The notes beneath the pieces were generated by a model that saw only the letters and a program-made list of their open reading frames with translations, had not been told where the DNA came from and did not search any database. Positions 1 through 64,000 of a stretch of DNA of 64,000 nucleotides are shown here, in pieces. Origin of the DNA: Paenibacillus sp. FSL R5-0341 (lineage in GTDB: Bacteria; Bacillota; Bacilli; Paenibacillales; Paenibacillaceae); assembly GCF_037975235.1 (NCBI RefSeq), contig NZ_CP150241.1, positions 186,001-250,000 of the forward strand, given 5' to 3'. Both the position numbers and the translations under genes were made by a program. Every line of letters starts with the position of its first letter. Positions within the stretch are counted from its first letter, which is position 1.

Positions 1-809
1 TGGATATTTCGACGGAGAATGCCGCCATTGCAAGAAGGGCATACTCTCTGCTTAAAAAGCATTTTCAAGTGCATACGGAACTACTGGTCCGCAAAAAAAT
101 GCGGCTGAAAAAGAACAATGTATATATTGTTCGTATTCCAACCATGGTACAGGAGATTCTCAATGGTCTTCATATTGTATCGGAAGGATTTCTGTTCACA
201 CCAGGGATTCATGCGGAGCTGTTTCAGCAGAACTGTTGTAAACGGGCCTATCTTCGCGGTGCATTTCTGGCAGGTGGATCGGTTAATAATCCGGAAGGTT
301 CTTCCTACCATCTGGAGATTGCGTCCATGTATGAGGAGCACTGCCAGGCACTGGTCGATCTGGCGAATGAATTTCATCTGAATGCCCGGTGTATAGAACG
401 GAAAAAAGGATTCATCCTATATATCAAGGAAGGCGAGAAAATCATTGAGCTGCTTAGCATCATTGGTGCTCATCAGGCCTTGTTCAAGTTTGAAGATGTA
501 CGGATTATGCGCGACATGCGTAACTCCGTTAACCGTATTGTCAATTGTGAGACGGCCAACCTGAATAAAACCATCGGAGCGGCGGTAAGGCAGATTGATA
601 ATATCCGGTTGTTGCAAAAGGAAGTTGGTCTGGAATCACTGCCTGAGAAGCTTCGCGAAGTGGCGGAGGTTCGACTCGCTCATCCAGATATCAACTTGAA
701 GGAAGTGGGCGAACTCCTTAAAGGGACAGTCAGCAAGTCGGGAGTGAACCATCGGCTTCGCAAGATCGATGAGCTGGCTGAGAAAGTACGTACAGAACGT
801 TATGGTTAA
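1..809 (+). CDS. whiA: WhiA, DNA-binding sporulation/cell-division regulator (5' end cut by window)
   Basis: WhiA is a DNA-binding protein that combines a LAGLIDADG homing-endonuclease-like fold with a C-terminal helix-turn-helix. In Firmicutes it affects cell division and chromosome segregation. The frame is open from the first bases, so the start lies outside the window. About 269 residues are visible, against roughly 310-320 for the family. The middle part has the LAGLIDADG-like stretch ([12 protein letters not shown]), and the C-terminus has the typical WhiA HTH region ([20 protein letters not shown], then [12 protein letters not shown]). The next gene is an HPr-family protein, as in the Bacillus yvcJ-yvcK-whiA-crh order, which supports the identification. 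The catalytic residues of homing endonucleases are not expected in WhiA. Confidence 0.95.
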
Positions 810-1067
810 GACGGAGTAGGGTAAAGTGACAAGGTCAGCTGTTTCTGTTGAACAAAAACGGAGCAAGAAAGCCTGATGTAAAGGAGCCAGAAGAGTCACT
901 CAGGCAGCTTGGTGCCATGTGCAATGGTAATGAAATGGGGCATCATAATGCCCTCCATAGCACCCTGAGTTTTTTCTTCTAGTGTCCGGCACAGGTTAAT
1001 GTTATAATGTTGTATAAATATAATTGTGTATTTAATGTCCAGATTTCATAATAGGGGGTAAGTTTCC

Positions 1068-1337
1068 ATGACAAAGCACCCGGTAGTTGTCCGTTTGAAA
1101 ACGGGTCTCCATGCCAGACCTGCGGCACTGTTCGTTCAAGAGGCGAATAAGTACTCATCTGAAGTGTTCGTCGAGAAGGACGACAAAAAAGTTAATGCAA
1201 AAAGTATCATGGGGATCATGAGCCTTGCGATCAGCACAGGTACGGAAATCCAGATTAGTGCAGAAGGCGCGGATGCCGAACAGGCTGTAAACGCTTTAGT
1301 TAGTCTGGTAAGCAAGGAAGAGCTTGAAAACCAATAA
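1068..1337 (+). CDS. HPr-family phosphocarrier protein at the crh locus
   Basis: This 89-residue protein belongs to the HPr/Crh family of the sugar phosphotransferase system. His15 (in TGLHARPAA) and Ser46 (in NAKSIMGIM) are both present. His15 would accept phosphate from enzyme I. Ser46 would be the HPr kinase site used with CcpA for catabolite control. The position directly after whiA is that of crh in Bacillus subtilis, but Crh proper has lost His15, so this gene may work as a true HPr or do both jobs. A GGGGG ribosome site lies about 10 nt upstream of the ATG. A TATAAT at 1003-1008 is the only promoter element seen, and I found no convincing -35. A hairpin terminator follows at once. Confidence 0.93.
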   Translation: MTKHPVVVRLKTGLHARPAALFVQEANKYSSEVFVEKDDKKVNAKSIMGIMSLAISTGTEIQISAEGADAEQAVNALVSLVSKEELENQ

Positions 1338-1359
1338 GATATGATTCTTTCAATGAAGA

Positions 1360-1381
1360 AGTCCCGAAAGGGGCTTTTTTG
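1360..1381 (+). terminator. Intrinsic terminator after the HPr gene
   Basis: A 6-bp stem (AGTCCC/GGGGCT, one G-U pair) with a GAAA tetraloop is followed by six T residues. Confidence 0.75.
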
Positions 1382-1493
1382 CGTTTTTATTGTTTTCGCT
1401 ATCGTCAAGTGCAACATTATGGAATTTGTCCCGTCTGTTAAGGTATCAAATGCTTTAAAGTTTGAGATGTTAACACATAAGGGGGCTATCGTG

Positions 1494-2246
1494 ATGGGTA
1501 AACAATGGATGAAACCGTTTGGTGCGGTGCTGGTGGCAAGTACGTTGCTTGTTGGAGGAACAGCATGGGTTGCACCAGGTAACTATGCTTACGCTGCAGA
1601 GGTTCAGGGCGTACAACAGAATGTGATTAATGTCGTGGGTAAAGGTGAGATTCAGGTGAAGCCGGATATTGCTTACCTGTCCATTGGCGTGAACAGTACT
1701 GCAGAGACAGCTGCATCTGCCCAAAAAGCAAATGCTGCCAAAGTTCAAAAGGTATCCAACTTGCTGAAGAATACGTGGAAGATCAGTGCAGATGACATTC
1801 AAACCAGTCAGTTCTCTGTACAACCGAACTATACTTATAGCGAAAAAGACGGACAACAAATTAAAGGATACACAGCACATCATACGCTGACGGTCACATA
1901 TCGTGAAATGGACAAAATCGGTGAGCTGCTCGATGCTGCTTCACAAGCAGGTGCCAACAACATTGAGAACGTGCGCTTTACTGTAGAAAATCCGGAAAGT
2001 TATGAGTCCCAAGTGATTGAGAAGGCTGTTGCCAATGCAGATGTGAAAGCTGGCGCCATTGCAAAAGCGGTTAAACGTCAACTGGGTGCTGTTCTTTCCG
2101 TGAGCCAAGGCGATGCCAATGTGCCTGTATTCTATGCAAGTGAGGCTTTGATGTCCAAAGCACTAGATACAGCAGGTAGCACTGAGATTGAAACAGGCCA
2201 GGTTAAAGTAAGCACAATCTTGAATATCACGTATGAAATGAAATAA
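1494..2246 (+). CDS. Secreted SIMPL-domain (DUF541) protein
   Basis: This 250-residue exported protein has a signal peptide of about 34 residues: MGKQWMK, a hydrophobic core, and a likely cut after AYA-AE. The mature part is a SIMPL/DUF541 domain with the family signature near its start (INVVGKGEIQVKPDIAYLSIGV) and repeated beta-alpha units. SIMPL proteins are periplasmic or extracellular, with poorly defined roles in envelope or oxidative-stress physiology. The open frame extends upstream to 1341, but AAGGGGG at 1479-1485 fits the ATG at 1494. That gives a proper signal peptide, whereas the longer form would overlap the terminator of the HPr gene. It appears monocistronic, with a strong terminator downstream. 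Confidence 0.85.
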   Translation: MGKQWMKPFGAVLVASTLLVGGTAWVAPGNYAYAAEVQGVQQNVINVVGKGEIQVKPDIAYLSIGVNSTAETAASAQKANAAKVQKVSNLLKNTWKISADDIQTSQFSVQPNYTYSEKDGQQIKGYTAHHTLTVTYREMDKIGELLDAASQAGANNIENVRFTVENPESYESQVIEKAVANADVKAGAIAKAVKRQLGAVLSVSQGDANVPVFYASEALMSKALDTAGSTEIETGQVKVSTILNITYEMK

Positions 2247-2322
2247 ACAAGAGTGAAATAAGGATTGTAAGCTAAATTAACCTTTCAAGTGTCATTTGAA
2301 GGGGTATAAAGAAATAATGACA

Positions 2323-2354
2323 AAGACTTTGTCCTCAGGACAGGGTCTTTTTTT
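2323..2354 (+). terminator. Strong intrinsic terminator after the SIMPL gene
   Basis: A 12-bp stem (AAGACTTTGTCC/GGACAGGGTCTT, two G-U pairs) with a TCA loop and a T-run. The 280 nt from here to the next gene hold no ORF I can support. A TATAAT-like -10 at 2542-2547 without a clear -35 is the only promoter-like element. Confidence 0.9.
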
Positions 2355-2634
2355 GTTGTAAAATCAAACTTTAATGAAGTTAGAAGGGATGATACCCTTT
2401 TGAAAATAAATGAAATGCTGTTTTTTGGTATCTTTTTTGTATAGTTGTTCGTGACAAAAAGGTCATATCCCGTTATATTTTCCCTCCGATAATCATCAAC
2501 ATTGTAACTCGAGCTGTAAACCTTTCCGAAATTGGGTTAATTATAATAAAGAGGTGAGCGTATGAGATATGCGATCAGTTCAGGATTACATACGCAATGA
2601 TCCCTAATTGTAAATTCAGAGAGGAGTTTTATAT

Positions 2635-3732
2635 ATGACATCATGGAAAAAATGGACAAGTGCGTTGCTGGCAGCAGGAATTATTGTGGGGAGCGGTGCA
2701 GTGTGGCAAGATAGTTCGGTACAAGCGGCTTCTGTATCCTCCAAAGTGACAACCCCGGCTGAGGTGACCCTGAAATCGGGTGGGAAAACACTGACTCAAA
2801 AAGGACTTCTTCAAGGTGGCTCAACTTGGGTCTCTCTTACGGCAGTTAAAGATGTGGCAGGTGGAACCTTGAAATATGATGCGAAAACCAAAGAGTATGC
2901 TCTGACAGCAGCCAATAACACGCTGACCATCAGCCTTTTGGACGGCCAGCCGAGTGTTCGAATTAACAACTATTATCCTCAAGTGGACGCCAAGCTGATC
3001 AACGGCAGACTATATATCCCATTCTCGGCGATGAGAGATTATCTGGGTGTGCAGGGGAACTGGGATGGCAAAACCAAAACGTTGACACTCAGCAAGGTGA
3101 AACAAAATAGCGTGAAAGTTAAAGCGGCAACCGTTAATGTCACTGTGAAAAATGCTGAAGTTGATGTTCAATATCCGCAGGTGAGTGGACTTGCCAGCAA
3201 GGAAGCTGAAGCGGCAATCAATAAAGTGCTTAAAGACGAAGTGGATGCATATGTAGCTGACTTCAAGAAACAGACATCTGAGTTCGGTGGCGCAACCGCC
3301 AACCGCCCATATGCATTTGAGAGCTCTTATGTGGTGACCTACAATGAAAGAGGCGTGCTGGGACTCATTACACAACGTTACGAGGATTATGCTGGCGCTC
3401 ATGGTATGACAACCCGTACAGGCCACACCTTTGCGCTGGACACAGGTAAGGAGCTTACGTTAGATGATGTGCTGCAAAACAACAAAACCATGCGCGAGAC
3501 GGTGGGTAAAAAAGTCGGTGAACAGCTGAAAGCCCGCGGTGGATACCTCGAAGGTTACAAAGAGTTAAATAAAGATCAGGATTTCTATGTGACACCAACA
3601 GGGGTGGTCGTGTTCTTCCAGCTGTATGAGTATACAGCGTACGCAGAGGGATTCCCTGAAATGCCATTTACGTATAAAGAGCTTCTTCCTAAAGGCACAG
3701 AACCTTTTAGCAATGTAACGGGAACCAAGTAA
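2635..3732 (+). CDS. Secreted copper-amine-oxidase-N-like / DUF4163-DUF3298 (RsiV-like) protein
   Basis: This exported protein of 365 residues has a signal peptide (basic MTSWKKW, hydrophobic stretch, VQA-AS). Residues of about 45-155 form a copper-amine-oxidase N-terminal-like domain, a beta-rich stalk module common in Paenibacillus surface proteins (GRLYIPFSAMRDYLG and NWDGKTKTLTL are typical). Residues of about 165-355 resemble the DUF4163/DUF3298 pair found in RsiV and PdaC. The conserved GAHGMTTRTGHTFAL and FYVTPTGVVVFFQLYEYTAYAEG segments are visible. RsiV binds lysozyme through this fold, so cell-wall-related binding is possible but inferred. No transmembrane anchor or sigma-factor partner is adjacent. 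GAGAGGAG upstream supports the start. Confidence 0.8.
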   Translation: MTSWKKWTSALLAAGIIVGSGAVWQDSSVQAASVSSKVTTPAEVTLKSGGKTLTQKGLLQGGSTWVSLTAVKDVAGGTLKYDAKTKEYALTAANNTLTISLLDGQPSVRINNYYPQVDAKLINGRLYIPFSAMRDYLGVQGNWDGKTKTLTLSKVKQNSVKVKAATVNVTVKNAEVDVQYPQVSGLASKEAEAAINKVLKDEVDAYVADFKKQTSEFGGATANRPYAFESSYVVTYNERGVLGLITQRYEDYAGAHGMTTRTGHTFALDTGKELTLDDVLQNNKTMRETVGKKVGEQLKARGGYLEGYKELNKDQDFYVTPTGVVVFFQLYEYTAYAEGFPEMPFTYKELLPKGTEPFSNVTGTK

Positions 3733-3781
3733 AGAATGATCATCGTGCACTCTTAAGTTATCTTTCTTATAAAATGAAAAA

Positions 3782-3819
3782 AAGAAGCCCCTATCATGTG
3801 ATCATGATGAGGGCTTCTT
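3782..3819 (-). terminator. Terminator of clpP, possibly bidirectional
   Basis: A long imperfect stem (AAGAAGCCC pairs with GGGCTTCTT, extended by ATCATG/CATGAT) is followed on the minus strand by a run of T. It lies between the convergent CuAO-N-like gene and clpP and could serve both, but the T-tract is better for clpP. Confidence 0.8.
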
Positions 3820-3902
3820 CTCTTATAGACAACATAATTATATGTTGCTGATTACGTTAGGTGTTGATTATGTTAACGCGTAGACCGTGGTCTACGTCAC
3901 AC

Positions 3903-4499
3903 TTAGATGCCTTGGGAACCTACGTTTTCGATAACTTTATCAATGATACCGTAATCGGCAGCTTCAGCAGCACTCATGAAATAGTCACGATCTGTGTCTT
4001 TCTCGATCCGCTCCAGCGGTTGACCTGAACGCTCAGAGATGATGCGGTTCAAGGTATCACGCATTTTCAGGATGCGGCGAGCACGAATTTCGATGTCCGA
4101 AGCTTGACCTTGAGCACCACCAAGTGGTTGGTGAATCATGATTTCACTGTTAGGCAACGCAAAACGTTTCCCTTTCGCACCGGCATTCAGCAAGAATGCA
4201 CCCATGGAAGCGGCCATACCTACACAGATGGTAGATACATCCGGTTTGATGAATTGCATTGTATCGTAAATCGCCATACCGGCTGTAATCGATCCGCCTG
4301 GGCTGTTGATGTATAAGTGAATGTCTTTCTCCGGATCTTCCGCAGCCAGGAACAACATCTGTGCCATAATGGCATTAGCCACTACGTCATTAACATCGCT
4401 ACCAAGGAAAATAATACGATCCTTCAGCAATCTGGAGTAGATGTCGTAGGCGCGCTCACCTCGGTTGCTCTGTTCAACGACCATTGGAATAAAACTCAC
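3903..4499 (-). CDS. clpP: ClpP, ATP-dependent Clp protease proteolytic subunit
   Basis: ClpP is the serine peptidase of the ClpXP, ClpCP and ClpEP proteases and forms a double heptameric barrel in the cytoplasm. The 198-residue length is typical. The catalytic triad is complete: Ser98 in GMAASMGAF, His123 in MIHQPLGG and Asp172 in DTDRDYFMS. The start codon is GTG at 4499, preceded by a GAGGAGG ribosome site 8 nt away. The gene stands alone, with its own sigma-A promoter, a CtsR-type operator and a terminator, so it should be part of the heat/protein-stress regulon. Confidence 0.98.
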
Positions 4500-4566
4500 G
4501 TGAAAAACCTCCTCGGAATGTAAATGTTATTGGTGTTTATACTTAAACTGTTACCGTATTACCCAC

Positions 4567-4606
4567 ATAATAAACAATTCCAAACAAAAAGTCAAAGAAA
4601 GTCAAA
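4567..4606 (-). promoter_or_regulatory. clpP sigma-A promoter with CtsR operator
   Basis: On the minus strand, -35 TTGACT (4590-4595) and -10 TATTAT (4567-4572) are separated by exactly 17 nt. On the plus strand the sequence reads AGTCAAA-GAA-AGTCAAA at 4590-4606. This matches the CtsR heptad repeat (RGTCAAA-NAN-RGTCAAA) and covers the -35 box. CtsR is the known repressor of clp genes in low-GC Gram-positives, so heat-inducible repression is expected. Confidence 0.85.
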
Positions 4607-4614
4607 CTAACTTG

Positions 4615-4640
4615 CAAAAAAAAGAAACCTTTCCGGTTTC
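4615..4640 (-). terminator. Terminator of the tRNA-Arg unit
   Basis: On the minus strand GAAACC-GGAAA-GGTTTC is followed by nine T. It ends the tRNA transcript just before the clpP promoter. Confidence 0.8.
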
Positions 4641-4675
4641 ATTGGTTAAATGGGTTATGAGCTGTTAGATAAAAA

Positions 4676-4750
4676 TGGCGCGCCCGCCAAGAATCGAACT
4701 TGGATCTCAGGCTTCGGAGGCCTACGTCATATCCATTGGACCACGGGCGC
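4676..4750 (-). tRNA. tRNA-Arg (anticodon CCG)
   Basis: A cloverleaf can be drawn on the minus strand. The acceptor stem is GCGCCCG/CGGGCGC, the TPsiC arm CCAAG-TTCGATT-CTTGG, and the anticodon loop CTCCGAA on an AGGC/GCCT stem gives anticodon CCG, which reads CGG (Arg). The CCA end is encoded (4676-4678). It lies upstream of clpP with its own terminator. The roughly 345 nt between it and the cggR promoter hold no gene I can support. Confidence 0.93.
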
Positions 4751-5063
4751 ACATTATGTGACAGCAATAATGATTATAGCTCATGAAATATTTAATTGCA
4801 AGCAGTTCGTTGTGGTATTGGTTTGGATTGAGTTAAAAATGATCATGATGAAGAAGAGTGGATAAAGAGTGCATTTAAGTAAATGCTATTAGAGGTTTTG
4901 GACATGCCGTGTGAAATGTGTTTCTGAGCGATATGTAGACGAAAATAATTTGTTTCTTCTATATATGGTATGCGTGAGCTAGTCCTTGATCATGGAAGTC
5001 TAGGATTGTGAAAATAGGCGCGTACAAACGCTGGAAGCGTGTCGAAATAAGACGTTGAAACAC

Positions 5064-5127
5064 TTGCATGTCACGTCAGTTTTAGGTAGAATAGACGTGG
5101 GACTTAAAAAGTTAACCCGGGACGTTT
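5064..5127 (+). promoter_or_regulatory. cggR-gapA operon promoter and CggR operator
   Basis: The promoter is -35 TTGCAT (5064-5069), a 17-nt spacer and -10 TAGAAT (5087-5092). Just downstream, TGGGAC at 5098-5103 and CGGGAC at 5118-5123 are exactly 20 nt apart, each followed by an A/T-rich run. This reproduces the period of the B. subtilis CggR operator, two direct CGGGAC-type half-sites downstream of the transcription start. CggR bound here would block transcription until fructose-1,6-bisphosphate releases it. Confidence 0.75.
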
Positions 5128-5176
5128 TAGGGCCACGAAAGAGAGCTTGGAACGAGAACTTGCGGGAGTGGAAAGC

Positions 5177-6202
5177 ATGCGAACGATTTTAGAAGTACAA
5201 AAGCAGCTTCTGCCTGATCTCATGGATATCTTGAAAAAGAGGTATACGATTCTGCAACAGATCATGTTATCGGATGTGATCGGACGGAGAACGTTAGCTA
5301 ATTCCATGCAGATGACCGAGCGGGTTCTGAGGGCTGAGACCGATCTGTTAAAGGCTCAGGGACTTATCGAAATTGACAGTGCAGGAATGAAGATCAGCGA
5401 GGCAGGGTATGATTTGCTGCAGCAGTTAGAGCCCGTTGCCAAAGAGTTGTTCGGATTATCCGAGCTGGAAGAGCGCATCAAGCAAGCCTACGGTCTGCAA
5501 AAGGTAGTTGTGGTTCCTGGCGATTCGGATGTTTCTCCATTTGCCAAAAGGGAACTGGGCAGAGCCGGAGCGAAGGCTCTCGGCAATATCATGAGTGACA
5601 ACGACGTTGTCGCCGTAACTGGCGGATCAACAACGGCCGAAGTCGCAGAGCAGCTGACTCCGCCAACATCGCTCAAAGGTGTCTGGTTCGTACCAGCACG
5701 CGGTGGACTTGGAGAAAGCCTTGAAATTCAGGCGAATACGATCGCATCCACAATGGCAAAACGGGTAGGAGCGCAATACAAACTCCTGCATGTACCGGAT
5801 TTGCTTAGTGATCATGCCTATGAATCATTAATCCAAGACCCCAGTGTTCAGGAAATTCTGGAGCTGATTCGGAAATCGCGGATTGTTATTCATGGAATTG
5901 GTGATGCCGTGGAGATGGCGACAAGACGTAAACTTGCGACGGAGATTATAGATGAACTCCAAGAGCAAGGGGCCGTATCTGAGTCTTTCGGTTATTACTT
6001 TAATGATCAGGGTGAGGTGGTACATACCATGCTTACACTGGGAATGCGACTTCAGGATATTGAACGAACCGATGTCGTGATCGGAATTGCAGGTGGCAAA
6101 AGCAAAGCTGCTGCCATTCACTCCGTGTTGCGATTTGGTCAGGAAGATATTCTGATTATTGATGAGGCTGCTGCCGAAGTCATCGTAGCCGAAATGGAAT
6201 AA
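5177..6202 (+). CDS. cggR: CggR, central glycolytic genes regulator (SorC/DeoR family)
   Basis: CggR represses its own gene and the downstream glycolytic genes when fructose-1,6-bisphosphate is low. The 341-residue protein has an N-terminal winged helix (residues of about 30-80, VIGRRTLANSMQMTERVLRAE) and a C-terminal sugar-phosphate-binding domain of the SorC type. Hallmark motifs of that domain are VVPGDSD, VAVTGGSTTAEVAE, FVPARGGLGE, IVIHGIGDA and VIGIAGGKSKA. The frame is open from a TTG at 5147. The ATG at 5177 has a GGGAG ribosome site 8 nt away and gives the N-terminus seen in relatives (MRTILEVQKQLLPDL). It heads the gapA operon. A short inverted repeat (GACGG/CCGTC at about 6236-6251) lies in the cggR-gapA gap, where B. 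subtilis mRNA is cleaved; that role here is only a guess. Confidence 0.95.
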   Translation: MRTILEVQKQLLPDLMDILKKRYTILQQIMLSDVIGRRTLANSMQMTERVLRAETDLLKAQGLIEIDSAGMKISEAGYDLLQQLEPVAKELFGLSELEERIKQAYGLQKVVVVPGDSDVSPFAKRELGRAGAKALGNIMSDNDVVAVTGGSTTAEVAEQLTPPTSLKGVWFVPARGGLGESLEIQANTIASTMAKRVGAQYKLLHVPDLLSDHAYESLIQDPSVQEILELIRKSRIVIHGIGDAVEMATRRKLATEIIDELQEQGAVSESFGYYFNDQGEVVHTMLTLGMRLQDIERTDVVIGIAGGKSKAAAIHSVLRFGQEDILIIDEAAAEVIVAEME

Positions 6203-6309
6203 GAGTTTACTTTTCATTACAACCATTGTTGTCTTGACGGACTTCACCGTCTGTCTTGAATATATAAGTTTCATAAAAAAATTAATCAAAACTTGGGAGG
6301 AACTTACTC

Positions 6310-7317
6310 ATGATTAAAGTAGGTATTAACGGTTTTGGACGTATTGGACGCTTGGCATTCCGCCGTATTCAAAATGTAGCAGGCATCGAGGTAGTAGCAA
6401 TCAACGACTTGACTGACGCTAAAATGCTGGCTCATTTGCTCAAATATGATACAACTCAAGGTCGCTTCGATGGCGATGTTGAAGTACACGATGGCTTCTT
6501 CAAAGTGAACGGCAAAGAAGTTAAGGTATTGGCTAACCGTAACCCAGAAGAACTTCCTTGGGGCGACCTGGGCGTAGATATCGTTCTGGAATGTACTGGT
6601 TTCTTCACAACTAAAGAAGCAGCTGAGAAACACTTGAAAGGTGGAGCTAAGAAAGTTGTTATCTCCGCACCAGCTACTGGCGACATGAAAACCATCGTTT
6701 ACAACGTAAACCATGAAATCCTCGACGGTACTGAAACTGTAATCTCCGGCGCATCTTGCACAACAAACTGCCTGGCACCTATGGCAAAAACACTGCAAGA
6801 CAAATTCGGAATCGTTCAAGGTTTGATGACTACAATTCACGCTTACACTGGCGACCAAAACACGTTGGATGCTCCACACCCTAAAGGTGACTTCCGTCGT
6901 GCTCGCGCAGCAGCTGAAAACATCATCCCTAACACAACTGGTGCTGCTAAAGCAATCGGTCTGGTAATTCCAGAACTGCAAGGCATCCTTGATGGTGCAG
7001 CTCAACGTGTACCAGTAGCTACTGGTTCCCTGACTGAGCTCGTAACTGTTCTGAACAAAAAAGTAACGGCTGAAGAAGTTAATGCAGCTATGCAAGAAGC
7101 TTCCGATCCAGAAACTTTCGGATACACTGAAGACGAAATCGTATCTTCCGATATCCAAGGAATCACTTTCGGTTCCCTGTTTGATGCAACTCAAACTAAA
7201 GTTCTGACTGTTGGCGACCAACAATTGGTTAAAACTGTAGCTTGGTATGACAACGAAATGTCCTACACTGCACAATTGGTTCGCACTTTGGAGCACTTTG
7301 CAAAAATGATTAAGTAA
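6310..7317 (+). CDS. gapA: Glyceraldehyde-3-phosphate dehydrogenase, NAD-dependent glycolytic form
   Basis: This enzyme converts glyceraldehyde-3-phosphate, phosphate and NAD to 1,3-bisphosphoglycerate. It is 335 residues long, as is usual. The N-terminal Rossmann motif is [10 protein letters not shown] (residues 5-14). The catalytic Cys150 sits in [12 protein letters not shown], His177 in TIHAYTGDQ, and the C-terminal WYDNEMSY motif is intact. GGAGG lies about 9 nt before the ATG. Codon use is strongly biased toward a few codons, as expected for a very highly expressed gene. It is the second gene of the CggR operon and is followed by a partial terminator before pgk. Confidence 0.98.
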
Positions 7318-7332
7318 TATCTGCAATAACAT

Positions 7333-7370
7333 AGAGCGGAAACAGATGCTATTGTTTCCGCTCTTTATAT
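7333..7370 (+). terminator. Stem-loop between gapA and pgk, likely partial terminator
   Basis: A perfect 12-bp stem (AGAGCGGAAACA/TGTTTCCGCTCT) with an 8-nt loop is followed by only a weak T-rich tract (TTATATAT). It probably lets some transcripts continue into pgk and lowers pgk-eno dosage relative to gapA, or it stabilises the gapA mRNA 3' end. Confidence 0.6.
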
Positions 7371-7466
7371 ATCTACATTTTGCAAATTTCTCAAAAACAC
7401 CAGGATTGACAAGGGATTTCAGCTCTTGATTGGTCCACCAAATACATGGGTGCGGAGGAAATACAG

Positions 7467-8648
7467 ATGAACAAAAAAAGTGTACGCGATATCGAATTGA
7501 CAGGAAAACGGGCTTTTGTCCGTGTAGATTTCAATGTGCCGCTCGAAGATGGTAAAATTACAGATGACAAACGTATTCGTGCAACGCTTCCTACAATCAA
7601 CTTCTTGATTGAAAAAGGTGCTAAAGTCATTTTGGCAAGCCACATGGGTCGTCCTAACGGCGAAGTGGTTGAATCCTTGCGTTTGACTCCAGCAGCTGAG
7701 CGTTTGTCTGAATTGCTTGGTAAAACAGTTGTTAAAGCTGACGATTCTGTTGGTGACGCTGTTAAAGCTCAAATCGCTGAACTGAACAACGGCGACGTAT
7801 TGTTGCTTGAAAACGTTCGTTTCCACGCAGGCGAAGAGAAAAATGATCCAGAACTCGCAAAACAATTCGCTGAACTGGCTGACGTTTTCGTTAACGATGC
7901 GTTTGGCGCGGCTCACAGAGCACACGCTTCGACTGAAGGAATCGCTCACTTGCTTCCAGCAGTGTCCGGTTTGTTGATGGAGAAAGAACTTGAAGTGTTG
8001 GGTAAAGCAATCTCCAACCCTGAGCGTCCTTTCACAGCCATCATCGGCGGATCCAAAGTTAAGGACAAAATCGATGTAATCGACAACCTGCTGAACATTG
8101 CAGATAACGTGATCATCGGTGGCGGTCTGACTTACACGTTCTTCAAAGCACAAGGACATGAAATTGGACAATCCTTGCTGGATGAATCCAAACTTGATGT
8201 TGCTCTCGGTTTCATCGAAAAAGCGAAAAAACTGGGCAAGAACTTCTACCTGCCGGTAGATATCGTAGTGTCTGACGATTTCAGTGCAAAAGCTAACACG
8301 CAAATCGTTGACATCGACGGCATCCCAGCAGATTGGGAAGGTATCGACATCGGTCCTAAAACACGTGAGATCTATGCTGACGTAATCAAAAACTCCAAAT
8401 TGGTTGTATGGAACGGACCAATGGGCGTATTTGAAATCGAGCCATTCTCTCACGGTACTCGTGCAGTAGCGGAAGCTTGCGCAGAGACAGAAGCTTACAC
8501 TGTAATTGGTGGCGGTGACTCCGCAGCAGCAGCTGAGAAGTTCAAATTGGCTGACAAAATGAACCACATCTCTACAGGTGGCGGTGCATCCCTCGAGTTC
8601 ATGGAAGGTAAAGTACTTCCAGGCGTAGTGGCATTGAACGACAAGTAA
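7467..8648 (+). CDS. pgk: Phosphoglycerate kinase
   Basis: Pgk transfers phosphate from 1,3-bisphosphoglycerate to ADP, giving ATP and 3-phosphoglycerate. The protein has 393 residues, the bacterial norm. It has the N-domain substrate motifs [14 protein letters not shown] and [12 protein letters not shown], the C-domain nucleotide motifs GGSKVKDKI and WNGPMGVFE, and the terminal GGGDSAAA and STGGGASLE. The ATG at 7467 is preceded by GGAGGA 7 nt away, and the in-frame codon at 7446 has no good ribosome site. It is followed by tpiA after about 33 nt, so pgk, tpiA and gpmI form one transcript. Confidence 0.98.
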
Positions 8649-9434
<786 letters not shown>

Positions 9435-9435
9435 G

Positions 9436-10980
9436 ATGACAGCTCCAAAACCTGTAGCACTGATCATCATGGATGGCTTTGGTCTGCGTAACACGGTGGA
9501 AGGCAATGCGGTCGCGCAAGCCAAGAAACCGAACTACGACCGTTTCATGAGCCAATTCCCACACACAACACTCACTGCTTGCGGTGAAGCTGTAGGTTTG
9601 CCAGAAGGGCAAATGGGAAATTCCGAGGTAGGTCACCTGAACATTGGTGCCGGCCGGATCGTATACCAGGATTTGACCCGTATCTCCAAATCCATTCGTG
9701 ACGGCGAGTTCTACGACAATGAAACACTTGTCAAAGCTGTTCGCGAAGCGAAACAAAGCGGCAAAAAGCTTCATCTCTACGGCTTGTTGTCCGATGGCGG
9801 CGTACATAGTCACATCGACCACCTGTTTGCTATGCTGGATCTGGCTAAAAAAGAAGGAATGAACGATGTATATATTCATGCCTTCATGGATGGCCGTGAT
9901 GTTATGCCAGACAGTGGTAAAGACTTCATGCAGAAACTGATCGCCAAGATTGAAGAAGTTGGTGTAGGTAAAATCGCAACGGTTCAAGGTCGCTATTACG
10001 CGATGGACCGTGACAAACGTTGGGAACGGGTTGAGAAATCATACCGCGCCATCGTTTATGGAGATGGACCGAAATACACTGACCCACTCAAAGCGGTTGA
10101 AGAATCGTATGAGAAATCCGTATTTGATGAATTCGTTGAACCAACGGTTATCGTCAAAGCGGATGGTGAGCCGGTAGGTTTGGTAGAGAGCGGCGATTCC
10201 GTTATCTTCCTTAACTTCCGTCCTGACCGTGCGATCCAGTTGTCGCAAGTATTCACGAACCAGGATTTCCGCGGTTTCGATCGTGGTCCGAAGTTCCCTG
10301 TGGGCTTGCACTTTGTATGCTTAACTTTGTTCAGTGAGACGGTTGAAGGTTATGTGGCTTATTCGCCGAAGAACCTCGACAACACGCTGGGTGAAGTTCT
10401 GGTACAGAACAATAAAAAACAACTGCGTATTGCAGAAACTGAGAAATACCCGCACGTTACCTTCTTCTTCAGCGGCGGTCGTGATGTGGAGCTTCCGGGT
10501 GAAACTCGCGTACTGATCAACTCACCAAAAGTTGCAACGTATGACCTGCAACCGGAGATGAGCGCGTATGAAGTGGCTGATGCATGTGTTCGCGAGATCG
10601 AAGCAGACAAACATGACGCCATCATTCTGAACTTTGCTAACCCTGACATGGTTGGACACTCCGGCATGCTGGAGCCTACCATCAAAGCGGTTGAAGTAAC
10701 AGATGAGTGCATGGGACGTGTTGTGGATGCAGTACTTGCCAAAGGCGGCGTTGTACTGATCACTGCGGATCATGGTAACGCGGATATGGTGTTCGATGAG
10801 CAAGGACGTCCGTTCACAGCTCATACAACGAACCCGGTTCCATTCATCGTTACCGATGCAAATGTAACCCTGCGTGAAGGCGGAATCCTGGCGGATATCG
10901 CGCCAACGATCCTTGACCTGATGCAATTGCCTAAACCGGAAGAAATGACAGGAACATCTGTTATCGCTACCCGTAAATAA
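9436..10980 (+). CDS. gpmI: Phosphoglycerate mutase, cofactor-independent (2,3-BPG-independent)
   Basis: GpmI interconverts 3- and 2-phosphoglycerate using two Mn ions. It has 514 residues. It belongs to the alkaline phosphatase superfamily, with metal-binding IIMDGFG at the N-terminus, the phosphoserine nucleophile Ser63 in [14 protein letters not shown], and late metal ligands in [10 protein letters not shown] and [10 protein letters not shown]. The ATG at 9436 has GAGGGGG upstream inside the end of tpiA, and the longer frame from 9373 would overlap tpiA needlessly. It is the last gene before a 240-nt gap that holds a dispersed repeat, then eno. Confidence 0.98.
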
Positions 10981-11040
10981 GTTACGCAACAACATATATG
11001 AAATTGGGAAGTTTGGAGTTTACCCGGAACGAAGGCAGCA

Positions 11041-11157
11041 GAAATAGTCTGAAGAAGCGGAGCGTTCGCCTTTATCACATGATTCCAACTTATGACGATA
11101 AGTTCAAAGAAATCAGGGGATAACAGAGATCGGAAGACGATTCTGCTAACGTAGTGG
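11041..11157 (+). repeat. Dispersed structured repeat, copy A
   Basis: This intergenic element lies between gpmI and eno and shares long blocks with four other places in the window. It has a GCGGAGCG-TTCGCC block, then a long hairpin (TTATC/GATAA outside, GATT/AATC and AACTTA/TAAGTT inside), then a second hairpin (CAGA/TCTG with ATCG/CGAT). The arms differ from copy to copy but remain paired. There is no T-tract after the hairpins, so it is not a simple terminator. The reverse strand is open for over 100 codons, but I regard that as incidental. Confidence 0.7.
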
Positions 11158-11205
11158 AAAAGGGAAAACACAAGTGGTCCTAATTTTTAATAAATTTAAA
11201 TTTAA

Positions 11206-12507
<1,302 letters not shown>

Positions 12508-12530
12508 GCTGGATATCCAGCTTTTACGGG

Positions 12531-12559
12531 CAAGCCGGGTAACCGGCTTGTCTTTTTTA
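12531..12559 (+). terminator. Terminator of the glycolytic operon after eno
   Basis: CAAGCCGG-GTAA-CCGGCTTG is followed by TCTTTTTTATT. A smaller palindrome (GCTGGATATCCAGC) directly precedes it. Confidence 0.9.
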
Positions 12560-12633
12560 TTGAAACAGAATAGTGGTATATCGTGCAGATTACGTAGATG
12601 GTGAAATTTAGGGCATTGTATGAACTGCACTAC

Positions 12634-12662
12634 TTGTATCACAACAATAGCTATGTTACAAT
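12634..12662 (+). promoter_or_regulatory. Sigma-A-type promoter of secG
   Basis: -35 TTGTAT (12634-12639), a 17-nt spacer and -10 TACAAT (12657-12662), about 57 nt before the secG start. Confidence 0.6.
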
Positions 12663-12719
12663 TAAAGTAACTGTTTTTATGGTGAGATGTTATGCCCACA
12701 TGGGTAGGAGGTGGAAAGA

Positions 12720-12953
12720 ATGGATATTGCTTTGAAATTGCTGCTCGTTGTCTTCTCGATCGGTCTAATCACTGTAGTATTGCTGCAGCACGGAAAAAGC
12801 GCTGGTTTGGCGGGTGCCATCTCCGGTGGTGCGGAACATCTTTTCGGTAAAACGAAAGCGCGCGGATTGGATCTCTTCCTGCAACGTGCAACGGTGGTAC
12901 TGGGTGCAGGATTTATGATTTTGTCTATTATTGTTACGGTTGTTTCCAAGTAA
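12720..12953 (+). CDS. secG: SecG, preprotein translocase subunit
   Basis: SecG is the small accessory subunit of the SecYEG protein-export channel. The 77-residue protein has two transmembrane helices (residues of about 3-22 and 52-74) joined by the conserved loop with [23 protein letters not shown]. The ATG at 12720 follows TAGGAGGTG at optimal spacing; the in-frame GTG at 12711 lies inside that ribosome site. Its place before rnr, smpB and ssrA is the usual Firmicute order. Confidence 0.95.
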
Positions 12954-13004
12954 GACTTGGAACTGCTGAGCAATGAATAGCTTAAGCCAATGGCTTCATT
13001 GATG

Positions 13005-13037
13005 AACCTTCGTTTCGTGGAGAAACGGGGGTTTTTT
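13005..13037 (+). terminator. Terminator after secG
   Basis: A 12-bp stem (AACCTTCGTTTC/GAAACGGGGGTT with two G-U pairs) is followed by T residues. Confidence 0.85.
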
Positions 13038-13506
13038 AATAAATTCTTACGCGTCCAAACTTTTCCAACGATTTATTGACTCCATGATTTCGGTCTTCTT
13101 CTCACTTCTGTTCGGTTTTCCTTCCTTAGTGGCAACACACCCCTATCATGTATGGTATGTCCTCGCTTATTCGTTACGCGAACTTACTCCTTATAATGAA
13201 TGTCATGTGTACAGAAAATTTTCGGATGTGGTCGTTTTACAGATGCGTGCAGCACGTGTATTGCATAAAATGTCTGTAGAGATACGTGAAAGCGTGATTT
13301 TAGAGGAGCGCCCGGCAACTGTGGTTTTTTTGCGAGGTACGGATGGGCCGGATTGAATTCGTGTATACTAGGGTATGAGATAGTATGGTTGCACGACTAC
13401 ACTCTTCACGACAGTTACATTGTACTGCATGAAAATGGTATGGATTCCGATACATAAAGAGATGAGACCCGATTACACTTTTATGTTTCCCGAGGTGAAT
13501 ATATTA
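13038..13506 (+). other. 470-nt gap upstream of rnr, no gene supported
   Basis: An open frame of 90 codons (13084-13356) has no ribosome site and no recognisable features. A TATACT near 13364 could be a -10 for rnr, but no -35 at the right distance was seen. In B. subtilis a carboxylesterase gene lies here; it is absent in this window. Confidence 0.5.
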
Positions 13507-16305
13507 ATGATAACAGAACAACAATTGCTCGACTTCATGCGGGAAACCGCTTATAAACCGATGACTTATCAGGAGTTGGAACAGCACTTCGGGCTCGAAG
13601 ATGCAGCTGATTTCAAAGCCTTTTTGATTATGCTTAATACGCTGGAGGAATCCGGTAAAGTTTTGCTGACACGTAACAATCGCTATGGCATGCCAGAGCG
13701 CATGGATTTGGTACGCGGACGTTTACAAGCTCACGCCAAAGGTTTTGCTTTCCTTATTCCAGAGGATCGGGAGCACCCTGATGTGTACATTCACGCCAAT
13801 GATATGAAGAGTGCGATGAATGGTGACACCGTATTGGTTAAAGTTACTTCTCAAGGACCTTCTGGCGGCCGCCTGGAGGGTGAGATCGTTCGTATTGTTA
13901 CTCGTGCTGTGACACAAGTGGTTGGTGTGTTCCAGAGCCATGAGGTGTACGGCTTCGTCATTCCGGATGACAAACGGATTAATCGCGATATTTTCATCCC
14001 GCGTACGAATTTTGCTGGGGCGGTTGATGGACAGAAGGTTGTAGCCAAAATCCTCAGCTATCCGGAGGGCCGTGCGGCAGCTGAGGGTGAAGTGATTGAG
14101 ATTCTCGGTCATAAGGATGAGCCGGGTATTGATATTTTGTCCGTCATCCGCAAGCATCAGCTGCCTGAAGCTTTCCCGGATGAAGTGGTAGAAGAGGCGG
14201 AGAAAGCACCAGACTCCATCACGGATCAAGAGATTGTACAACAGGGGCGCCGTGATCTGCGTGGACTTAACATTGTTACGATTGATGGCGAAGATGCCAA
14301 GGATCTGGATGACGCTGTTAACGTAGAGAAGCTGCCTAACGGGAACTATCGTCTGGGTGTTCATATTGCCGACGTTGGCTATTATGTGCAGGAGAATTCC
14401 AAGCTGGATCAGGAAGCTTATAACCGCGGATGCAGTGTGTATTTGGTAGACCGGGTTATTCCGATGTTGCCACAACGTCTGTCCAACGGGATTTGTAGTT
14501 TGAACCCACAGGTAGACCGTTTGACTTTGTCTTGTGAGATGGAGTTTAACGACCAGATGAAGGTTGTGAAACATGACATTTTCACGAGTGTAATTAAAAC
14601 TAAAGAGCGGATGACGTATTCCAACGTTCGCAAAATCCTTGAAGGTGAAGAGCCCGAATTGCTCGAGCGTTATAAGGATCTGGTTGACGATTTCCATCTG
14701 ATGAAAGAGATTGCTTTGAAACTTCGTGCTATGCGTATGCGCCGTGGTGCGGTTGACTTTGATTTTGAAGAATCCAAAATCATTGTGGATGCAGAATGCA
14801 AACCGGTAGATATCGTGAAACGTGAGCGCTCGATTGCAGAGCAAATCATTGAGGAGTTCATGTTGGCAGCGAACGAAACAGTGGCAGAGCATTTCCACTG
14901 GTTGAAGGTTCCGTTCATTTATCGTGTGCACGAAGACCCGGATCAAGAAAAACTGCAAAATTTCCTCGCCTTTGCGGCGAATTTCGGACACCAGGTCAAA
15001 GGACGTGGCAACGCGATTCATCCACGTGCACTTCAATCATTGCTTGAAGATATCAAAGAAACGAAAGAGCAAACCGTGATCAGTACGATGATGCTCCGTT
15101 CCATGAAACAGGCGAAGTATGATTCCGAAATGTCGGGTCACTTTGGCCTCGCGGCAGAATTCTATAGTCACTTTACGTCTCCAATTCGTCGTTATCCCGA
15201 TCTCGTCATTCACCGGGTGATTCGCGAAGTCATTGAAAATAATGGTGCATTGCCGGAGAACCGTCAGGAGTATTTGGCAGCACGTATGTCCGATATTGCG
15301 CAGCAGTCTTCGGAACGTGAACGTGTGGCGGTAGAAGCTGAGCGGGATACGGAGAAAATGAAAAAAGCCGAGTACATGCTCGACAAAGTAGGCGAAGAGT
15401 TCGAAGGCATGATCAGCAGTGTGACCAGCTTTGGTATGTTCATTGAACTGGAGAACACGGTTGAAGGTCTAATTCGCTTGAGTGCACTCACGGACGACTA
15501 TTACCATTTTGACGATCAGCATATGGCTCTGATTGGTGAACGTACCTCGAAAGTCTTCCGCATCGGTGATGAAGTGAAGATTCGTGTGGCACGTGTAAGC
15601 ATGGAAGAGTATACGATTGATTTTGAAATGGTCGATATGAAACCTCGCGGTGAACGTCCTGGCGGCGGCTTCGGTGGCGGACGTGGCGGTAAAGGTGGAC
15701 GCCCAGCAAGTGGTGGCGGACGCGGCGGTGCCAAGGGTGGACCAGGTGGATTCAGCGGTTCACGTGGCGGCAAAGGCAGTTCGGCAGGTGCTGGAGCCAG
15801 TCGTGGTGGCAGATCAACGGAAGAAAGCAGCAAAGGTGGACGTGGCGGTCGCGGTGGAGCAGCGAGTGCAGGCGCGAGCGCAGGCTCATCCGGTGGCTAC
15901 GCAGGTAAAGGCGGCGGTAAACCAAAAGGTGAGCGTCGTACTGGTGAAGCTGGCGGATCGACTGGCCGGGGCAAAGGTGCGGTGAGCTTTGGTTTTGGCT
16001 CCGGTAAAGGCGGATATAGCTCTACATCGGGTGGATCGGATAGTAGTTCAACCGGTGGACAAGGAAGTGGTCTGAACGGCGGCAGCGGTCGCGGTGAAGG
16101 AAGCTTTAAGTCCGGCAAGGGCGGCGGTAAAGGTGGCAAAGGCGGAAGTGGACGCAAAAACACTTCGCCGAGCGGTGTATTTATTGGAGAGAATGCAACT
16201 CCTGGTGGCGCTCAGGAAGGCGGAGCACCACGACGCAAGCGGAAGAAGAGCAAAGGTGCAGCTGGTAACGGCACGGCAGCTTTTGTACGTAAAAAGAAAA
16301 AATAA
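13507..16305 (+). CDS. rnr: Ribonuclease R with very long Gly/Arg/Lys-rich C-terminal tail
   Basis: RNase R is a processive 3'-5' exoribonuclease that degrades structured RNA and is a partner of the tmRNA-SmpB quality-control system. Residues of about 1-710 give the normal order: winged helix, two cold-shock domains, the RNB catalytic domain ([14 protein letters not shown] with Asp ligands, [15 protein letters not shown]) and a C-terminal S1 domain ([20 protein letters not shown]). After about residue 711 comes a tail of about 220 residues made almost wholly of G, S, K, R and A, with many RGG and KGG repeats, ending in RKRKKSKG and VRKKKK. The total of 932 residues compares with 779 in B. subtilis. 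The ATG at 13507 has GAGGTG 9 nt upstream; an earlier in-frame ATG at 13420 lacks one. smpB and ssrA follow. Confidence 0.95.
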
Positions 16306-16567
16306 TAAGGCTACAGTCACTTGGAGAGCTGGACTGCAATTAGTTCCTCCAAGTTAAGCGTTAGAGAAATAGTAACTTCAGCCGGTGTATTGTTTCGCAC
16401 AGTCTGAAAGTGGTGTAATGAGGAGGGGCGGCAGAGGTCGCCTCTTTCTTGATTTTAACAGCCGTACTTGCTACAATTAAGGTCTGGCACGTGGTACCTT
16501 GGTGCAACATTGGGTGCGCTGCTATAGAGCATGGTACCGGCTTATTTTACGGAGAAGGAGTGAGGAC

Positions 16568-17050
16568 ATGGGCAAGAATGATGGACAGAGTAAAGTGCTC
16601 GCACAGAATAAAAAGGCTTCCCATGACTACTTCATTGAAGATACGTATGAAGCGGGCATGGTGCTTACCGGAACGGAGATCAAATCTCTTCGTAACGGCC
16701 GTGCGAATATTGGTGATGCGTTTGCCACGATTCGGAACGGTGAGATTCATATTCACAATATGCATATTAGTCCTTTTGAACAAGGGAACCGAAATAATCC
16801 GCTCGATCCAACTCGTACGCGCAAGTTGTTGATGCATAAAGTGCAGATTCACAAGCTGCTCGGGCTGTCGAAACAGGACGGATACAGCATTGTGCCTTTG
16901 AAGATCTATATCCGCAACGGTTATGCGAAGCTTTTGCTCGGACTGGGTAAAGGTAAGAAACAGTTCGACAAACGTGAGACTGCAGCCAAGCGGGATGCAC
17001 AACGTGATATTCAACGGGCAATGCGCGAGAAGCAGAAGGTTGCGCGTTAA
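16568..17050 (+). CDS. smpB: SmpB, tmRNA-binding protein
   Basis: SmpB binds tmRNA and brings it to stalled ribosomes for trans-translation. The 160-residue protein has the OB-fold core with [19 protein letters not shown], the hallmark GTEIKSLR, and a basic C-terminal tail ([23 protein letters not shown]) that reaches into the mRNA channel. GGAGAAGGAGTGAG precedes the ATG at 16568; the longer frame from 16499 has no ribosome site. ssrA lies about 590 nt downstream, so protein and RNA partner are neighbours. Confidence 0.97.
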
Positions 17051-17135
17051 GTGGATTGTTGGGCGTGGAAAGCTGCATCTTAGGTGTAAGTTAGTTCTCG
17101 TATGGAGCTAGGAAGAGTGTTGTACGAGTTAAGGA

Positions 17136-17179
17136 GTCTCAAGGTTTGTCCTGTATTGGGCAAGATTGAGGCTTTTTTT
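17136..17179 (+). terminator. Terminator after smpB
   Basis: A two-part stem (GTCTCAA/TTGAGGC and TTGTCC/GGGCAA with a small internal loop) is followed by seven T. Confidence 0.85.
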
Positions 17180-17637
17180 ATTTGTAGTGTGGAAGGTGAT
17201 TTGATGTGAATAGCTGAAATATGAAGTTGGCTGATTTTTGTTGTGTGTGATTAAGTAAATTGCTAGGAGTATGAAGCTAAGTGCGGTGAGGAATCTAAAT
17301 TATCAGCTGTTGCGTAGTTTGTCAGGGTAGTGGGTAAGATACTTAGGTACAGTTGTTCGTGATCGGATCTGGGTAAACTTTACTTCCGATTGGTGACGCG
17401 GTATAATATGTAGACGATTGAGCCTGTTGTACTGGATAACCTTGCACACATGCTCAGCCTGCTGGAATGTCTTCCAGCAATCTGTACTATTTCGGTGATG
17501 TGTCCTGTGTTATGATTATTCATGTAGCAGACAGGAATGCCGAGTTTGAAAGAAGCATCTTTTTACCTTGGAGGAAAAAGATGTGTAGCACCTTTGCTCC
17601 GTATTCACGGATTAATCCTGGAGCCCTTCTTCATTGA
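17180..17637 (+). other. ssrA upstream region, no gene
   Basis: No protein gene is supported. A perfect 7-bp hairpin (GCTGGAA-TGTC-TTCCAGC, 17461-17478), a TATGAT that could be a -10 at 17511-17516, and a 9-bp inverted repeat (CATCTTTTT/AAAAAGATG, about 17554-17583) stand just before the tmRNA. The last could be part of the 5' precursor that RNase P removes. Confidence 0.4.
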
Positions 17638-17999
17638 GGGGGCGTTTATGGATTCGACGGGGATAGTTCGAGCATGGGTAGCGGGTAGTGGGGACGCGTC
17701 CGCTTCATCAACGCTAAAGCCTATTAAACGGCAAACAACAAACAAACTACGCTTTCGCAGCCTAAGAAACTGTGTGCGTGCTTCTAACCTGCATCGCCCA
17801 TGTGACAGGATTAGGGGCTAACAAGTAGTGGGATACGCTGTCACATCTCCGCCTGGGGTGTGCTGAAGAAGACAATCAGGCTGACCCAACGTATAGCCGG
17901 TTACGGGGCGATACTCGGGTGACATCAAAACTGTGACTACACCCGTAGAAGCTTATGTGTCGTTATCTTCGGACAGGGGTTCGACTCCCCTCGCCTCCA
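17638..17999 (+). ncRNA. ssrA: tmRNA
   Basis: tmRNA rescues stalled ribosomes and tags the unfinished peptide for proteolysis, for example by ClpXP. The 5' acceptor GGGGGCG pairs with 3' CGCCTCC (17992-17998). The conserved 5' block TTTATGGATTCGACGGGGAT and the T-arm GGGGTTCGACTCCCC are present. The tag frame is 17730-17765, encoding GKQQTNYAFAA and a TAA stop, with the usual hydrophobic Ala-Ala end. The 3' CCA is not encoded. The final 82 nt are repeated at 20025-20106 and, degraded, at 24732-24829, which marks this gene as an integration target. A terminator lies at 18006. Confidence 0.96.
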
Positions 18000-18005
18000 T
18001 TAGTC

Positions 18006-18037
18006 AAATCCACAACCGCATCTGGTTGTGGATTTTG
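18006..18037 (+). terminator. Terminator of ssrA
   Basis: AAATCCACAACC-GCATCT-GGTTGTGGATTT followed by T. The left arm (TCAAATCCACAAC) recurs right after the third ssrA-end copy at about 24818-24829. Confidence 0.85.
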
Positions 18038-18100
18038 CGTTTAATACATCATTCATTTAAAGGAGAGTGGATGAGTACGAAGAAGTTTTAAAGTAGATTA

Positions 18101-19027
18101 TTAAAGGAAGTTGCAGTGAATTTGTTTCTTATGAACAGCAATCCCCTTTATAGTTTGAGTACTACTGACTTTGCTAGATGAGCGTTCAATCATTCCAAAA
18201 AAGAATAATTCGACTGTTTTATTGCTTTTCTTTGCAGAATTCAGTTCATTTACAATATTTTTGAATACTGGGGCAAATACTCTTAGTCGGGCGAATGTCT
18301 TAACTTTGTCTTGTGTTCTGAGAGTAATGGGTGTTTTTCTCAGGTTGATTTCATACCAATCGAAACCATCCTTATCTTTTTCAATCTTATCAACACTACT
18401 GAAAATCCCTCTCATCACTATTAAGTCTTTTGGTTTTGGTGAAGAAAATTTGTTATAAAGCTTGTCCCAGTTTTCAAAATATAGGTTCATCCAATTGCTT
18501 GTAACACCAAAGAAACTAAACTCCATAAAATTTATTGATTTATCTTTATCCCACTCATGAGCAACTTTAGCAATTGCTTTTGCGGAGTTAATATAATCCG
18601 ATAGCTTTGTGGTACTTGAAGTGTAGTTACTTCTTAAACTAGTGGATTTATCTTTTTCTTTTTCTTTTATGGGTATGAATTCTTCAGACAAAACCTTCAT
18701 AATGTTAAACTTTAGTTCAATTGGTATGTTAATTCGAATCTTTAAGTTTTTATTAGCAACTACCCCATGAACTTTACTTGTAGGTTTTTTAATGTTTTGA
18801 TGAACATTAGCCTCAAAGTCGCAGGGATTACCATTTACAAGATTGTGTGAATGTCCGTTCTTTAAACGAAATAAATGTGAGATATATACCTCATTTCGAA
18901 TATGTGACCTGACAAAAGTTATTGGCGATTTACAATACTTACATTCTAAATTTGTTCGTAACAGGTTATCCATTTCTGCATCTTCAGATGTTATTATGCC
19001 TTTGATTAAATGCCTTGCTTCCTCCAT
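18101..19027 (-). CDS. Unknown protein with CoiA-like zinc-finger N-terminus
   Basis: I do not recognise this gene. It encodes about 308 residues, AT-rich compared with the core genes. Residues of about 27-75 have a CxxC pair (CKYCKSPITFV) followed by HLFRLKNGHSHN and a later Cys (GNPCDF). The pattern resembles the zinc-finger start of CoiA-like proteins, which often precedes a nuclease or helicase domain. The rest is mixed alpha/beta with no motif I can name. The frame extends up to a TTG at 19066. The ATG at 19027 has AAAGGA 6 nt upstream and is preferred. It sits alone on the minus strand directly after ssrA, in the first segment between ssrA-end repeats, so it is probably cargo of the inserted element. 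Confidence 0.55.
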   Translation of the reverse strand: MEEARHLIKGIITSEDAEMDNLLRTNLECKYCKSPITFVRSHIRNEVYISHLFRLKNGHSHNLVNGNPCDFEANVHQNIKKPTSKVHGVVANKNLKIRINIPIELKFNIMKVLSEEFIPIKEKEKDKSTSLRSNYTSSTTKLSDYINSAKAIAKVAHEWDKDKSINFMEFSFFGVTSNWMNLYFENWDKLYNKFSSPKPKDLIVMRGIFSSVDKIEKDKDGFDWYEINLRKTPITLRTQDKVKTFARLRVFAPVFKNIVNELNSAKKSNKTVELFFFGMIERSSSKVSSTQTIKGIAVHKKQIHCNFL

Positions 19028-19272
19028 GCTTTTTCCTTTTGTTTTGGTCACTGTAGCCATCTCCAAAGGTTATTTAGTGTCATAATTATACTTCAATAGA
19101 GGTAAATCCCTTAAATTGTCGTGTGGAATTGAAAATAATAGATTTATTTTAATAACCTAGGCTATCACATCATATTTCTCAGCATCATGTGGCGACAAAT
19201 TGTAGTTTTGCACAGCCACGGTTCGCCCCCATCACTAGGAACACCATCCGCAGAAACATGGTGTTTTGCTTT

Positions 19273-19677
19273 TTATGTTGTTATCGGATGGGAGTGGGCT
19301 TCAATGATTGCAGCGGCGTGTCCACGGTCGAATTGATGATTAACCATATCCACCGTAAAGTCTTCGGCTTTCTGGGTATTCATTTTAAAATGCAAGCCAT
19401 TGTAACGCAGAAATATAACTAGTGCTGTAAATGCTGTTCGTTTATTTGCATTGTGAAAAGGATGGTTTTGACCAAGTGATTCGAACAAAGCGGCAGCCTT
19501 TTCATAAATAGTAGGATAAGCATCATTACCAAATACCGTAGATTGTGGTCGGTGAACAGCCGATTCGAGCAATCCAGGTTCTTTAACGCCAATATGTTCC
19601 CCTGGACTGTAACGTTGAATCATAGCTACATTAATGGCTATTACTTCCTGAACAGATAAATAACGAGTTTGCGTCAT
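19273..19677 (-). CDS. doc: Doc-type (Fic fold) toxin
   Basis: This 134-residue protein has the Fic/Doc active-site motif HPFHNANKR at residues 72-80, followed by TAFTALVIFLRYNG as in phage P1 Doc. The N-terminal LSVQEVIAIN and PGLLESAVHRPQ segments are also typical of death-on-curing proteins. Doc phosphorylates elongation factor Tu and stops translation. The start overlaps the end of the upstream partner gene by 4 nt, so the pair is translationally coupled. Finding it between two ssrA-end repeats suggests it keeps the inserted segment from being lost. Confidence 0.88.
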   Translation of the reverse strand: MTQTRYLSVQEVIAINVAMIQRYSPGEHIGVKEPGLLESAVHRPQSTVFGNDAYPTIYEKAAALFESLGQNHPFHNANKRTAFTALVIFLRYNGLHFKMNTQKAEDFTVDMVNHQFDRGHAAAIIEAHSHPITT

Positions 19678-19937
19678 CTATCTTTGAGTCCCTGAAGTGT
19701 TTGATCGTATTCCTCGATGACATCGGTCAAAGCGTTCATAAAGTCTGGACTAATTCCTACAGGCAAAGAGACTTTTGTTGACTTCTTAATAATAATTTCC
19801 CCTGAGTCTGGACTAACCTCAATGTTGACTGTATCACCTTGATCCAATCCAATTTGCTTCAAAGCGTCAGTCATGGTTATACCTAGACTGTTACCAAATT
19901 TGGATACTTTTCGCTCCATCTCAACCATCCTTTTCAT
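19674..19937 (-). CDS. AbrB/MazE-type antitoxin paired with Doc
   Basis: This 87-residue protein has an N-terminal SpoVT/AbrB swapped-hairpin DNA-binding domain (ERKVSKFGNSLGITMTDALKQIGLDQGDTVNIEV, residues of about 8-41) and a C-terminal tail (SPDFMNALTDVIEEYDQTL) suited to bind and neutralise the toxin. AAGGAGGAG stands 7 nt before the ATG at 19937. Doc toxins are best known with Phd partners; AbrB-like partners also occur. The pair probably represses its own promoter in the 19938-20024 region. Confidence 0.85.
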   Translation of the reverse strand: MKRMVEMERKVSKFGNSLGITMTDALKQIGLDQGDTVNIEVSPDSGEIIIKKSTKVSLPVGISPDFMNALTDVIEEYDQTLQGLKDR

Positions 19938-20024
19938 ATGTGCTCCTCCTTATCATCATATTCAACTGTTATAACAATTATACAATTATAGACGTAGAAT
20001 TCAACCTATACGGGCGTCTGTTCA

Positions 20025-20106
20025 GGTGACATCAAAACTGTGACTACACCCGTAGAAGCTTATGTGTCGTTATCTTCGGACAGGGGTTCGACTCCCCTCG
20101 CCTCCA
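20025..20106 (+). repeat. Exact 82-nt copy of the ssrA 3' end (attachment-site duplication)
   Basis: The sequence is identical base for base to 17918-17999, from GGTGACATC through the T-arm to CGCCTCCA. Upstream and downstream flanks differ. This is the classical mark of integration at the 3' end of a tmRNA gene, where the incoming element restores the gene end and leaves the old end at the far side. Confidence 0.95.
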
Positions 20107-20161
20107 AGATGGTACTTAATTAGTAAGTACTATGTTGAAGGCGTTTAGAGAAAATCTCCAA

Positions 20162-20224
20162 GAAAAAAAAGAATCAGACGGTGAGCATCTGAATGATGTT
20201 CCACCGATCTGATTCTTTTTTTAT
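20162..20224. terminator. Bidirectional terminator in the island
   Basis: GAATCAGA...TCTGATTC, with an inner GGTG/CACC, is flanked by A-runs on the left and T-runs on the right, so it can work on both strands. Confidence 0.8.
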
Positions 20225-20345
20225 TACAATCTGACGGAACATGGATTGCACAAGTAGCTTTTGCGTCTCAGGTTCGATCAGTACCCAGTTATCTTTCAAG
20301 TTGCCATCATGTCTTTTATTTCTTCGGTTGTCAGCTCATTGATGT
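20222..20345 (-). pseudogene. Possible remnant of a serine-recombinase C-terminus
   Basis: The minus strand reads NELTTEEIKDMM, then after a frameshift LKDNWVLIEPETQKLLVQSM and FRQIVI. The spacing of acidic and hydrophobic residues resembles the end of large serine recombinases (…LL..F…L…..k.ll..li.kIvv). No start, catalytic domain or full frame remains. The assignment is tentative and rests on pattern similarity only. About 300 nt on to 20645 show no gene. Confidence 0.35.
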
Positions 20346-20661
20346 AATAATTATCAGGACTGTTTTGTTTACGTATATATTTTTATCAAGCAGCGTGTCC
20401 GGCTCTTATTTGTCTGAAGCTCAGCGGTGGCCTTGCGCCCCAGTAAACGTTTGACGATCTGGACCACTTAATAATACTTGTCTGCACCGGTAGAGGATTA
20501 CTGCTGTCATAACACTGGTGAAGTCCTTTTTTTGTTTTATTTTGTTCATTATTTCTAAATTAACAATATATACACAATTATTTACAAAATGTGGTTGAAA
20601 GAGTTTGTGGATCGATATAATATACAAAATGTAACAAAATCCCAATTAAGGAGTGATATTT

Positions 20662-21153
20662 TTGTTGAACAAAGCGTGGAAAGTTGGAGTTGCCTTCGCA
20701 TTATCTAGTGTTATGATGGTAGGAACATCGGTCGGTGCCTTTGCTTCAAGTTTACCACAAGAAAAAATCATTACTGAAATTGAAACTACTATTACAACGC
20801 CTACTGTAACTCCTATTGTAAATGAAACTATCAATGCAGCACCTGGTAACGATAATGTTGAAATTCAAGGTAAGGCAAAGGTTGCATCAGCCGCAATTAA
20901 GGCATTGTCTAAATTCGTAAAGAATAACTCGGATACAATTCGTGATCTCTTGCCTGGCGATAAATTGAAAGATGCCTGGGATGAAGCTAGTTGGAATATT
21001 ACTAATGAATTGGATTTCTTAGCTTCTTTAGGTGACGCGGTTGAAGACCAAGTTCAAAATGCTATTGTACAAGCTATTATGGGCGTAGCTCAAGGATCTA
21101 TTAGCAGTTCAGTGGCTAATAGAATTGCTAATGTAGTAATGTTGTTCTTATAA
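20662..21153 (+). CDS. Small secreted protein, unknown
   Basis: I do not recognise the family. The predicted 163-residue protein starts with a signal peptide (MLNKAWK, hydrophobic core, then AFA-SS). A Thr/Pro-rich segment follows (ITTPTVTPIVNE). The rest is mostly helical: AAIKALSKFVKNNSDTIRDLL, then an amphipathic Gly/Ala/Val-rich end (NAIVQAIMGVAQGSISSSVANRIANVVMLFL). The start is a TTG at 20662, 8 nt after AAGGAG; another TTG follows at 20665. The next gene starts 20 nt downstream, so they share a transcript. The amphipathic end would suit a membrane-active peptide or bacteriocin, but this is inference. Confidence 0.6.
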   Translation: MLNKAWKVGVAFALSSVMMVGTSVGAFASSLPQEKIITEIETTITTPTVTPIVNETINAAPGNDNVEIQGKAKVASAAIKALSKFVKNNSDTIRDLLPGDKLKDAWDEASWNITNELDFLASLGDAVEDQVQNAIVQAIMGVAQGSISSSVANRIANVVMLFL

Positions 21154-21173
21154 AAAAGGAGTAATATAATACT

Positions 21174-21527
21174 ATGCCAAACGAATCACTAGAAGAGAAA
21201 GTAGAAAGATTGGAACTGTACGTTACGCTCCTGCGGCAAATTGCTGTAGATCCCGAGGAATATCGATTGTGGGATTGGGTGATTGCAAATGAACTAAACG
21301 TTGATCAGTATAATTCAATTAAGAATGTATTAAAATTATGTGTTCGAGCAAATCTTGCGGCCGAGAAAGATCCATCTGTGAAAATTCCTACATTGGAAGA
21401 ACTGGTTGATGACTTAGTCCCAATTCTATCTCCAAATCCGAGAATAGCACATACTAAGGGTGTTATCGAACTGTTACGAAATGCTGTGAAAATGACACCT
21501 TACCTATCTTTACAAAAATACTTATAA
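21174..21527 (+). CDS. Small helical protein, possibly DUF1878/YhaI-like
   Basis: This 117-residue cytoplasmic, largely helical protein has no signal or membrane segment. The start (LEEKVERLELYVTLLRQIA) resembles DUF1878 proteins such as B. subtilis YhaI, which open with a similar short coiled-coil, but the match beyond that is weak. AAAGGAG precedes the ATG. It is co-transcribed with the secreted protein upstream and ends before a clear terminator, so the two make a compact two-gene unit. A role as an immunity or accessory protein for the secreted partner is possible and unproven. Confidence 0.55.
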   Translation: MPNESLEEKVERLELYVTLLRQIAVDPEEYRLWDWVIANELNVDQYNSIKNVLKLCVRANLAAEKDPSVKIPTLEELVDDLVPILSPNPRIAHTKGVIELLRNAVKMTPYLSLQKYL

Positions 21528-21567
21528 GCGTATCAAAGCAACGAATTTTGACTTTGAAGGGTTTTGG

Positions 21568-21609
21568 AAAAGCTTCATCTTGCAGTAAATCTGCGGATGG
21601 AGCTTTTTT
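21568..21609 (+). terminator. Terminator of the secreted-protein pair
   Basis: AAGCTTCATC/GATGGAGCTT arms with an inner GCAG/CTGC, followed by T6. Confidence 0.85.
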
Positions 21610-21674
21610 CATGTTGAATAACGAACGTACATTCGCATATAATACAAACAAACGTTCTTATTGGAGGGATATAC

Positions 21675-21869
21675 ATGCCAGTGAAATACTTGGGTTGTTT
21701 AGTTGAAATCATTTACGAGGATCAAAGCGGAAAGATAACGAAGCGTCGTATCCAAGTTAAAAGCATTCGATCCGGAATGGTCAAAGTATTGTCAGGGCAG
21801 CCGCGGACATTTAAGGAATCCGGTTTACTGGCATGTCATCCGATCATGACGACAGCACAGGGGGCATAA
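21675..21869 (+). CDS. Small basic protein of unknown function
   Basis: The product has 64 residues and is basic and probably beta-rich (KYLGCLVEIIYEDQSGKITKRRIQVKSIR, then GQPRTFKESGLLAC). The pattern looks like a small SH3- or WYL-like nucleic-acid or ligand-binding fold, but I cannot name the family. GGAGGG stands about 8 nt before the ATG. The stop is 2 nt before the next gene's start, so the two are coupled. It lies in the ssrA-linked accessory region. Confidence 0.55.
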   Translation: MPVKYLGCLVEIIYEDQSGKITKRRIQVKSIRSGMVKVLSGQPRTFKESGLLACHPIMTTAQGA

Positions 21870-21871
21870 AC

Positions 21872-22165
21872 ATGTTGACTGATTACGAACGGAAAGTACT
21901 AAGGATCTTGTTTAATTACAGTAGCGGCCGCAGACGATTACCAACGGTCCATGAACTTACGGTTAAGACAGGTAAGGGGAAGCCAGATGTTATGGCTGCT
22001 TTGGACTCTCTTGTGACTGCTGCATACATACATTGGGAGGACAGGTCTGAATCTGCCCACATAGTGATACTGGAAGGCTGGGAACGTGAATCGGAAAAGC
22101 CTAAGCTTCCCAAGGCAACACCATTGGAACAGCAGAATGATTTAAGTTACTGGACCCAATATTAA
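21872..22165 (+). CDS. Small winged-helix-like DNA-binding protein
   Basis: The product has 97 residues. Residues of about 1-70 look like a winged helix: LTDYERKVLRILFNY, LPTVHELTVKTGKGKPDVMAALDSLVTAAYIHWED. This is the repressor-like pattern (HTH followed by a beta wing) found in LexA-type N-termini and phage regulators. The ATG at 21872 has AGGGGGC upstream; an earlier in-frame start at 21833 would overlap the preceding gene. It is coupled to the 64-residue gene before it. It may regulate island genes, though no operator was identified. Confidence 0.6.
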   Translation: MLTDYERKVLRILFNYSSGRRRLPTVHELTVKTGKGKPDVMAALDSLVTAAYIHWEDRSESAHIVILEGWERESEKPKLPKATPLEQQNDLSYWTQY

Positions 22166-22484
22166 GAAGGCGTTTATATGGGCAGGCACATTCTTATTCA
22201 TACGAAGCATCTTTTTTTGTATATTTCTAGACTGATCAAATCGGCTGGCAAGTGTACTGAGATTTGTCTGAGGACAAGAAAATATTCACAGTAAGAATCG
22301 CTATTTTAGCGGCACATGTAGGTGAATATCTAAATAAAAAAACGTATGTATTTTAAACCTCTATAAGTGCCATAACACATGACCTCCAGCGATTACTTTT
22401 CGAACAACCGAAAAAAACCTTTATTTCCTTAATAACCCAGTTCATAATATGTATGAGATTACATACTTTATTAGGAGGGTTTTT
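22166..22484 (+). other. 320-nt AT-rich gap, no gene
   Basis: I see no ORF with a ribosome site and no clear hairpin terminator. It separates the winged-helix gene from the secreted 279-residue protein and presumably holds the latter's promoter. Confidence 0.5.
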
Positions 22485-23324
22485 ATGATTAAAAAAATGT
22501 TATCATCTTTACTTGTTTCCGCACTTATAGTTACAGGAAGTTCTGCTGCTTATGCTTCGCCAGATGAAAGTGCCAAAGCTCCCACTATACAAACTAATTC
22601 GATCAGCAAAGATTTGTATACTGTTGATGGAGATTTCCTTGGTAGTTTGAACAAAACCACAACTATAGAACAAGTAACTGATGAAAACGGTAAAGCCTCG
22701 TATACCTCTACTGTGACTAAGGATTACGAACTAACAGAAGCATATGCAGCTATTCCGGCATATGCAGAAAAATTCGCAGATTCAACCGAAGTTAGAACAT
22801 TTTCTGTTAATGAAGAAAATGAACTTGAAGTTAATGGTGAAGTGATTTCAGAAAATGATTTCCCTACAACCTCATTTAGCCGCCCTGGTTTCGGTGGTAC
22901 TTCATTCGCATTAAACTCTAGCGACGCTGGTGGCCCTCCTACAATTTCCCATTACTACAGCAACAGTGATAGAACTAGATATACCTTTGGTACATATAGT
23001 GGTGTATCTTTTAAATTTGATCATGGGGTATACGTTGGTCCTACTGGAAGCAATGCTTCCAGAACCAGTATAACGAAGAGTAATAATTATTTCTATGAAG
23101 CTAAAGCAGCTATGGATTCCGCTGAAACTAATTATCGTGACACTTATGTAAGTGCGGCATCGTTTTCGTTCGCAGCTACTCTTACATTTTTCTCTATGGG
23201 TAATGTACTTACATTTTTACCTGCTGGAGGCGCACTTGGATTTGCTGCAGTAGACCTTTACAATACTTTTAGCGATCTTCAAGATGATGTTGCAGATGCC
23301 TATTATGCTGTCTCGCATATGTAA
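22485..23324 (+). CDS. Secreted protein, possible large bacteriocin
   Basis: The product has 279 residues. It starts with a clear signal peptide (MIKKMLSSLL, hydrophobic core, AYA-SP). The middle is acidic and rich in Thr/Ser (residues of about 25-140). Next comes a beta-rich part with RTRYTFGTYSGVSFKFDHGVYVG-like alternation. The last 70 residues are helical and hydrophobic (FSFAATLTFFSMGNVLTFLPAGGALGFAAVDLY). Its size and layout remind me of geobacillin-26-type large bacteriocins, but I cannot confirm this. The ATG at 22485 follows TAGGAGGG. A small membrane protein lies downstream after a terminator, as an immunity gene would. Confidence 0.55.
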   Translation: MIKKMLSSLLVSALIVTGSSAAYASPDESAKAPTIQTNSISKDLYTVDGDFLGSLNKTTTIEQVTDENGKASYTSTVTKDYELTEAYAAIPAYAEKFADSTEVRTFSVNEENELEVNGEVISENDFPTTSFSRPGFGGTSFALNSSDAGGPPTISHYYSNSDRTRYTFGTYSGVSFKFDHGVYVGPTGSNASRTSITKSNNYFYEAKAAMDSAETNYRDTYVSAASFSFAATLTFFSMGNVLTFLPAGGALGFAAVDLYNTFSDLQDDVADAYYAVSHM

Positions 23325-23385
23325 CTAATACACGTAATTATTCAGATCTTTAGATTTTTTCATGCAATTGATACAAATTAAAGAC

Positions 23386-23440
23386 AATAAAGGAACCTAC
23401 TACTCCATTTTATTTTGGTAAAGAGGTTCCTTTATTTTGT
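23386..23440 (+). terminator. Terminator after the secreted 279-residue protein
   Basis: A 13-bp perfect stem (AATAAAGGAACCT/AGGTTCCTTTATT) with a 25-nt loop, followed by TTTTG. Confidence 0.85.
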
Positions 23441-23515
23441 TTATGGAGTTATTGTTATTAATAGCATAAATAATACAAGGGGCGTGAGATTATTAACTGG
23501 ACAGTTTTTGTAGGC

Positions 23516-23746
23516 TTGGGTTTATATATTTACATTGTTATATTAGTGAGTTATCGGTTGATAAAAAAAGATACAACAAAACACCATATATCGAACATAG
23601 CATTCTTAATACTCTCTATTATTTGCATAAACGCGATAGATTCAGTAAACATATTTAGACCGATAATTATGCTGGTTACGTTTGTGATTTTAGTTATATA
23701 TGTATCTATTTTAATTATAAAAATTGTTAAGAAGAGACTGGATTAA
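23516..23746 (+). CDS. Small multi-pass membrane protein, possible immunity protein
   Basis: The product is about 76-85 residues with three hydrophobic segments and a basic end (KIVKKRLD). The start is uncertain. TTG at 23516 has no ribosome site at the right distance. The frame stays open upstream, and an AAGGGG at 23478-23483 would best serve an ATT codon at 23489 or 23492, giving an N-terminus INWTVFVGLG. ATT is a rare start, so this needs proof. Small membrane proteins of this shape next to secreted toxins often confer immunity; that is inference from context. A terminator overlaps the stop codon. Confidence 0.5.
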   Translation: MGLYIYIVILVSYRLIKKDTTKHHISNIAFLILSIICINAIDSVNIFRPIIMLVTFVILVIYVSILIIKIVKKRLD

Positions 23747-23768
23747 TTAACCAGTCTCTTTTGTTCTT
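23732..23768 (+). terminator. Terminator overlapping the end of the membrane-protein gene
   Basis: AAGAGACTGG/CCAGTCTCTT with a 9-nt loop, then TTGTTCTTCT. Confidence 0.85.
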
Positions 23769-23855
23769 CTATATATAGATCTCTTTACCGAGCGATGCAA
23801 ATTTTTCTTCTATTATAAAGGCGAATCAGCAGTTATCAAATATTAAGTACCAAAT

Positions 23856-23883
23856 GGGGGGCGATGCCCCCTGCCTCCATTAG
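23856..23883 (+). repeat. Short ssrA-end scar
   Basis: GCCTCCATTAG at 23873-23883 is identical to the native ssrA end plus its first downstream bases (17993-18003). It is followed by AGTCAA, much as the native site is followed by TCAA. A GGGGGC/GCCCCC palindrome lies directly in front. I read it as what is left of a further integration junction. Confidence 0.5.
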
Positions 23884-23892
23884 AGTCAAGAA

Positions 23893-23926
23893 ACCATCAA
23901 CCAGCGTTCTGGGTTGGTGGTTTTTT
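23893..23926 (+). terminator. Terminator after the short ssrA scar
   Basis: ACCATCAACC/GGTTGGTGGT stem (10 bp, one G-U pair) with a 9-nt loop and T6. Its place and arm pattern mimic the native ssrA terminator. Confidence 0.8.
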
Positions 23927-23970
23927 AGTTTATGATATAATAAACAGAAATTTAGATTGGGGGACTCCAG

Positions 23971-24168
23971 ATGTTTGAAAATCGAGAACAGCTCCAAGAA
24001 ATTTTGAAAAAAGCAAATCAATATGCACGGAAACAAGCTAAAGAATCAGGTGCCTCTATCTATTATATAAAGAATAACAAACGCGTTCGTGAGGATGCTG
24101 AAGGCAATAAATTTGAAATTATTTTTGATGCTACTGGAAAACGGCAGGAGTTTGAGTATCATGAGTGA
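23971..24168 (+). CDS. Small partner (likely antitoxin) of zeta-like toxin
   Basis: This 65-residue, highly charged protein starts with a helix (FENREQLQEILKKANQYARKQAKES), followed by a beta hairpin (SIYYIKNNKRVREDAEGNKFEIIFD). It overlaps the next gene by 8 nt (ATGAGTGA), the usual sign of a coupled toxin-antitoxin pair with the antitoxin first. A GGGGGA ribosome site stands about 8 nt upstream. No family name is recognised; the antitoxin role is inferred from position and size. Confidence 0.65.
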   Translation: MFENREQLQEILKKANQYARKQAKESGASIYYIKNNKRVREDAEGNKFEIIFDATGKRQEFEYHE

Positions 24169-24733
24169 AACCAAACCAGTCATGACTGTGTTTGCTGGAA
24201 CCAATGGAGCAGGGAAAAGTACACTCAGCATGCAAATGAAAGAGTGGCTTGGTGAACTGGTTGATCCTGATCAGATTGCCAGAGAGTTGAAGCCAGAGAA
24301 TCCGCGCAGTGCTGACCTGTCTGCTGGCAGGGAAGCTGTGAAAAGAATCCGATCTCTGATTAAAAGTGGTGTAAACTTCGCTATTGAAACGACATTGTCC
24401 GGATCATTTGTTTTAAAACATATGGAAATAGCAAAAGAAAACAGTTACGAAATTTTTGTATACTATATCGGCCTTGAGGATGTCCAAATGCATATAGATC
24501 GTGTAGCCTCACGTGTTGAACAAGGTGGGCATTGGATTGCAGAAGAAGATATTCGTTATCGATATGGTGAGTCATTGAAGAACCTTAAACCGGCTCTAGC
24601 TATCGCAGATCAGGTTATCATTATTGATAATACATACGAGCCTTTAATTGTTGCGGAAATCATACAGAGTGATTTGATCTATTGTGTTGAGTCCATACCT
24701 GCTTGGGCCAATCCTGTTCTTAAGGATTACTGA
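24161..24733 (+). CDS. Zeta-toxin-family kinase (COG4185-like)
   Basis: This 190-residue P-loop protein has Walker A GTNGAGKST (residues 13-21), then LVDPDQIARELKPENP, the GREAVKRIRSLIKSGVNFAIETTLSG segment typical of zeta/COG4185 kinases, and RVASRVEQGGHWIAEEDIRYRY. Zeta toxins phosphorylate UDP-N-acetylglucosamine and so block cell-wall synthesis; COG4185 members are related, with less-known substrates. The ATG at 24161 lies within the end of the partner gene. The stop abuts the third ssrA-end copy, which puts this pair at the right edge of the island array and suggests an addiction role. Confidence 0.85.
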   Translation: MSETKPVMTVFAGTNGAGKSTLSMQMKEWLGELVDPDQIARELKPENPRSADLSAGREAVKRIRSLIKSGVNFAIETTLSGSFVLKHMEIAKENSYEIFVYYIGLEDVQMHIDRVASRVEQGGHWIAEEDIRYRYGESLKNLKPALAIADQVIIIDNTYEPLIVAEIIQSDLIYCVESIPAWANPVLKDY

Positions 24734-24829
24734 TACTTGGGTGACATCAAAACGGTGAATACACCCGTAGAAGCTTATGTGTCGTTATCTTCGGACAGGG
24801 TTCGACTCCCTTCGCCTCAAATCCACAAC
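24732..24829 (+). repeat. Degraded third copy of the ssrA 3' end
   Basis: It matches 17912-18015 with several substitutions and small deletions (for example GACAGGGTTC in place of GACAGGGGTTC, and loss of CATTAG after CGCCTC). Similarity runs on into the native flank (TCAAATCCACAAC). This copy has drifted, whereas the copy at 20025 is exact, so this junction is older or under less constraint. Confidence 0.9.
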
Positions 24830-24836
24830 TTGTAGC

Positions 24837-25062
24837 TTAAAGATGACGTGACTCCATATATTCCTTGTATACGAGTACCTTTTCTTCGTAATTACCAATC
24901 AACTTCTTGATTTCAAGAAGGTTACGTCTAGAGATGTGGTCCTTAAGTCAGAAAGCAGTTGTTGCAGATATTCTTCTGTAATGACTGCTTTTTCTTTTAC
25001 CTAAGGGGCTTCTAACAACTTCGTTTCCAGTTCAACCTTTTGCTGCTCTAATGCCCCTGAAT
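24837..25062 (-). pseudogene. Decayed C-terminus of a large serine recombinase
   Basis: On the minus strand, separate frames read LEQQKVELETKLLEAP, then VKEKAVITEEYLQQLLSDL, then LLEIKKLIGNYEEKVLVYKE and a stop at 24837. Together they look like the coiled-coil and final segment of large serine recombinases (…EIKKLI..yVEKV.VY…). There is an in-frame stop after EAP and a frameshift before LEIKK, and the catalytic part is gone. It directly abuts the third ssrA-end copy, as expected for a defunct integrase at the element edge. The region from here to 25414 contains no intact gene. Confidence 0.55.
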
Positions 25063-25414
25063 TTCAAGAATGATAGGCTTATTAAACCACTAGCTACTAC
25101 ATTTAGAATGTTCTCGTTCTGAAATTCTACATCTACTAAACTTTTGGACAGGTGCCGTTTTGAATAGTAAGAGATACAGGGGGAGTTAGTTTGAGGAATA
25201 CTCGAAAAAACAGTAGTGACTGAGTGGCTTGTTTATGTGACTCATTGCAAATTTTAATAAGTATGCCTCCAGACAGAAGAGCATGATCGCAGGTGCGATC
25301 AAAGGTTAGATTAGAGAGCAGGTGAAGTTGTGATTTCTTGACTAGACCGCGGCGTATAGACATGGAATAATAAGGGGGATGTAGCCAGTCAATTGCAGAG
25401 AGGGGGTATTATTT

Positions 25415-26056
25415 ATGGTCAATATCGCGATGGTAGAGCAGGAGTCTGTTCGGGAAAAGGTTGTGGCGTTCACGTTTGATGATGGGCCGCATCCGGTGTA
25501 CACACCTCAAATGCTTGAGATTTTCCGCGCTGTTGGTGGGCGGGCGACGTTTTTCATGATTGGCCAAGAGATGGAGGCTCACCCGGAGATTGCGGCAGAG
25601 GTGCACCGGGAAGGGCATGAGATCGCCAACCATACGTACACGCATCCGAACCTGACCAAGTTGACGCTGGAGGAAGCCAGGGAGGAGCTCCAACGCGCAG
25701 AAAATCTTGTCCAAGAAGTCACGGGGCAACCTGCCCGCAGCTTCCGACCGCCCTATTTTGGAGTAAATGATGATATACTGTCTCTGGCGGCGGAGCGCGG
25801 ATATCGCACGATTGGTGCGGTCAACGGTGATGCGAGAGATTGGGACAATCCCGGCGTTGAGCACATTCTGGAGCATACCCGGTCTGCGGTGAAACCCGGC
25901 AGCGTGCTCATATTCCATGACGGATACGGGGATCGTTCCCAGACGGTGGAGGCGGTTCGTGTGTTGGTGGATGAGCTGGTCGCGGAAGGGTATAGATTGG
26001 TGACAGTAAGTGAGATATTGGACATTTCTCATGTGAATGATATAAAGACGACATAA
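25415..26056 (+). CDS. Polysaccharide deacetylase (NodB domain, CE4)
   Basis: This 213-residue carbohydrate-esterase-4 protein spans the NodB domain and little else. Motifs are TFDDGP (catalytic base and metal Asp), HTYTHPN (metal His pair), RPPYFG, DARDWDNPG and VLIFHDG (catalytic His). Such enzymes remove N-acetyl groups from chitin oligomers or peptidoglycan. No signal peptide is seen, which is unusual for a wall-active enzyme and suggests a cytoplasmic or non-classical substrate. GAGAGGGGG precedes the ATG. It is the first intact core-like gene after the ssrA islands and has its own terminator. Confidence 0.93.
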   Translation: MVNIAMVEQESVREKVVAFTFDDGPHPVYTPQMLEIFRAVGGRATFFMIGQEMEAHPEIAAEVHREGHEIANHTYTHPNLTKLTLEEAREELQRAENLVQEVTGQPARSFRPPYFGVNDDILSLAAERGYRTIGAVNGDARDWDNPGVEHILEHTRSAVKPGSVLIFHDGYGDRSQTVEAVRVLVDELVAEGYRLVTVSEILDISHVNDIKTT

Positions 26057-26063
26057 TCAAGTG

Positions 26064-26098
26064 GGCCCATCATTCTTTGAATGAAAGGGTCTTTTTTT
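26064..26098 (+). terminator. Terminator after the deacetylase gene
   Basis: GGCCC-A-TCATTC/GAATGA-A-GGGTC stem, then T7. Confidence 0.85.
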
Positions 26099-26141
26099 AA
26101 TATATATAATGCATATGAAGAACGGAGCGGAAGCACAAATT

Positions 26142-26170
26142 TTGCTTACCAACCTAATCTACTTTATAAT
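26142..26170 (+). promoter_or_regulatory. Sigma-A promoter of the MscS-family gene
   Basis: -35 TTGCTT, a 17-nt spacer and consensus -10 TATAAT, ending 34 nt before the start codon. Confidence 0.75.
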
Positions 26171-26204
26171 AATAGGCTAAACTAGACTGCGTTAGGAGGA
26201 AACA

Positions 26205-27458
26205 ATGGACTTTATCAGAAATCAACTAGAGGGAATGGGCATGAGTGAGCCATCCATTGGATATCTTTCGAATATAATTATGGTTATTTTTATAGCGGTG
26301 ATCTCGGTGGTTGCGAATTTCATAGCCAAAAAGATTGTGCTGAAGACGATCAACCATATCGTTAACAACAATCGGTACAAGTGGGGCAACATCATTGTGG
26401 AGAAAAAATTATTCCATAAGTTGTCGCATCTCGTGCCGGCGATTATCATCTATTATTCGGCTTATATTTTTCCGTCCTACCAGGCCTTGATTGAAAAGGC
26501 TGCGATGACATACATGATCGTTATCATGATTACGGTGCTCAACGCACTGCTGAATGTCTTCGATGATATCTATCGTTCCTATGAAGTGTCGAAGATTCGC
26601 CCAATCAAGAGTTACATTCAGGTAGCTAAGATCGTCTTGTTCATCATTGGTGGAATTATCGTCATCTCCAGCCTGATTGGACAAAATCCGCTTATTATCC
26701 TGAGTGGACTTGGTGCGTTATCGGCTGTACTGATGCTGGTTTTCAAGGATTCCATATTGGGTCTGGTAGCCGGCGTTCAACTATCTTCGAATGACATGGT
26801 GCGGGTCGGTGACTGGATTGAAATGCCCAAATATAATGCAGACGGTGATGTCATCGACATTACATTGAACACAGTGAAAGTGATGAATTTCGATAAAACG
26901 ATTACGATGATTCCAAGCTACGCCCTCATTTCAGACTCGTTCCGGAACTGGAGAGGCATGCAGGTCTCTGGGGGCAGACGGATTAAACGAAGCGTCTATA
27001 TCGATATCAGCAGCATTCGTTTTTGTACAGAAGAGATGGTCGCCGAATTTGAGAAAATTCACTACTTGAGCGATTATGTTTCCGCAAAATTGAAGGAAAT
27101 TCAAGCATATAACATGGAGCACCAGGTGAATACGGAAAGCAACGTGAACGGTAGACAGCTCACCAATGTGGGTGTGTTCAGGGAATATATCCATCAGTAT
27201 TTGAGGAATCATCCGAAAATCAATAAAGATATGACGATGATTGTGAGACAACTAGCACCAGAAGATCGCGGGCTGCCTCTGGAAATCTATGCATTCAGCA
27301 ACGATATTAACTGGGGTGTGTATGAGAATGTGCAAGCGGATATCTTTGACCATATTTTTGCGGTTGCACAAACCTTTGGACTTCGTGCGTTCCAGAATCC
27401 AACCGGGCATGATATTGTGCAACTGAAAGAGGATAAACAATTTGCACGAGAATATTAG
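26205..27458 (+). CDS. MscS-family mechanosensitive channel, YbdG-like
   Basis: This 417-residue inner-membrane protein has about five transmembrane helices in the first 190 residues. The MscS pore helix and beta domain follow (LIILSGLGALSAVLMLVFKDSILGLVAGVQLSSNDMVRVGDWIEMP). A long cytoplasmic C-terminus contains FRNWRGMQVSGGRRIKRSVYID and a beta-rich end. The length and this C-terminal segment match the YbdG branch (415 residues in E. coli), which senses mild hypo-osmotic shock. TAGGAGG stands before the ATG. The gene is monocistronic with its own promoter. Confidence 0.92.
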   Translation: MDFIRNQLEGMGMSEPSIGYLSNIIMVIFIAVISVVANFIAKKIVLKTINHIVNNNRYKWGNIIVEKKLFHKLSHLVPAIIIYYSAYIFPSYQALIEKAAMTYMIVIMITVLNALLNVFDDIYRSYEVSKIRPIKSYIQVAKIVLFIIGGIIVISSLIGQNPLIILSGLGALSAVLMLVFKDSILGLVAGVQLSSNDMVRVGDWIEMPKYNADGDVIDITLNTVKVMNFDKTITMIPSYALISDSFRNWRGMQVSGGRRIKRSVYIDISSIRFCTEEMVAEFEKIHYLSDYVSAKLKEIQAYNMEHQVNTESNVNGRQLTNVGVFREYIHQYLRNHPKINKDMTMIVRQLAPEDRGLPLEIYAFSNDINWGVYENVQADIFDHIFAVAQTFGLRAFQNPTGHDIVQLKEDKQFAREY

Positions 27459-27559
27459 GTTTTTTTCAATTCATAAGCTGTTAACCCATCTGGGTTGATG
27501 GCTTTTTGTCTGTGATATAATAGGCATATTTTAAGAACGAAGAAGTAGGGGGAACGTGT

Positions 27560-29479
27560 ATGGATTGGGAAGCCCATATCGAAAGGTGGAGCCGAACTGC
27601 CGTTAGATTGCTGGATATTCGGCATTATCGTGCGGAGCATGGAACGGTTCCTGATCACTATGTGGCGCATACGAACTTTTTCTTAATCACTACTCATGGA
27701 GAGGCTAGGGTGAGCATATCGGGCAAGGTCTACCAGACCCGTTCATCTTACATATTACATGGGGGAGCAGATGCTGAGCTGAGTATTGTGCCGCTGGGTC
27801 AGGACTTTGCCTGTTATCTGATTTTATATACAGCCGAGTGTCTATCGCCGGAGGAACGGAAGAGCTTCCAGGTGACGTATGCGTTTGCTCCGTATGCAGT
27901 ACTCCCTGTTCAGGAAAAGTGTGAATCTATGAACCGTTTGTGGCAAGAACCCGCTTCCATAGACAAGCTACAGGCGCAGTCGGTCTTTCTTCCATTGGTG
28001 TACGAGATCATGCGGCAACAGATCCAGACATTGGCCAAAAAGGAAAGCAGCAGACCCAACATCGTCACTGAGGCAATCCACTATATTCACGATCACTATA
28101 GCGAGCCGATTACAGCCGAGGAACTAGCCAAGAGATACCATTGCAGCGCCAGCTATTTATCCCGTTTGTTCAAAAACCAGATTGGACTAGGACCCATTGA
28201 ATATCTCATTCATGTGCGCGTTCACAGATCAAAGCAGTACCTTCTAAAGTCCGAGGCACGTATCCAGGAAATCGCGAGCAACGTAGGTTATGCAGATGTG
28301 TATTATTTCAGTCGCTTGTTCAAAAAGCATACCGGATTATCGCCACTTCAGTTTCGTGCGGAACATCGGCAACAGATCCAGGTTCAGTATAATCCATTAC
28401 GCGGGTTAGAATCGTCTATTGTAACCCCTAACTCCGGTTCTCATAATGAGAATGAGACTTATTATCAACGGATTAGGGAAGGGGACACATCCATGTTTAG
28501 ATTTTCACGACCGGCCTTTGGGGCGATGATGTTATTATGTACATCCTTGCTTCTAAGTGCATGCCAGACAAGCAGTACTCCAGGAGCAGCGGCTTCCCAG
28601 CCAGCTTCATCAGATACGACTACTGCTGTAACTACAGACAGCGTAGCTACGGAAACGCGGATGTATAAGCATCTGAAAGGCGAAGCCGAAATTCCTGTGA
28701 ATCCACAGCGAATTGTCAGCTTCTATCACTTGGGTGAGTTAATGGCGCTTGGGGTGAAGCCAGTTGGCACAACGACATTTATTTTAGATAATCCACTTAT
28801 AAGTGATACTTCCGGTATTTCAGATGTGGGTGTTCCGCCAGATGCGGAGAAAATTCTGTCACTGGAGCCAGATCTGATTGTTACAACGGCAGCATTTGCG
28901 GAGGCTGTGGAAGGCGGGTATGATGCACTGAGTCAGATTGCTCCAACCATTGTTGTCGAGCAGTACAACGACCCGATTAAAGATGTGGAGATGTTTGGTG
29001 ATATTCTTGGGAAACAAGAGGAAGCACGGCTATGGAACGAGCAATTCACGGCTAAAATCGCGGAGTATAAAGATAAGATTAGCCCTTATGTAGGTTCCGA
29101 TGAGACGTTCTCCATATTAAATGTGCGTCCGGATGCACTTTTTGTATACGGGGATACCAATATGGGAGGCAATATCATCTACAAGTACCTCGGGTTGAAG
29201 CCAGCCGCCAAGGTAGAGACAGACGTGATCAAAGGTGAGACGTGGGAAATTTCTTCTGAGGTGATTCCTGACTTTATTGGTGACCGGTTATTCCTTGCTG
29301 TCAATGACGGGGCGGAGGATAAACTCAAGGATGTACAGAAACTGATTGAGCAATCGCCAGCAGGGAAAGCGAATAAGGTCTACAATATTGATTTTGACGA
29401 GTTTCTGCTCAGTGACCCCATTTCGGTAGAGCAACAGCTGGACATCATTGTTGATATACTGGTCGGAAACAACGAATAG
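27560..29479 (+). CDS. AraC-type regulator fused in frame to a siderophore-type binding lipoprotein
   Basis: A single 639-residue frame has two parts. Residues 1-311 are an AraC regulator: an N-terminal sensing region and two HTHs at about 170-275 (EPITAEELAKRYHCSASYLSRLFK, ARIQEIASNVGYADVYYFSRLFKKHTG). Residues 312-639 are a complete lipoprotein precursor: MFRFSRP, a hydrophobic stretch, lipobox LLLSAC with Cys335, a Ser/Thr linker, then a class III iron-complex binding domain (NPQRIVSFYHLGELMALGVKPVG, SLEPDLIVT, ...). B. subtilis Btr has the same domain pair without a signal sequence. The ATG at 28493 has its own AGGGAAGGGG ribosome site 8 nt upstream. The locus may therefore make a membrane-spanning sensor-regulator, a separate lipoprotein, or both. 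No permease genes are adjacent. Confidence 0.88.
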   Translation: MDWEAHIERWSRTAVRLLDIRHYRAEHGTVPDHYVAHTNFFLITTHGEARVSISGKVYQTRSSYILHGGADAELSIVPLGQDFACYLILYTAECLSPEERKSFQVTYAFAPYAVLPVQEKCESMNRLWQEPASIDKLQAQSVFLPLVYEIMRQQIQTLAKKESSRPNIVTEAIHYIHDHYSEPITAEELAKRYHCSASYLSRLFKNQIGLGPIEYLIHVRVHRSKQYLLKSEARIQEIASNVGYADVYYFSRLFKKHTGLSPLQFRAEHRQQIQVQYNPLRGLESSIVTPNSGSHNENETYYQRIREGDTSMFRFSRPAFGAMMLLCTSLLLSACQTSSTPGAAASQPASSDTTTAVTTDSVATETRMYKHLKGEAEIPVNPQRIVSFYHLGELMALGVKPVGTTTFILDNPLISDTSGISDVGVPPDAEKILSLEPDLIVTTAAFAEAVEGGYDALSQIAPTIVVEQYNDPIKDVEMFGDILGKQEEARLWNEQFTAKIAEYKDKISPYVGSDETFSILNVRPDALFVYGDTNMGGNIIYKYLGLKPAAKVETDVIKGETWEISSEVIPDFIGDRLFLAVNDGAEDKLKDVQKLIEQSPAGKANKVYNIDFDEFLLSDPISVEQQLDIIVDILVGNNE

Positions 29480-29620
29480 AACGTCCAATACCTTGTGGTC
29501 TCTCTTATGCCAAATTGATTCAAGCCCACTGGGAGGGGTAGAATAACGAGAGGATGATCAATTTTTAACAGTCTAATCTCGGAACGAAAATCCAACCTTT
29601 TGGCAAAGGAGAGTTCTCAC

Positions 29621-30475
29621 ATGAAGCATCACATTCCGGAATATACATTGAACGATGGCTTGAAAATACCCGCAATTGGATTTGGTACCTATAGTTTAAA
29701 AGGTGAAGAAGGCGTTAAATCGATCGTATCCGCGATGGATGCGGGTTATCGATTAATTGATACGGCATATAACTATGAGAATGAGGCAACAGTGGGCAAA
29801 GCAATCAAGCAGAGCTCCGTTGCCAGAGAAGAGCTGCTGATTTCGTCGAAGCTGCCGGGGCGCTATCACGCTCATGATAAAGCGCTCGTAGCGATTCAGG
29901 AATCCCTGTATAGAGCCGACCTGGATTATTACGATCTGTATCTGATTCACTGGCCCAACCCCAAAAAGGATGTGTACGTGGAGGCATGGCAGGCTCTAAT
30001 TGAAGCGAAAAGACGCGGATATATCCGATCCATTGGAGTGAGTAATTTCCTGCCCGAGCACAATGAACGCCTCATTAAGGAGACGGGGGTAGCACCGAGT
30101 CTGAATCAAATTGAGCTGCATCCATTCTTTGACCAAGCCGATCAGCGGGAACAGGATAAGAAACATGGCATTGTGAACGAGTCCTGGAGTCCAATCGGAC
30201 GTGGCAATGATGCTGTTCAGGACATCGTCAAAGACGAAAAAATTCTCCGCATCGCGGAAGCTCACGGGAAAACGCCTACCCAAATCATCTTGCGCTGGCA
30301 TATCCAGCTGGACTCCATTCCAATTCCGAAAGCCGGCTCGCTTCAGCATCAGCAAGAAAATATTGATATTTTCGACTTTGAGCTGAATGCGCAGGAGATG
30401 GAGATGATCTCTTCGTTTAGCCGTCCAGATGGACGATTGTGGGATCAGGACCCGAGTGAGTATGAAGAATTTTAA
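29621..30475 (+). CDS. Aldo/keto reductase (AKR family)
   Basis: This is a 284-residue NADPH-dependent oxidoreductase with a TIM-barrel fold. The catalytic tetrad is visible: Asp and Tyr in LIDTAYNYENEATVG, Lys in LLISSKLPGRYH, His in LYLIHWPNP. The cofactor segment IPIPKAGSLQHQQENIDIFDFEL follows near the C-terminus. It resembles the B. subtilis YtbE/YvgN group, which reduces aldehydes such as methylglyoxal. AAAGGAGAG precedes the ATG at 29621. It follows the regulator-lipoprotein gene after about 140 nt, and a functional link is not evident. Confidence 0.93.
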   Translation: MKHHIPEYTLNDGLKIPAIGFGTYSLKGEEGVKSIVSAMDAGYRLIDTAYNYENEATVGKAIKQSSVAREELLISSKLPGRYHAHDKALVAIQESLYRADLDYYDLYLIHWPNPKKDVYVEAWQALIEAKRRGYIRSIGVSNFLPEHNERLIKETGVAPSLNQIELHPFFDQADQREQDKKHGIVNESWSPIGRGNDAVQDIVKDEKILRIAEAHGKTPTQIILRWHIQLDSIPIPKAGSLQHQQENIDIFDFELNAQEMEMISSFSRPDGRLWDQDPSEYEEF

Positions 30476-30658
30476 GGCCAACGTAACCACTGGCTAAATT
30501 GGTTGCTGTATAATCTATCATCTGTAATCAGAAACCCCTATGAATAAACATGGTACAGCCTGCTGGCTCTACCGATGTTATTCCGGGGGGATTTTTGTAT
30601 TTTCGGCGATAGAAGATATATTAGTTTAATTAATGATTTACACCGTAACGGAGAGGAC

Positions 30659-30772
30659 AGAAAAAACCTAAAAAAGCGAAGCGTGCGCCTTTATCCCCAA
30701 ATTTCCCCTTGAGGAATAATCGAAAAATATGGGGGTAACAGCGATTGGAAGGTTGTTCTGTCATTGTAGTAC
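30659..30772 (+). repeat. Dispersed structured repeat, copy B
   Basis: It shares the AAGCGAAGCGTGCGCC block, a 9-bp outer stem (TTATCCCCA/TGGGGGTAA) and the second hairpin (CAG-CGATT-GGAA-GGTTG-TT-CTG) with the other copies. It lies in the 420-nt gap between the convergent aldo/keto reductase and alpha-mannosidase genes. Apart from the mannosidase terminator at 30810, nothing else is seen in that gap. Confidence 0.7.
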
Positions 30773-30809
30773 CAGTGTGAATAATATTTAGTTGAACTTA
30801 TATAGTAAA

Positions 30810-30849
30810 AAGAAAAAGAGTGCCCCTGTCATGAATGACAGGAAGCACC
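30810..30849 (-). terminator. Terminator of the alpha-mannosidase gene
   Basis: On the minus strand GTGC-TTC-CTGTCAT/ATGACAG-GG-GCAC is followed by TCTTTTTCTTTTT. Confidence 0.8.
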
Positions 30850-30896
30850 CGTAATATGAACGGCTATGCTACATAACTTATCGATAAATGTACCCG

Positions 30897-33800
30897 CTAC
30901 GCGTTCGCAATCCGGAAGGTTAGAATCTCATACGGTTTGATATCAAAAGAAATTCGACCATTTTCCACGGCGCATTCCGCTTCGTTATTTTCCAACAGAT
31001 CACACGCATATGCTTTAGCACTTGATCCTTCAGTAAGTTGGAGGGAAGCCCGAGTGCGGCGGCCATGCGCTTCGTAGACTCGGATGATCATATCATCGTT
31101 GTTCTCGGCTTTTTTGATAACCTCTAACACGACATTCTCTTGATCGACCGATGCAATTGACCATGTTCCCGGCAACGTACCGGTTTGCGATGCAATCTCA
31201 CGAGCAACCAGCGGACGGTTGAGATCATAAGCAGCTTGGATGACACGTCCTTCACGGAAGTCGCCCTGATGCGGATAGAGCGCGTAGGTGAATACGTGTT
31301 GCTCTTTGTCGGCATTTTCATTCGGGTACGTTGCGCTCTTGATCAGTGACAGTCGCATCACCGAGTTATGAATATCATATCCGTATTTGCAGTCGTTCAG
31401 CAGAGCAGCGCCGTACCCGTTCTCCGCCAGATCGGCCCACTTCTGTCCGCATACTTCAAACCGTGCCTGATCCCAGCTCGTATTGCGGTGAGTAGCACGC
31501 TCAACGTTGCCGTACTGGATTTCGTAGACGGCCTTTTCACTCCAGATATCGAGCGGGAAGGCGGCTTTCAGCAGCAAATGTTCCTGCTTCCAGTCTACGA
31601 ATGTACGGAAATCAATCCGGCGAGTATGCGCATAGAAGATGATTGTCTGCTCAATGATCGAGTCCAGGAACTGTCGCTTCACTTGCAACACAGAACGCAC
31701 CGGTCCACTTTCAACCCACTCCAGCGACTCTAGGTCGCTAATCTCCCACATATGCTGTTCATAGTAATCATCAATGTTCCACGCTTCGTATTCCGCAGGT
31801 CGATCCTCGAATACTTGCAGCACGTTACCACGCTTTCCAGACTGAAGCAGCTCACGGCCTTCCAGCTTGTCCCAGACCGATACGAACTCGGCAGATTCAT
31901 TCAGATGGATATCATACCAAGGTGTATGGATGTGGCGCTGATCTGCTTCCCACTGTACAACCGATACCCCCGCGACAAGCTCGTCTGTCAGATCCGGTGT
32001 AATTCGGAAGGATTTATACCCGGATGCAGGCACGTTCTCTGCAAGGAACACAAGTCCGCCTTCGGGAGTTCGCTGGCTTGGTACAGGGTGATCTCCATCG
32101 TAGACGGTTACTTTTCTTGCAAAAGCAGGCAGTTCAACCACATCCGTGCGTACAAATCCGGTGGTGTTAAATACCACAATGGCTTCGCCATCAGATGTAA
32201 TTCGACTGGAAATGCCGTTCAGTGCGCTGTCTTTCAGCTCATCTGTGACACGCAGAACTTCTTCATATTGCTCCTGGGAATCCACATAGACCTGCTCAAT
32301 GGAGCTGCCCGGGAGAATATCATGGAACTGGTTCAGCATCGTCAGCTTCCATGCATGCTCCAGTGCATTGGTTGGATAGGTCGCCTGTGCATTCGCCTGA
32401 CGATGAATCATGGCATACAACTCAGCATCGGCCAGCGCAAATTCACTATGCCGGTTATACCGTTTATTGCGAGCCATGGACGTGTAAGTCCCCCGGTGGT
32501 ACTCCAGATATAGCTCACCCGACCAGCGCGGAACGGAAGGAACATCCGCCAGATTCTGTTCCAGCTTCTCGAAGAACTCTCGTACAAAAGTACGTTTCAC
32601 GTCCGGTAAGCCTGGTAATCCTTTTTCAAGCCGTCTGCCGTGCTCTAGCATCTCCTCCGTTGGTCCGCCGCCTCCATCTCCAAATCCGAAACATTGCAGG
32701 ACATCTGCATTAATGTTTTTGTTCTGATATCGCTGCCACGTGCCTTTCACTTGCGAAGCATTAAACCGTCCATTATAGGTGGTTTCGAACCGCCGTTGCC
32801 TGAAATCGGGATACTTGGCATAGTCTGTCGCTGTGATGAAATGCGTTAAAACCTCAGATCCATCGATTCCTCTCCAGTACATCGTATCGTTCGGAATCTG
32901 GTTTGTATCATTCCAGGCAATTTTGGTTGTCATAAAATAATCAATACCGCTCTTGCGCATAATCTGCGGCATCGCTGCACTATAACCAAATACATCTGGC
33001 AGCCAGAGAACACGGTTCTCCACGCCAAACTCTTCCTTGAAGAAACGCTTTCCGTAGATAATCTGACGGATCATGGATTCACCCGAAATCAGGTTGCAGT
33101 CGGCTTCCAGCCACATTGAACCTTCCGCTTCCCAGCGTCCTTCGGCTACCTTTTCCTTGATTTTCTCATAGAGAGACGGGTAGTCTGCTTTCAGGTACGC
33201 ATATAACTGCGGTTGCGAGGACATGAACGTATACTCCGGGAACTTGTCCATCAAGTAGAGTACACTCGCGAAGCTCCGAATGACCTTCTCCCGAGTTTGG
33301 TCCAGAGTCCATAGCCAGGCCACATCAATATGGGTATGACCAATGCAGTGAACGGTGGGAATGTGATCACCTGCAGGCCGAGTTTCACCGTAGATATGAT
33401 TTTGCATATAAAGGCGGGCTTCCAGCACCGATACATGAAAAGCAGTACTGTTTTCCTGACGCAAATCCAATAGATTTACCGCCTGATTCAGATGTTCAAT
33501 CAGCTTCAGCCGCTCCAGGTCATCCTCACGCAGTAGATCCGCGGCATCGAGTGCAGCCTTAAGATCGTAATATAAATCTGTAACAGGCTGATGATGCTCA
33601 GCTACATATACATTGAGGAAGACATCCGCTGCCGAAGTACTACAGTACGCATATAGTGCCAGTTCGAATTCTTCACCTTTTACCGCAGTAGGTGTTAGGT
33701 CAATTTCCGTATGATTCACGTCCAGACCGCAGATCAGTTCCCCATTGAGGAATGCCAGAAATTGCGGGTTATCATAGTTCCAGATATCATCAGCACCGGT

Positions 33801-34067
33801 GACGATGGTACAAACGACTTTTTTTCCTTCCATATGATCCGGGATTTGAATGCGGGTTTTGAAGCAGCTGTGTACATCTTTACCACCCCAGCCATCCCCC
33901 TTACGGAATACGTTCCAGGAGGAAGGGTCCTCATGAACCAGTTCCCAGGAGTGGTAACCACTCTCTTTATGATAAAGCTCTGGTATATATGTCTTTGAGG
34001 TCAGTCGTGCACGTTCCAAGTGTTTCACAATGGTATGGATCCGAGTATACAAGGAATTCATTTTCAT
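30897..34067 (-). CDS. Alpha-mannosidase, GH38
   Basis: This 1056-residue glycoside hydrolase family 38 enzyme releases alpha-linked mannose from N-glycan or mannan fragments. The zinc site is in GHTHIDVAWLW (His246, Asp248), and the nucleophile Asp358 is in WLPDVFGYSAAMPQI. An N-terminal beta-sandwich of about 230 residues (GWGGKDVHSCFKTRI) and large C-terminal beta domains (FRTFVDWKQEHLLLKAAFPLD) fit the bacterial cytoplasmic class. No signal peptide is present, so mannosides must first be imported. The start is ATG 34067; the in-frame ATG two codons on is also possible. A divergent AraC regulator 200 nt away is its likely controller. Confidence 0.95.
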   Translation of the reverse strand: MKMNSLYTRIHTIVKHLERARLTSKTYIPELYHKESGYHSWELVHEDPSSWNVFRKGDGWGGKDVHSCFKTRIQIPDHMEGKKVVCTIVTGADDIWNYDNPQFLAFLNGELICGLDVNHTEIDLTPTAVKGEEFELALYAYCSTSAADVFLNVYVAEHHQPVTDLYYDLKAALDAADLLREDDLERLKLIEHLNQAVNLLDLRQENSTAFHVSVLEARLYMQNHIYGETRPAGDHIPTVHCIGHTHIDVAWLWTLDQTREKVIRSFASVLYLMDKFPEYTFMSSQPQLYAYLKADYPSLYEKIKEKVAEGRWEAEGSMWLEADCNLISGESMIRQIIYGKRFFKEEFGVENRVLWLPDVFGYSAAMPQIMRKSGIDYFMTTKIAWNDTNQIPNDTMYWRGIDGSEVLTHFITATDYAKYPDFRQRRFETTYNGRFNASQVKGTWQRYQNKNINADVLQCFGFGDGGGGPTEEMLEHGRRLEKGLPGLPDVKRTFVREFFEKLEQNLADVPSVPRWSGELYLEYHRGTYTSMARNKRYNRHSEFALADAELYAMIHRQANAQATYPTNALEHAWKLTMLNQFHDILPGSSIEQVYVDSQEQYEEVLRVTDELKDSALNGISSRITSDGEAIVVFNTTGFVRTDVVELPAFARKVTVYDGDHPVPSQRTPEGGLVFLAENVPASGYKSFRITPDLTDELVAGVSVVQWEADQRHIHTPWYDIHLNESAEFVSVWDKLEGRELLQSGKRGNVLQVFEDRPAEYEAWNIDDYYEQHMWEISDLESLEWVESGPVRSVLQVKRQFLDSIIEQTIIFYAHTRRIDFRTFVDWKQEHLLLKAAFPLDIWSEKAVYEIQYGNVERATHRNTSWDQARFEVCGQKWADLAENGYGAALLNDCKYGYDIHNSVMRLSLIKSATYPNENADKEQHVFTYALYPHQGDFREGRVIQAAYDLNRPLVAREIASQTGTLPGTWSIASVDQENVVLEVIKKAENNDDMIIRVYEAHGRRTRASLQLTEGSSAKAYACDLLENNEAECAVENGRISFDIKPYEILTFRIANA

Positions 34068-34266
34068 GTTGGTTTCCCACCTTGGTTTGTAGTAAGTACA
34101 GGCTGTAGTCGTTGTTGGAACGAGAATGCTGCAAGCGCTAACATATCAACTTTATCATACCAAAAGAGAAATGGGCGAAACTATGTATTGTATGCTGAAA
34201 ATAACGTCTTTTTATTGCATTTCATGCTAAAATAAACTCATTAGAATCGGGATAGGGGGCATGTCC

Positions 34267-35193
34267 ATGAAACCATCGGTTTTGGCATACGAGCAGGGAT
34301 ATGCGATCCATGTAAACGAGCCTGGAGATTCACTTTTTTATAATCTGGATTATGACGAACGCTCTCATGAACTGAATATGGAGTTTCAGCATTTCCACGA
34401 TTTCTATGAGATCTGTATTCTTCTGGATCGCACGGCTGCACATATCATTGAAGGCAGTATGTACGAGATTCAGCCGTATGATATCGTTCTGCTACGGCCT
34501 TCCTTACTACATAAAACGCAATATCCCAAGGGAGTGCCACCCAAACGGTTGATGATTACCTTTGCCATGCCACGCAATACACCCGGTCTTGAGAGCGGTT
34601 ACACAGAACTGTTTTCGATTTTTGAAGAACCAATACCGATATTCCGATTTACAGAAGAACGGCGTCAGGCGGTATTAGCTCCTTTAAATGAAATCTTTTC
34701 TTTATCGCAGAATCCCTCCGTACTTCAATCAGTTGCAATTCATAGCAAATTCGTTGAGTTTCTCTGTACAATCCATCGATACTCAGCGGAGAATAGCTAC
34801 GTTCGTGAAGAGACAGGTTCGTCTATGTCGCAGCGGATGTATGCCATTGCATCGTATATTCACAGCCATTATCAGAATGAGTTGTCGCTTGAAGAGATAT
34901 CCAAACGGTTTTTCGTGAGTGCCCATCATCTATCCCGTCAGTTTAACAAAGTCACAGGCTTTACATTTACCGAGTATATTCAGATGACCCGAATTCGCAA
35001 CGCCCAACAAATGCTCCTGAACTCTAACCAAAAAATCACCGAGATTGCAGCACAGTGCGGCTTCGCCAGCTTCTCTCAATTCAATCGCATCTTCAATAAA
35101 CTGAATGGCATGCCACCAAGTGCATATCGCCGAAGCAGACAATCGCAGAGCGAACGTGAAATGATGAAGAGAGATAAAACGAATGCGAGATAA
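34267..35193 (+). CDS. AraC-family transcriptional regulator, divergent to alpha-mannosidase
   Basis: This 308-residue regulator has an N-terminal cupin-type sugar-sensing domain (residues of about 20-165; FQHFHDFYEICILLD, YEIQPYDIVLLRPSLLHKT) and a C-terminal AraC double HTH (ELSLEEISKRFFVSAHHLSRQFNKVTGFTFTEYIQ, QKITEIAAQCGFASFSQFNRIFNKLNGMPPSAYRRS). The ATG at 34267 lies about 7 nt after GGGGGC; the ATG at 34261 touches that site and is less likely. It is divergently arranged with the GH38 gene across a 200-nt gap, so it probably activates it in response to a mannoside. The AT-rich defence operon begins 150 nt downstream. Confidence 0.92.
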   Translation: MKPSVLAYEQGYAIHVNEPGDSLFYNLDYDERSHELNMEFQHFHDFYEICILLDRTAAHIIEGSMYEIQPYDIVLLRPSLLHKTQYPKGVPPKRLMITFAMPRNTPGLESGYTELFSIFEEPIPIFRFTEERRQAVLAPLNEIFSLSQNPSVLQSVAIHSKFVEFLCTIHRYSAENSYVREETGSSMSQRMYAIASYIHSHYQNELSLEEISKRFFVSAHHLSRQFNKVTGFTFTEYIQMTRIRNAQQMLLNSNQKITEIAAQCGFASFSQFNRIFNKLNGMPPSAYRRSRQSQSEREMMKRDKTNAR

Positions 35194-35340
35194 AGAGAAC
35201 TGGATCAAAAATAGAACGAAGTACTTAAATAGTGAATTGTTAAAAGAAGAAGATAGGTCAAATGAACTATAAAAAAATCGTATAATTTGGTACTATTAAG
35301 AAAATAGTGTCAATGATATTGACTAAAAGAGGGGCCAATT

Positions 35341-36630
35341 ATGAGTATACATTTAGAAGATTTATGTAATGATTATCATGAGAATAAAATTGTTCCTCTC
35401 ATAGGCGCAGGGCTATCTATGCCTTTTAATATACCCAATTGGGGAAACTTAATAAGAGAAATAACTGCAAAGTATGCTGTAGGTGATTCATCTTTTGTAA
35501 AGTTGGCTGTAGAAAAGGATTTGGAGAAATATGATTACTGGCAAGCAATCGATATTTTAAAAAGATATACAACAGTTCAAGAAGAAGACATTCAAGAATA
35601 TATAGCAACAACGATACAGAGTAAAAACAAAAGAATTGATGATGATCTACTTCATAATTATTTAGATTTAAAAGAAATGAATTTCAATCTTTTCTTGACT
35701 ACAAATTATGAAAGTATACTTCACAAATATTTAGATTGCGAATTAGATCCAATTTTACTGAGAGATATAAACTTTAATACACAAAATTTGTTTGATCAAA
35801 AAAGGGTTTGTCAGTTACATGGTACGATTTCCAATTCCGGAACCATTGTCATTAGTAAAGAAAGCTACCAACAGCTTTATAGTGATAAGAAGTATGAGAA
35901 TATTTTGAAATTAGTAACAGGTACTAGGAAGATACTTTTTATGGGTTTCTCTTTTGATGATCAGTTTATAAGAACACTTATAAAAGAACACAAAGATTTT
36001 TTTAGTACAAAACATTATATAATATTAGCCGATCCAAGTTCTGAAAAAATTAGAGAGCTTAGAGAGGAATTTGGCCTACTTACTATATCCTATAGCACAA
36101 AAGAATTTACTCATGCTGAAGGTATAAGAGCGATTTTAGAGAAGATGAAGGGAAAAACTTCTAGCGTAATTGGAAAAGATAAGGATACAGCATTACCTAT
36201 TTCTAAAATTGTAGTCGGTGCAGGTATTGAAGATCTTCAAAAAGATGTGGCTAATAATCTTTTTTATAAAAAGTTAAAGATTGAACAGATTGATGATTCT
36301 TTAATTGAACTTAGTTCTGCATTTTATGTAGCCTCAGAAGAGTATATTCGCGAATTGAAAAGAGCTGCCATTCCGTTAAATATAATAGATATGATGCTTA
36401 GAAAAGTTTTTATAAAGTACAAAGAAAGATACGCAGATACTTATAAAGAGTATGGTAATAGTGAGGAGTTTTTAAAAATTGTACACTCCAGTTTGAAAAA
36501 CTTAGACTACGGAAGGTTGAAACAATTATTAAAAGACAATTTGGCAGATGAGGATGAGATCAGAGGCTTGATTCATCTTTTAGCAGAAGATGAAAAGTTG
36601 GAGGTATGGTGGGGAGGAAATAGATGTTAA
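35341..36630 (+). CDS. SIR2-domain effector of a three-gene ABC conflict system
   Basis: The product has 429 residues. Residues of about 10-265 form a SIR2 (NAD-binding, sirtuin-like) domain: GAGLS at 22-26, LTTNYE at 119-124, the catalytic-type His160-Gly161, and a late GFSFDDQFIRTLI segment. In prokaryotic immunity such domains often hydrolyse NAD to kill or arrest infected cells. Residues of about 280-429 are a helical region (VASEEYIRELKRAAIPLNIIDMMLRKVF) consistent with the shared C-terminal domain of ABC-three-component effectors. AT-rich codon use contrasts with the flanking genes. AGAGGGG precedes the ATG. A TATAAT at 35281-35286 may be the -10. The stop overlaps the next gene's start. 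Confidence 0.8.
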   Translation: MSIHLEDLCNDYHENKIVPLIGAGLSMPFNIPNWGNLIREITAKYAVGDSSFVKLAVEKDLEKYDYWQAIDILKRYTTVQEEDIQEYIATTIQSKNKRIDDDLLHNYLDLKEMNFNLFLTTNYESILHKYLDCELDPILLRDINFNTQNLFDQKRVCQLHGTISNSGTIVISKESYQQLYSDKKYENILKLVTGTRKILFMGFSFDDQFIRTLIKEHKDFFSTKHYIILADPSSEKIRELREEFGLLTISYSTKEFTHAEGIRAILEKMKGKTSSVIGKDKDTALPISKIVVGAGIEDLQKDVANNLFYKKLKIEQIDDSLIELSSAFYVASEEYIRELKRAAIPLNIIDMMLRKVFIKYKERYADTYKEYGNSEEFLKIVHSSLKNLDYGRLKQLLKDNLADEDEIRGLIHLLAEDEKLEVWWGGNRC

Positions 36631-37100
36631 GGGATAGGGATGGGTACTTGTCGGTTCCGTCATCTATTGAATTACTTTTTGAAAATGAAAAATTAGAATT
36701 AATGAAAGTACTTTGTTTGATTAGTTCTATGTCATCAAAAAGAAGAAAATATTTATCAGTTTCAGAGATTGTGTTTTATTATGCGATTGTAAATTTTAAC
36801 CTTATCACAATATTTGAAGATGTAAATATAACTAGTTCCCCCAATCAATTTTTTCGTTTCCAATCAAGGATTAGTAATATCATAATTCGAATGGAAAATT
36901 TAAATTTTATCGAATTAAAAGCAACTTTATCGACAAAGAAAGATGATATTAAAATTAGAATTTCAAGCAGTGGAATGAAATTCTATGAAGAGCACAACTC
37001 AGTTTTTTTTCAGGAGTTGCAAGAAAGGTACGTATCAAGTTTCGAGAGGGTTAATTATACTGCTAAAAATTTAAAAAGATTAAAGGAGGGTAAGGCTTGA
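36624..37100 (+). CDS. Middle component of the ABC conflict system
   Basis: This 158-residue cytoplasmic protein is predicted to be mostly helical with a winged-helix-like core (KLELMKVLCLISSM, YLSVSEIVFYYAIVNF, FRFQSRISNIIIRMENLNFIELKAT, DIKIRISSSGMKFYEEH). The start ATG overlaps the effector stop (ATGTTAA), and the stop overlaps the ATPase start (TTGA). All three proteins are therefore translationally coupled and probably made in fixed ratio. I assign it as the small middle component by position and size; the sequence alone gives no family name. Confidence 0.7.
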   Translation: MLRDRDGYLSVPSSIELLFENEKLELMKVLCLISSMSSKRRKYLSVSEIVFYYAIVNFNLITIFEDVNITSSPNQFFRFQSRISNIIIRMENLNFIELKATLSTKKDDIKIRISSSGMKFYEEHNSVFFQELQERYVSSFERVNYTAKNLKRLKEGKA

Positions 37101-39031
37101 GTCAGATAATATTAAGAAGATTAATTTTGCAAGGTATTTCTTTTAGAAGAACTATCGAATTCAATAAGGGCCTTACAATCATTAGCGGTGAAAAGACTTC
37201 AGGAAAATCATTAATATTAAGCTTGATTGATTATTGCTTAGGAAAAAGCGAAAAAATTGATCTAACTGTTCAAAAAGAATTGAATACTTATTGTGATCAA
37301 GTTTATCTTGAACTATTGATTAGTGACGAAATTATTACTCTTAATAGGGATTTGAAAAAAAATTTCGATAAGATAAGAATGTATTACTGTCCATTCAATA
37401 AAATAGAAGAATTCACTCCGAAAATTGTAATCATCAAAGAAGCAATGAACATTATCATGCAAAAATTAAGTATTAATGAGTACAAACTAATTAGACATAA
37501 ACAACACAGTACAGAAAAGGAAATTGAAGTAGTCTCTTTTAGAGACATATTTAGGTATGTGTACATACATCAACACAACCTAGGGACGGATAACTTTCTC
37601 GAAAATAACAGCGTTTTTAAAGCAAATAAAAATCCACATGCGTTTAAATTGATGTTTAACTTAATAGAAGTTGACAAAGATACATTAAATGAAAAAATAG
37701 TAGAGATTCAAAATCAAATTTCAGAAGCGAGAAAAGAGATAGTCGGTTTGATATCTTACCTAAGGGATCGGGATGCGGATGATCCTATAATGTTACAATT
37801 GAAGATCGATAGAGTAGAGAGAGAAATAGAAAATACAAAAAAAGAAAAGAAGGAAGTAGTTCAGAATAGTAAGTCTAATGAGAATAAAGAAAACCAGTTA
37901 TATATTAAACTGAAAAGAGATATAGAAGATATCTCAAATGAAATTTTTAATTTACGTAAAGAAGAGAAATCATTGAGTTTATCTATATCTTCAAAATTAC
38001 TTTTATTAGAAGAATATGAAGTAGAACTTGTTGAAATAAAAGAAACGTTAGAATTGAATTATAAGCTGATTATTGCTGATCAAACGCTTGAATGCCCTTT
38101 GTGTAACTCACAAATAACCCATACCCATACCAACTCATCATTAAATACTGGTGAAACAGAAATTGTTTTACAAAAGGCAAAAAAAGAGATTGAAGGTAAA
38201 AAAATTCTAGTTGCAGGTTTAATAGAGACTGAAAAAAAGAAAACAGAACAACTAAATTATGAAATAAGCAATCTTAATCAAAGACGTGAAATTTTTGATG
38301 AAGCAATTAAAGTTTTTAGCAAAAAAACAGAAGTTCCCTTCCTTTCTCAACTAGAAACTTTAAACAGCATGATTAATCGACTGACAAAAGATCAAGAAAT
38401 TCTTAGAGAAAGCATGAGAATCTACCATAAAATTGAGGAAAAAGAATCTCTTATTATTGCGCTAGGGTTAGAAGAAGAAAAATTAAAGGGCAGACTATCT
38501 GCCTTACAAGTAAAAGGTATAGAAAAAGATGAGATTCTTAATTTACTTGATATAGAGTACCGAAAATTTATGAAAAGATTAAAATATGATCCTCTTGATG
38601 AAACGTATATTCATAGAGAAAAATTTATCCCTTATTATAATGGAGCCAGTGTATATTCTCATGAAAGTGGAGGATTGCTAGAAAGCATGCAGTTATCGTA
38701 TCTCGGCGCTATTCTCAAAAGCAAGGAAGCTGGTTATGCTAAAGGTCATCCAGGTTTATTAATGTTAGATTCAATTAGTAAGTATGTAGGGACTCTGAAG
38801 AAAGATAGCAAGGAATCACATGTTGTCGAAGGGTCAACAAAAAATCAAGTTAGAGACCCAGAAGTTTATGAAGAGTTTTATAAAATTTTAGTTGAACTAG
38901 GCAATTACCATCAAATAATTCTTGTTGAGAATACGCCCCCGACTCAATATGATAGGGCTTATACTAAATATACTTTTTTCAATGGGAAAAATGGATTAAT
39001 AGATGAAGAAGCAAATGAAATAAAAGAATAG
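37097..39031 (+). CDS. SMC/Rad50-like ABC ATPase with zinc hook (DUF3732-like)
   Basis: This 644-residue ATPase has Walker A GEKTSGKS (residues 31-38), two long coiled-coil arms (about 195-330 and 355-470), a CPLC zinc-hook motif at residues 333-336 between them, the ABC signature ESGGLLESMQLSYLGA near 523, and Walker B GLLMLDS with Asp558. The residue after Asp558 is Ser, not the usual catalytic Glu, so ATP hydrolysis may be slow or absent. The layout is that of RecN/Rad50-like sensors used in ABC-three-component systems. The start is TTG 37097, 6 nt after AAAGGAGGG. A terminator follows at 39050. Confidence 0.85.
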   Translation: MSQIILRRLILQGISFRRTIEFNKGLTIISGEKTSGKSLILSLIDYCLGKSEKIDLTVQKELNTYCDQVYLELLISDEIITLNRDLKKNFDKIRMYYCPFNKIEEFTPKIVIIKEAMNIIMQKLSINEYKLIRHKQHSTEKEIEVVSFRDIFRYVYIHQHNLGTDNFLENNSVFKANKNPHAFKLMFNLIEVDKDTLNEKIVEIQNQISEARKEIVGLISYLRDRDADDPIMLQLKIDRVEREIENTKKEKKEVVQNSKSNENKENQLYIKLKRDIEDISNEIFNLRKEEKSLSLSISSKLLLLEEYEVELVEIKETLELNYKLIIADQTLECPLCNSQITHTHTNSSLNTGETEIVLQKAKKEIEGKKILVAGLIETEKKKTEQLNYEISNLNQRREIFDEAIKVFSKKTEVPFLSQLETLNSMINRLTKDQEILRESMRIYHKIEEKESLIIALGLEEEKLKGRLSALQVKGIEKDEILNLLDIEYRKFMKRLKYDPLDETYIHREKFIPYYNGASVYSHESGGLLESMQLSYLGAILKSKEAGYAKGHPGLLMLDSISKYVGTLKKDSKESHVVEGSTKNQVRDPEVYEEFYKILVELGNYHQIILVENTPPTQYDRAYTKYTFFNGKNGLIDEEANEIKE

Positions 39032-39049
39032 TATATATGCATGATCTAC

Positions 39050-39094
39050 AAAAAAGGCAAACCCTCTAAAGTTACAAAGGGATTGCCTTTTCCT
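39050..39094. terminator. Bidirectional terminator between the defence operon and pdxA2
   Basis: AAAAGGCAA...TTGCCTTTT with an inner CCC/GGG. A-run and T-run flanks serve both converging units. Confidence 0.85.
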
Positions 39095-39139
39095 TCTAAT
39101 GTATATATTACGTCAGAAGTATATATATCTAGAAAATAA

Positions 39140-40141
39140 TTAAACTTGATCCTTTGGCGCCAGTTCAATAGCAGAGCGGATGGCAGCCAGCATGCTTTTA
39201 TCATCGGCAATATTTTTGCCAGCGATATCGAAGGCTGTACCGTGGTCAACAGACGTACGGATGATACCACCTTTCAGGCCAACAGTGATGTTCACGCCTT
39301 CCTCGATGCCCATTACTTTGATCGGTGCATGGCCTTGGTCGTGGTAGCAGGCTACGACGATATCGAAGTCACCGCGACCAGCGCGGAAGAAGAGTGTGTC
39401 CGCCGGGAGTGGACCAACCACGTTAATGCCTTCCTGCTGTGCACGCTCAATGCCGGGCTGCAGCTTCTCTTCTTCTTCTCCATTACCGAACAAGCCGTTC
39501 TCTCCGGCATGAGGATTGATTCCGCATACGGCAACGCGCGGATTCTCAAAGCCTGCTTTTTTCAGCGTATCATGAGCTAGCTTCACGACGGTGTAGGTTC
39601 TTTCCGGATTAATACTCGCAATAGCATCGATCAGACCCATGTGTGTAGTCAGGTGAATAACTCTAAGATTAGGCGTGGTCAGCATCATCGAGAAGTCCTG
39701 CGTATCCGTCAGGTCAGCCAAAATTTCGGTGTGTCCCGGGTACAGGTGCCCCCCTTGATGCAAAGCTTCTTTGTTCAAAGGCGCGGTGCAGATAGAATGA
39801 ATCTGCTGCTTTTTGGCAAGATCAATGGCTTTGGCGAGAAATTGGAAAGCTGCATCCCCAGCCACGGCAGATACTTTACCGTATTCGAGATCCGCAGGAA
39901 CGAGATTCAGATCAATCACATCCACGGTACCAAATTCATACTTGGCTTCGGAAGGCTCTTGAATCGCGTTAACGTTCAGACTTGAGCCGATGACTGGCAA
40001 CACACGCTCCAGAATCTTCGCATCACCGATAACGAGTGGATTGCACTGATCGTACATCTCTTGATGACCCAGTGCTTTCATAATAATCTCCGGTCCAATA
40101 CCTGCTGCGTCGCCCATTGTAATTCCAATTGTAGGTTTCAT
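39140..40141 (-). CDS. pdxA2: PdxA-family 4-phospho-D-threonate dehydrogenase
   Basis: This 333-residue NAD-dependent dehydrogenase of the PdxA family has the opening GITMGDAAGIGPEI, metal-binding His residues in THMGLIDA and CYHDQGHAPIKV, and GINPHAGENGLFGNGEEE. Its start overlaps the stop of a four-carbon acid sugar kinase gene by 4 nt. That pairing defines the PdxA2 branch, which oxidises 4-phospho-D-threonate to dihydroxyacetone phosphate with loss of CO2, rather than the vitamin B6 branch. No pyridoxine genes are nearby. It is last in the permease-kinase-dehydrogenase operon. Confidence 0.88.
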   Translation of the reverse strand: MKPTIGITMGDAAGIGPEIIMKALGHQEMYDQCNPLVIGDAKILERVLPVIGSSLNVNAIQEPSEAKYEFGTVDVIDLNLVPADLEYGKVSAVAGDAAFQFLAKAIDLAKKQQIHSICTAPLNKEALHQGGHLYPGHTEILADLTDTQDFSMMLTTPNLRVIHLTTHMGLIDAIASINPERTYTVVKLAHDTLKKAGFENPRVAVCGINPHAGENGLFGNGEEEEKLQPGIERAQQEGINVVGPLPADTLFFRAGRGDFDIVVACYHDQGHAPIKVMGIEEGVNITVGLKGGIIRTSVDHGTAFDIAGKNIADDKSMLAAIRSAIELAPKDQV

Positions 40142-41433
40142 ACAAGAATACCCCCTTTTAATTTTTGAATCGCATGGATAAAGACATCGGGTTTGCCGAA
40201 TCCGCCTGCTTTGGTAACCACATGCAGATCATCAATCCCGATGAACTTGGAAATCGGCACGCCGATTTCAAGCTCATCCAGCAGCTCGAAGCCGCTAATA
40301 TTCCATTTCAGACAGATCTGTTTTGCCGTATCGCCACCGGTCATGGACACCCCTTTGAAAAGTCCCTCTTCCAACAATCTGGCACAGATCTCACCCATCG
40401 CAAGTACGATTTCGTTGCTGACTTCCGTGTGATTGAGACCTCGAATTTCGCCCGTTGCCCGTGCCAGTTCGATATCCACTTGTTCTGCGGTGGAGTAGAG
40501 GACGACATCTTGTCCTTCCAGTGCTTTGTCTCGGACCTCGTTATAGACACGTTCCATCTCTTCCGCGCGATCTGCGGTTGCGGATACTGCTTTGAAGGAG
40601 TGGAATGAAACGGATGCAATCTTAGATTGGCGCAGCAAGCGATACAATTGTTCGCGGGAGTTTTTATTTACGCTACCCACAACCGTCAGGATCGGACCGG
40701 GATTCTCGGGTATCGTGAGTTCGGTGGACTTGGATTCAAGCTCGAAGTGAGCAGGGAGGTAGTTGGCAATGCCAGCAGACCCTGCCCAGGCAAAGGTATA
40801 ATCCAGCTCGCGAGTCATTTGCAAGATCATCTCCAGATGCCGTTCTTCTGTAGAATCTACGAGTACATATGGAATGTTATTTTGCTTAAAATGTTCTAGT
40901 TTCGATTGAATGTGACCTTGGCCAACGTCCAGATCAGCAACCGTTATTTCGCCCACCTCATAATTCGTCTGTTGTTTCAGCAGGTCCGGAAGGTAGGAAA
41001 GAGTTACGGGCGTCTTTGGATCATTCGCAATCTCGGTTTCCGCGAGCGGAACGCCGTTCAGATAATGAATCCCCTCATGGATGGTACGGTTATTTTTTGG
41101 ATAACCCGGAGCGATCATCATGAAATCAGGTTTGACGACATCATACAGGGCATCAATCTCGATGCCGATATTTCCACGCATGGTCGAATCCATCTTTTTG
41201 AAAATCGTCTCAAACCCAATGTTCTTCAGCAATTCAGCAGCCTGATATACACGGTTATACGCTTCCTGTGAGGATATGGAACGACTATCTGTATCAAAGA
41301 CGACGGCATCGTAACGTGTAAGAGGGCCTTCATCCATATTAAAAAGAACACTGGTTTTCAAGCCATGACGGGCAAGCTGCACCCCGCTGTCATTGGCACC
41401 GGTCAAATCATCTGCAATAATGGCTAATTTCAT
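40138..41433 (-). CDS. dtnK: Four-carbon acid sugar kinase, D-threonate kinase type
   Basis: This 431-residue DUF1537-type kinase has an N-terminal substrate domain (AIIADDLTGANDSGVQLA, FDTDSRS, FKKMDSTMRGNIG, IAPGYPKNNRTI) and a C-terminal nucleotide domain (VVGSVNKNSREQ, SMTGGDTA). It would phosphorylate D-threonate (or a similar four-carbon acid) at C4, giving the substrate of the coupled PdxA2 enzyme. The ATG at 41433 lies 9 nt after AAGGAGG; the open frame continues upstream without a ribosome site. The exact substrate cannot be read from the sequence. Confidence 0.88.
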   Translation of the reverse strand: MKLAIIADDLTGANDSGVQLARHGLKTSVLFNMDEGPLTRYDAVVFDTDSRSISSQEAYNRVYQAAELLKNIGFETIFKKMDSTMRGNIGIEIDALYDVVKPDFMMIAPGYPKNNRTIHEGIHYLNGVPLAETEIANDPKTPVTLSYLPDLLKQQTNYEVGEITVADLDVGQGHIQSKLEHFKQNNIPYVLVDSTEERHLEMILQMTRELDYTFAWAGSAGIANYLPAHFELESKSTELTIPENPGPILTVVGSVNKNSREQLYRLLRQSKIASVSFHSFKAVSATADRAEEMERVYNEVRDKALEGQDVVLYSTAEQVDIELARATGEIRGLNHTEVSNEIVLAMGEICARLLEEGLFKGVSMTGGDTAKQICLKWNISGFELLDELEIGVPISKFIGIDDLHVVTKAGGFGKPDVFIHAIQKLKGGILV

Positions 41434-41529
41434 GCAGTCATCCCTCCTTTGTAAGCACAATTTAATAAAAAGTCCGTTCAGATCATCCATTAAGCACAGA
41501 TTAAGCACATTAGTTCAGGAGCAAACCCT

Positions 41530-42516
41530 TTATGTGCTTGGTCGTTGATTGTATTTCTCGACTCCACCTGATTTCTCCAGTCGTTTGGAGAGGAACCCGA
41601 TGAAGATCGGCAACAGGATGGCTGTAGTAACAACGCTCGCCGCAATCTGCACCGTAGCAATCTCGGCAATCGGGCCAAATGAAGCATTAGCAGCCACGAT
41701 GGCAGCAGGTGTACCTACCGCATTACCAGCGGTTGAACCTTCGGAAGCACCAACGATGGGGTTCCAGCCAATGGCTTTAAAGAGCAGGTATCCAATTCCG
41801 CCTGTGAGAAGTACGGTCAGAACACCAAGCATGATTCCGCCAAGTCCACCTTGGATAATCGAGGAGAAGTTGATTCCCATACCCAGTGAGAAGGCGAAGA
41901 ATGGAACAAGTTTGTCGCTGCCTTTGTGCAGCCACTCCGCCAGATTGCGGTCCAGATTACCAATAATGACACCAACGATGAGCGGAAGCAATACAGCAAC
42001 GAATGCCATGGGAGAGAACATGCCGTTGGCGAAACCCATTGCACCGAAGATGGAGAGCGCTACCATGGTCAGGAATGGACCATCGCTGAGCGCGAGGAAT
42101 GGATAGGCTGCTTTATCATCTTCTTTACCGTATTGACCAGCGAGTGCGATGTAAAGACCACCGTTAGAGTTGGTCATCGCAGCGATAATGGCAAGTGGGG
42201 CCAGACCCAGGAATAACCCGCTTGAGTCTGCAAACAAAATGGCAACGAGACCAAGTGCTGCACCGATCGCCCACTTGACGACAAGCAAGGTAACACCCTT
42301 GCCGACGGACGAACCAGCTGTTTTGAACGTAATCTGTGTACCGGCAATTAACAGGAACAGTGCAATCAATGTACTGGAACTGTTAACGAAGAGAGCTTCC
42401 GTGAATCCGCCAATGCGCAAGGCATTTGGGAAGAATGTATTAATGGTTGCACCGAGTAACAGAGGAACGACCATCATACCGCCAGGGATGCGATCTAAAG
42501 TTGCTTTAATGTTCAT
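41530..42516 (-). CDS. kdgT: KdgT-type 2-keto-3-deoxygluconate/acid-sugar permease
   Basis: This 328-residue integral membrane protein has about ten hydrophobic helices and the length of E. coli KdgT. Typical segments are RIPGGMMVVPLLLGATINTFFP, LAPLAIIAAMTNSNGGLYIALAGQYG and GASEGSTAGNAVGTPAAIVAANASFG. KdgT imports sugar acids by proton symport. In this operon its natural substrate is more likely D-threonate or a related four-carbon acid, because only threonate-type enzymes follow. AAGGAG precedes the ATG. A cre-like site lies 32 nt upstream of the start. Confidence 0.9.
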   Translation of the reverse strand: MNIKATLDRIPGGMMVVPLLLGATINTFFPNALRIGGFTEALFVNSSSTLIALFLLIAGTQITFKTAGSSVGKGVTLLVVKWAIGAALGLVAILFADSSGLFLGLAPLAIIAAMTNSNGGLYIALAGQYGKEDDKAAYPFLALSDGPFLTMVALSIFGAMGFANGMFSPMAFVAVLLPLIVGVIIGNLDRNLAEWLHKGSDKLVPFFAFSLGMGINFSSIIQGGLGGIMLGVLTVLLTGGIGYLLFKAIGWNPIVGASEGSTAGNAVGTPAAIVAANASFGPIAEIATVQIAASVVTTAILLPIFIGFLSKRLEKSGGVEKYNQRPST

Positions 42517-42547
42517 AGTAGTAGCTCCTTATGAAGTAATCGTTTTT

Positions 42548-42561
42548 ATGAAGCGCTTGCA
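42548..42561 (-). promoter_or_regulatory. cre-like catabolite-response site upstream of kdgT
   Basis: The minus strand reads TGCAAGCGCTTCAT, which keeps the AAGCGCTT core of CcpA sites but departs from the consensus at four outer positions. Its place just before a carbon-catabolic operon makes CcpA control plausible. Confidence 0.4.
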
Positions 42562-42661
42562 GGGATTATGTTATCCCATATCGTTTAATATAGCAACATT
42601 AAATTATTGTAAATTTAAAATACATACGTAACTGTTTAAAAATGCAACACATAAAGGCGAG

Positions 42662-42699
42662 AAAAAAGACGTAAACTTAAAGTTAATCTTTAAGTTTAC
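42662..42699 (-). terminator. Terminator overlapping the end of the PrpR_N regulator gene
   Basis: A perfect 12-bp stem (GTAAACTTAAAG/CTTTAAGTTTAC, loop TTAAT) includes the last codons and stop, then a T-run on the minus strand. Confidence 0.85.
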
Positions 42700-44365
42700 G
42701 CCATAATGTGGCCCGGTTAATCCCCAGACGCTCTGCGGCCTTCGATTGATTATTATTTTCCTCCTGGAGCACGAACTGAATAACTTCCTTTTCGATGTCC
42801 TTCAGAGTTCCATTCAACTTCATTTGGCTTGAAAGAGGTTGTTGATCCAGTAAACGAGACAAGGTAGCGGTGGTAATTACATACTCCTGTTCATTGAGTG
42901 CAGCCTGCTTGATCAAATGTTTCAACTGGTTGACATTCATATGTGTGATCTGATCCCGGATCAGCTGTAGTGCATCTTCTTTTATTCTCACCGCAGTAGT
43001 TCCGTATTTCTGGTAATAACCCGTAAGGAAATGCTGCATCAGTGGAGCCAGATCCTCTGGTCTATCCGCAAGATTTGGCATCATGATCGTATTAAGCTCT
43101 AAGTCGAGTGACCATAGGGGGTTCAATGCCTGCTCCCCGAGTATAAACACGCCAATCTGGCTTTGAAGGCAGCTCTGGATAAAAGAGAGCAACTCCTCAT
43201 CTTCCATACGTGCTTCCATACGGTTAATCTCTACATTCCGAACCTTGGCTAGTGGTATCTTGTGCAAATGACCGGGCGGAACTTGCGTGAGATCAATCTG
43301 TAATAGCAGCCCACCACCGGAGTACATCTGATGAATATGTTTGACCAGAAAAGATTTACCGGAATCCGCTTCACCCAGCAGATAGATCGGTTCATGATGC
43401 TCGTAGAGTGCCCGAATGTTCTTCAATACCGCCTGCATGGCAGGGGATTCTGCAACGATAGGTTCCATCGATGCGTCCGTGAACGTTGTTATGCCGAATT
43501 GTGCAAAGGCATAAGGTTGTCCTTTTTCCAGCATATATACCTTGTAGCTCTTGTTGTCCAGGGTCGTTTCATAGGCGTTAACCGTGAGCTGGTAATCGTC
43601 CACGATAAACACATTTTGGATCTGGGATTGATGGAAATCCAGGCTGGTGTTGGTCAGATACATATGATTATCGGTTAGCGGATTTTTCTCAAAATCGGTC
43701 AGGTTCTCGAATACGACTTCATTCCGTTCATTTAAAATAAGTAAATTGGGATGTTCCTGTGTAACCAGGTCATTCAGTATGATCGATATCGCATGATTTT
43801 TGCTCAAATAACGGTAGACCAGCTGCGCATCCTCCATGGCTCTAAGGATAGATTCCTGGCCAGATTGGATTAACAATCCCTCCAGACCATAGGTCTTCGC
43901 GGTGTTGACGGTGATCACATCCCCGACAATCTGGCGGTAACCAGAAGCCTTCAACTCCAAGAGCAATCGTGCCACATCTTCCGAGCTATGTATGGTATAG
44001 ACCTTGAGGGGCAGATCCATCAGATCAATAATCGATTGTGCACCAGAGGTGATGTTGGAGAAGCCAACGATGGCTGTTTGGCCGTTAAATTGGCTTGCCA
44101 GTGTAAGCGAACGAATCATATCATAGCCTGATAGCTGCACATCGATGACGGGAATGGTCACTGCTTTCTTAATCAGTTGGGCGGTTCCGCCGCGGCTGAT
44201 GATAATCTCCGCACCGTTTTTCTCAGCTTGGGTTGCTAATTCCACACCGTTCGCCAAATCGCCCACGTCCGTCTGAATGGCCAACTGGGGAAAACGAGGA
44301 ATGCACTCTTGTATAATAGGAATCATCGATTCGTAAGGAGCGATAAAGTGAACTCGTGTACGCAT
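42683..44365 (-). CDS. PrpR_N-type regulator with degenerate AAA+ domain and Fis HTH
   Basis: This 560-residue regulator has an N-terminal PrpR sensor domain (residues of about 1-180; AEKNGAEIIISRGGTAQLIKK, IPVIDVQLSGYDMI), a PAS-like middle, an AAA+-like region with Walker A GEADSGKS, and a C-terminal Fis-type HTH (NNQSKAAERLGINRATLWRKL). The GAFTGA loop that contacts sigma-54 is missing and the AAA+ core is eroded, so it is unlikely to be a classical sigma-54 activator. The ATG at 44365 has AGGA about 6 nt upstream and starts directly with the sensor domain; the frame extends further without support. It probably controls the adjacent kdgT-dtnK-pdxA2 operon on the same strand. Confidence 0.85.
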   Translation of the reverse strand: MRTRVHFIAPYESMIPIIQECIPRFPQLAIQTDVGDLANGVELATQAEKNGAEIIISRGGTAQLIKKAVTIPVIDVQLSGYDMIRSLTLASQFNGQTAIVGFSNITSGAQSIIDLMDLPLKVYTIHSSEDVARLLLELKASGYRQIVGDVITVNTAKTYGLEGLLIQSGQESILRAMEDAQLVYRYLSKNHAISIILNDLVTQEHPNLLILNERNEVVFENLTDFEKNPLTDNHMYLTNTSLDFHQSQIQNVFIVDDYQLTVNAYETTLDNKSYKVYMLEKGQPYAFAQFGITTFTDASMEPIVAESPAMQAVLKNIRALYEHHEPIYLLGEADSGKSFLVKHIHQMYSGGGLLLQIDLTQVPPGHLHKIPLAKVRNVEINRMEARMEDEELLSFIQSCLQSQIGVFILGEQALNPLWSLDLELNTIMMPNLADRPEDLAPLMQHFLTGYYQKYGTTAVRIKEDALQLIRDQITHMNVNQLKHLIKQAALNEQEYVITTATLSRLLDQQPLSSQMKLNGTLKDIEKEVIQFVLQEENNNQSKAAERLGINRATLWRKLKD

Positions 44366-44595
44366 AATTTTCCTGCCTTTTATAGAAATCATTGATCCCC
44401 TTATTATAGCCAACTTGCGGATGAATGGCACCTATGGGAGAACCAACACGGCCATGCCTGTAAAAATACCTAAGGGGTATGTCGCCATAACTCTTCGAGT
44501 TGAATGTGATGAAGTGCACTGAATCGAATCCTTAACTATTTCAAAATTAATGGATAATTGCACACGATAAGTATAGAGAAATGAGGAAATTTCAT

Positions 44596-44814
44596 ATGGG
44601 AGATATTCATAAAGTGGCTGAACCGGATCACATCATTAAGGATGTTGTCGGAAAGTTCCCGTGCAGGGTGCTGTGGAGTGAGGGCCGTCCATGTTTGGAG
44701 TATCAGAGGGAAGAGGATGTAGCTCTAATCACAGAATACGTCCGCACGACGTATAACGTTGAGCTGTTGGATGTGTTTTTCACAGCGGTGGAGAGTCTTT
44801 TGGTTGAACCGTAG
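44596..44814 (+). CDS. Small protein of unknown function
   Basis: The product is 72 residues, acidic, with a mixed alpha/beta pattern (HIIKDVVGKFPCRVLWSEGRPCLEYQREEDVALITEYVRTTYNVELLDVFFTAVES shortened here to its main features): two Cys, a central beta hairpin and a C-terminal helix. I do not recognise a family. GAGGAA at 44583-44588 fits the ATG at 44596 better than the in-frame ATG at 44581, which lies within it. It stands alone between the PrpR_N regulator and the pspA operon. Confidence 0.5.
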   Translation: MGDIHKVAEPDHIIKDVVGKFPCRVLWSEGRPCLEYQREEDVALITEYVRTTYNVELLDVFFTAVESLLVEP

Positions 44815-44933
44815 TTAGGTAGGGAGCTGTAGAGTTTATATAAGGTCATCAGGCGACACTATAAGTGCTCGTCTTTTCTTATATTACGCTATTATAGTAT
44901 GGATTTGGATCGTATTAACTCCACTTGCCATCG

Positions 44934-44959
44934 TGAAATGTGAAACGTATGTCGCCGTA
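44934..44959 (+). promoter_or_regulatory. ECF sigma-W-like promoter of the pspA operon
   Basis: TGAAAT at 44934-44939, a 16-nt spacer, then CGTA at 44956-44959. The sigma-W consensus is TGAAAC-N16-CGTA, so only one position departs. The homologous B. subtilis ydjFGHI operon is a known sigma-W target. Transcription would start about 40 nt before the pspA start. Confidence 0.65.
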
Positions 44960-45007
44960 TTCATGTATTATAGTATACATATGAACTTTTCGGAGGAGGA
45001 ACAAGTC

Positions 45008-45712
45008 ATGGGAATCTTATCGAGGTTTAGAGACGTGATGAAGGCCAATGTGAACCACATGCTGTCTCGGGCGGAAGACCCGGAGAAGAGTGTGAATGAG
45101 TATATGCGCAGCCTGAGCAGTGATCTGGGTCAGGTGAAGGCCGAGACAGCAGCGGTGTTGTCAGATGAGAGCCGGGCGAAGCGAGCATTGGATGAGTGCA
45201 GTGCCGAGGTCAAGAAATTACAGCGGTACGCTGAGAAATCAGCGGAGTCGGGAGACGAAGACAAGGCACGTGGTTTTCTGGAGAAGAAAGTGAAGCTGGC
45301 TGACAAAATGAACGAATTGCAGGCTGCCTATGAACGGGCTTCCGCCAAAGCCAAGATGATGAAGCATATGAATGACAAGCTCGTTGCAGATTTGGGGCAA
45401 CTGGAAGCGCGGCATGCAGAACTGAAAGGCCGAATGGCAGATGCGAAGGCTCAGCAACAGGCCAACGAACGGAATGCATCTGCGGGCAGAGCTGATGCTG
45501 CATTGAAGGCCATGGAAGACAAGGCGAATCAGGCGCTGAACGAAGCAGAGGCTTTGGCAGAACTACGCGCTGGGGCACAGGAAGATGACTTGGACGAATT
45601 AATAGCCCAGTTGGAGAGGGACATGAACGCAGATACGGGTAATAATGAGAGTGCGTCGCCAAGTGCGGAGGAAGAACTCGCAGCGATTCAGGAGAAGTTG
45701 AAGAATAAGTAA
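45008..45712 (+). CDS. pspA: PspA/IM30 family envelope-stress protein
   Basis: PspA/IM30 proteins are ESCRT-III-like membrane-remodelling proteins that protect the membrane under stress. This 234-residue version has an N-terminal amphipathic helix (MGILSRFRDVMKANVNHML), then almost continuous coiled coil (PEKSVNEYMRSLSSDLGQVKAE, DEDKARGFLEKKVKLADKM, and on to residue 185). GGAGGAGGAAC precedes the ATG at 45008. It is the first of four genes matching B. subtilis pspA-ydjG-ydjH-ydjI, behind a sigma-W-like promoter. Confidence 0.93.
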   Translation: MGILSRFRDVMKANVNHMLSRAEDPEKSVNEYMRSLSSDLGQVKAETAAVLSDESRAKRALDECSAEVKKLQRYAEKSAESGDEDKARGFLEKKVKLADKMNELQAAYERASAKAKMMKHMNDKLVADLGQLEARHAELKGRMADAKAQQQANERNASAGRADAALKAMEDKANQALNEAEALAELRAGAQEDDLDELIAQLERDMNADTGNNESASPSAEEELAAIQEKLKNK

Positions 45713-45748
45713 TACGTTATACCATTTCGTTAACATTGAGGTGAGCAG

Positions 45749-46780
45749 ATGCCGGTTATTGAATATAAATGTCCCAACTGCGGGAGTGGCATGATCTTTG
45801 ACAGTGTGTCAGGTGCATTGTCCTGTCCCAGCTGCGGCCGCCAGGACAACATAGAGCAGATCCCAGATCCGTTGAAGAGACAAGTGTTTACCGAAAATGA
45901 GGTCAAGGAATACCACTGTAACAGCTGCGGAGCTGACATCGTGACGGAGCCGGAGACCAGTGCGACGACATGCAGCTTCTGCGGTGCAGCGGTTGTACTG
46001 AGTGATCGGCTGACGGGCAACCTGGCCCCCGCGATGGTGATTCCCTTTTCGATTAACAAGGACCAAGCCAAGCAGGCTTTCAAAAAGTGGTGCAGAAACG
46101 GCCTGTTAACGCCAAGTGGCTTCATGTCCGCCGATCGGATTCAGAGCATTACCGGCATGTACGTGCCGTTCTGGTTGTATGAGTTACATAACAAAATCGA
46201 AGTGCATGGTCGTGGCACCAAGGTCAGGTCCTACACCCAGGGCGACTACCATTACACGGAAACACAGCATTTCGATATATACCGCAGAATTCGGCTGAAT
46301 TACGTGAATCTGCCCATTGATGCATCGGAGAAAATGAAGGATGAGCTGATGGATAAGCTGGAGCCTTTCCCATATAACCAGCTGAAATTGTTCAAGACCC
46401 CGTATCTGGCGGGGTACATTGCGGAAAAATACAGTTATACGGACGAAGAACTTTTTCCACGGGCCAAGGATAAAACGAGATCGTACATTGATTCTTATAT
46501 TGCCTCCACCGTATCCGGATATAGCAGCGTGAGCTACACGGACAAACAGATTGATACCAAGCTCAAACATGCGGACTATGTGCTGCTCCCGGTGTGGATG
46601 GTCAACTATGACTATAATCGTGCACAGTATACCTTTGCCATGAATGGTCAGACAGGTAAAGTGGTCGGTAAACCGCCGATCAGCAAAGCCAAAGTGGCCG
46701 GATGGTTCGCAGGAGTCTCTGCGGTCTCATTGCTGTCACTGAAGCTGGTTTCCTGGATGATGGGAGGTGGATTCTTATGA
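45749..46780 (+). CDS. ydjG: YdjG-like zinc-ribbon membrane-associated protein
   Basis: The product has 343 residues. The N-terminus has two zinc ribbons (CPNCG...CPSCG at about 8-30 and CNSCG...CSFCG at about 57-78), resembling TFIIB-type ribbons. A beta-rich domain follows (MYVPFWLYELHNKIEVHGRG, DYVLLPVWMVNYDYN), and there is one C-terminal hydrophobic helix. In B. subtilis YdjG works with YdjH to bring YdjI and PspA to the membrane. Its stop overlaps the next gene's start (ATGA). AGGTGAGC precedes the ATG. Confidence 0.85.
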   Translation: MPVIEYKCPNCGSGMIFDSVSGALSCPSCGRQDNIEQIPDPLKRQVFTENEVKEYHCNSCGADIVTEPETSATTCSFCGAAVVLSDRLTGNLAPAMVIPFSINKDQAKQAFKKWCRNGLLTPSGFMSADRIQSITGMYVPFWLYELHNKIEVHGRGTKVRSYTQGDYHYTETQHFDIYRRIRLNYVNLPIDASEKMKDELMDKLEPFPYNQLKLFKTPYLAGYIAEKYSYTDEELFPRAKDKTRSYIDSYIASTVSGYSSVSYTDKQIDTKLKHADYVLLPVWMVNYDYNRAQYTFAMNGQTGKVVGKPPISKAKVAGWFAGVSAVSLLSLKLVSWMMGGGFL

Positions 46781-47577
46781 TGAAAAGAACCCCTCTGGCC
46801 GTGATAGCTACGCTCATTTTACTTATGATAAACCTTGTCGCACCGTCGCTTCCCATGTCATCGGCATCCGCAGCGGAGAGCAAAAACCTCATCTATGATG
46901 AGGCCAACCTGCTGAGTGAGCAGGAGAAAAGTGAATTGAATCTACTTGCGAATCAGTATGGCGCGGAACGGCAGACGGACTTTGTTATCTATACAACGAA
47001 TAATGTTGAGAATCAGGATGTTATGCTCTTAACGGAAGATTTTTATGATGAGCAGGGGTTAGGGTACGATAAGAAATTTGGTAATGCTGTCATATTGACG
47101 ATGGATATGAATAATCGCGAAGTGTATCTGGCTGGATTTTATAAGGCAAAAGAATATCTGAGCGATCAGCGGCTTGATGCTATTCGTACGCGAATTACTT
47201 CTGACTTGTCTAGTGGGGATTATAAACTCGCATTTGAGAAATATATTGAGCTCTCTTACAAATATATGGGGTATGAACCCGGTGTAAATCCGAACAATAT
47301 TTTGTTCAACGGCTGGTTTCAGTTGGGAGTATCTGTGGTCCTTGGCGGTATTGTTGTTGGTATGATGACTTATCGTTCCGGGGGACGTGTCACGGTCAAT
47401 CGTGCGACTTATGAGGATTCAAGCAATTCCAGTGTAATTGATCGTCAGGATCGTTACATCCGTACAACCGTAACCAAGCGCAAAATCGAGAAGAACAATA
47501 ACAACGGTGGAGGCGGTGGAGGTGGAGGTACCTCCCGAGGCGGTCATTCACACAGTGGAAGTAGAGGTTCGTTTTAG
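46777..47577 (+). CDS. ydjH: YdjH-like TPM-domain membrane protein
   Basis: The product has 266 residues. It has an N-terminal signal or anchor helix and then an extracytoplasmic TPM (TPM_phosphatase/Psb32-like) domain at about 40-175 (LIYDEANLLSEQEKSELNLLANQYG, VILTMDMNNREVYLAGF, SSGDYKLAFEKYIEL). A second transmembrane helix lies near 190-208. The cytoplasmic tail ends in a Gly-rich, Ser/His-rich stretch (GGGGGGG, GGHSHSGSRGSF). The ATG at 46777 overlaps the ydjG stop by 4 nt and has GGGAGGTGG upstream. It forms the membrane platform of the PspA system with YdjG. Confidence 0.85.
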   Translation: MMKRTPLAVIATLILLMINLVAPSLPMSSASAAESKNLIYDEANLLSEQEKSELNLLANQYGAERQTDFVIYTTNNVENQDVMLLTEDFYDEQGLGYDKKFGNAVILTMDMNNREVYLAGFYKAKEYLSDQRLDAIRTRITSDLSSGDYKLAFEKYIELSYKYMGYEPGVNPNNILFNGWFQLGVSVVLGGIVVGMMTYRSGGRVTVNRATYEDSSNSSVIDRQDRYIRTTVTKRKIEKNNNNGGGGGGGGTSRGGHSHSGSRGSF

Positions 47578-47624
47578 TAACGGAGTCTGCGAATTATGTT
47601 AATATAGAAGGGATGGAAACGAAT

Positions 47625-48668
47625 ATGGGATTTTTCAGAAATCAATTTTCGAATGTGGTGGAATGGGAAGAGTTCAGAGATGACATGATATTTTGGAAGT
47701 GGAGCAACCGGGAGATCAAGAAGGGGAGTAAACTCATTATCCGTTCGGGTCAGGACGCCATTTTCCTGAATAACGGTAAAGTGGAAGGCATTTTCGAGGA
47801 CGAAGGATCGTTTAATATTGATTCCGAGATCATTCCGTTCCTTTCTACCTTAAAAGGGTTCAAATTCGGATTCAACAGCGGCATGCGGGTCGAAGTACTA
47901 TTTGTAAATACGAAAGAGTTCACCGTGCGCTGGGGCACGCAAAGTCCGGTATTGATTCCAACAGCACAACTCCCGGGTGGGATGCCGATTCGGGCCAACG
48001 GCACATTTAATTTTAAAGTAAGTGACTATGTCACTCTGATCGATAAGATTGCAGGCATTAAGCAGAGTTATCTGGTGGAGGATGTCAAAATCCGAATCAC
48101 TTCTGTGCTGGATCAACTTTTAATGAAGTGGATTAGCCGTGAAGGGAAGGATATGTTCAACCTGCAGGCCAATGCATCAGATATTGCCAAGGGGATTCAG
48201 GAAGATCTGGATATGCAGATGATGGACATCGGCATTGGGATTACCGGTTTCCAAGTAATGAGCTTCAATTATCCAAAAGAGATTCAGGATATGATTACGA
48301 AGACCGCTTCGCATGAGATGATTGGTAATCTGCAAAAATATCAGCAGGTTAGCATGACAGATGGTATCTCATCCGGTAAAGTACAGGGCGGCGGCGCAGC
48401 TTCGGATATGGCGGGCATGATGATGGGTATGAACATGGCCAATGAAATGATGAAAAACATGAACCAGAATCAAGGCCAGAATCAGAACAACAATGCGGGT
48501 TCGTCCCAAAATCAGAATAACGACCAGAAGCCAGCGGGAAATAGCAACGGTGATTCAGGTAACTCTTCATCTACAGAAGGCAACAAGAAGCCAAACTTCT
48601 GCCCGAACTGTGGAGCCAAAAATGAAGGAGCCAACTTCTGTCCAAATTGTGGTCAAAAGCTGGGTTAA
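47625..48668 (+). CDS. ydjI: YdjI-like SPFH-domain protein with C-terminal zinc ribbons
   Basis: The product has 347 residues. Residues of about 1-230 form an SPFH-like (virion-core/YdjI) domain (IIRSGQDAIFLNNGKVEGIFEDEGSF, VLIPTAQLPGGMPIRANGTF, ITGFQVMSFNYPKEIQDM). A Met/Asn/Gln-rich linker (residues of about 265-310) follows, then two short zinc ribbons (FCPNCG at each end). In B. subtilis YdjI links PspA to the YdjG-YdjH membrane complex. The ATG at 47625 is chosen because AAGGGATGG immediately precedes it; the in-frame ATG at 47613 lies within this ribosome site. It is the last gene of the operon. Confidence 0.85.
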   Translation: MGFFRNQFSNVVEWEEFRDDMIFWKWSNREIKKGSKLIIRSGQDAIFLNNGKVEGIFEDEGSFNIDSEIIPFLSTLKGFKFGFNSGMRVEVLFVNTKEFTVRWGTQSPVLIPTAQLPGGMPIRANGTFNFKVSDYVTLIDKIAGIKQSYLVEDVKIRITSVLDQLLMKWISREGKDMFNLQANASDIAKGIQEDLDMQMMDIGIGITGFQVMSFNYPKEIQDMITKTASHEMIGNLQKYQQVSMTDGISSGKVQGGGAASDMAGMMMGMNMANEMMKNMNQNQGQNQNNNAGSSQNQNNDQKPAGNSNGDSGNSSSTEGNKKPNFCPNCGAKNEGANFCPNCGQKLG

Positions 48669-48684
48669 TCAAATAAATACATGT

Positions 48685-48733
48685 AGGGCTAGGTTCGTAG
48701 TAAGTGAAACTAATGCGGAGCTAGCCCTTTTTT
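48685..48733 (+). terminator. Terminator of the pspA operon
   Basis: AGGGCTAG/CTAGCCCT stem with a 28-nt loop, then T6. Confidence 0.8.
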
Positions 48734-48807
48734 GTCTGGATTCATAGTTAAAGCAACATGGAGTAGAGCAGAGGAACGGGGGCAGTAATTTAATTTTTAT
48801 AAAAGAG

Positions 48808-48848
48808 TTGACAACCGCTCACAAATCATTTATCTTTAACTTAAGATA
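48808..48848 (+). promoter_or_regulatory. Promoter with MhqR-like palindrome upstream of the DUF896 gene
   Basis: Consensus -35 TTGACA (48808-48813) and a 17-nt spacer lead into TATCTT as -10. The -10 is the left arm of the palindrome TATCTT-TAACTT-AAGATA (48831-48848). A repressor bound here would cover the -10. The arms equal those of the palindrome before the dioxygenase gene at 49168. Confidence 0.7.
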
Positions 48849-48915
48849 TTTAATTTAAATATAAATAACAGCCAAGAACAAATATCTTTAATCCATTACA
48901 TGAGGAGAGATCAAG

Positions 48916-49146
48916 ATGATGATCCCAACATTGACCAGAATAAATGAACTTTCAAGAAAAGCCAAAGAGGGCGGATTGACGGAGATGGAGAAAGAGGAAC
49001 AGGCTCGTCTTCGCAAGGAATATCTGCAAACTTTTCGCGGTTCGGTCAACGACATTCTGCTGAATGCAACCATCTATGATCCAAACGGCGATGACGTGAC
49101 TCCTGATAAATTGAAACAAGAACAGGCCAATCAAAATAACGACTAG
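48916..49146 (+). CDS. DUF896 (YnzC-like) small protein
   Basis: This 76-residue helical protein of the DUF896 family has the characteristic IPTLTRINELSRKAKEGGLTEMEKEEQARLRKEYL and FRGSVNDILLNATIYDPNGDDVTP segments. The family folds as a short two-helix bundle and has no settled biochemical role; B. subtilis YnzC belongs to the SOS regulon. GAGGAGA stands about 9 nt before ATG 48916; a second ATG follows directly. Here it sits behind an MhqR-like palindrome shared with the next gene, which hints at control by electrophile stress instead of SOS. Confidence 0.88.
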   Translation: MMIPTLTRINELSRKAKEGGLTEMEKEEQARLRKEYLQTFRGSVNDILLNATIYDPNGDDVTPDKLKQEQANQNND

Positions 49147-49167
49147 CATATTATTTGCTAGACCATA

Positions 49168-49185
49168 TATCTTAATTTAAAGATA
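49168..49185 (+). promoter_or_regulatory. MhqR-like palindrome upstream of the ring-cleaving dioxygenase
   Basis: TATCTT-AATTTA-AAGATA has perfect 6-bp arms. It agrees with the B. subtilis MhqR box (TATCT...AGATA over 18 bp). A half-site TATCTCTAAC occurs at about 49221. The repressor gene is not in the window. Confidence 0.65.
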
Positions 49186-49276
49186 ATACAAATTACTATA
49201 AATCAACTAACTAACTCAAATATCTCTAACACCTAATCAATTTAAACATGCTTACCACACCAAGGAGGAATTAATC

Positions 49277-50233
49277 ATGACTATTCAAACAGCAGGTATT
49301 CACCATATTACAGCTTTCGCAGGCGATCCACAGGCCAACGTTGATTTTTATGCCGGAGTTCTGGGACTTCGTCTCGTGAAAAAAACAATTAACTTCGATG
49401 CACCTGATGTATATCATCTGTACTTTGGAGACGAACACGGAAGCCCGGGTACCATCATTACCTTCTTCCCATCGGCTGGATCACCACGGGGCAAAATTGG
49501 CGGAGGTCAGGTCGGCATCACTTCCTATGTCATTCCTCCTGGGTCGATTGGCTTCTGGCAGAACCGGCTGGAACAGTATAACATTGAGGTAACCAAAACA
49601 AGTCGCTTCAATGAAGAGCTGCTTCAATTCGAAGATAGCGAAGGCCTGCGGCTTGAACTAGTTGAACGTGAAGAAGGAGCAACCAGCACTTGGGCGCACG
49701 AAGGGATTCCAACAGATAAAGCGATCAAAGGCTTCGGCGGTGCTGTCCTGTTCAGTGTTAATCCGCAAAGAACGATGGATGCTCTTGAGAAAATCATGGG
49801 ATTTGTCAGAGTGAGTGAAAATGATGAGTATGCTCGTTTCCGGTCCAGCGGGGATATCGGTAATGTCGTAGATGTTCCAGTGACCCGTATACCTCTGGGT
49901 ATGGGCGGCGCAGGAACCGTGCACCATATTGCATGGCGCGCAAAAGACGATGAAGAGCATGCACAGTGGAGCGAAGCTGTACGTGATTACGGATACCAAC
50001 CGACTCCTGTTCGGGATCGTCAGTACTTTAACGCAATCTACTTCAGAGAAGCTGGCGGCATTCTGTTCGAGATTGCTACCGATCCTCCGGGCTTTGCCAA
50101 AGATGAACCTGCTGATTCGCTTGGACAAAAATTGATGCTGCCAGAGTGGTTTGAGAAATACCGCCCTCAAATTGAGGATAATCTGCAACCGATCGTGGTA
50201 AGAACGCTCGTACCTGCTACAGCTGCGAATTAA
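49277..50233 (+). CDS. Ring-cleaving dioxygenase, MhqO/MhqE/MhqA type (VOC fold)
   Basis: This 318-residue protein has two vicinal-oxygen-chelate halves. The first starts GIHHITAFAGDPQANVDFYAGVLGLRLVKKTINFD, and the second has GTVHHIAWRAKDDEEHAQW and IYFREAGGILFEIATDPPGF. His in GIHHI, His in VHHIA and Glu in LFEIA are the likely metal ligands. The family detoxifies hydroquinones and catechols and in B. subtilis is repressed by MhqR. GGAGGAA precedes the ATG. The MhqR-like palindrome upstream supports the same role. Confidence 0.9.
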   Translation: MTIQTAGIHHITAFAGDPQANVDFYAGVLGLRLVKKTINFDAPDVYHLYFGDEHGSPGTIITFFPSAGSPRGKIGGGQVGITSYVIPPGSIGFWQNRLEQYNIEVTKTSRFNEELLQFEDSEGLRLELVEREEGATSTWAHEGIPTDKAIKGFGGAVLFSVNPQRTMDALEKIMGFVRVSENDEYARFRSSGDIGNVVDVPVTRIPLGMGGAGTVHHIAWRAKDDEEHAQWSEAVRDYGYQPTPVRDRQYFNAIYFREAGGILFEIATDPPGFAKDEPADSLGQKLMLPEWFEKYRPQIEDNLQPIVVRTLVPATAAN

Positions 50234-50235
50234 TA

Positions 50236-50290
50236 AGAGGGGATAACAGCGATTGGAGGGTTATTCTGTCATCGGAGTGTATGTGTAAAT
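50236..50290 (+). repeat. Dispersed structured repeat, copy D (second hairpin only)
   Basis: GAGGGGATAACAGCGATTGG through ATTCTGTCATCGGAGTG matches copies B and E. Only the GGGATAA block and the second hairpin (CAG-CGATT/GGTTA-TT-CTG) are left. It lies between the dioxygenase and ltrA genes. Confidence 0.65.
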
Positions 50291-50314
50291 GAAAAACCAA
50301 AGGAGCATTGAAGG

Positions 50315-51403
50315 ATGATGGAGAAAAAGGTTACCTGGCTGGAACTGTTCTACGATCTGCTCTTTGTAGCAGCGGTCTCCAAAGCGGGTCATGTCTTGTT
50401 GCATGCCGAACACGGAGTAATAACGTTTGAATATTTAATGAAGTTTGTGCTTATTTTCATCCCTGTTTGGTGGGCATGGGTCGGTCAGACCTTGTTTATT
50501 AATCGCTATGGTCAGGATATCCTGATCCATCGAATATTCCTCATCCTTCAGCTCCTGTCCGTGATGGTCATGACGGCGAGCCTCTCTACCCATTTTGACC
50601 AATACTATCTTTCCTTCTTCATCGGGTATATCGGTTCACGGGCGTTTACGGCCATTCAGTATCTGACGGCTCACAAGTCAAAAAGCGAGCATCAGCAGCA
50701 AGCGGCTCGTTACTTGGGTATCTGTTTCCTTATTGGCATATTGATCTCATCAGGTTCATTGTTCTTCGATTCCTGGTTACGATACGTGATTTTGTATGCG
50801 GGTATTGCTGTGGATATCGTACTTCCGCTGATCGGACGCAAAAACCTGGTGAAGGTACCGGTTCAGACCCATCACTTGTTGGAACGTTTTGCACTCTTTA
50901 CACTTATCCTGCTGGGTGAATCGGTGGTGAGCATTATCGCTGTGCTGCAAGCCGATCATTGGGACATGAAATCCATCTTGTTTGCCGCCTTTACGTCCAT
51001 CTTTGTCATTGCGATGTGGTGGCAGTACTTCGACAACGTGGAGAAAAAGGTCAGCAAAGAGATTCAGACTGCCGGGCAAGCGATCATATACGGCCATCTG
51101 TTCATCTACATCTCTATGAGCATGATCGCTGCATCGATTCAGCTGTTATATCAGAATCAGTTAAACTATGTGTTCATGATAGGGTTTGTATTTGGATCAG
51201 CACTACTGTATTTCTTGTCGACCTCCCTTGTGTTCCACCGTTACAGACACGCACATCTACGACTCCGGCCACGTCATCTGGCGGTGATGGTAGGGCTGCT
51301 GGTGGCATTTGTCCTTGTAGATCTGGTCTACCGGGTTCCAGGCTATGTCATCATGGGCGAAGACATGTTATTCTTCCTGGTGTATGCGAAACTTACAACA
51401 TAA
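50315..51403 (+). CDS. ltrA: LtrA-family membrane protein (low temperature requirement A)
   Basis: This 362-residue integral membrane protein has about ten to eleven hydrophobic helices. The family signature at the N-terminus is clear (KVTWLELFYDLLFVAAVSK), followed by IPVWWAWVGQTLFINRYG and, later, ERFALFTLILLGESVVSI. LtrA was named for a Listeria cold-growth mutant; its biochemical function is unknown. AAGGAGC about 10 nt upstream supports ATG 50315, with a second ATG directly after. It is preceded by a dispersed repeat and ends at a strong terminator. Confidence 0.9.
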   Translation: MMEKKVTWLELFYDLLFVAAVSKAGHVLLHAEHGVITFEYLMKFVLIFIPVWWAWVGQTLFINRYGQDILIHRIFLILQLLSVMVMTASLSTHFDQYYLSFFIGYIGSRAFTAIQYLTAHKSKSEHQQQAARYLGICFLIGILISSGSLFFDSWLRYVILYAGIAVDIVLPLIGRKNLVKVPVQTHHLLERFALFTLILLGESVVSIIAVLQADHWDMKSILFAAFTSIFVIAMWWQYFDNVEKKVSKEIQTAGQAIIYGHLFIYISMSMIAASIQLLYQNQLNYVFMIGFVFGSALLYFLSTSLVFHRYRHAHLRLRPRHLAVMVGLLVAFVLVDLVYRVPGYVIMGEDMLFFLVYAKLTT

Positions 51404-51420
51404 TAGAATATTGATATGAA

Positions 51421-51457
51421 AAAAGAAAGCCACGAACAGGTCTGTTGGTGGCTTTTC
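51421..51457. terminator. Terminator after ltrA, probably bidirectional
   Basis: GAAAGCCACGAACAG pairs with CTGTTGGTGGCTTTTC (one mismatch), loop GT. A-rich on the left, so it could also stop the convergent GmrSD-like transcript. Confidence 0.75.
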
Positions 51458-51587
51458 GAGCTATTCATGAGCTGTCTACACCTAGATTAATAGCACGTGT
51501 TGTTAATTAAGTCTAAGATATTCTTGAATGACTTACGGAATCCCGGAATAGTCTTGTTATATTTAGAAGTATTATTCTGATAATCTA

Positions 51588-53288
51588 CTATATTGATTTT
51601 GAGAGGAGCGTTATAAGATAAGTCTGACGTTCCTCTAAGACCTTAGGAGTCCATACTGAACTCTGTTCAATGAAGACTTTATTCGCACTAAAAGCATCAA
51701 TTCTCTTTTTTAAGTAAATTTGTTTTTTAGTTATGAAATCATGATTACTCAAAGCACTATTTTTCTTTTTACTGATTAATACAAGATTAGCTATTCGATC
51801 AGTCCAATAACCTCTAGCACCTTCCGTAAAGTCATTTAGCCATTGACTATTTTTTTGAGGATTTTGCGGTAGAATATGTTCGACAGTAATATACTGATAA
51901 TTTGATAAATGTACCGTATTGTCCCCAGATAAATATTCGATTTTTAGAAGTAAGTGTCGTGCGAACTGTTTTTTGTAAATACTTCCTTCAATATTGGTTC
52001 TTAGTTCTTCAGGGTCAACATAGAATAATTTTCTGTGATTTAATAAATCGTTTAAATTGTTTTCATTAGTTTTATCTATTTCCTTAAGTATGTTATTCAT
52101 TGCATCTAATCGTACTGTAGGTGAAATACCACAGACCCAATCCCCAGTGAATTTATATTCTAATTTTCTAAGAAATAATTCTAATTTTTCGATACCGAAT
52201 TTAGCATAGTAGTGCATCAGTGGTGGTATCCAATCTTCAGAACGCAATCCTATTTTCATGACAGTAAGTAAATTTTTAATACTATTACTTAGATTTTCAT
52301 CTTGTAATTCAATAATTGATTCATATATATCATTGTATCTGTTAACAAAGTCTAACGTATCTTTACCTAAGCTAAGAAGTGGTGTTTTGGGTGACTTAAT
52401 TTGATAAATCTTATCATTGAACTCTTCCAGTAGGTTAGCTCTAGCTTTTTCTTGTACTAAAATTGTTCGTAAGAATTGTAAGAAACGATCAAAATCATCT
52501 CCGTGCTTCCCTTCAATTTCTTCCCATATTGTTGCATACTTGTTTTTTTCTTTTTCGTTGGATAACGCTCCAATATTCTGTGATTTTAATATATCCGCAT
52601 TAGTTAAAGGAATGCCCCGATTGTTTAGAATTGTAAAGAGTCGAAAAGCATCTTCTGTATTCTCTGTAGATACATAAATAAATATTGCCTTATTAAATAT
52701 AAATTTTATAAATTCTTCAAGGTTACAATTTTCTTCCATTGTAGAGAACTGTTTATGCATTTGTAATATAGCATTAGACATATTAGATATAGAAACGTTA
52801 ACATTTACTATTTTGGATTGTAATTCACTAAAAGAATTCGTCCCATCTATTTTTACAATATAATTTTGAATAAAGTCTTCAACGTTGTCCCTTATTCTAT
52901 AAGTAATTCTGGTTCGAGATGGTATACTTTCTAATGAATTTTCTTCTTGAAAAATTTTCCTGTGCAATGTATCCTTGTTTTTTTGATTTATTATCATATC
53001 TCTTAGAACAGCCATCATTATAAAAAATGTTGTCAATCTTTGCTGACCGTCTAAGACTTCGTACTCGGGAAAAGAGCTATCTTTAAATTTCTTAAGTACA
53101 AGCGAGCCGAGGAAGTATTCACTTTCTGGTTTATTAATGAAAGCAAAATATAAGTCATCTAATAGTTCAGTGATGTTATCAGTTTGCCACACATATGAGC
53201 GCTGATATTCAGGTATTAGAAACCAAAAATCTTCTGAAAATATTTTCTGGAGAATCTTTTTATTTGCTTCAATGGTTCCTGTGGACAT
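51588..53288 (-). CDS. GmrSD-like type IV restriction protein (DUF262-DUF1524)
   Basis: This 566-residue, AT-rich gene product has an N-terminal DUF262 NTPase-like domain with IPEYQRSYVW (residues 25-34) and DGQQRLTT (80-87). A helical middle follows, then a C-terminal DUF1524 HNH-type nuclease domain with TVEHILPQNP and IANLVLISKKKNSALSN. GmrSD enzymes cut phage DNA carrying sugar-modified hydroxymethylcytosine. Here both domains are in one chain. AGGAGTG precedes the ATG. A short membrane-protein frame lies just upstream on the same strand. Composition unlike the neighbours suggests horizontal gain. Confidence 0.88.
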   Translation of the reverse strand: MSTGTIEANKKILQKIFSEDFWFLIPEYQRSYVWQTDNITELLDDLYFAFINKPESEYFLGSLVLKKFKDSSFPEYEVLDGQQRLTTFFIMMAVLRDMIINQKNKDTLHRKIFQEENSLESIPSRTRITYRIRDNVEDFIQNYIVKIDGTNSFSELQSKIVNVNVSISNMSNAILQMHKQFSTMEENCNLEEFIKFIFNKAIFIYVSTENTEDAFRLFTILNNRGIPLTNADILKSQNIGALSNEKEKNKYATIWEEIEGKHGDDFDRFLQFLRTILVQEKARANLLEEFNDKIYQIKSPKTPLLSLGKDTLDFVNRYNDIYESIIELQDENLSNSIKNLLTVMKIGLRSEDWIPPLMHYYAKFGIEKLELFLRKLEYKFTGDWVCGISPTVRLDAMNNILKEIDKTNENNLNDLLNHRKLFYVDPEELRTNIEGSIYKKQFARHLLLKIEYLSGDNTVHLSNYQYITVEHILPQNPQKNSQWLNDFTEGARGYWTDRIANLVLISKKKNSALSNHDFITKKQIYLKKRIDAFSANKVFIEQSSVWTPKVLEERQTYLITLLSKSI

Positions 53289-53304
53289 TTAGTTCACACT
53301 CCTA

Positions 53305-53490
53305 CTAGAAATAAGAAAACACATGTAAAAACAGGGATATTATAACATACATTCCTCCCATACGTATTATTTCGCATAATATCTTATTCAGGGTTTTTGA
53401 AAGATTATTTGTAATTATTAAAAGAAATAGTGTGGATAAAATTATAAGCAAATGCGAAATTAAGCCCTGATTGAACCCTGTATCTTGCAC
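53305..53490 (-). CDS. Possible small membrane protein upstream of the GmrSD-like gene
   Basis: A 61-codon frame starts at GTG 53490 with AGAGAAG about 6 nt upstream and ends 16 nt before the GmrSD-like start. Two hydrophobic helices are predicted (LISHLLIILSTLFLLIIT, GGMYVIISLFLHVFSYF). No family is recognised, and the frame could be chance in AT-rich DNA. Its position suggests co-transcription. Confidence 0.35.
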   Translation of the reverse strand: MQDTGFNQGLISHLLIILSTLFLLIITNNLSKTLNKILCEIIRMGGMYVIISLFLHVFSYF

Positions 53491-53866
53491 TTTAACTTCT
53501 CTTGAATTAAATAGGAGTCAATGAAATTCGATCCGATCAAGTACTTTGGTGTTATTATTTACTAAACTGATCATGAACATTAACATAAAGAAGAACGGGC
53601 TGATAATGACGCTCCTATTAATTTTCTATCATTTTTTTGAGTAAACCTTCTTCTTTCTTCTACTATAGTAAAGTGAAAATCATAAAATTTCATTGGTCTT
53701 ACGCTATTGTTCATCTGATAGATGTTTAAATCAATTTAAAGCATATTTCTCATATATTTTCATGCATGTAATCTGTTAATATGAGACTATGTACAAGTGA
53801 ATCTACCAGATCATAGAATAGTCTATTCGTTTTTAGATATGGGGATGACAATCAGGAGGGAAATCA
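53491..53866 (+). other. 375-nt gap before the GH3 gene, no gene
   Basis: AT-rich and non-coding as far as I can see. It presumably holds the divergent promoters for the GmrSD-like unit and the GH3 glycosidase; I could not fix either with confidence. Confidence 0.45.
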
Positions 53867-56650
53867 TTGAGCACACATCAAATCGGAGTTCCATTGGAAG
53901 GGTTTGCAGAGTTTAGTCGTACGGTTGCCGCAGAAGGAGCCGTTCTACTCAGAAATGAAGGCCAAGTGCTTCCGCTTCGCGAAAACGAAAACGTTTCAGT
54001 TTTTGGTCGAATTCAAGTCAATTATTATCGGAGCGGTACGGGTTCAGGCGGTAGTGTTCATGTGGCCTACACAACAAATCTGCTGGATGGTCTTCGCAGC
54101 AAAAAGAATATTACGGTGAATGAAGAGCTGGCAGCTGTCTATGAGAAGTGGATTGAGGAAAATCCATTTGATGATGGCGGAAAAGTATGGGCAGCCGAGC
54201 CATGGAATCAGAAAGAAATGCCTTTGACGGATGAACTTGTTGCACAGGCTAGAAGCAAATCCAGCAAAGCCATTATCGTGATTGGTCGTACAGCGGGAGA
54301 AGATCAGGATAATGCGGATGCGCCAGGAAGTTACCAACTGACAGAAGATGAGAAAGCGATGTTGAAGCAAGTCACTTCGCAGTTTGAACACACAATCGTT
54401 GTGCTGAATGTCTCGAATATCATCGATATGAGCTGGTTAAACGAAACGTATCTACATCCAATCCAAGGTGTGATTTACTCCTGGCATGGCGGTATGGAGG
54501 GTGGTAACGCGATTGCTGATGTGCTGGCGGGAGACGTTACACCAAGCGGTAAACTGACAGATACGATTGCATATTCCATCGAAGATTATCCTTCGACAAG
54601 CAACTACGGCAATGAGTTCAAGAACCTGTATCAGGAAGATATCTATGTAGGTTATCGTTATTTCGAAACGTTTCGACCTGAGCGCGTTCAGTTTGAATTC
54701 GGTTACGGCCTGTCTTATACGACGTTTTTGACCCAGCACGAAGAAGCGAAATCCGTGTCCAAAGACGGCGAAACCTACATTGAAGTTCGTGTCAATGTGA
54801 CCAACTCAGGTACAACATATGCGGGCAAAGAGGTAGTGCAGGTCTATTATGAAGCACCACAAGGCAAACTGGGACAACCGGTGAAGGCTTTAGTAGCTTT
54901 CGGCAAAACAGGATTGTTGCAGCCGGGCGAGTCAGAACTTCTGACGATCAGCTTCCCGATCCATGCCATGGCATCCTACGATGATGCAGGTGTTACAGGT
55001 CATGCTTCCGCATACGTATTGGAAGAAGGCACTTACCGACTACATGCAGGAACCAGTGTGAAACAAGTGGATCTCATTAGCATCGATGGCCAGGATGGCT
55101 ATGTTATTGAATCCCTTCAATTGGTGGAGCAACTGCAAGAAGCGATGGCACCAACTGAAGATTTTACACGGATGAAACCGGGTCTGCGCAAGGAAGATGG
55201 ATCATATGAACTGACTTATGCTGAAGTGCCGAAGCGTAAAGTTTCCATGGCGAACCGGATTGAGCAGAATCTCCCGCAAACGCTGGAGCAGACGGGTAAC
55301 CAGGGCTACAAGCTGAGTGATGTTAAGGCTGGCAAAGTGAGTCTGGAAGCCTTCATCGCTCAACTGAGTGATCAGGATCTGGCGGCAATTATCCGAGGCG
55401 AAGGCATGAGCAGCCCGCTCGTTACTTCGGGAACGGCATCCGCATTTGGTGGTGTCAGCGACAGTCTGTTTAACTACGGGATTCCGGTAGCATGTACGGC
55501 AGATGGCCCGTCCGGTATTCGTATGGATAGTGGCGAGAAGGCAACACAGGTATCCATTGGTACATTGCTTGCGGCGACATGGAACAAAGATCTCGTTGAA
55601 GAGTTGTATGTGATGGAAGGACAGGAACTGCTGAGAAATCAGGTGGATACCCTGCTCGGACCTGGACTGAATATTCGCCGGAGCCCGCTTAATGGCCGGA
55701 ACTTTGAGTACTTCTCTGAAGATCCACTGATCTCGGGTGTATTTGCTGCAGCATGTACGAAAGGTATCATGAAGGGTGGTTCCAATGCCACACTGAAACA
55801 CTTTGCCTGCAACAACCAGGAGAAGCACCGTAGCAAAGTAGATGCTGTTGTCTCTGAGCGTGCCCTTCGTGAAATTTACCTGAAAGGGTTCGAAATCGCT
55901 GTAAAAGAAGGCGGAGCGAACTCCATCATGACCTCCTACAACCCGGTTAACGGACACTGGGCGGCATCCAATTATGATCTCAACACCACGATTCTCCGTG
56001 GCGAATGGAATTTTGAGGGTATCGTAATGACCGACTGGTGGGCGATTATGAACGATGTGACCGAAGGTGGAGAGGCTGATCGCAAATACACCAACTGGAT
56101 GATTCGTGCGCAGAATGATCTCTACATGGTTGTACCGAACTACGGCGCAGAGATCAACGGTTGGGATGATAACACGATTGAATCTTTGGAAAATGGAACA
56201 TTGACGCGCGGAGAACTGCAACGCTCTGCGATTAACATCTGCAAGTTCATCATGAATGCACCGGTGTCCGGCAGAAAACACGAGATCGTGGAGAACGTCG
56301 CTTCGTTCCAAGCGAATGCATCCCTATCTGCTGCGCAAGCTCAGGCGCTGGTGGAGAACGCACAGGTGAAACCTGTGGTAGCTGAACCCGTCTACATGAA
56401 AGTGGACGAGGCAGGCCATTACCGGATTATCGTACAGATCATGTCCCCTGAGCCGGAACTGGCTCAAAGTGCATGTAACCTGCTCCTGAATGATCAGTTG
56501 GTGACCACCATCCAAACGAATGGTACGGAAGGCAAATGGATCAGACAGAAGCTTGTCAAAGTAGATCTTGAAGCAGGACTGTATGAATTGAAACTGGACT
56601 TCACCAAACCAGGCCTCCAGATTGATTGGATCGAATTCAAGCAGGTGTAG
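53867..56650 (+). CDS. GH3 beta-glycosidase with permuted domain order
   Basis: This 927-residue cytoplasmic protein without a signal peptide has its GH3 domains in swapped order. The C-terminal-type alpha/beta domain comes first (residues of about 1-275; AAEGAVLLRNEGQVLPL, IIVIGRTAGEDQDN, FGYGLSYTTF). A fibronectin-III-like domain lies at about 300-400 (NVTNSGTTYAGKEVVQVYY). The catalytic TIM barrel comes last (about 490-790; CTADGPSGIRM, LKHFACNNQEKHRS, nucleophile Asp723 in IVMTDWWA). Permuted GH3 enzymes are known and are typically beta-glucosidases. The C-terminus adds a beta-sandwich of about 110 residues that looks carbohydrate-binding. The start is TTG with AGGAGGG upstream. Confidence 0.92.
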   Translation: MSTHQIGVPLEGFAEFSRTVAAEGAVLLRNEGQVLPLRENENVSVFGRIQVNYYRSGTGSGGSVHVAYTTNLLDGLRSKKNITVNEELAAVYEKWIEENPFDDGGKVWAAEPWNQKEMPLTDELVAQARSKSSKAIIVIGRTAGEDQDNADAPGSYQLTEDEKAMLKQVTSQFEHTIVVLNVSNIIDMSWLNETYLHPIQGVIYSWHGGMEGGNAIADVLAGDVTPSGKLTDTIAYSIEDYPSTSNYGNEFKNLYQEDIYVGYRYFETFRPERVQFEFGYGLSYTTFLTQHEEAKSVSKDGETYIEVRVNVTNSGTTYAGKEVVQVYYEAPQGKLGQPVKALVAFGKTGLLQPGESELLTISFPIHAMASYDDAGVTGHASAYVLEEGTYRLHAGTSVKQVDLISIDGQDGYVIESLQLVEQLQEAMAPTEDFTRMKPGLRKEDGSYELTYAEVPKRKVSMANRIEQNLPQTLEQTGNQGYKLSDVKAGKVSLEAFIAQLSDQDLAAIIRGEGMSSPLVTSGTASAFGGVSDSLFNYGIPVACTADGPSGIRMDSGEKATQVSIGTLLAATWNKDLVEELYVMEGQELLRNQVDTLLGPGLNIRRSPLNGRNFEYFSEDPLISGVFAAACTKGIMKGGSNATLKHFACNNQEKHRSKVDAVVSERALREIYLKGFEIAVKEGGANSIMTSYNPVNGHWAASNYDLNTTILRGEWNFEGIVMTDWWAIMNDVTEGGEADRKYTNWMIRAQNDLYMVVPNYGAEINGWDDNTIESLENGTLTRGELQRSAINICKFIMNAPVSGRKHEIVENVASFQANASLSAAQAQALVENAQVKPVVAEPVYMKVDEAGHYRIIVQIMSPEPELAQSACNLLLNDQLVTTIQTNGTEGKWIRQKLVKVDLEAGLYELKLDFTKPGLQIDWIEFKQV

Positions 56651-56659
56651 AAGATAATC

Positions 56660-56712
56660 GGATATATCAGGTGATAACAGCAATCAAAAGGTTGTTCTGT
56701 CATCAAAAGTAG
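56660..56712 (+). repeat. Dispersed structured repeat, copy E (second hairpin only)
   Basis: GGTGATAACAG-CAATC-AAAA-GGTTG-TT-CTGTCATC matches copies B and D. CAATC/GGTTG here replaces CGATT/GGTTG in B, so pairing is kept by a compensating change. It lies 10 nt after the GH3 stop. Confidence 0.65.
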
Positions 56713-56838
56713 AATACGTGGGTACATGCAAAGGACACTGTTCGCGGGTGTCCTTTGTTGTAACACGGAATAGCTACTGTTATGATAGTGTTATGAGATT
56801 CGTAGTTCTGAACAATGGGGTCAGGAGTGTTGCGAGGA

Positions 56839-57030
56839 ATGAGAAATTATAATTTTTTGAGTCCAATCCTGCTGGTTGTAGTGGCGCTGATTGTAAGAGG
56901 CCTGGTGACTAACCTTGGAGTTCTTTTTGGCTTATCACAAGAAGTGGCAAGTAATATTGCCATGATAGCCATGATCATTGCTGCACTGATTATGTTTAAT
57001 CGAATGACGAAGGCTCGGCGTAAAAAATAG
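56839..57030 (+). CDS. Small two-helix membrane protein
   Basis: This 63-residue protein has two transmembrane helices (LSPILLVVVALIVRGLVTNLGVL and NIAMIAMIIAALIMF) and a basic tail (RMTKARRKK). I do not recognise a family. The ATG at 56839 is preceded by CAGGAGTG; the in-frame ATG at 56815 has no ribosome site. It ends at two consecutive hairpins. Confidence 0.6.
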   Translation: MRNYNFLSPILLVVVALIVRGLVTNLGVLFGLSQEVASNIAMIAMIIAALIMFNRMTKARRKK

Positions 57031-57039
57031 AAAAAGCTC

Positions 57040-57093
57040 GGATAACCGAAAGGTTATCCAAGACATGAAGACACCCTCTGGGTGTCTTTTTTT
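57040..57093 (+). terminator. Tandem hairpins ending the small membrane-protein gene
   Basis: The first is GGATAACC-GAAA-GGTTATCC (57040-57059). The second is AAGACACCC-TCT-GGGTGTCTT (57068-57088) followed by T7, the actual terminator. Confidence 0.9.
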
Positions 57094-57247
57094 GTATTGA
57101 CGTTCTGATCCTAACGTTTTAGACTATTGCTAATAAATAATAACATTAAAAATAACGAAAATAACAAAAATTATCAGACAAAGTACATGATGTCCGTTGC
57201 GCTCTCTATTTGCTAGCCCATTCCGGTCCCCAAAGGAGAATCCAATC

Positions 57248-57334
57248 ATGAAGATCATTGCCGACAAACAATATATCTTTCAGGAAGGTCAGCCTTTTCA
57301 GATTGAGATCTGGAAGCTGACCGTCGTCAAATAA
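57248..57334 (+). CDS. Possible 28-codon peptide or gene remnant
   Basis: ATG 57248 stands about 7 nt after a perfect AAAGGAGA. The frame encodes a short peptide beginning MKIIADKQYIF and ending KLTVVK, then two stops. It is followed by a terminator-like hairpin. It could be a short leader peptide, a small protein, or the first codons of a gene that was cut off. The 57094-57247 stretch before it is AT-rich with no other feature. Confidence 0.35.
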   Translation: MKIIADKQYIFQEGQPFQIEIWKLTVVK

Positions 57335-57342
57335 TGATGAAG

Positions 57343-57383
57343 AAGGACCGCAGGAGCGCTGATGAAGTGTTCAGTCGGTCCTT
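57343..57383 (+). terminator. Hairpin after the 28-codon frame
   Basis: AAGGACCG/CGGTCCTT arms, 25-nt loop, then TTTATG. Weak T-tract. Confidence 0.5.
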
Positions 57384-57480
57384 TATGTCATGGATCAGGC
57401 TGTGTGCAGTTCGAGTGATATCTATCGATGCGGGTTAACGGTTCTGGAATAATCTACGATGAAGTGAAGGGAGCGACCTT

Positions 57481-58245
57481 ATGGAAAGACAGCCTGTATT
57501 GGAAGTCATTACTGTGAATGTGGAAGATGCCAGAGCCGCCGAACAAGGTGGTGCAAACCGAATTGAACTGGTGTCAGCGATGTGCGAAGGAGGACTTACC
57601 CCCAGTTATGGTGTCATGGAGCAAGTGATGTCCAAGGTCTCCATCCCGGTGTATGTCATGATCCGTCCGCATAGCCGCTCGTTCTGCTATAGCACTGATG
57701 ACATTCAAGTCATGACCCGGGATGTACGCGTGGCTAGAGAACTTGGAGCCGCTGGCATCGTGATCGGCGCCCTTACAGGAGAGGGTGAAGTGGATCTTTT
57801 ATCCATGCAATCATGTATGGCGGAAGCTCAGGGGTTGGGCGTTACGTTTCATCGTGCAATTGATGTGAGCGCAAGCCTGACTGAGACGCTCAAGGCCATC
57901 AACACATTGGGCACCGTCGAGCGTGTGCTTACATCGGGAGGGAAACAGACAGCGCCTGAAGCCATGCTGGAACTGAAACAGCTTCAGGAACTGGGGGAAA
58001 CCTTGAACATCGCTGTCATGGCTGGCTCTGGGATAACCGTAGATGGGATTCAGATCCTCGTCCAACAAACGGGTATCACAGAGATACATATGGGATCAGG
58101 CGTGCGGTATGAAGGCAGCTTTAATTATCCCATTGCTCCACATTTGGTCGAAGAAGCCAAGCAGCAGTTATGGTTTGCTTCACAGCAATTCATGAACAGT
58201 AGTGCAATGAGTAGCGGTCCAAGCGATGGTGGTCTAGTGACATAG
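57481..58245 (+). CDS. cutC: CutC family protein
   Basis: This 254-residue TIM-barrel protein of the CutC family has the family motifs LEVITVNVEDARAAEQGGANRIELV, EGGLTPSYG, IPVYVMIRPHSRSFCYS, TFHRAIDV, RVLTSGGKQTA, VMAGSGI and EIHMGSGVR. CutC was linked to copper handling in E. coli, but the barrel has no proven copper site and the real function is unclear. In Paenibacillus it often lies among glycosidase genes, as it does here before GH29 and GH35. A sugar-related role is therefore possible. A GGGAG ribosome site precedes the ATG. Confidence 0.93.
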   Translation: MERQPVLEVITVNVEDARAAEQGGANRIELVSAMCEGGLTPSYGVMEQVMSKVSIPVYVMIRPHSRSFCYSTDDIQVMTRDVRVARELGAAGIVIGALTGEGEVDLLSMQSCMAEAQGLGVTFHRAIDVSASLTETLKAINTLGTVERVLTSGGKQTAPEAMLELKQLQELGETLNIAVMAGSGITVDGIQILVQQTGITEIHMGSGVRYEGSFNYPIAPHLVEEAKQQLWFASQQFMNSSAMSSGPSDGGLVT

Positions 58246-58275
58246 GAATGCATGAAATAAAAGGAGTGATACGCC

Positions 58276-59736
58276 ATGAATCAAGAACTGCAAACATCCG
58301 AATGGATTAAGTCCGTAGCACAGGTAAGGCCATCGGAACGCCAGTTGAGGTGGCAGGAGATGGAGTTCTACGCGTTTATTCATTTTACGGTAAATACATT
58401 CACGGACCGGGAATGGGGCACTGGGGAGGAAGACCCGGCGATCTTCAATCCTTCTGAACTGAGTGCAGCGCAATGGGTGCAGGCGTGCAAGGCTGCGGGG
58501 ATGAAGGGGCTGATTTTGACGTGCAAGCATCATGATGGATTTTGTTTATGGCCAAGTCAGTTTACAGCGCACACGGTTTCGGCAAGTCCATGGAGGAACG
58601 GTGCGGGGGATTTGGTTCAGGAAGTCGCCGATGCCTGCCGTCAGGGCGGGTTGAAGTTTGGCGTGTACCTTTCTCCTTGGGATCGGCATGAAGCCTCCTA
58701 CGGGGATTCGGAGAGATATAACGAGTTTTTCCTCCAACAGTTGCGCGAGCTGCTCACGAATTATGGCGATATCTTTTGTGTATGGTTCGACGGCGCGTGT
58801 GGGGAGGGTCCGAATGGCAAAAGGCAGATTTATGACTGGGATGCCTATTATAAGCTTATTCGTGAACTTCAGCCCGAAGCTGTCATCTCGGTATGCGGGC
58901 CGGATGTTCGCTGGTGTGGCAATGAGGCAGGGCATACACGGGAATCGGAATGGAGCGTTGTGCCAGCGCATATGCAGGATAATGAGAAAATTCAGGAGCA
59001 ATCACAACAGGTGGATGATGGTGAGTTCGCCACAAGGATCAATACGCAGGACAGTGATTTGGGAAGCCGAGAGGTCATTCGTTCCCAAGGTGACCCACTG
59101 ATCTGGTACCCTGCCGAGGTAAATACCTCGATTCGCCCAGGATGGTTCTATCATGCCAGTGAAGATGATCAGGTCAAAACATTGGAAGAACTGCTCGCCG
59201 TCTATTACGGCGCAGTGGGGGGTAACGCCACCTTTTTGCTGAATCTGCCACCGGATAGGCGTGGTCTCATTCACGAACGGGATGTGGAGCGACTACAGGA
59301 ATTGGGAGATTCGCTGCGTACCATTTTTCAGGAAAATTTCGCCTTGCAGGCGCCGGTAAAAGCATCGGAGACGATGGATGAACAACATGCCGTATCGGAA
59401 GTGCTGACGGAACGCCAGGAAACGTATTGGTGTCCTCACGAAGGAACGGAGCAGGCTTGGATCGAGCTGGATTTGCAGGAAGAACGATCGTTTGACCGGG
59501 TGGTGCTGATGGAACATATCCAGACAGGCCAACGGATTGAGCGTTTTACACTGGAGTCGCAGAGGGCAGATGGTGGTTGGGAAGAATTTTACAAAGGGAC
59601 GGTGGTGGGGTATAAGCGAATTTGCTGTTTCCCACAGGTCACATCGAGAAAGATGCGTTTAAGCATTCATGAATCCAGATGGTGCCCTACGTTGTCCGGG
59701 TTAGGCATATATCTGAGCGAGCGAGGAGGGTTGTAA
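58276..59736 (+). CDS. Alpha-L-fucosidase, GH29
   Basis: This 486-residue intracellular enzyme (no signal peptide) removes alpha-L-fucose from glycan ends. The barrel shows WVQACKAAGMKGLILTCKHHDGFCLWPS, VYLSPWDRH and the catalytic nucleophile Asp172 in CVWFDGACGEGP. The second half includes WYPAEVNTSIRPGWFYH and a C-terminal beta domain (SFDRVVLMEHIQTGQRIERFTLE) common in GH29 subfamily B enzymes. AAAGGAG precedes the ATG. The stop is one base from the next start, so it is tightly coupled to the beta-galactosidase. Confidence 0.93.
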   Translation: MNQELQTSEWIKSVAQVRPSERQLRWQEMEFYAFIHFTVNTFTDREWGTGEEDPAIFNPSELSAAQWVQACKAAGMKGLILTCKHHDGFCLWPSQFTAHTVSASPWRNGAGDLVQEVADACRQGGLKFGVYLSPWDRHEASYGDSERYNEFFLQQLRELLTNYGDIFCVWFDGACGEGPNGKRQIYDWDAYYKLIRELQPEAVISVCGPDVRWCGNEAGHTRESEWSVVPAHMQDNEKIQEQSQQVDDGEFATRINTQDSDLGSREVIRSQGDPLIWYPAEVNTSIRPGWFYHASEDDQVKTLEELLAVYYGAVGGNATFLLNLPPDRRGLIHERDVERLQELGDSLRTIFQENFALQAPVKASETMDEQHAVSEVLTERQETYWCPHEGTEQAWIELDLQEERSFDRVVLMEHIQTGQRIERFTLESQRADGGWEEFYKGTVVGYKRICCFPQVTSRKMRLSIHESRWCPTLSGLGIYLSERGGL

Positions 59737-59737
59737 C

Positions 59738-61519
59738 ATGGCGGTGCTGACGTATAAAGGTTCACAATTTATGTATGATGGCGAGCCCATTCGGATTTTG
59801 TCGGGTGCCGTCCATTATTTCAGAGTGGTCCCCGAATATTGGGAGGATCGGTTACTCAAGTTGAAAGCCTGCGGTTTCAATACGGTGGAAACGTATGTGC
59901 CGTGGAATGTTCATGAGCCGCAGCCGGGGCAGTATTGTTTTGAAGGTTTGGCTGATCTGGAACGATTTATTCGCACTGCGGGAGATATAGGTCTGCATGT
60001 GATTGTTCGCCCAAGTCCTTATATATGTGCCGAGTGGGAGTTTGGCGGATTACCTGCCTGGCTACTTGCTGATGATGACATCCGTCTGCGGTGTAATGAT
60101 GCAAAGTTTCTGGAAAATGTGGATCGTTATTATGATGTGCTTTTGCCCAAATTGAAACCCCTTCTTAGTACCAATGACGGGCCGATTATCGCGATGCAGA
60201 TTGAGAATGAGTACGGTAGCTTCGGTAATGACGCGAGTTACCTGCAATATTTACAGGATAGCATGGTAGAGCGCGGTATGGATGTGCTTCTGTTTACTTC
60301 CGATGGACCGACAGATCACATGTTGCAAGCAGGATCGGTACCGGGGCATCTGGCTACGGTCAATTTTGGATCAGGGACTCAGGGAGCGTTCGCCAAGCTG
60401 CGTGAATATCAGGTGGACGAACCTTTGATGTGCATGGAGTATTGGAATGGCTGGTTCGACCACTGGGGAGAGTCACATCATACCCGAGAAGCCGCAGATG
60501 TTGCTGGTGTGTTTGAAGAGATGCTTCGAGCGGGAGCTTCGGTTAACTTTTATTTGTTCCACGGTGGGACTAACTTCGGATTTTATAACGGGGCGAACTG
60601 TCAGCAGAAGGATCAATACGAACCAACGATTACAAGTTACGACTACGATTCACTACTCAGTGAATCCGGGGAGCCGACAGCGAAGTTCCATGCAGTGAGG
60701 GACCTTATTGCTCGGTATAGCAACAAAGATCTGGGTGAGCTTGTGCTGCCAGAACCGAAGGGGACTATCGCCTATGGGCGAGTGGAGATGACTCAGCAGG
60801 CATCCTTACTGGCGCAGATGGACCGGATATCAGTCCCGGTACAACGTACAAATCCGGAACCGATGGAGAAGCTAGGTCAGGATTATGGCTTTATTTGTTA
60901 TCAAACCCGGATATCCGGTCCCAGGGAGCGACAGGAACTGGTGGTTCAGGAGGTGCGTGACCGTGCGCTTGTGTTTGTGGATGGGCAATTTCAGGGCGTG
61001 CTGGAACGGGGGAATACAGCAGTATCGATTTCCTTTGAAGTGCCGCCAGAGGGCGCAGATCTATTGATCCTTGTTGAAAATATGGGGCGAATCAACTATG
61101 GTCCGTACCTGAGAGATCCGAAGGGCATCACCGAGGGTGTGCGACATGGCTTTCAATTTTTATATGATTGGACGATTCATTGTCTGCCATTAACTGATCT
61201 GTCGGGTTTACAATTCAGCGATGCGATTAGCGAAGCAATTAACGAAACAATTAATGAAGTACAGGGACCAGCATTTTATCGAGGAGAGTTTAATATCACG
61301 GATGTAAGAGATACTTTTCTGCGATTGGATAACTGGACCAAGGGAATTGTATTTGTAAACGGATTCAATCTGGGTCGATACTGGAATAAAGGGCCGCAAA
61401 AAACGTTATATGTACCTGCTCCACTTCTTCGCGAGGGTGAGAATGAAATCATGGTATTCGAGCTTCATCGGACGGCTGATCTGGCCGTAACGTTGGTGGA
61501 TACACCGGATTTGGGCTAG
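59738..61519 (+). CDS. Beta-galactosidase, GH35
   Basis: This 593-residue GH35 enzyme has the N-terminal hallmark ILSGAVHYFRVVPEYWEDRL, then FNTVETYVPWNVHEP and RPSPYICAEWEFGGLPAWL. The acid/base Glu158 is in QIENEYGS, the nucleophile Glu234 in CMEYWNGWFDHWG, and FHGGTNFGFYNGAN follows. C-terminal beta domains end with WTKGIVFVNGFNLGRYWNKGPQ. No signal peptide is seen, so it acts on imported oligosaccharides. GGAGGG lies at the end of the fucosidase gene. A fucosidase-galactosidase pair suggests fucosylated beta-galactosides as food. Confidence 0.95.
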   Translation: MAVLTYKGSQFMYDGEPIRILSGAVHYFRVVPEYWEDRLLKLKACGFNTVETYVPWNVHEPQPGQYCFEGLADLERFIRTAGDIGLHVIVRPSPYICAEWEFGGLPAWLLADDDIRLRCNDAKFLENVDRYYDVLLPKLKPLLSTNDGPIIAMQIENEYGSFGNDASYLQYLQDSMVERGMDVLLFTSDGPTDHMLQAGSVPGHLATVNFGSGTQGAFAKLREYQVDEPLMCMEYWNGWFDHWGESHHTREAADVAGVFEEMLRAGASVNFYLFHGGTNFGFYNGANCQQKDQYEPTITSYDYDSLLSESGEPTAKFHAVRDLIARYSNKDLGELVLPEPKGTIAYGRVEMTQQASLLAQMDRISVPVQRTNPEPMEKLGQDYGFICYQTRISGPRERQELVVQEVRDRALVFVDGQFQGVLERGNTAVSISFEVPPEGADLLILVENMGRINYGPYLRDPKGITEGVRHGFQFLYDWTIHCLPLTDLSGLQFSDAISEAINETINEVQGPAFYRGEFNITDVRDTFLRLDNWTKGIVFVNGFNLGRYWNKGPQKTLYVPAPLLREGENEIMVFELHRTADLAVTLVDTPDLG

Positions 61520-61624
61520 GAAAAGGAAAATAGGTGAGCCAAACGATTATTGAGAATTGTCGTGTCCGCCGGAAAAAGGTATACGTTGGGTATGGACATT
61601 GACTACGTGAGAGGATGAGGAAAA

Positions 61625-62491
61625 ATGAAAGTTGGACTCAGCACCTACAGTCTGCAACAAGCATTGGATCGCAAAGAATTAACTGTGCCGGATGCCATTC
61701 GTTGGATCGCCGATCAGGGTGGGGAACATGTGGAGATTGTGCCGATGGGATTCAGTCTGATCGATAACCCCGAGTTGATTAATGAGATCAAAGCTGTGGC
61801 AAAAGAGGTTGGAATCGATATTTCCAATTATGCCATCGGTGCTAACTTTGCTGTACAGGAGGACGCCGAAGCGTTGGAGCAAGAGATCCAGAATGTGATG
61901 CGACATGTGGATGTGGCTGCAGCGCTTGGCGTGAAGCTGATGCGTCATGACGTGGCATTCCGCCCTGCACCAGAGGGAACCGTAGCACAGTTCGAGATCG
62001 ACCTGCCGGTACTGGTGAAGGCATGTCAGCGGATAGCCGATTATGCAGCGGATTTTGGAATCACAACAAGCGTGGAGAACCATGGATACTACGTGCAGTC
62101 GAGCGAGCGAATTCAGCGTTTGCTACACGAGACGGCGCGGGATAACTTCAAGACTACGCTGGATGTCGGAAATTTCCTCTGTGTGGATGAACATCCGGTG
62201 AGTGCCGTAAAAAATAACATTCCGTACGCGTCGATCGTGCACGCTAAAGACTTCTACTGGAGACCTTCCTACCGAAATCCCGGTGAAGGCTGGTTCCAAA
62301 CCTCGCATGGCAATTACCTGCGCGGCGCCATTGTGGGCCATGGCGATATCGACATGCCTGAGGTATTCCGTGTGTTGAAACAATCCGGGTATGACGGATA
62401 TATCTCGGTTGAATTTGAAGGCATGGAGGATTGTAAAACCGCCTCACGCATTGCTATGGATAACGTCCGCCGCCTGTGGGAAGAGGCATAG
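61625..62491 (+). CDS. Sugar phosphate isomerase/epimerase family protein (AP endonuclease 2 fold)
   Basis: This 288-residue TIM-barrel protein opens with KVGLSTYSLQQAL, with the metal-binding residues expected for the fold in TSVENHGYYVQ (Glu), TTLDVGNFL (Asp), SIVHAKDFYW (His) and YISVEFEG (Glu). Such proteins isomerise or epimerise sugars such as hydroxypyruvate, tagatose or inositol intermediates; the substrate cannot be told. GAGGATGAGG precedes the ATG. It lies between the glycosidases and a Gfo/Idh/MocA oxidoreductase, a frequent pairing in keto-sugar catabolism. Confidence 0.88.
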   Translation: MKVGLSTYSLQQALDRKELTVPDAIRWIADQGGEHVEIVPMGFSLIDNPELINEIKAVAKEVGIDISNYAIGANFAVQEDAEALEQEIQNVMRHVDVAAALGVKLMRHDVAFRPAPEGTVAQFEIDLPVLVKACQRIADYAADFGITTSVENHGYYVQSSERIQRLLHETARDNFKTTLDVGNFLCVDEHPVSAVKNNIPYASIVHAKDFYWRPSYRNPGEGWFQTSHGNYLRGAIVGHGDIDMPEVFRVLKQSGYDGYISVEFEGMEDCKTASRIAMDNVRRLWEEA

Positions 62492-62580
62492 GGCTGAGTA
62501 CTTGTTTTAAATGAAATATGAATAGTTACGTATGGCTCAAACGGAAAGTTAATTCAGTCAGGAAAAGTAGTGGAGGGGGC

Positions 62581-62735
62581 GAAATCGGTTCTGAAGAAAC
62601 GAAGTTAAAAGCTTTCTGTAAGAAAGCTACTTCGTAAGCATTAACTCGCCTTTATCACCGGATTTCCCCTTTGCAATAAAGGGATTAAAGAAATCTGGGG
62701 ATAAGAGCGATCGGAAGAACGATTCGCAACCGGAA
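62581..62735 (+). repeat. Dispersed structured repeat, copy C (largest)
   Basis: It has all modules. An extra hairpin (ACGAAGT...ACTTCGT with inner AGCTTTCT/AGAAAGCT) leads. The long hairpin follows (TTATC/GATAA, CC/GG, GATTT/AAATC, CCCTTT/AAAGGG, 62652-62704), then the second hairpin (GCG-ATCG/CGAT-CGC). It lies in the 290-nt gap before the Gfo/Idh/MocA gene, which contains no ORF. Confidence 0.75.
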
Positions 62736-62784
62736 CGTCTACCCGCTGGACGTCAATTATTTTATTTATGGAGGAATCAGCACG

Positions 62785-63843
62785 ATGTCCAAATTGAAAG
62801 TCGCCGTTATCGGTGCCGGATCCATATCCGATTGTCATTTGCAAGCCTATGCCAGTAACCCGGACGTTGAAATATACGCTATCTGCGACCTGAATGAAGC
62901 ACGTGCCACAGAAGTGGCGAAGCAATATGATGCACCCCATGTGTTTACCGATTACAAAGAATTACTCGCACTGCCCGAGATTCATTCCGTCAGCATTTGT
63001 ACATGGAACGACTCACATGCCGAAATTAGCATTGCTGCTCTGGACGCGGGCAAAAACGTGTTATGTGAGAAACCACTATGCCAAACGGTTGAGGATGCAC
63101 TCGAAGTAGAGAAGGCTGTTCATCGTAGCGGAAAGCTGCTGCAAGTCGGTTTTGTTCGCCGCTATAGCGACAATGCACAGATTCTAAAGAAGTTCATTGA
63201 CGAGGGTGAACTGGGCGAGATTTATTATGCCAAAGCCTCCAGTCTGCGTCGTCTGGGCAATCCAGGTGGCTGGTTCTCGGATATCAACCGCTCCGGCGGT
63301 GGCCCGCTGATCGATATCGGGGTGCATGTGATCGACATTTGCTGGTATCTGATGGGCAGACCGAAGGTGAAATCCGTCTCCGCTAACGTGTCTAACCGAT
63401 TGGGGAACCGCTCGAACATTAACAATCTGTCATTCTACAAAGCAGCCGACTATGATGCGGAGCAAAACACCGTAGAGGATATGGCAAATGCCCTGATTCG
63501 TTTCGAGAACGGCGCGAGCCTGCTCGTGGATGTCAGTTTCACGCTCCATGCCAAAGCGGATGAGACTTCGGTCAAGTTATATGGTGACAAGGGCGGTGCC
63601 GAGTTGGAGCCGGAAATTTCGATTATTGGCGAGAAATTCAACACTATTTTGAACATGACCCCACAGGTGGATTTCAAATCATTCGACTTTATGGGCTCGT
63701 TCCGCAATGAAATCAACCATTTTATCGATAGTACACAGGGCCGCAAAGAAACACTTAGTCCCGTCGAGGACGGCGTCGAAGTGATGAAAATGCTCTGTGC
63801 CATCTACGAATCAGCCCGTCAGGGTCGCGAAATCACGTTGTAA
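62785..63843 (+). CDS. Gfo/Idh/MocA family oxidoreductase
   Basis: This 352-residue NAD(P)-dependent sugar dehydrogenase has the N-terminal Rossmann motif AVIGAGSISDCH, the hallmark CEKPLCQ with the catalytic Lys, VGFVRRYSDNAQILKKFIDEGELGEIYYAKAS, and the active-site GGPLIDIGVHVIDICWYLMG with Asp and His. Family members oxidise inositols, glucose derivatives or sugar amines; the exact substrate is not readable. GGAGG stands about 10 nt before the ATG. Together with the isomerase upstream it probably handles sugars released by the cluster. Confidence 0.92.
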   Translation: MSKLKVAVIGAGSISDCHLQAYASNPDVEIYAICDLNEARATEVAKQYDAPHVFTDYKELLALPEIHSVSICTWNDSHAEISIAALDAGKNVLCEKPLCQTVEDALEVEKAVHRSGKLLQVGFVRRYSDNAQILKKFIDEGELGEIYYAKASSLRRLGNPGGWFSDINRSGGGPLIDIGVHVIDICWYLMGRPKVKSVSANVSNRLGNRSNINNLSFYKAADYDAEQNTVEDMANALIRFENGASLLVDVSFTLHAKADETSVKLYGDKGGAELEPEISIIGEKFNTILNMTPQVDFKSFDFMGSFRNEINHFIDSTQGRKETLSPVEDGVEVMKMLCAIYESARQGREITL

Positions 63844-64000
63844 AAGGGCTTTGCAATACGGAGATGCTCCAAGTTGATACTTTACTACTCCCGTGGCATT
63901 GAACGTTATGAGCAATTCGCTCCTTTTCAATGAAAAGCTCCACTCCGGGCGGGATTTGGGGTCGTCTTCTTGGCCCGCGGTTGGAGCAGAGTAGGGAGTG
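63844..64000. other. Window end, no gene supported
   Basis: The minus strand is open through this stretch from the window edge, but no ribosome site, start or family is seen. It may belong to a further dispersed repeat or to a gene beyond the window. Confidence 0.4.

Follow-up and report, generated by a model that had tools for sequence, protein, structure and literature searches.

A Paenibacillus AraC-type regulator gene that probably also encodes a siderophore-binding lipoprotein behind a putative Fur-controlled internal promoter

A 639-aa frame of Paenibacillus sp. FSL R5-0341 raises the question of why the gene of an AraC-type regulator should run without interruption into a complete lipoprotein precursor, and how many proteins such a gene would specify. 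The frame lies in the window, the 64,000-nt stretch of contig NZ_CP150241.1 analyzed here. Btr of Bacillus subtilis is a cytoplasmic protein that is not known to carry a signal peptide. In this protein, also named YbbB, an AraC regulator is joined to a FeuA-like siderophore-binding-protein domain, according to the available portion of PMC9609785. The window protein likewise combines an AraC regulator with a siderophore-binding domain, and it differs from Btr in having a lipoprotein signal (residues 312-335), an internal start, and an internal Fur-like operator. As developed below, the arrangement is probably that of one gene with two products, namely a lipoprotein for transport that is repressed by iron and a longer regulator resembling Btr.

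A single open frame and its retention in relatives

The initial annotation had described a frame without any stop between the AraC part and the lipoprotein precursor, and the frame is indeed open over its whole length (Table 1). The positions it gave for the internal ATG (residue 312), for AGGGAAGGGG located 8 nt upstream, and for lipobox Cys335 are correct as well. Pfam matches of the window protein lie above the curated cut-offs, both for HTH_18 at residues 189-267 (8.6e-23; HTH_18 and HTH_AraC reach 80.9 and 72.4 bits, against 33.6 and 26.6) and for Peripla_BP_2 at residues 427-612 (1.8e-11; 44.3 bits, against 27.5). Among solved structures, the second part is best matched by proteins annotated as FhuD and FtsB, which bind iron-hydroxamates. 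An assignment of the protein as a Btr orthologue was rejected, the score against NF049932 (NCBIfam) being 94 bits for a curated cut-off of 900, over residues 21-275 only.

Table 1. Predicted features of the gene, in positions of the window
Feature	Position	Strand	Basis
Predicted long product: AraC regulator, signal/anchor segment, siderophore-type binding domain	27560..29479	+	open 639-aa frame, domains
AraC part, residues 1-267 (HTH_18 189-267)	27560..28360	+	Pfam
Promoter-like hexamers TTGTAA-17-CATAAT, 9/12, consensus match only	28419..28447	+	scan
Fur-like operator TGAGACTTATTATCA, 12/15	28453..28467	+	conserved in relatives
Putative internal ribosome site AGGGAAGGGG	28475..28484	+	
Predicted short product: lipoprotein precursor, 328 aa, from ATG 28493 (Met312)	28493..29479	+	
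Lipoprotein signal, Met312 to lipobox Cys335 (LSAC; Cys at 28562-28564)	28493..28564	+	
Siderophore-type binding domain, about residues 363-637	28646..29470	+	Pfam; solved relatives
Glu430, presumed permease contact	28847..28849	+	conserved in membrane-type fusions and free lipoproteins
Glu567, presumed permease contact	29258..29260	+	conserved in membrane-type fusions and free lipoproteins

We then compared relatives for retention of the frame, a check that the initial annotation had proposed. Orthologues of the window gene (at least 69% identity) were found in 16 of the 75 genomes searched within the genus. The linker is open in all 16 and the gene is whole in 13, the remaining three having one TAG in the AraC part (G039), one frame change in each domain (G034), or no end of the binding domain (G004). 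The copy of strain Heshi-A3 is 97% identical, the host being close to P. amylolyticus. Given that full-length queries favour fused genes, the search was repeated with the AraC part alone, in 59 genomes, 26 of which gave matches, with at most the best 42 candidates scored. Among the matches listed, frames of at least 600 aa were kept in 64 of 69 at E<=1e-64, the 64 including a long G000 fusion that lacks a signal and what is likely its counterpart in G001. The five shorter matches comprise three copies from the genome of the window itself, with frames of 370, 430, and 549 aa, the latter two having an open linker and a break inside the binding domain, as well as a G001 copy (frame of 280 aa) and a 575-aa G124 fusion without a signal peptide. 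The gene is thus broken in four of these five, suggesting that some copies are decaying.

Sequencing error or chance was rejected as the origin of the frame, since both the frame and its elements recur in relatives. A further alternative is that these are two ordinary neighbouring genes without an intervening stop, the long chain being a read-through product that has no job. Stops between the parts, the pattern that the initial annotation associated with simple neighbouring genes, exist among relatives only as three exceptions: L172 and L173 are unfused, with stops between the parts (accompanied by a Fur-like site in L172; none was seen in L173), and in L163 a change of frame within the linker makes the AraC part end at the binding-protein start. 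These counterparts, together with L004, in which the whole short product is kept behind a stop in the AraC part, are in agreement with such a reading. It is nevertheless very improbable in our view, given that the long frame is kept in the AraC-only matches although the +1 and +2 frames of the linker hold stops in 53 and 74, respectively, of 74 measured linkers.

For the comparisons across fusions, sequences were taken from searches of the strain's own genome, the genus, the family, and the class, as well as from fetched stretches; two of these searches scored at most 10 and at most 4 candidates per genome, with part of the matches listed. A total of 139 loci entered; three of them (L163, L172, and L173) fell short of the required length and were inspected manually. 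With L004 left out, 135 fusions were scored, and 104 were kept after reduction by 4-mer similarity. The L060 fusion is of the membrane type. In a tree of the AraC parts, the node uniting the membrane-type rows had a weak support of 0.49, and four signal-less fusions fell inside it. A protein search of plasmid records gave 1,780 matching records, none with a place covering at least 80% of the query. Two membrane-type fusions per neighbourhood were observed at L204, L206, L209, L212, and L222; at L212 and L222 they stand directly in tandem on one strand.

Promoter-like and Fur-like elements in the linker

In the window gene, promoter-like hexamers, a Fur-like operator, AGGGAAGGGG, and the internal ATG follow one another in the linker (Table 1); scored with a 19-letter consensus, the Fur-like site matches at 15/19 (28448-28466). 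Given that the whole window contains 9 Fur-like matches with at most three mismatches for 4.0 expected, the lone site is not significant by itself, and the evidence for a Fur-like operator lies in its conservation and position. Among the 104 non-redundant fusions, 96 carry a Fur-like 15-mer (at least 11/15) in the 55 nt upstream of the internal start, compared with 0.65% of 17,968 control windows taken from other parts of these genes. The count of 96 is lowered by a few script-chosen starts that are probably wrong (e.g., L120 and L135). Within 80 nt, a span that has no control of its own, a 15-mer of 11-15/15 precedes the internal start in all 104. Counts across fusions are not independent events, because the sequences are homologous.

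Codons were also tested at fixed positions, thereby avoiding picking by match, and showed a bias toward the letters of a Fur box. Values before the internal start exceeded those in the rest of the genes for GAT (0.99 versus 0.67), CAA (0.90 versus 0.44), AAT (0.90 versus 0.62), TAT (0.91 versus 0.68), and CAT (0.90 versus 0.74). Likewise, when the window gene was compared among 13 orthologues, identity at the synonymous choice was 0.97 for the codons of residues 296-304 and 0.85 for those of residues 305-312, compared with 0.61-0.67 in the AraC and binding domains; the adjoining linker stretches were also somewhat raised (0.74-0.82). The ribosome-site score averaged 5.13 at the 104 internal starts and 3.62 at 1,505 other in-frame ATGs, and the best promoter hexamers before the internal start averaged 8.48, against 5.81 in 3,847 control windows, the AT-rich linker favouring promoter scores. 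At the protein level, an alignment of 10 rows, one of them sharing 71% identity with the window protein and eight sharing 30-35%, displays Y302, Q303, M312, L332, A334, and C335 as invariant or nearly so, Met312 being invariant; in the DNA, these residues correspond to a Fur-box half-site, the internal start, and the lipobox. The candidate operator also encodes the linker residues, in the one reading frame that is free of stops. No internal Fur-like site was found in five signal-less fusions of the strain's own genome (best 9-10/15 in 270 nt), these being the ones that the search pattern caught.

By sequence, the gene has a conserved Fur-like operator at a promoter-like element, as Fur-regulated genes do, and the short product most likely has an internal, iron-repressed promoter of its own, with the Fur-like site as its operator. 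The initial annotation had proposed two products, a view that the sequences support well, and had derived the short one from internal initiation on the long message, which is probably not its sole source. Initiation at the internal ATG in the absence of a promoter is less likely, given the Fur-like sites and promoter hexamers that precede it. The layout recurs and looks selected, as judged from these comparisons.

We examined the breadth of this arrangement in 80 named loci, which include Paenibacillus, Cohnella, Brevibacillus, Lysinibacillus, and one Tissierellia MAG. A frame of at least 600 aa is present in 76, the other four being L225 (the SZ31 copy with a stop), L246, L257, and L275, and 69 of the 76 have a Fur-like site within 80 nt. 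A relative of the gene is also carried by Paenibacillus polymyxa ISL-58 (L272). No such site was found within that distance in seven loci, L276 and L295 from Paenibacillus and five others from Konateibacter, Tissierella, Scatolibacter (two), and Clostridium; in all seven, promoter-like hexamers spaced by 17 nt precede the internal start. The five non-Paenibacillus loci (L293, L298, L299, L301, and L302) harbor a GTTAG-N6-CTAAC palindrome ahead of the AraC start; their linkers contain a less strict version, which a pattern search recognized in four loci and visual inspection in the remaining one. Counts of the perfect palindrome in four of the genomes are 11, 32, 22, and 13, for 1, 5, 5, and 4 occurrences of a reversed control. 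It is only suggestive that the operator class may have been exchanged at both places in these five loci, with the layout unchanged. In L276 and L295, TTGGCT-17-TATACT is kept before the internal start, and the site upstream appears Fur-like by eye.

Regarding the long product, a Fur-like site (at least 12/15) occurs in a 240-nt span around the AraC start, a span without a control, in 62 of the 101 fusions whose upstream sequence was long enough. Around the AraC start of the window gene no Fur-like site was found (best 9/15), and its long product may therefore be made irrespective of the iron supply. According to the two-product model, a message from the upstream promoter would yield the long chain, composed of the AraC regulator, the signal/anchor segment, and the siderophore-binding domain, which would act as a one-component regulator sensing a ferric siderophore. 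When iron is scarce, Fur would leave the linker operator and the internal promoter would fire, and translation from ATG 28493 would then produce the binding domain alone, as a surface lipoprotein feeding a FecCD-type importer. Based on the open frame, the promoter-like and Fur-like elements, the ribosome site, the start, the lipobox, the glutamates, and their conservation, all of them present in the sequence, we infer the synthesis of both products, repression of the short one by Fur, and a role of the long one in regulating siderophore genes.

Transport features and the placement of the long chain

We take the positions of Glu430 and Glu567 to be the permease contacts of this fold. Both glutamates are present in all 102 scorable membrane-type fusions (102 of 104, the other two being truncated in that region), and in all 27 free lipoproteins, but in 2 of the 13 signal-less fusions that could be scored (14 taken, one unscorable), the signal-less and free-lipoprotein sets having been picked by similarity to the membrane-type set. 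The lipobox Cys is present in 103 of the 104 fusions. With its Peripla_BP_2 domain, Cys335, Glu430, and Glu567, the window protein has the features of a siderophore-binding lipoprotein; domain, lipobox, and glutamates are common to it and to the Peripla_BP_2 lipoproteins FhuD and FtsB, from which it differs in that its binding protein is encoded as the second half of a regulator gene. Two FecCD permease genes stand directly behind the fusion, on the same strand, in 5 of 26 neighbourhoods (L064, L212, L214, L219, and L220), with no separate binding protein in between; the L064 copy is itself broken late in the binding domain. No permease genes were found directly behind the fusion in the other 21, and no transporter adjoins the window gene, so that this copy would have to share a permease encoded elsewhere. 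The free lipoprotein feeding an importer that was initially envisaged is thus favoured by the glutamates and by the five FecCD neighbourhoods, and is weakened by the lack of a transporter beside the window gene; we consider the short product a likely, though not certain, lipoprotein of uptake. In the L113 fusion (G298), the lipobox Cys is lost (LLLGAHS) and the Fur-like site retained. An FAD-dependent reductase of one family, recognized by similarity to a frame of L061, lies in the neighbourhood of the fusion in 5 of 26 cases (L061, L063, L065, L208, and L212) and is perhaps a siderophore reductase.

The destination of the long chain is a separate matter. Since the short product by itself requires the signal and the lipobox, their conservation is uninformative on this point. 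We lean towards insertion of the long chain in the membrane, with the regulator inside and the binding domain outside, the chances of this being about even. The initial annotation had gone further, assuming a membrane-spanning, one-piece transcription sensor together with a free lipoprotein whose translation would begin internally on the long message. Three observations are consistent with this model: a simple uncalibrated sum without position weights rates the segment preceding the lipobox Cys as sufficiently hydrophobic to insert in 89 of 103 fusions; net charge in the fusions is higher before that segment than after it (mean of 1.39 versus -0.26); and the internal ribosome sites are good. 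However, the promoter-like hexamers and the Fur-like operator before the internal start make a separate message likelier, and the structure predicted for the 639-aa chain (mean pLDDT of 75.8, pTM of 0.44) is of low confidence at residues 275-362, so that we hold this combination to be tentative, with less than an even chance.

That the long chain is instead a cytoplasmic sensor like Btr appears somewhat unlikely. In its specific form, a Btr-like sensor of the imported ferric siderophore whose signal segment serves the short product alone, we consider this reading unlikely: signal-less fusions do occur in the same genomes, and the five that were scored lack the signal and the internal operator together, which is in line with it, whereas a chain with positive charges followed by an internal hydrophobic segment would be expected to go to the membrane. 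Cleavage of the long chain at Cys335 by signal peptidase II, leaving a membrane-tethered AraC part, seems quite unlikely. If the long chain does span the membrane, it might dock the permease outside while its AraC part is on the DNA, and the free protein made from the linker promoter would compete for the permease. We regard this reading as a whole as somewhat unlikely; were it to hold, the membrane-spanning form and the free protein would allow one gene to tune uptake and sensing against each other. ToxR and CadC are membrane one-component regulators with a DNA-binding part, one hydrophobic segment, and an outer sensor. The window protein would have the same order of parts if its long chain is inserted, and it differs from them by an AraC-type DNA-binding part, a lipobox, a transport-type sensor, and the nested short product.

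Published counterparts and other loci of the window

In the accessible text of PMC13293324, 229 of 6,023 Peripla_BP_2 genes carry another domain, which is HTH_18 in 98.7% of them, the same domain pair as in the window gene, and the number of such binding-protein genes relative to siderophore clusters is highest in Paenibacillus (ratio of 29.43). That text contains no mention of an internal Fur site, an internal start, or a dual product for the HTH_18 + Peripla_BP_2 genes. Btr is mentioned in passing in the available parts of PMC9609785 and PMC3616918, and those of PMC3896406 count among the Fur genes ybbB/btr and a Bacillus pumilus set made up of a regulator, a binding protein, and a permease. 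An internal promoter is not described in the accessible portions of these four papers, and the open-access literature, in the portions available and within the terms used, yielded no description of the nested layout. If the two-product model is right, many apparently plain AraC regulator genes of Paenibacillus, Cohnella, Brevibacillus, Lysinibacillus, and some Clostridia-type bacteria would also encode transport lipoproteins, siderophore receptors would possibly be undercounted, and their iron control would be hidden inside coding sequence. The gene would then offer a clean test of how one gene balances sensing against uptake, and would illustrate how the nucleotides of an operator can determine protein sequence.

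Two other loci of the window were noted. At 35341-39031 (+), an LmuA-like SIR2 protein (PADLOC PDLC03856, 9e-188) is followed by a 158-aa frame and by a 644-aa frame with a P-loop-like start, which together look like a Lamassu-type defence cassette. A lone zeta-toxin-like kinase (PF06414, 2.3e-7) is encoded at 24089-24733 (+).
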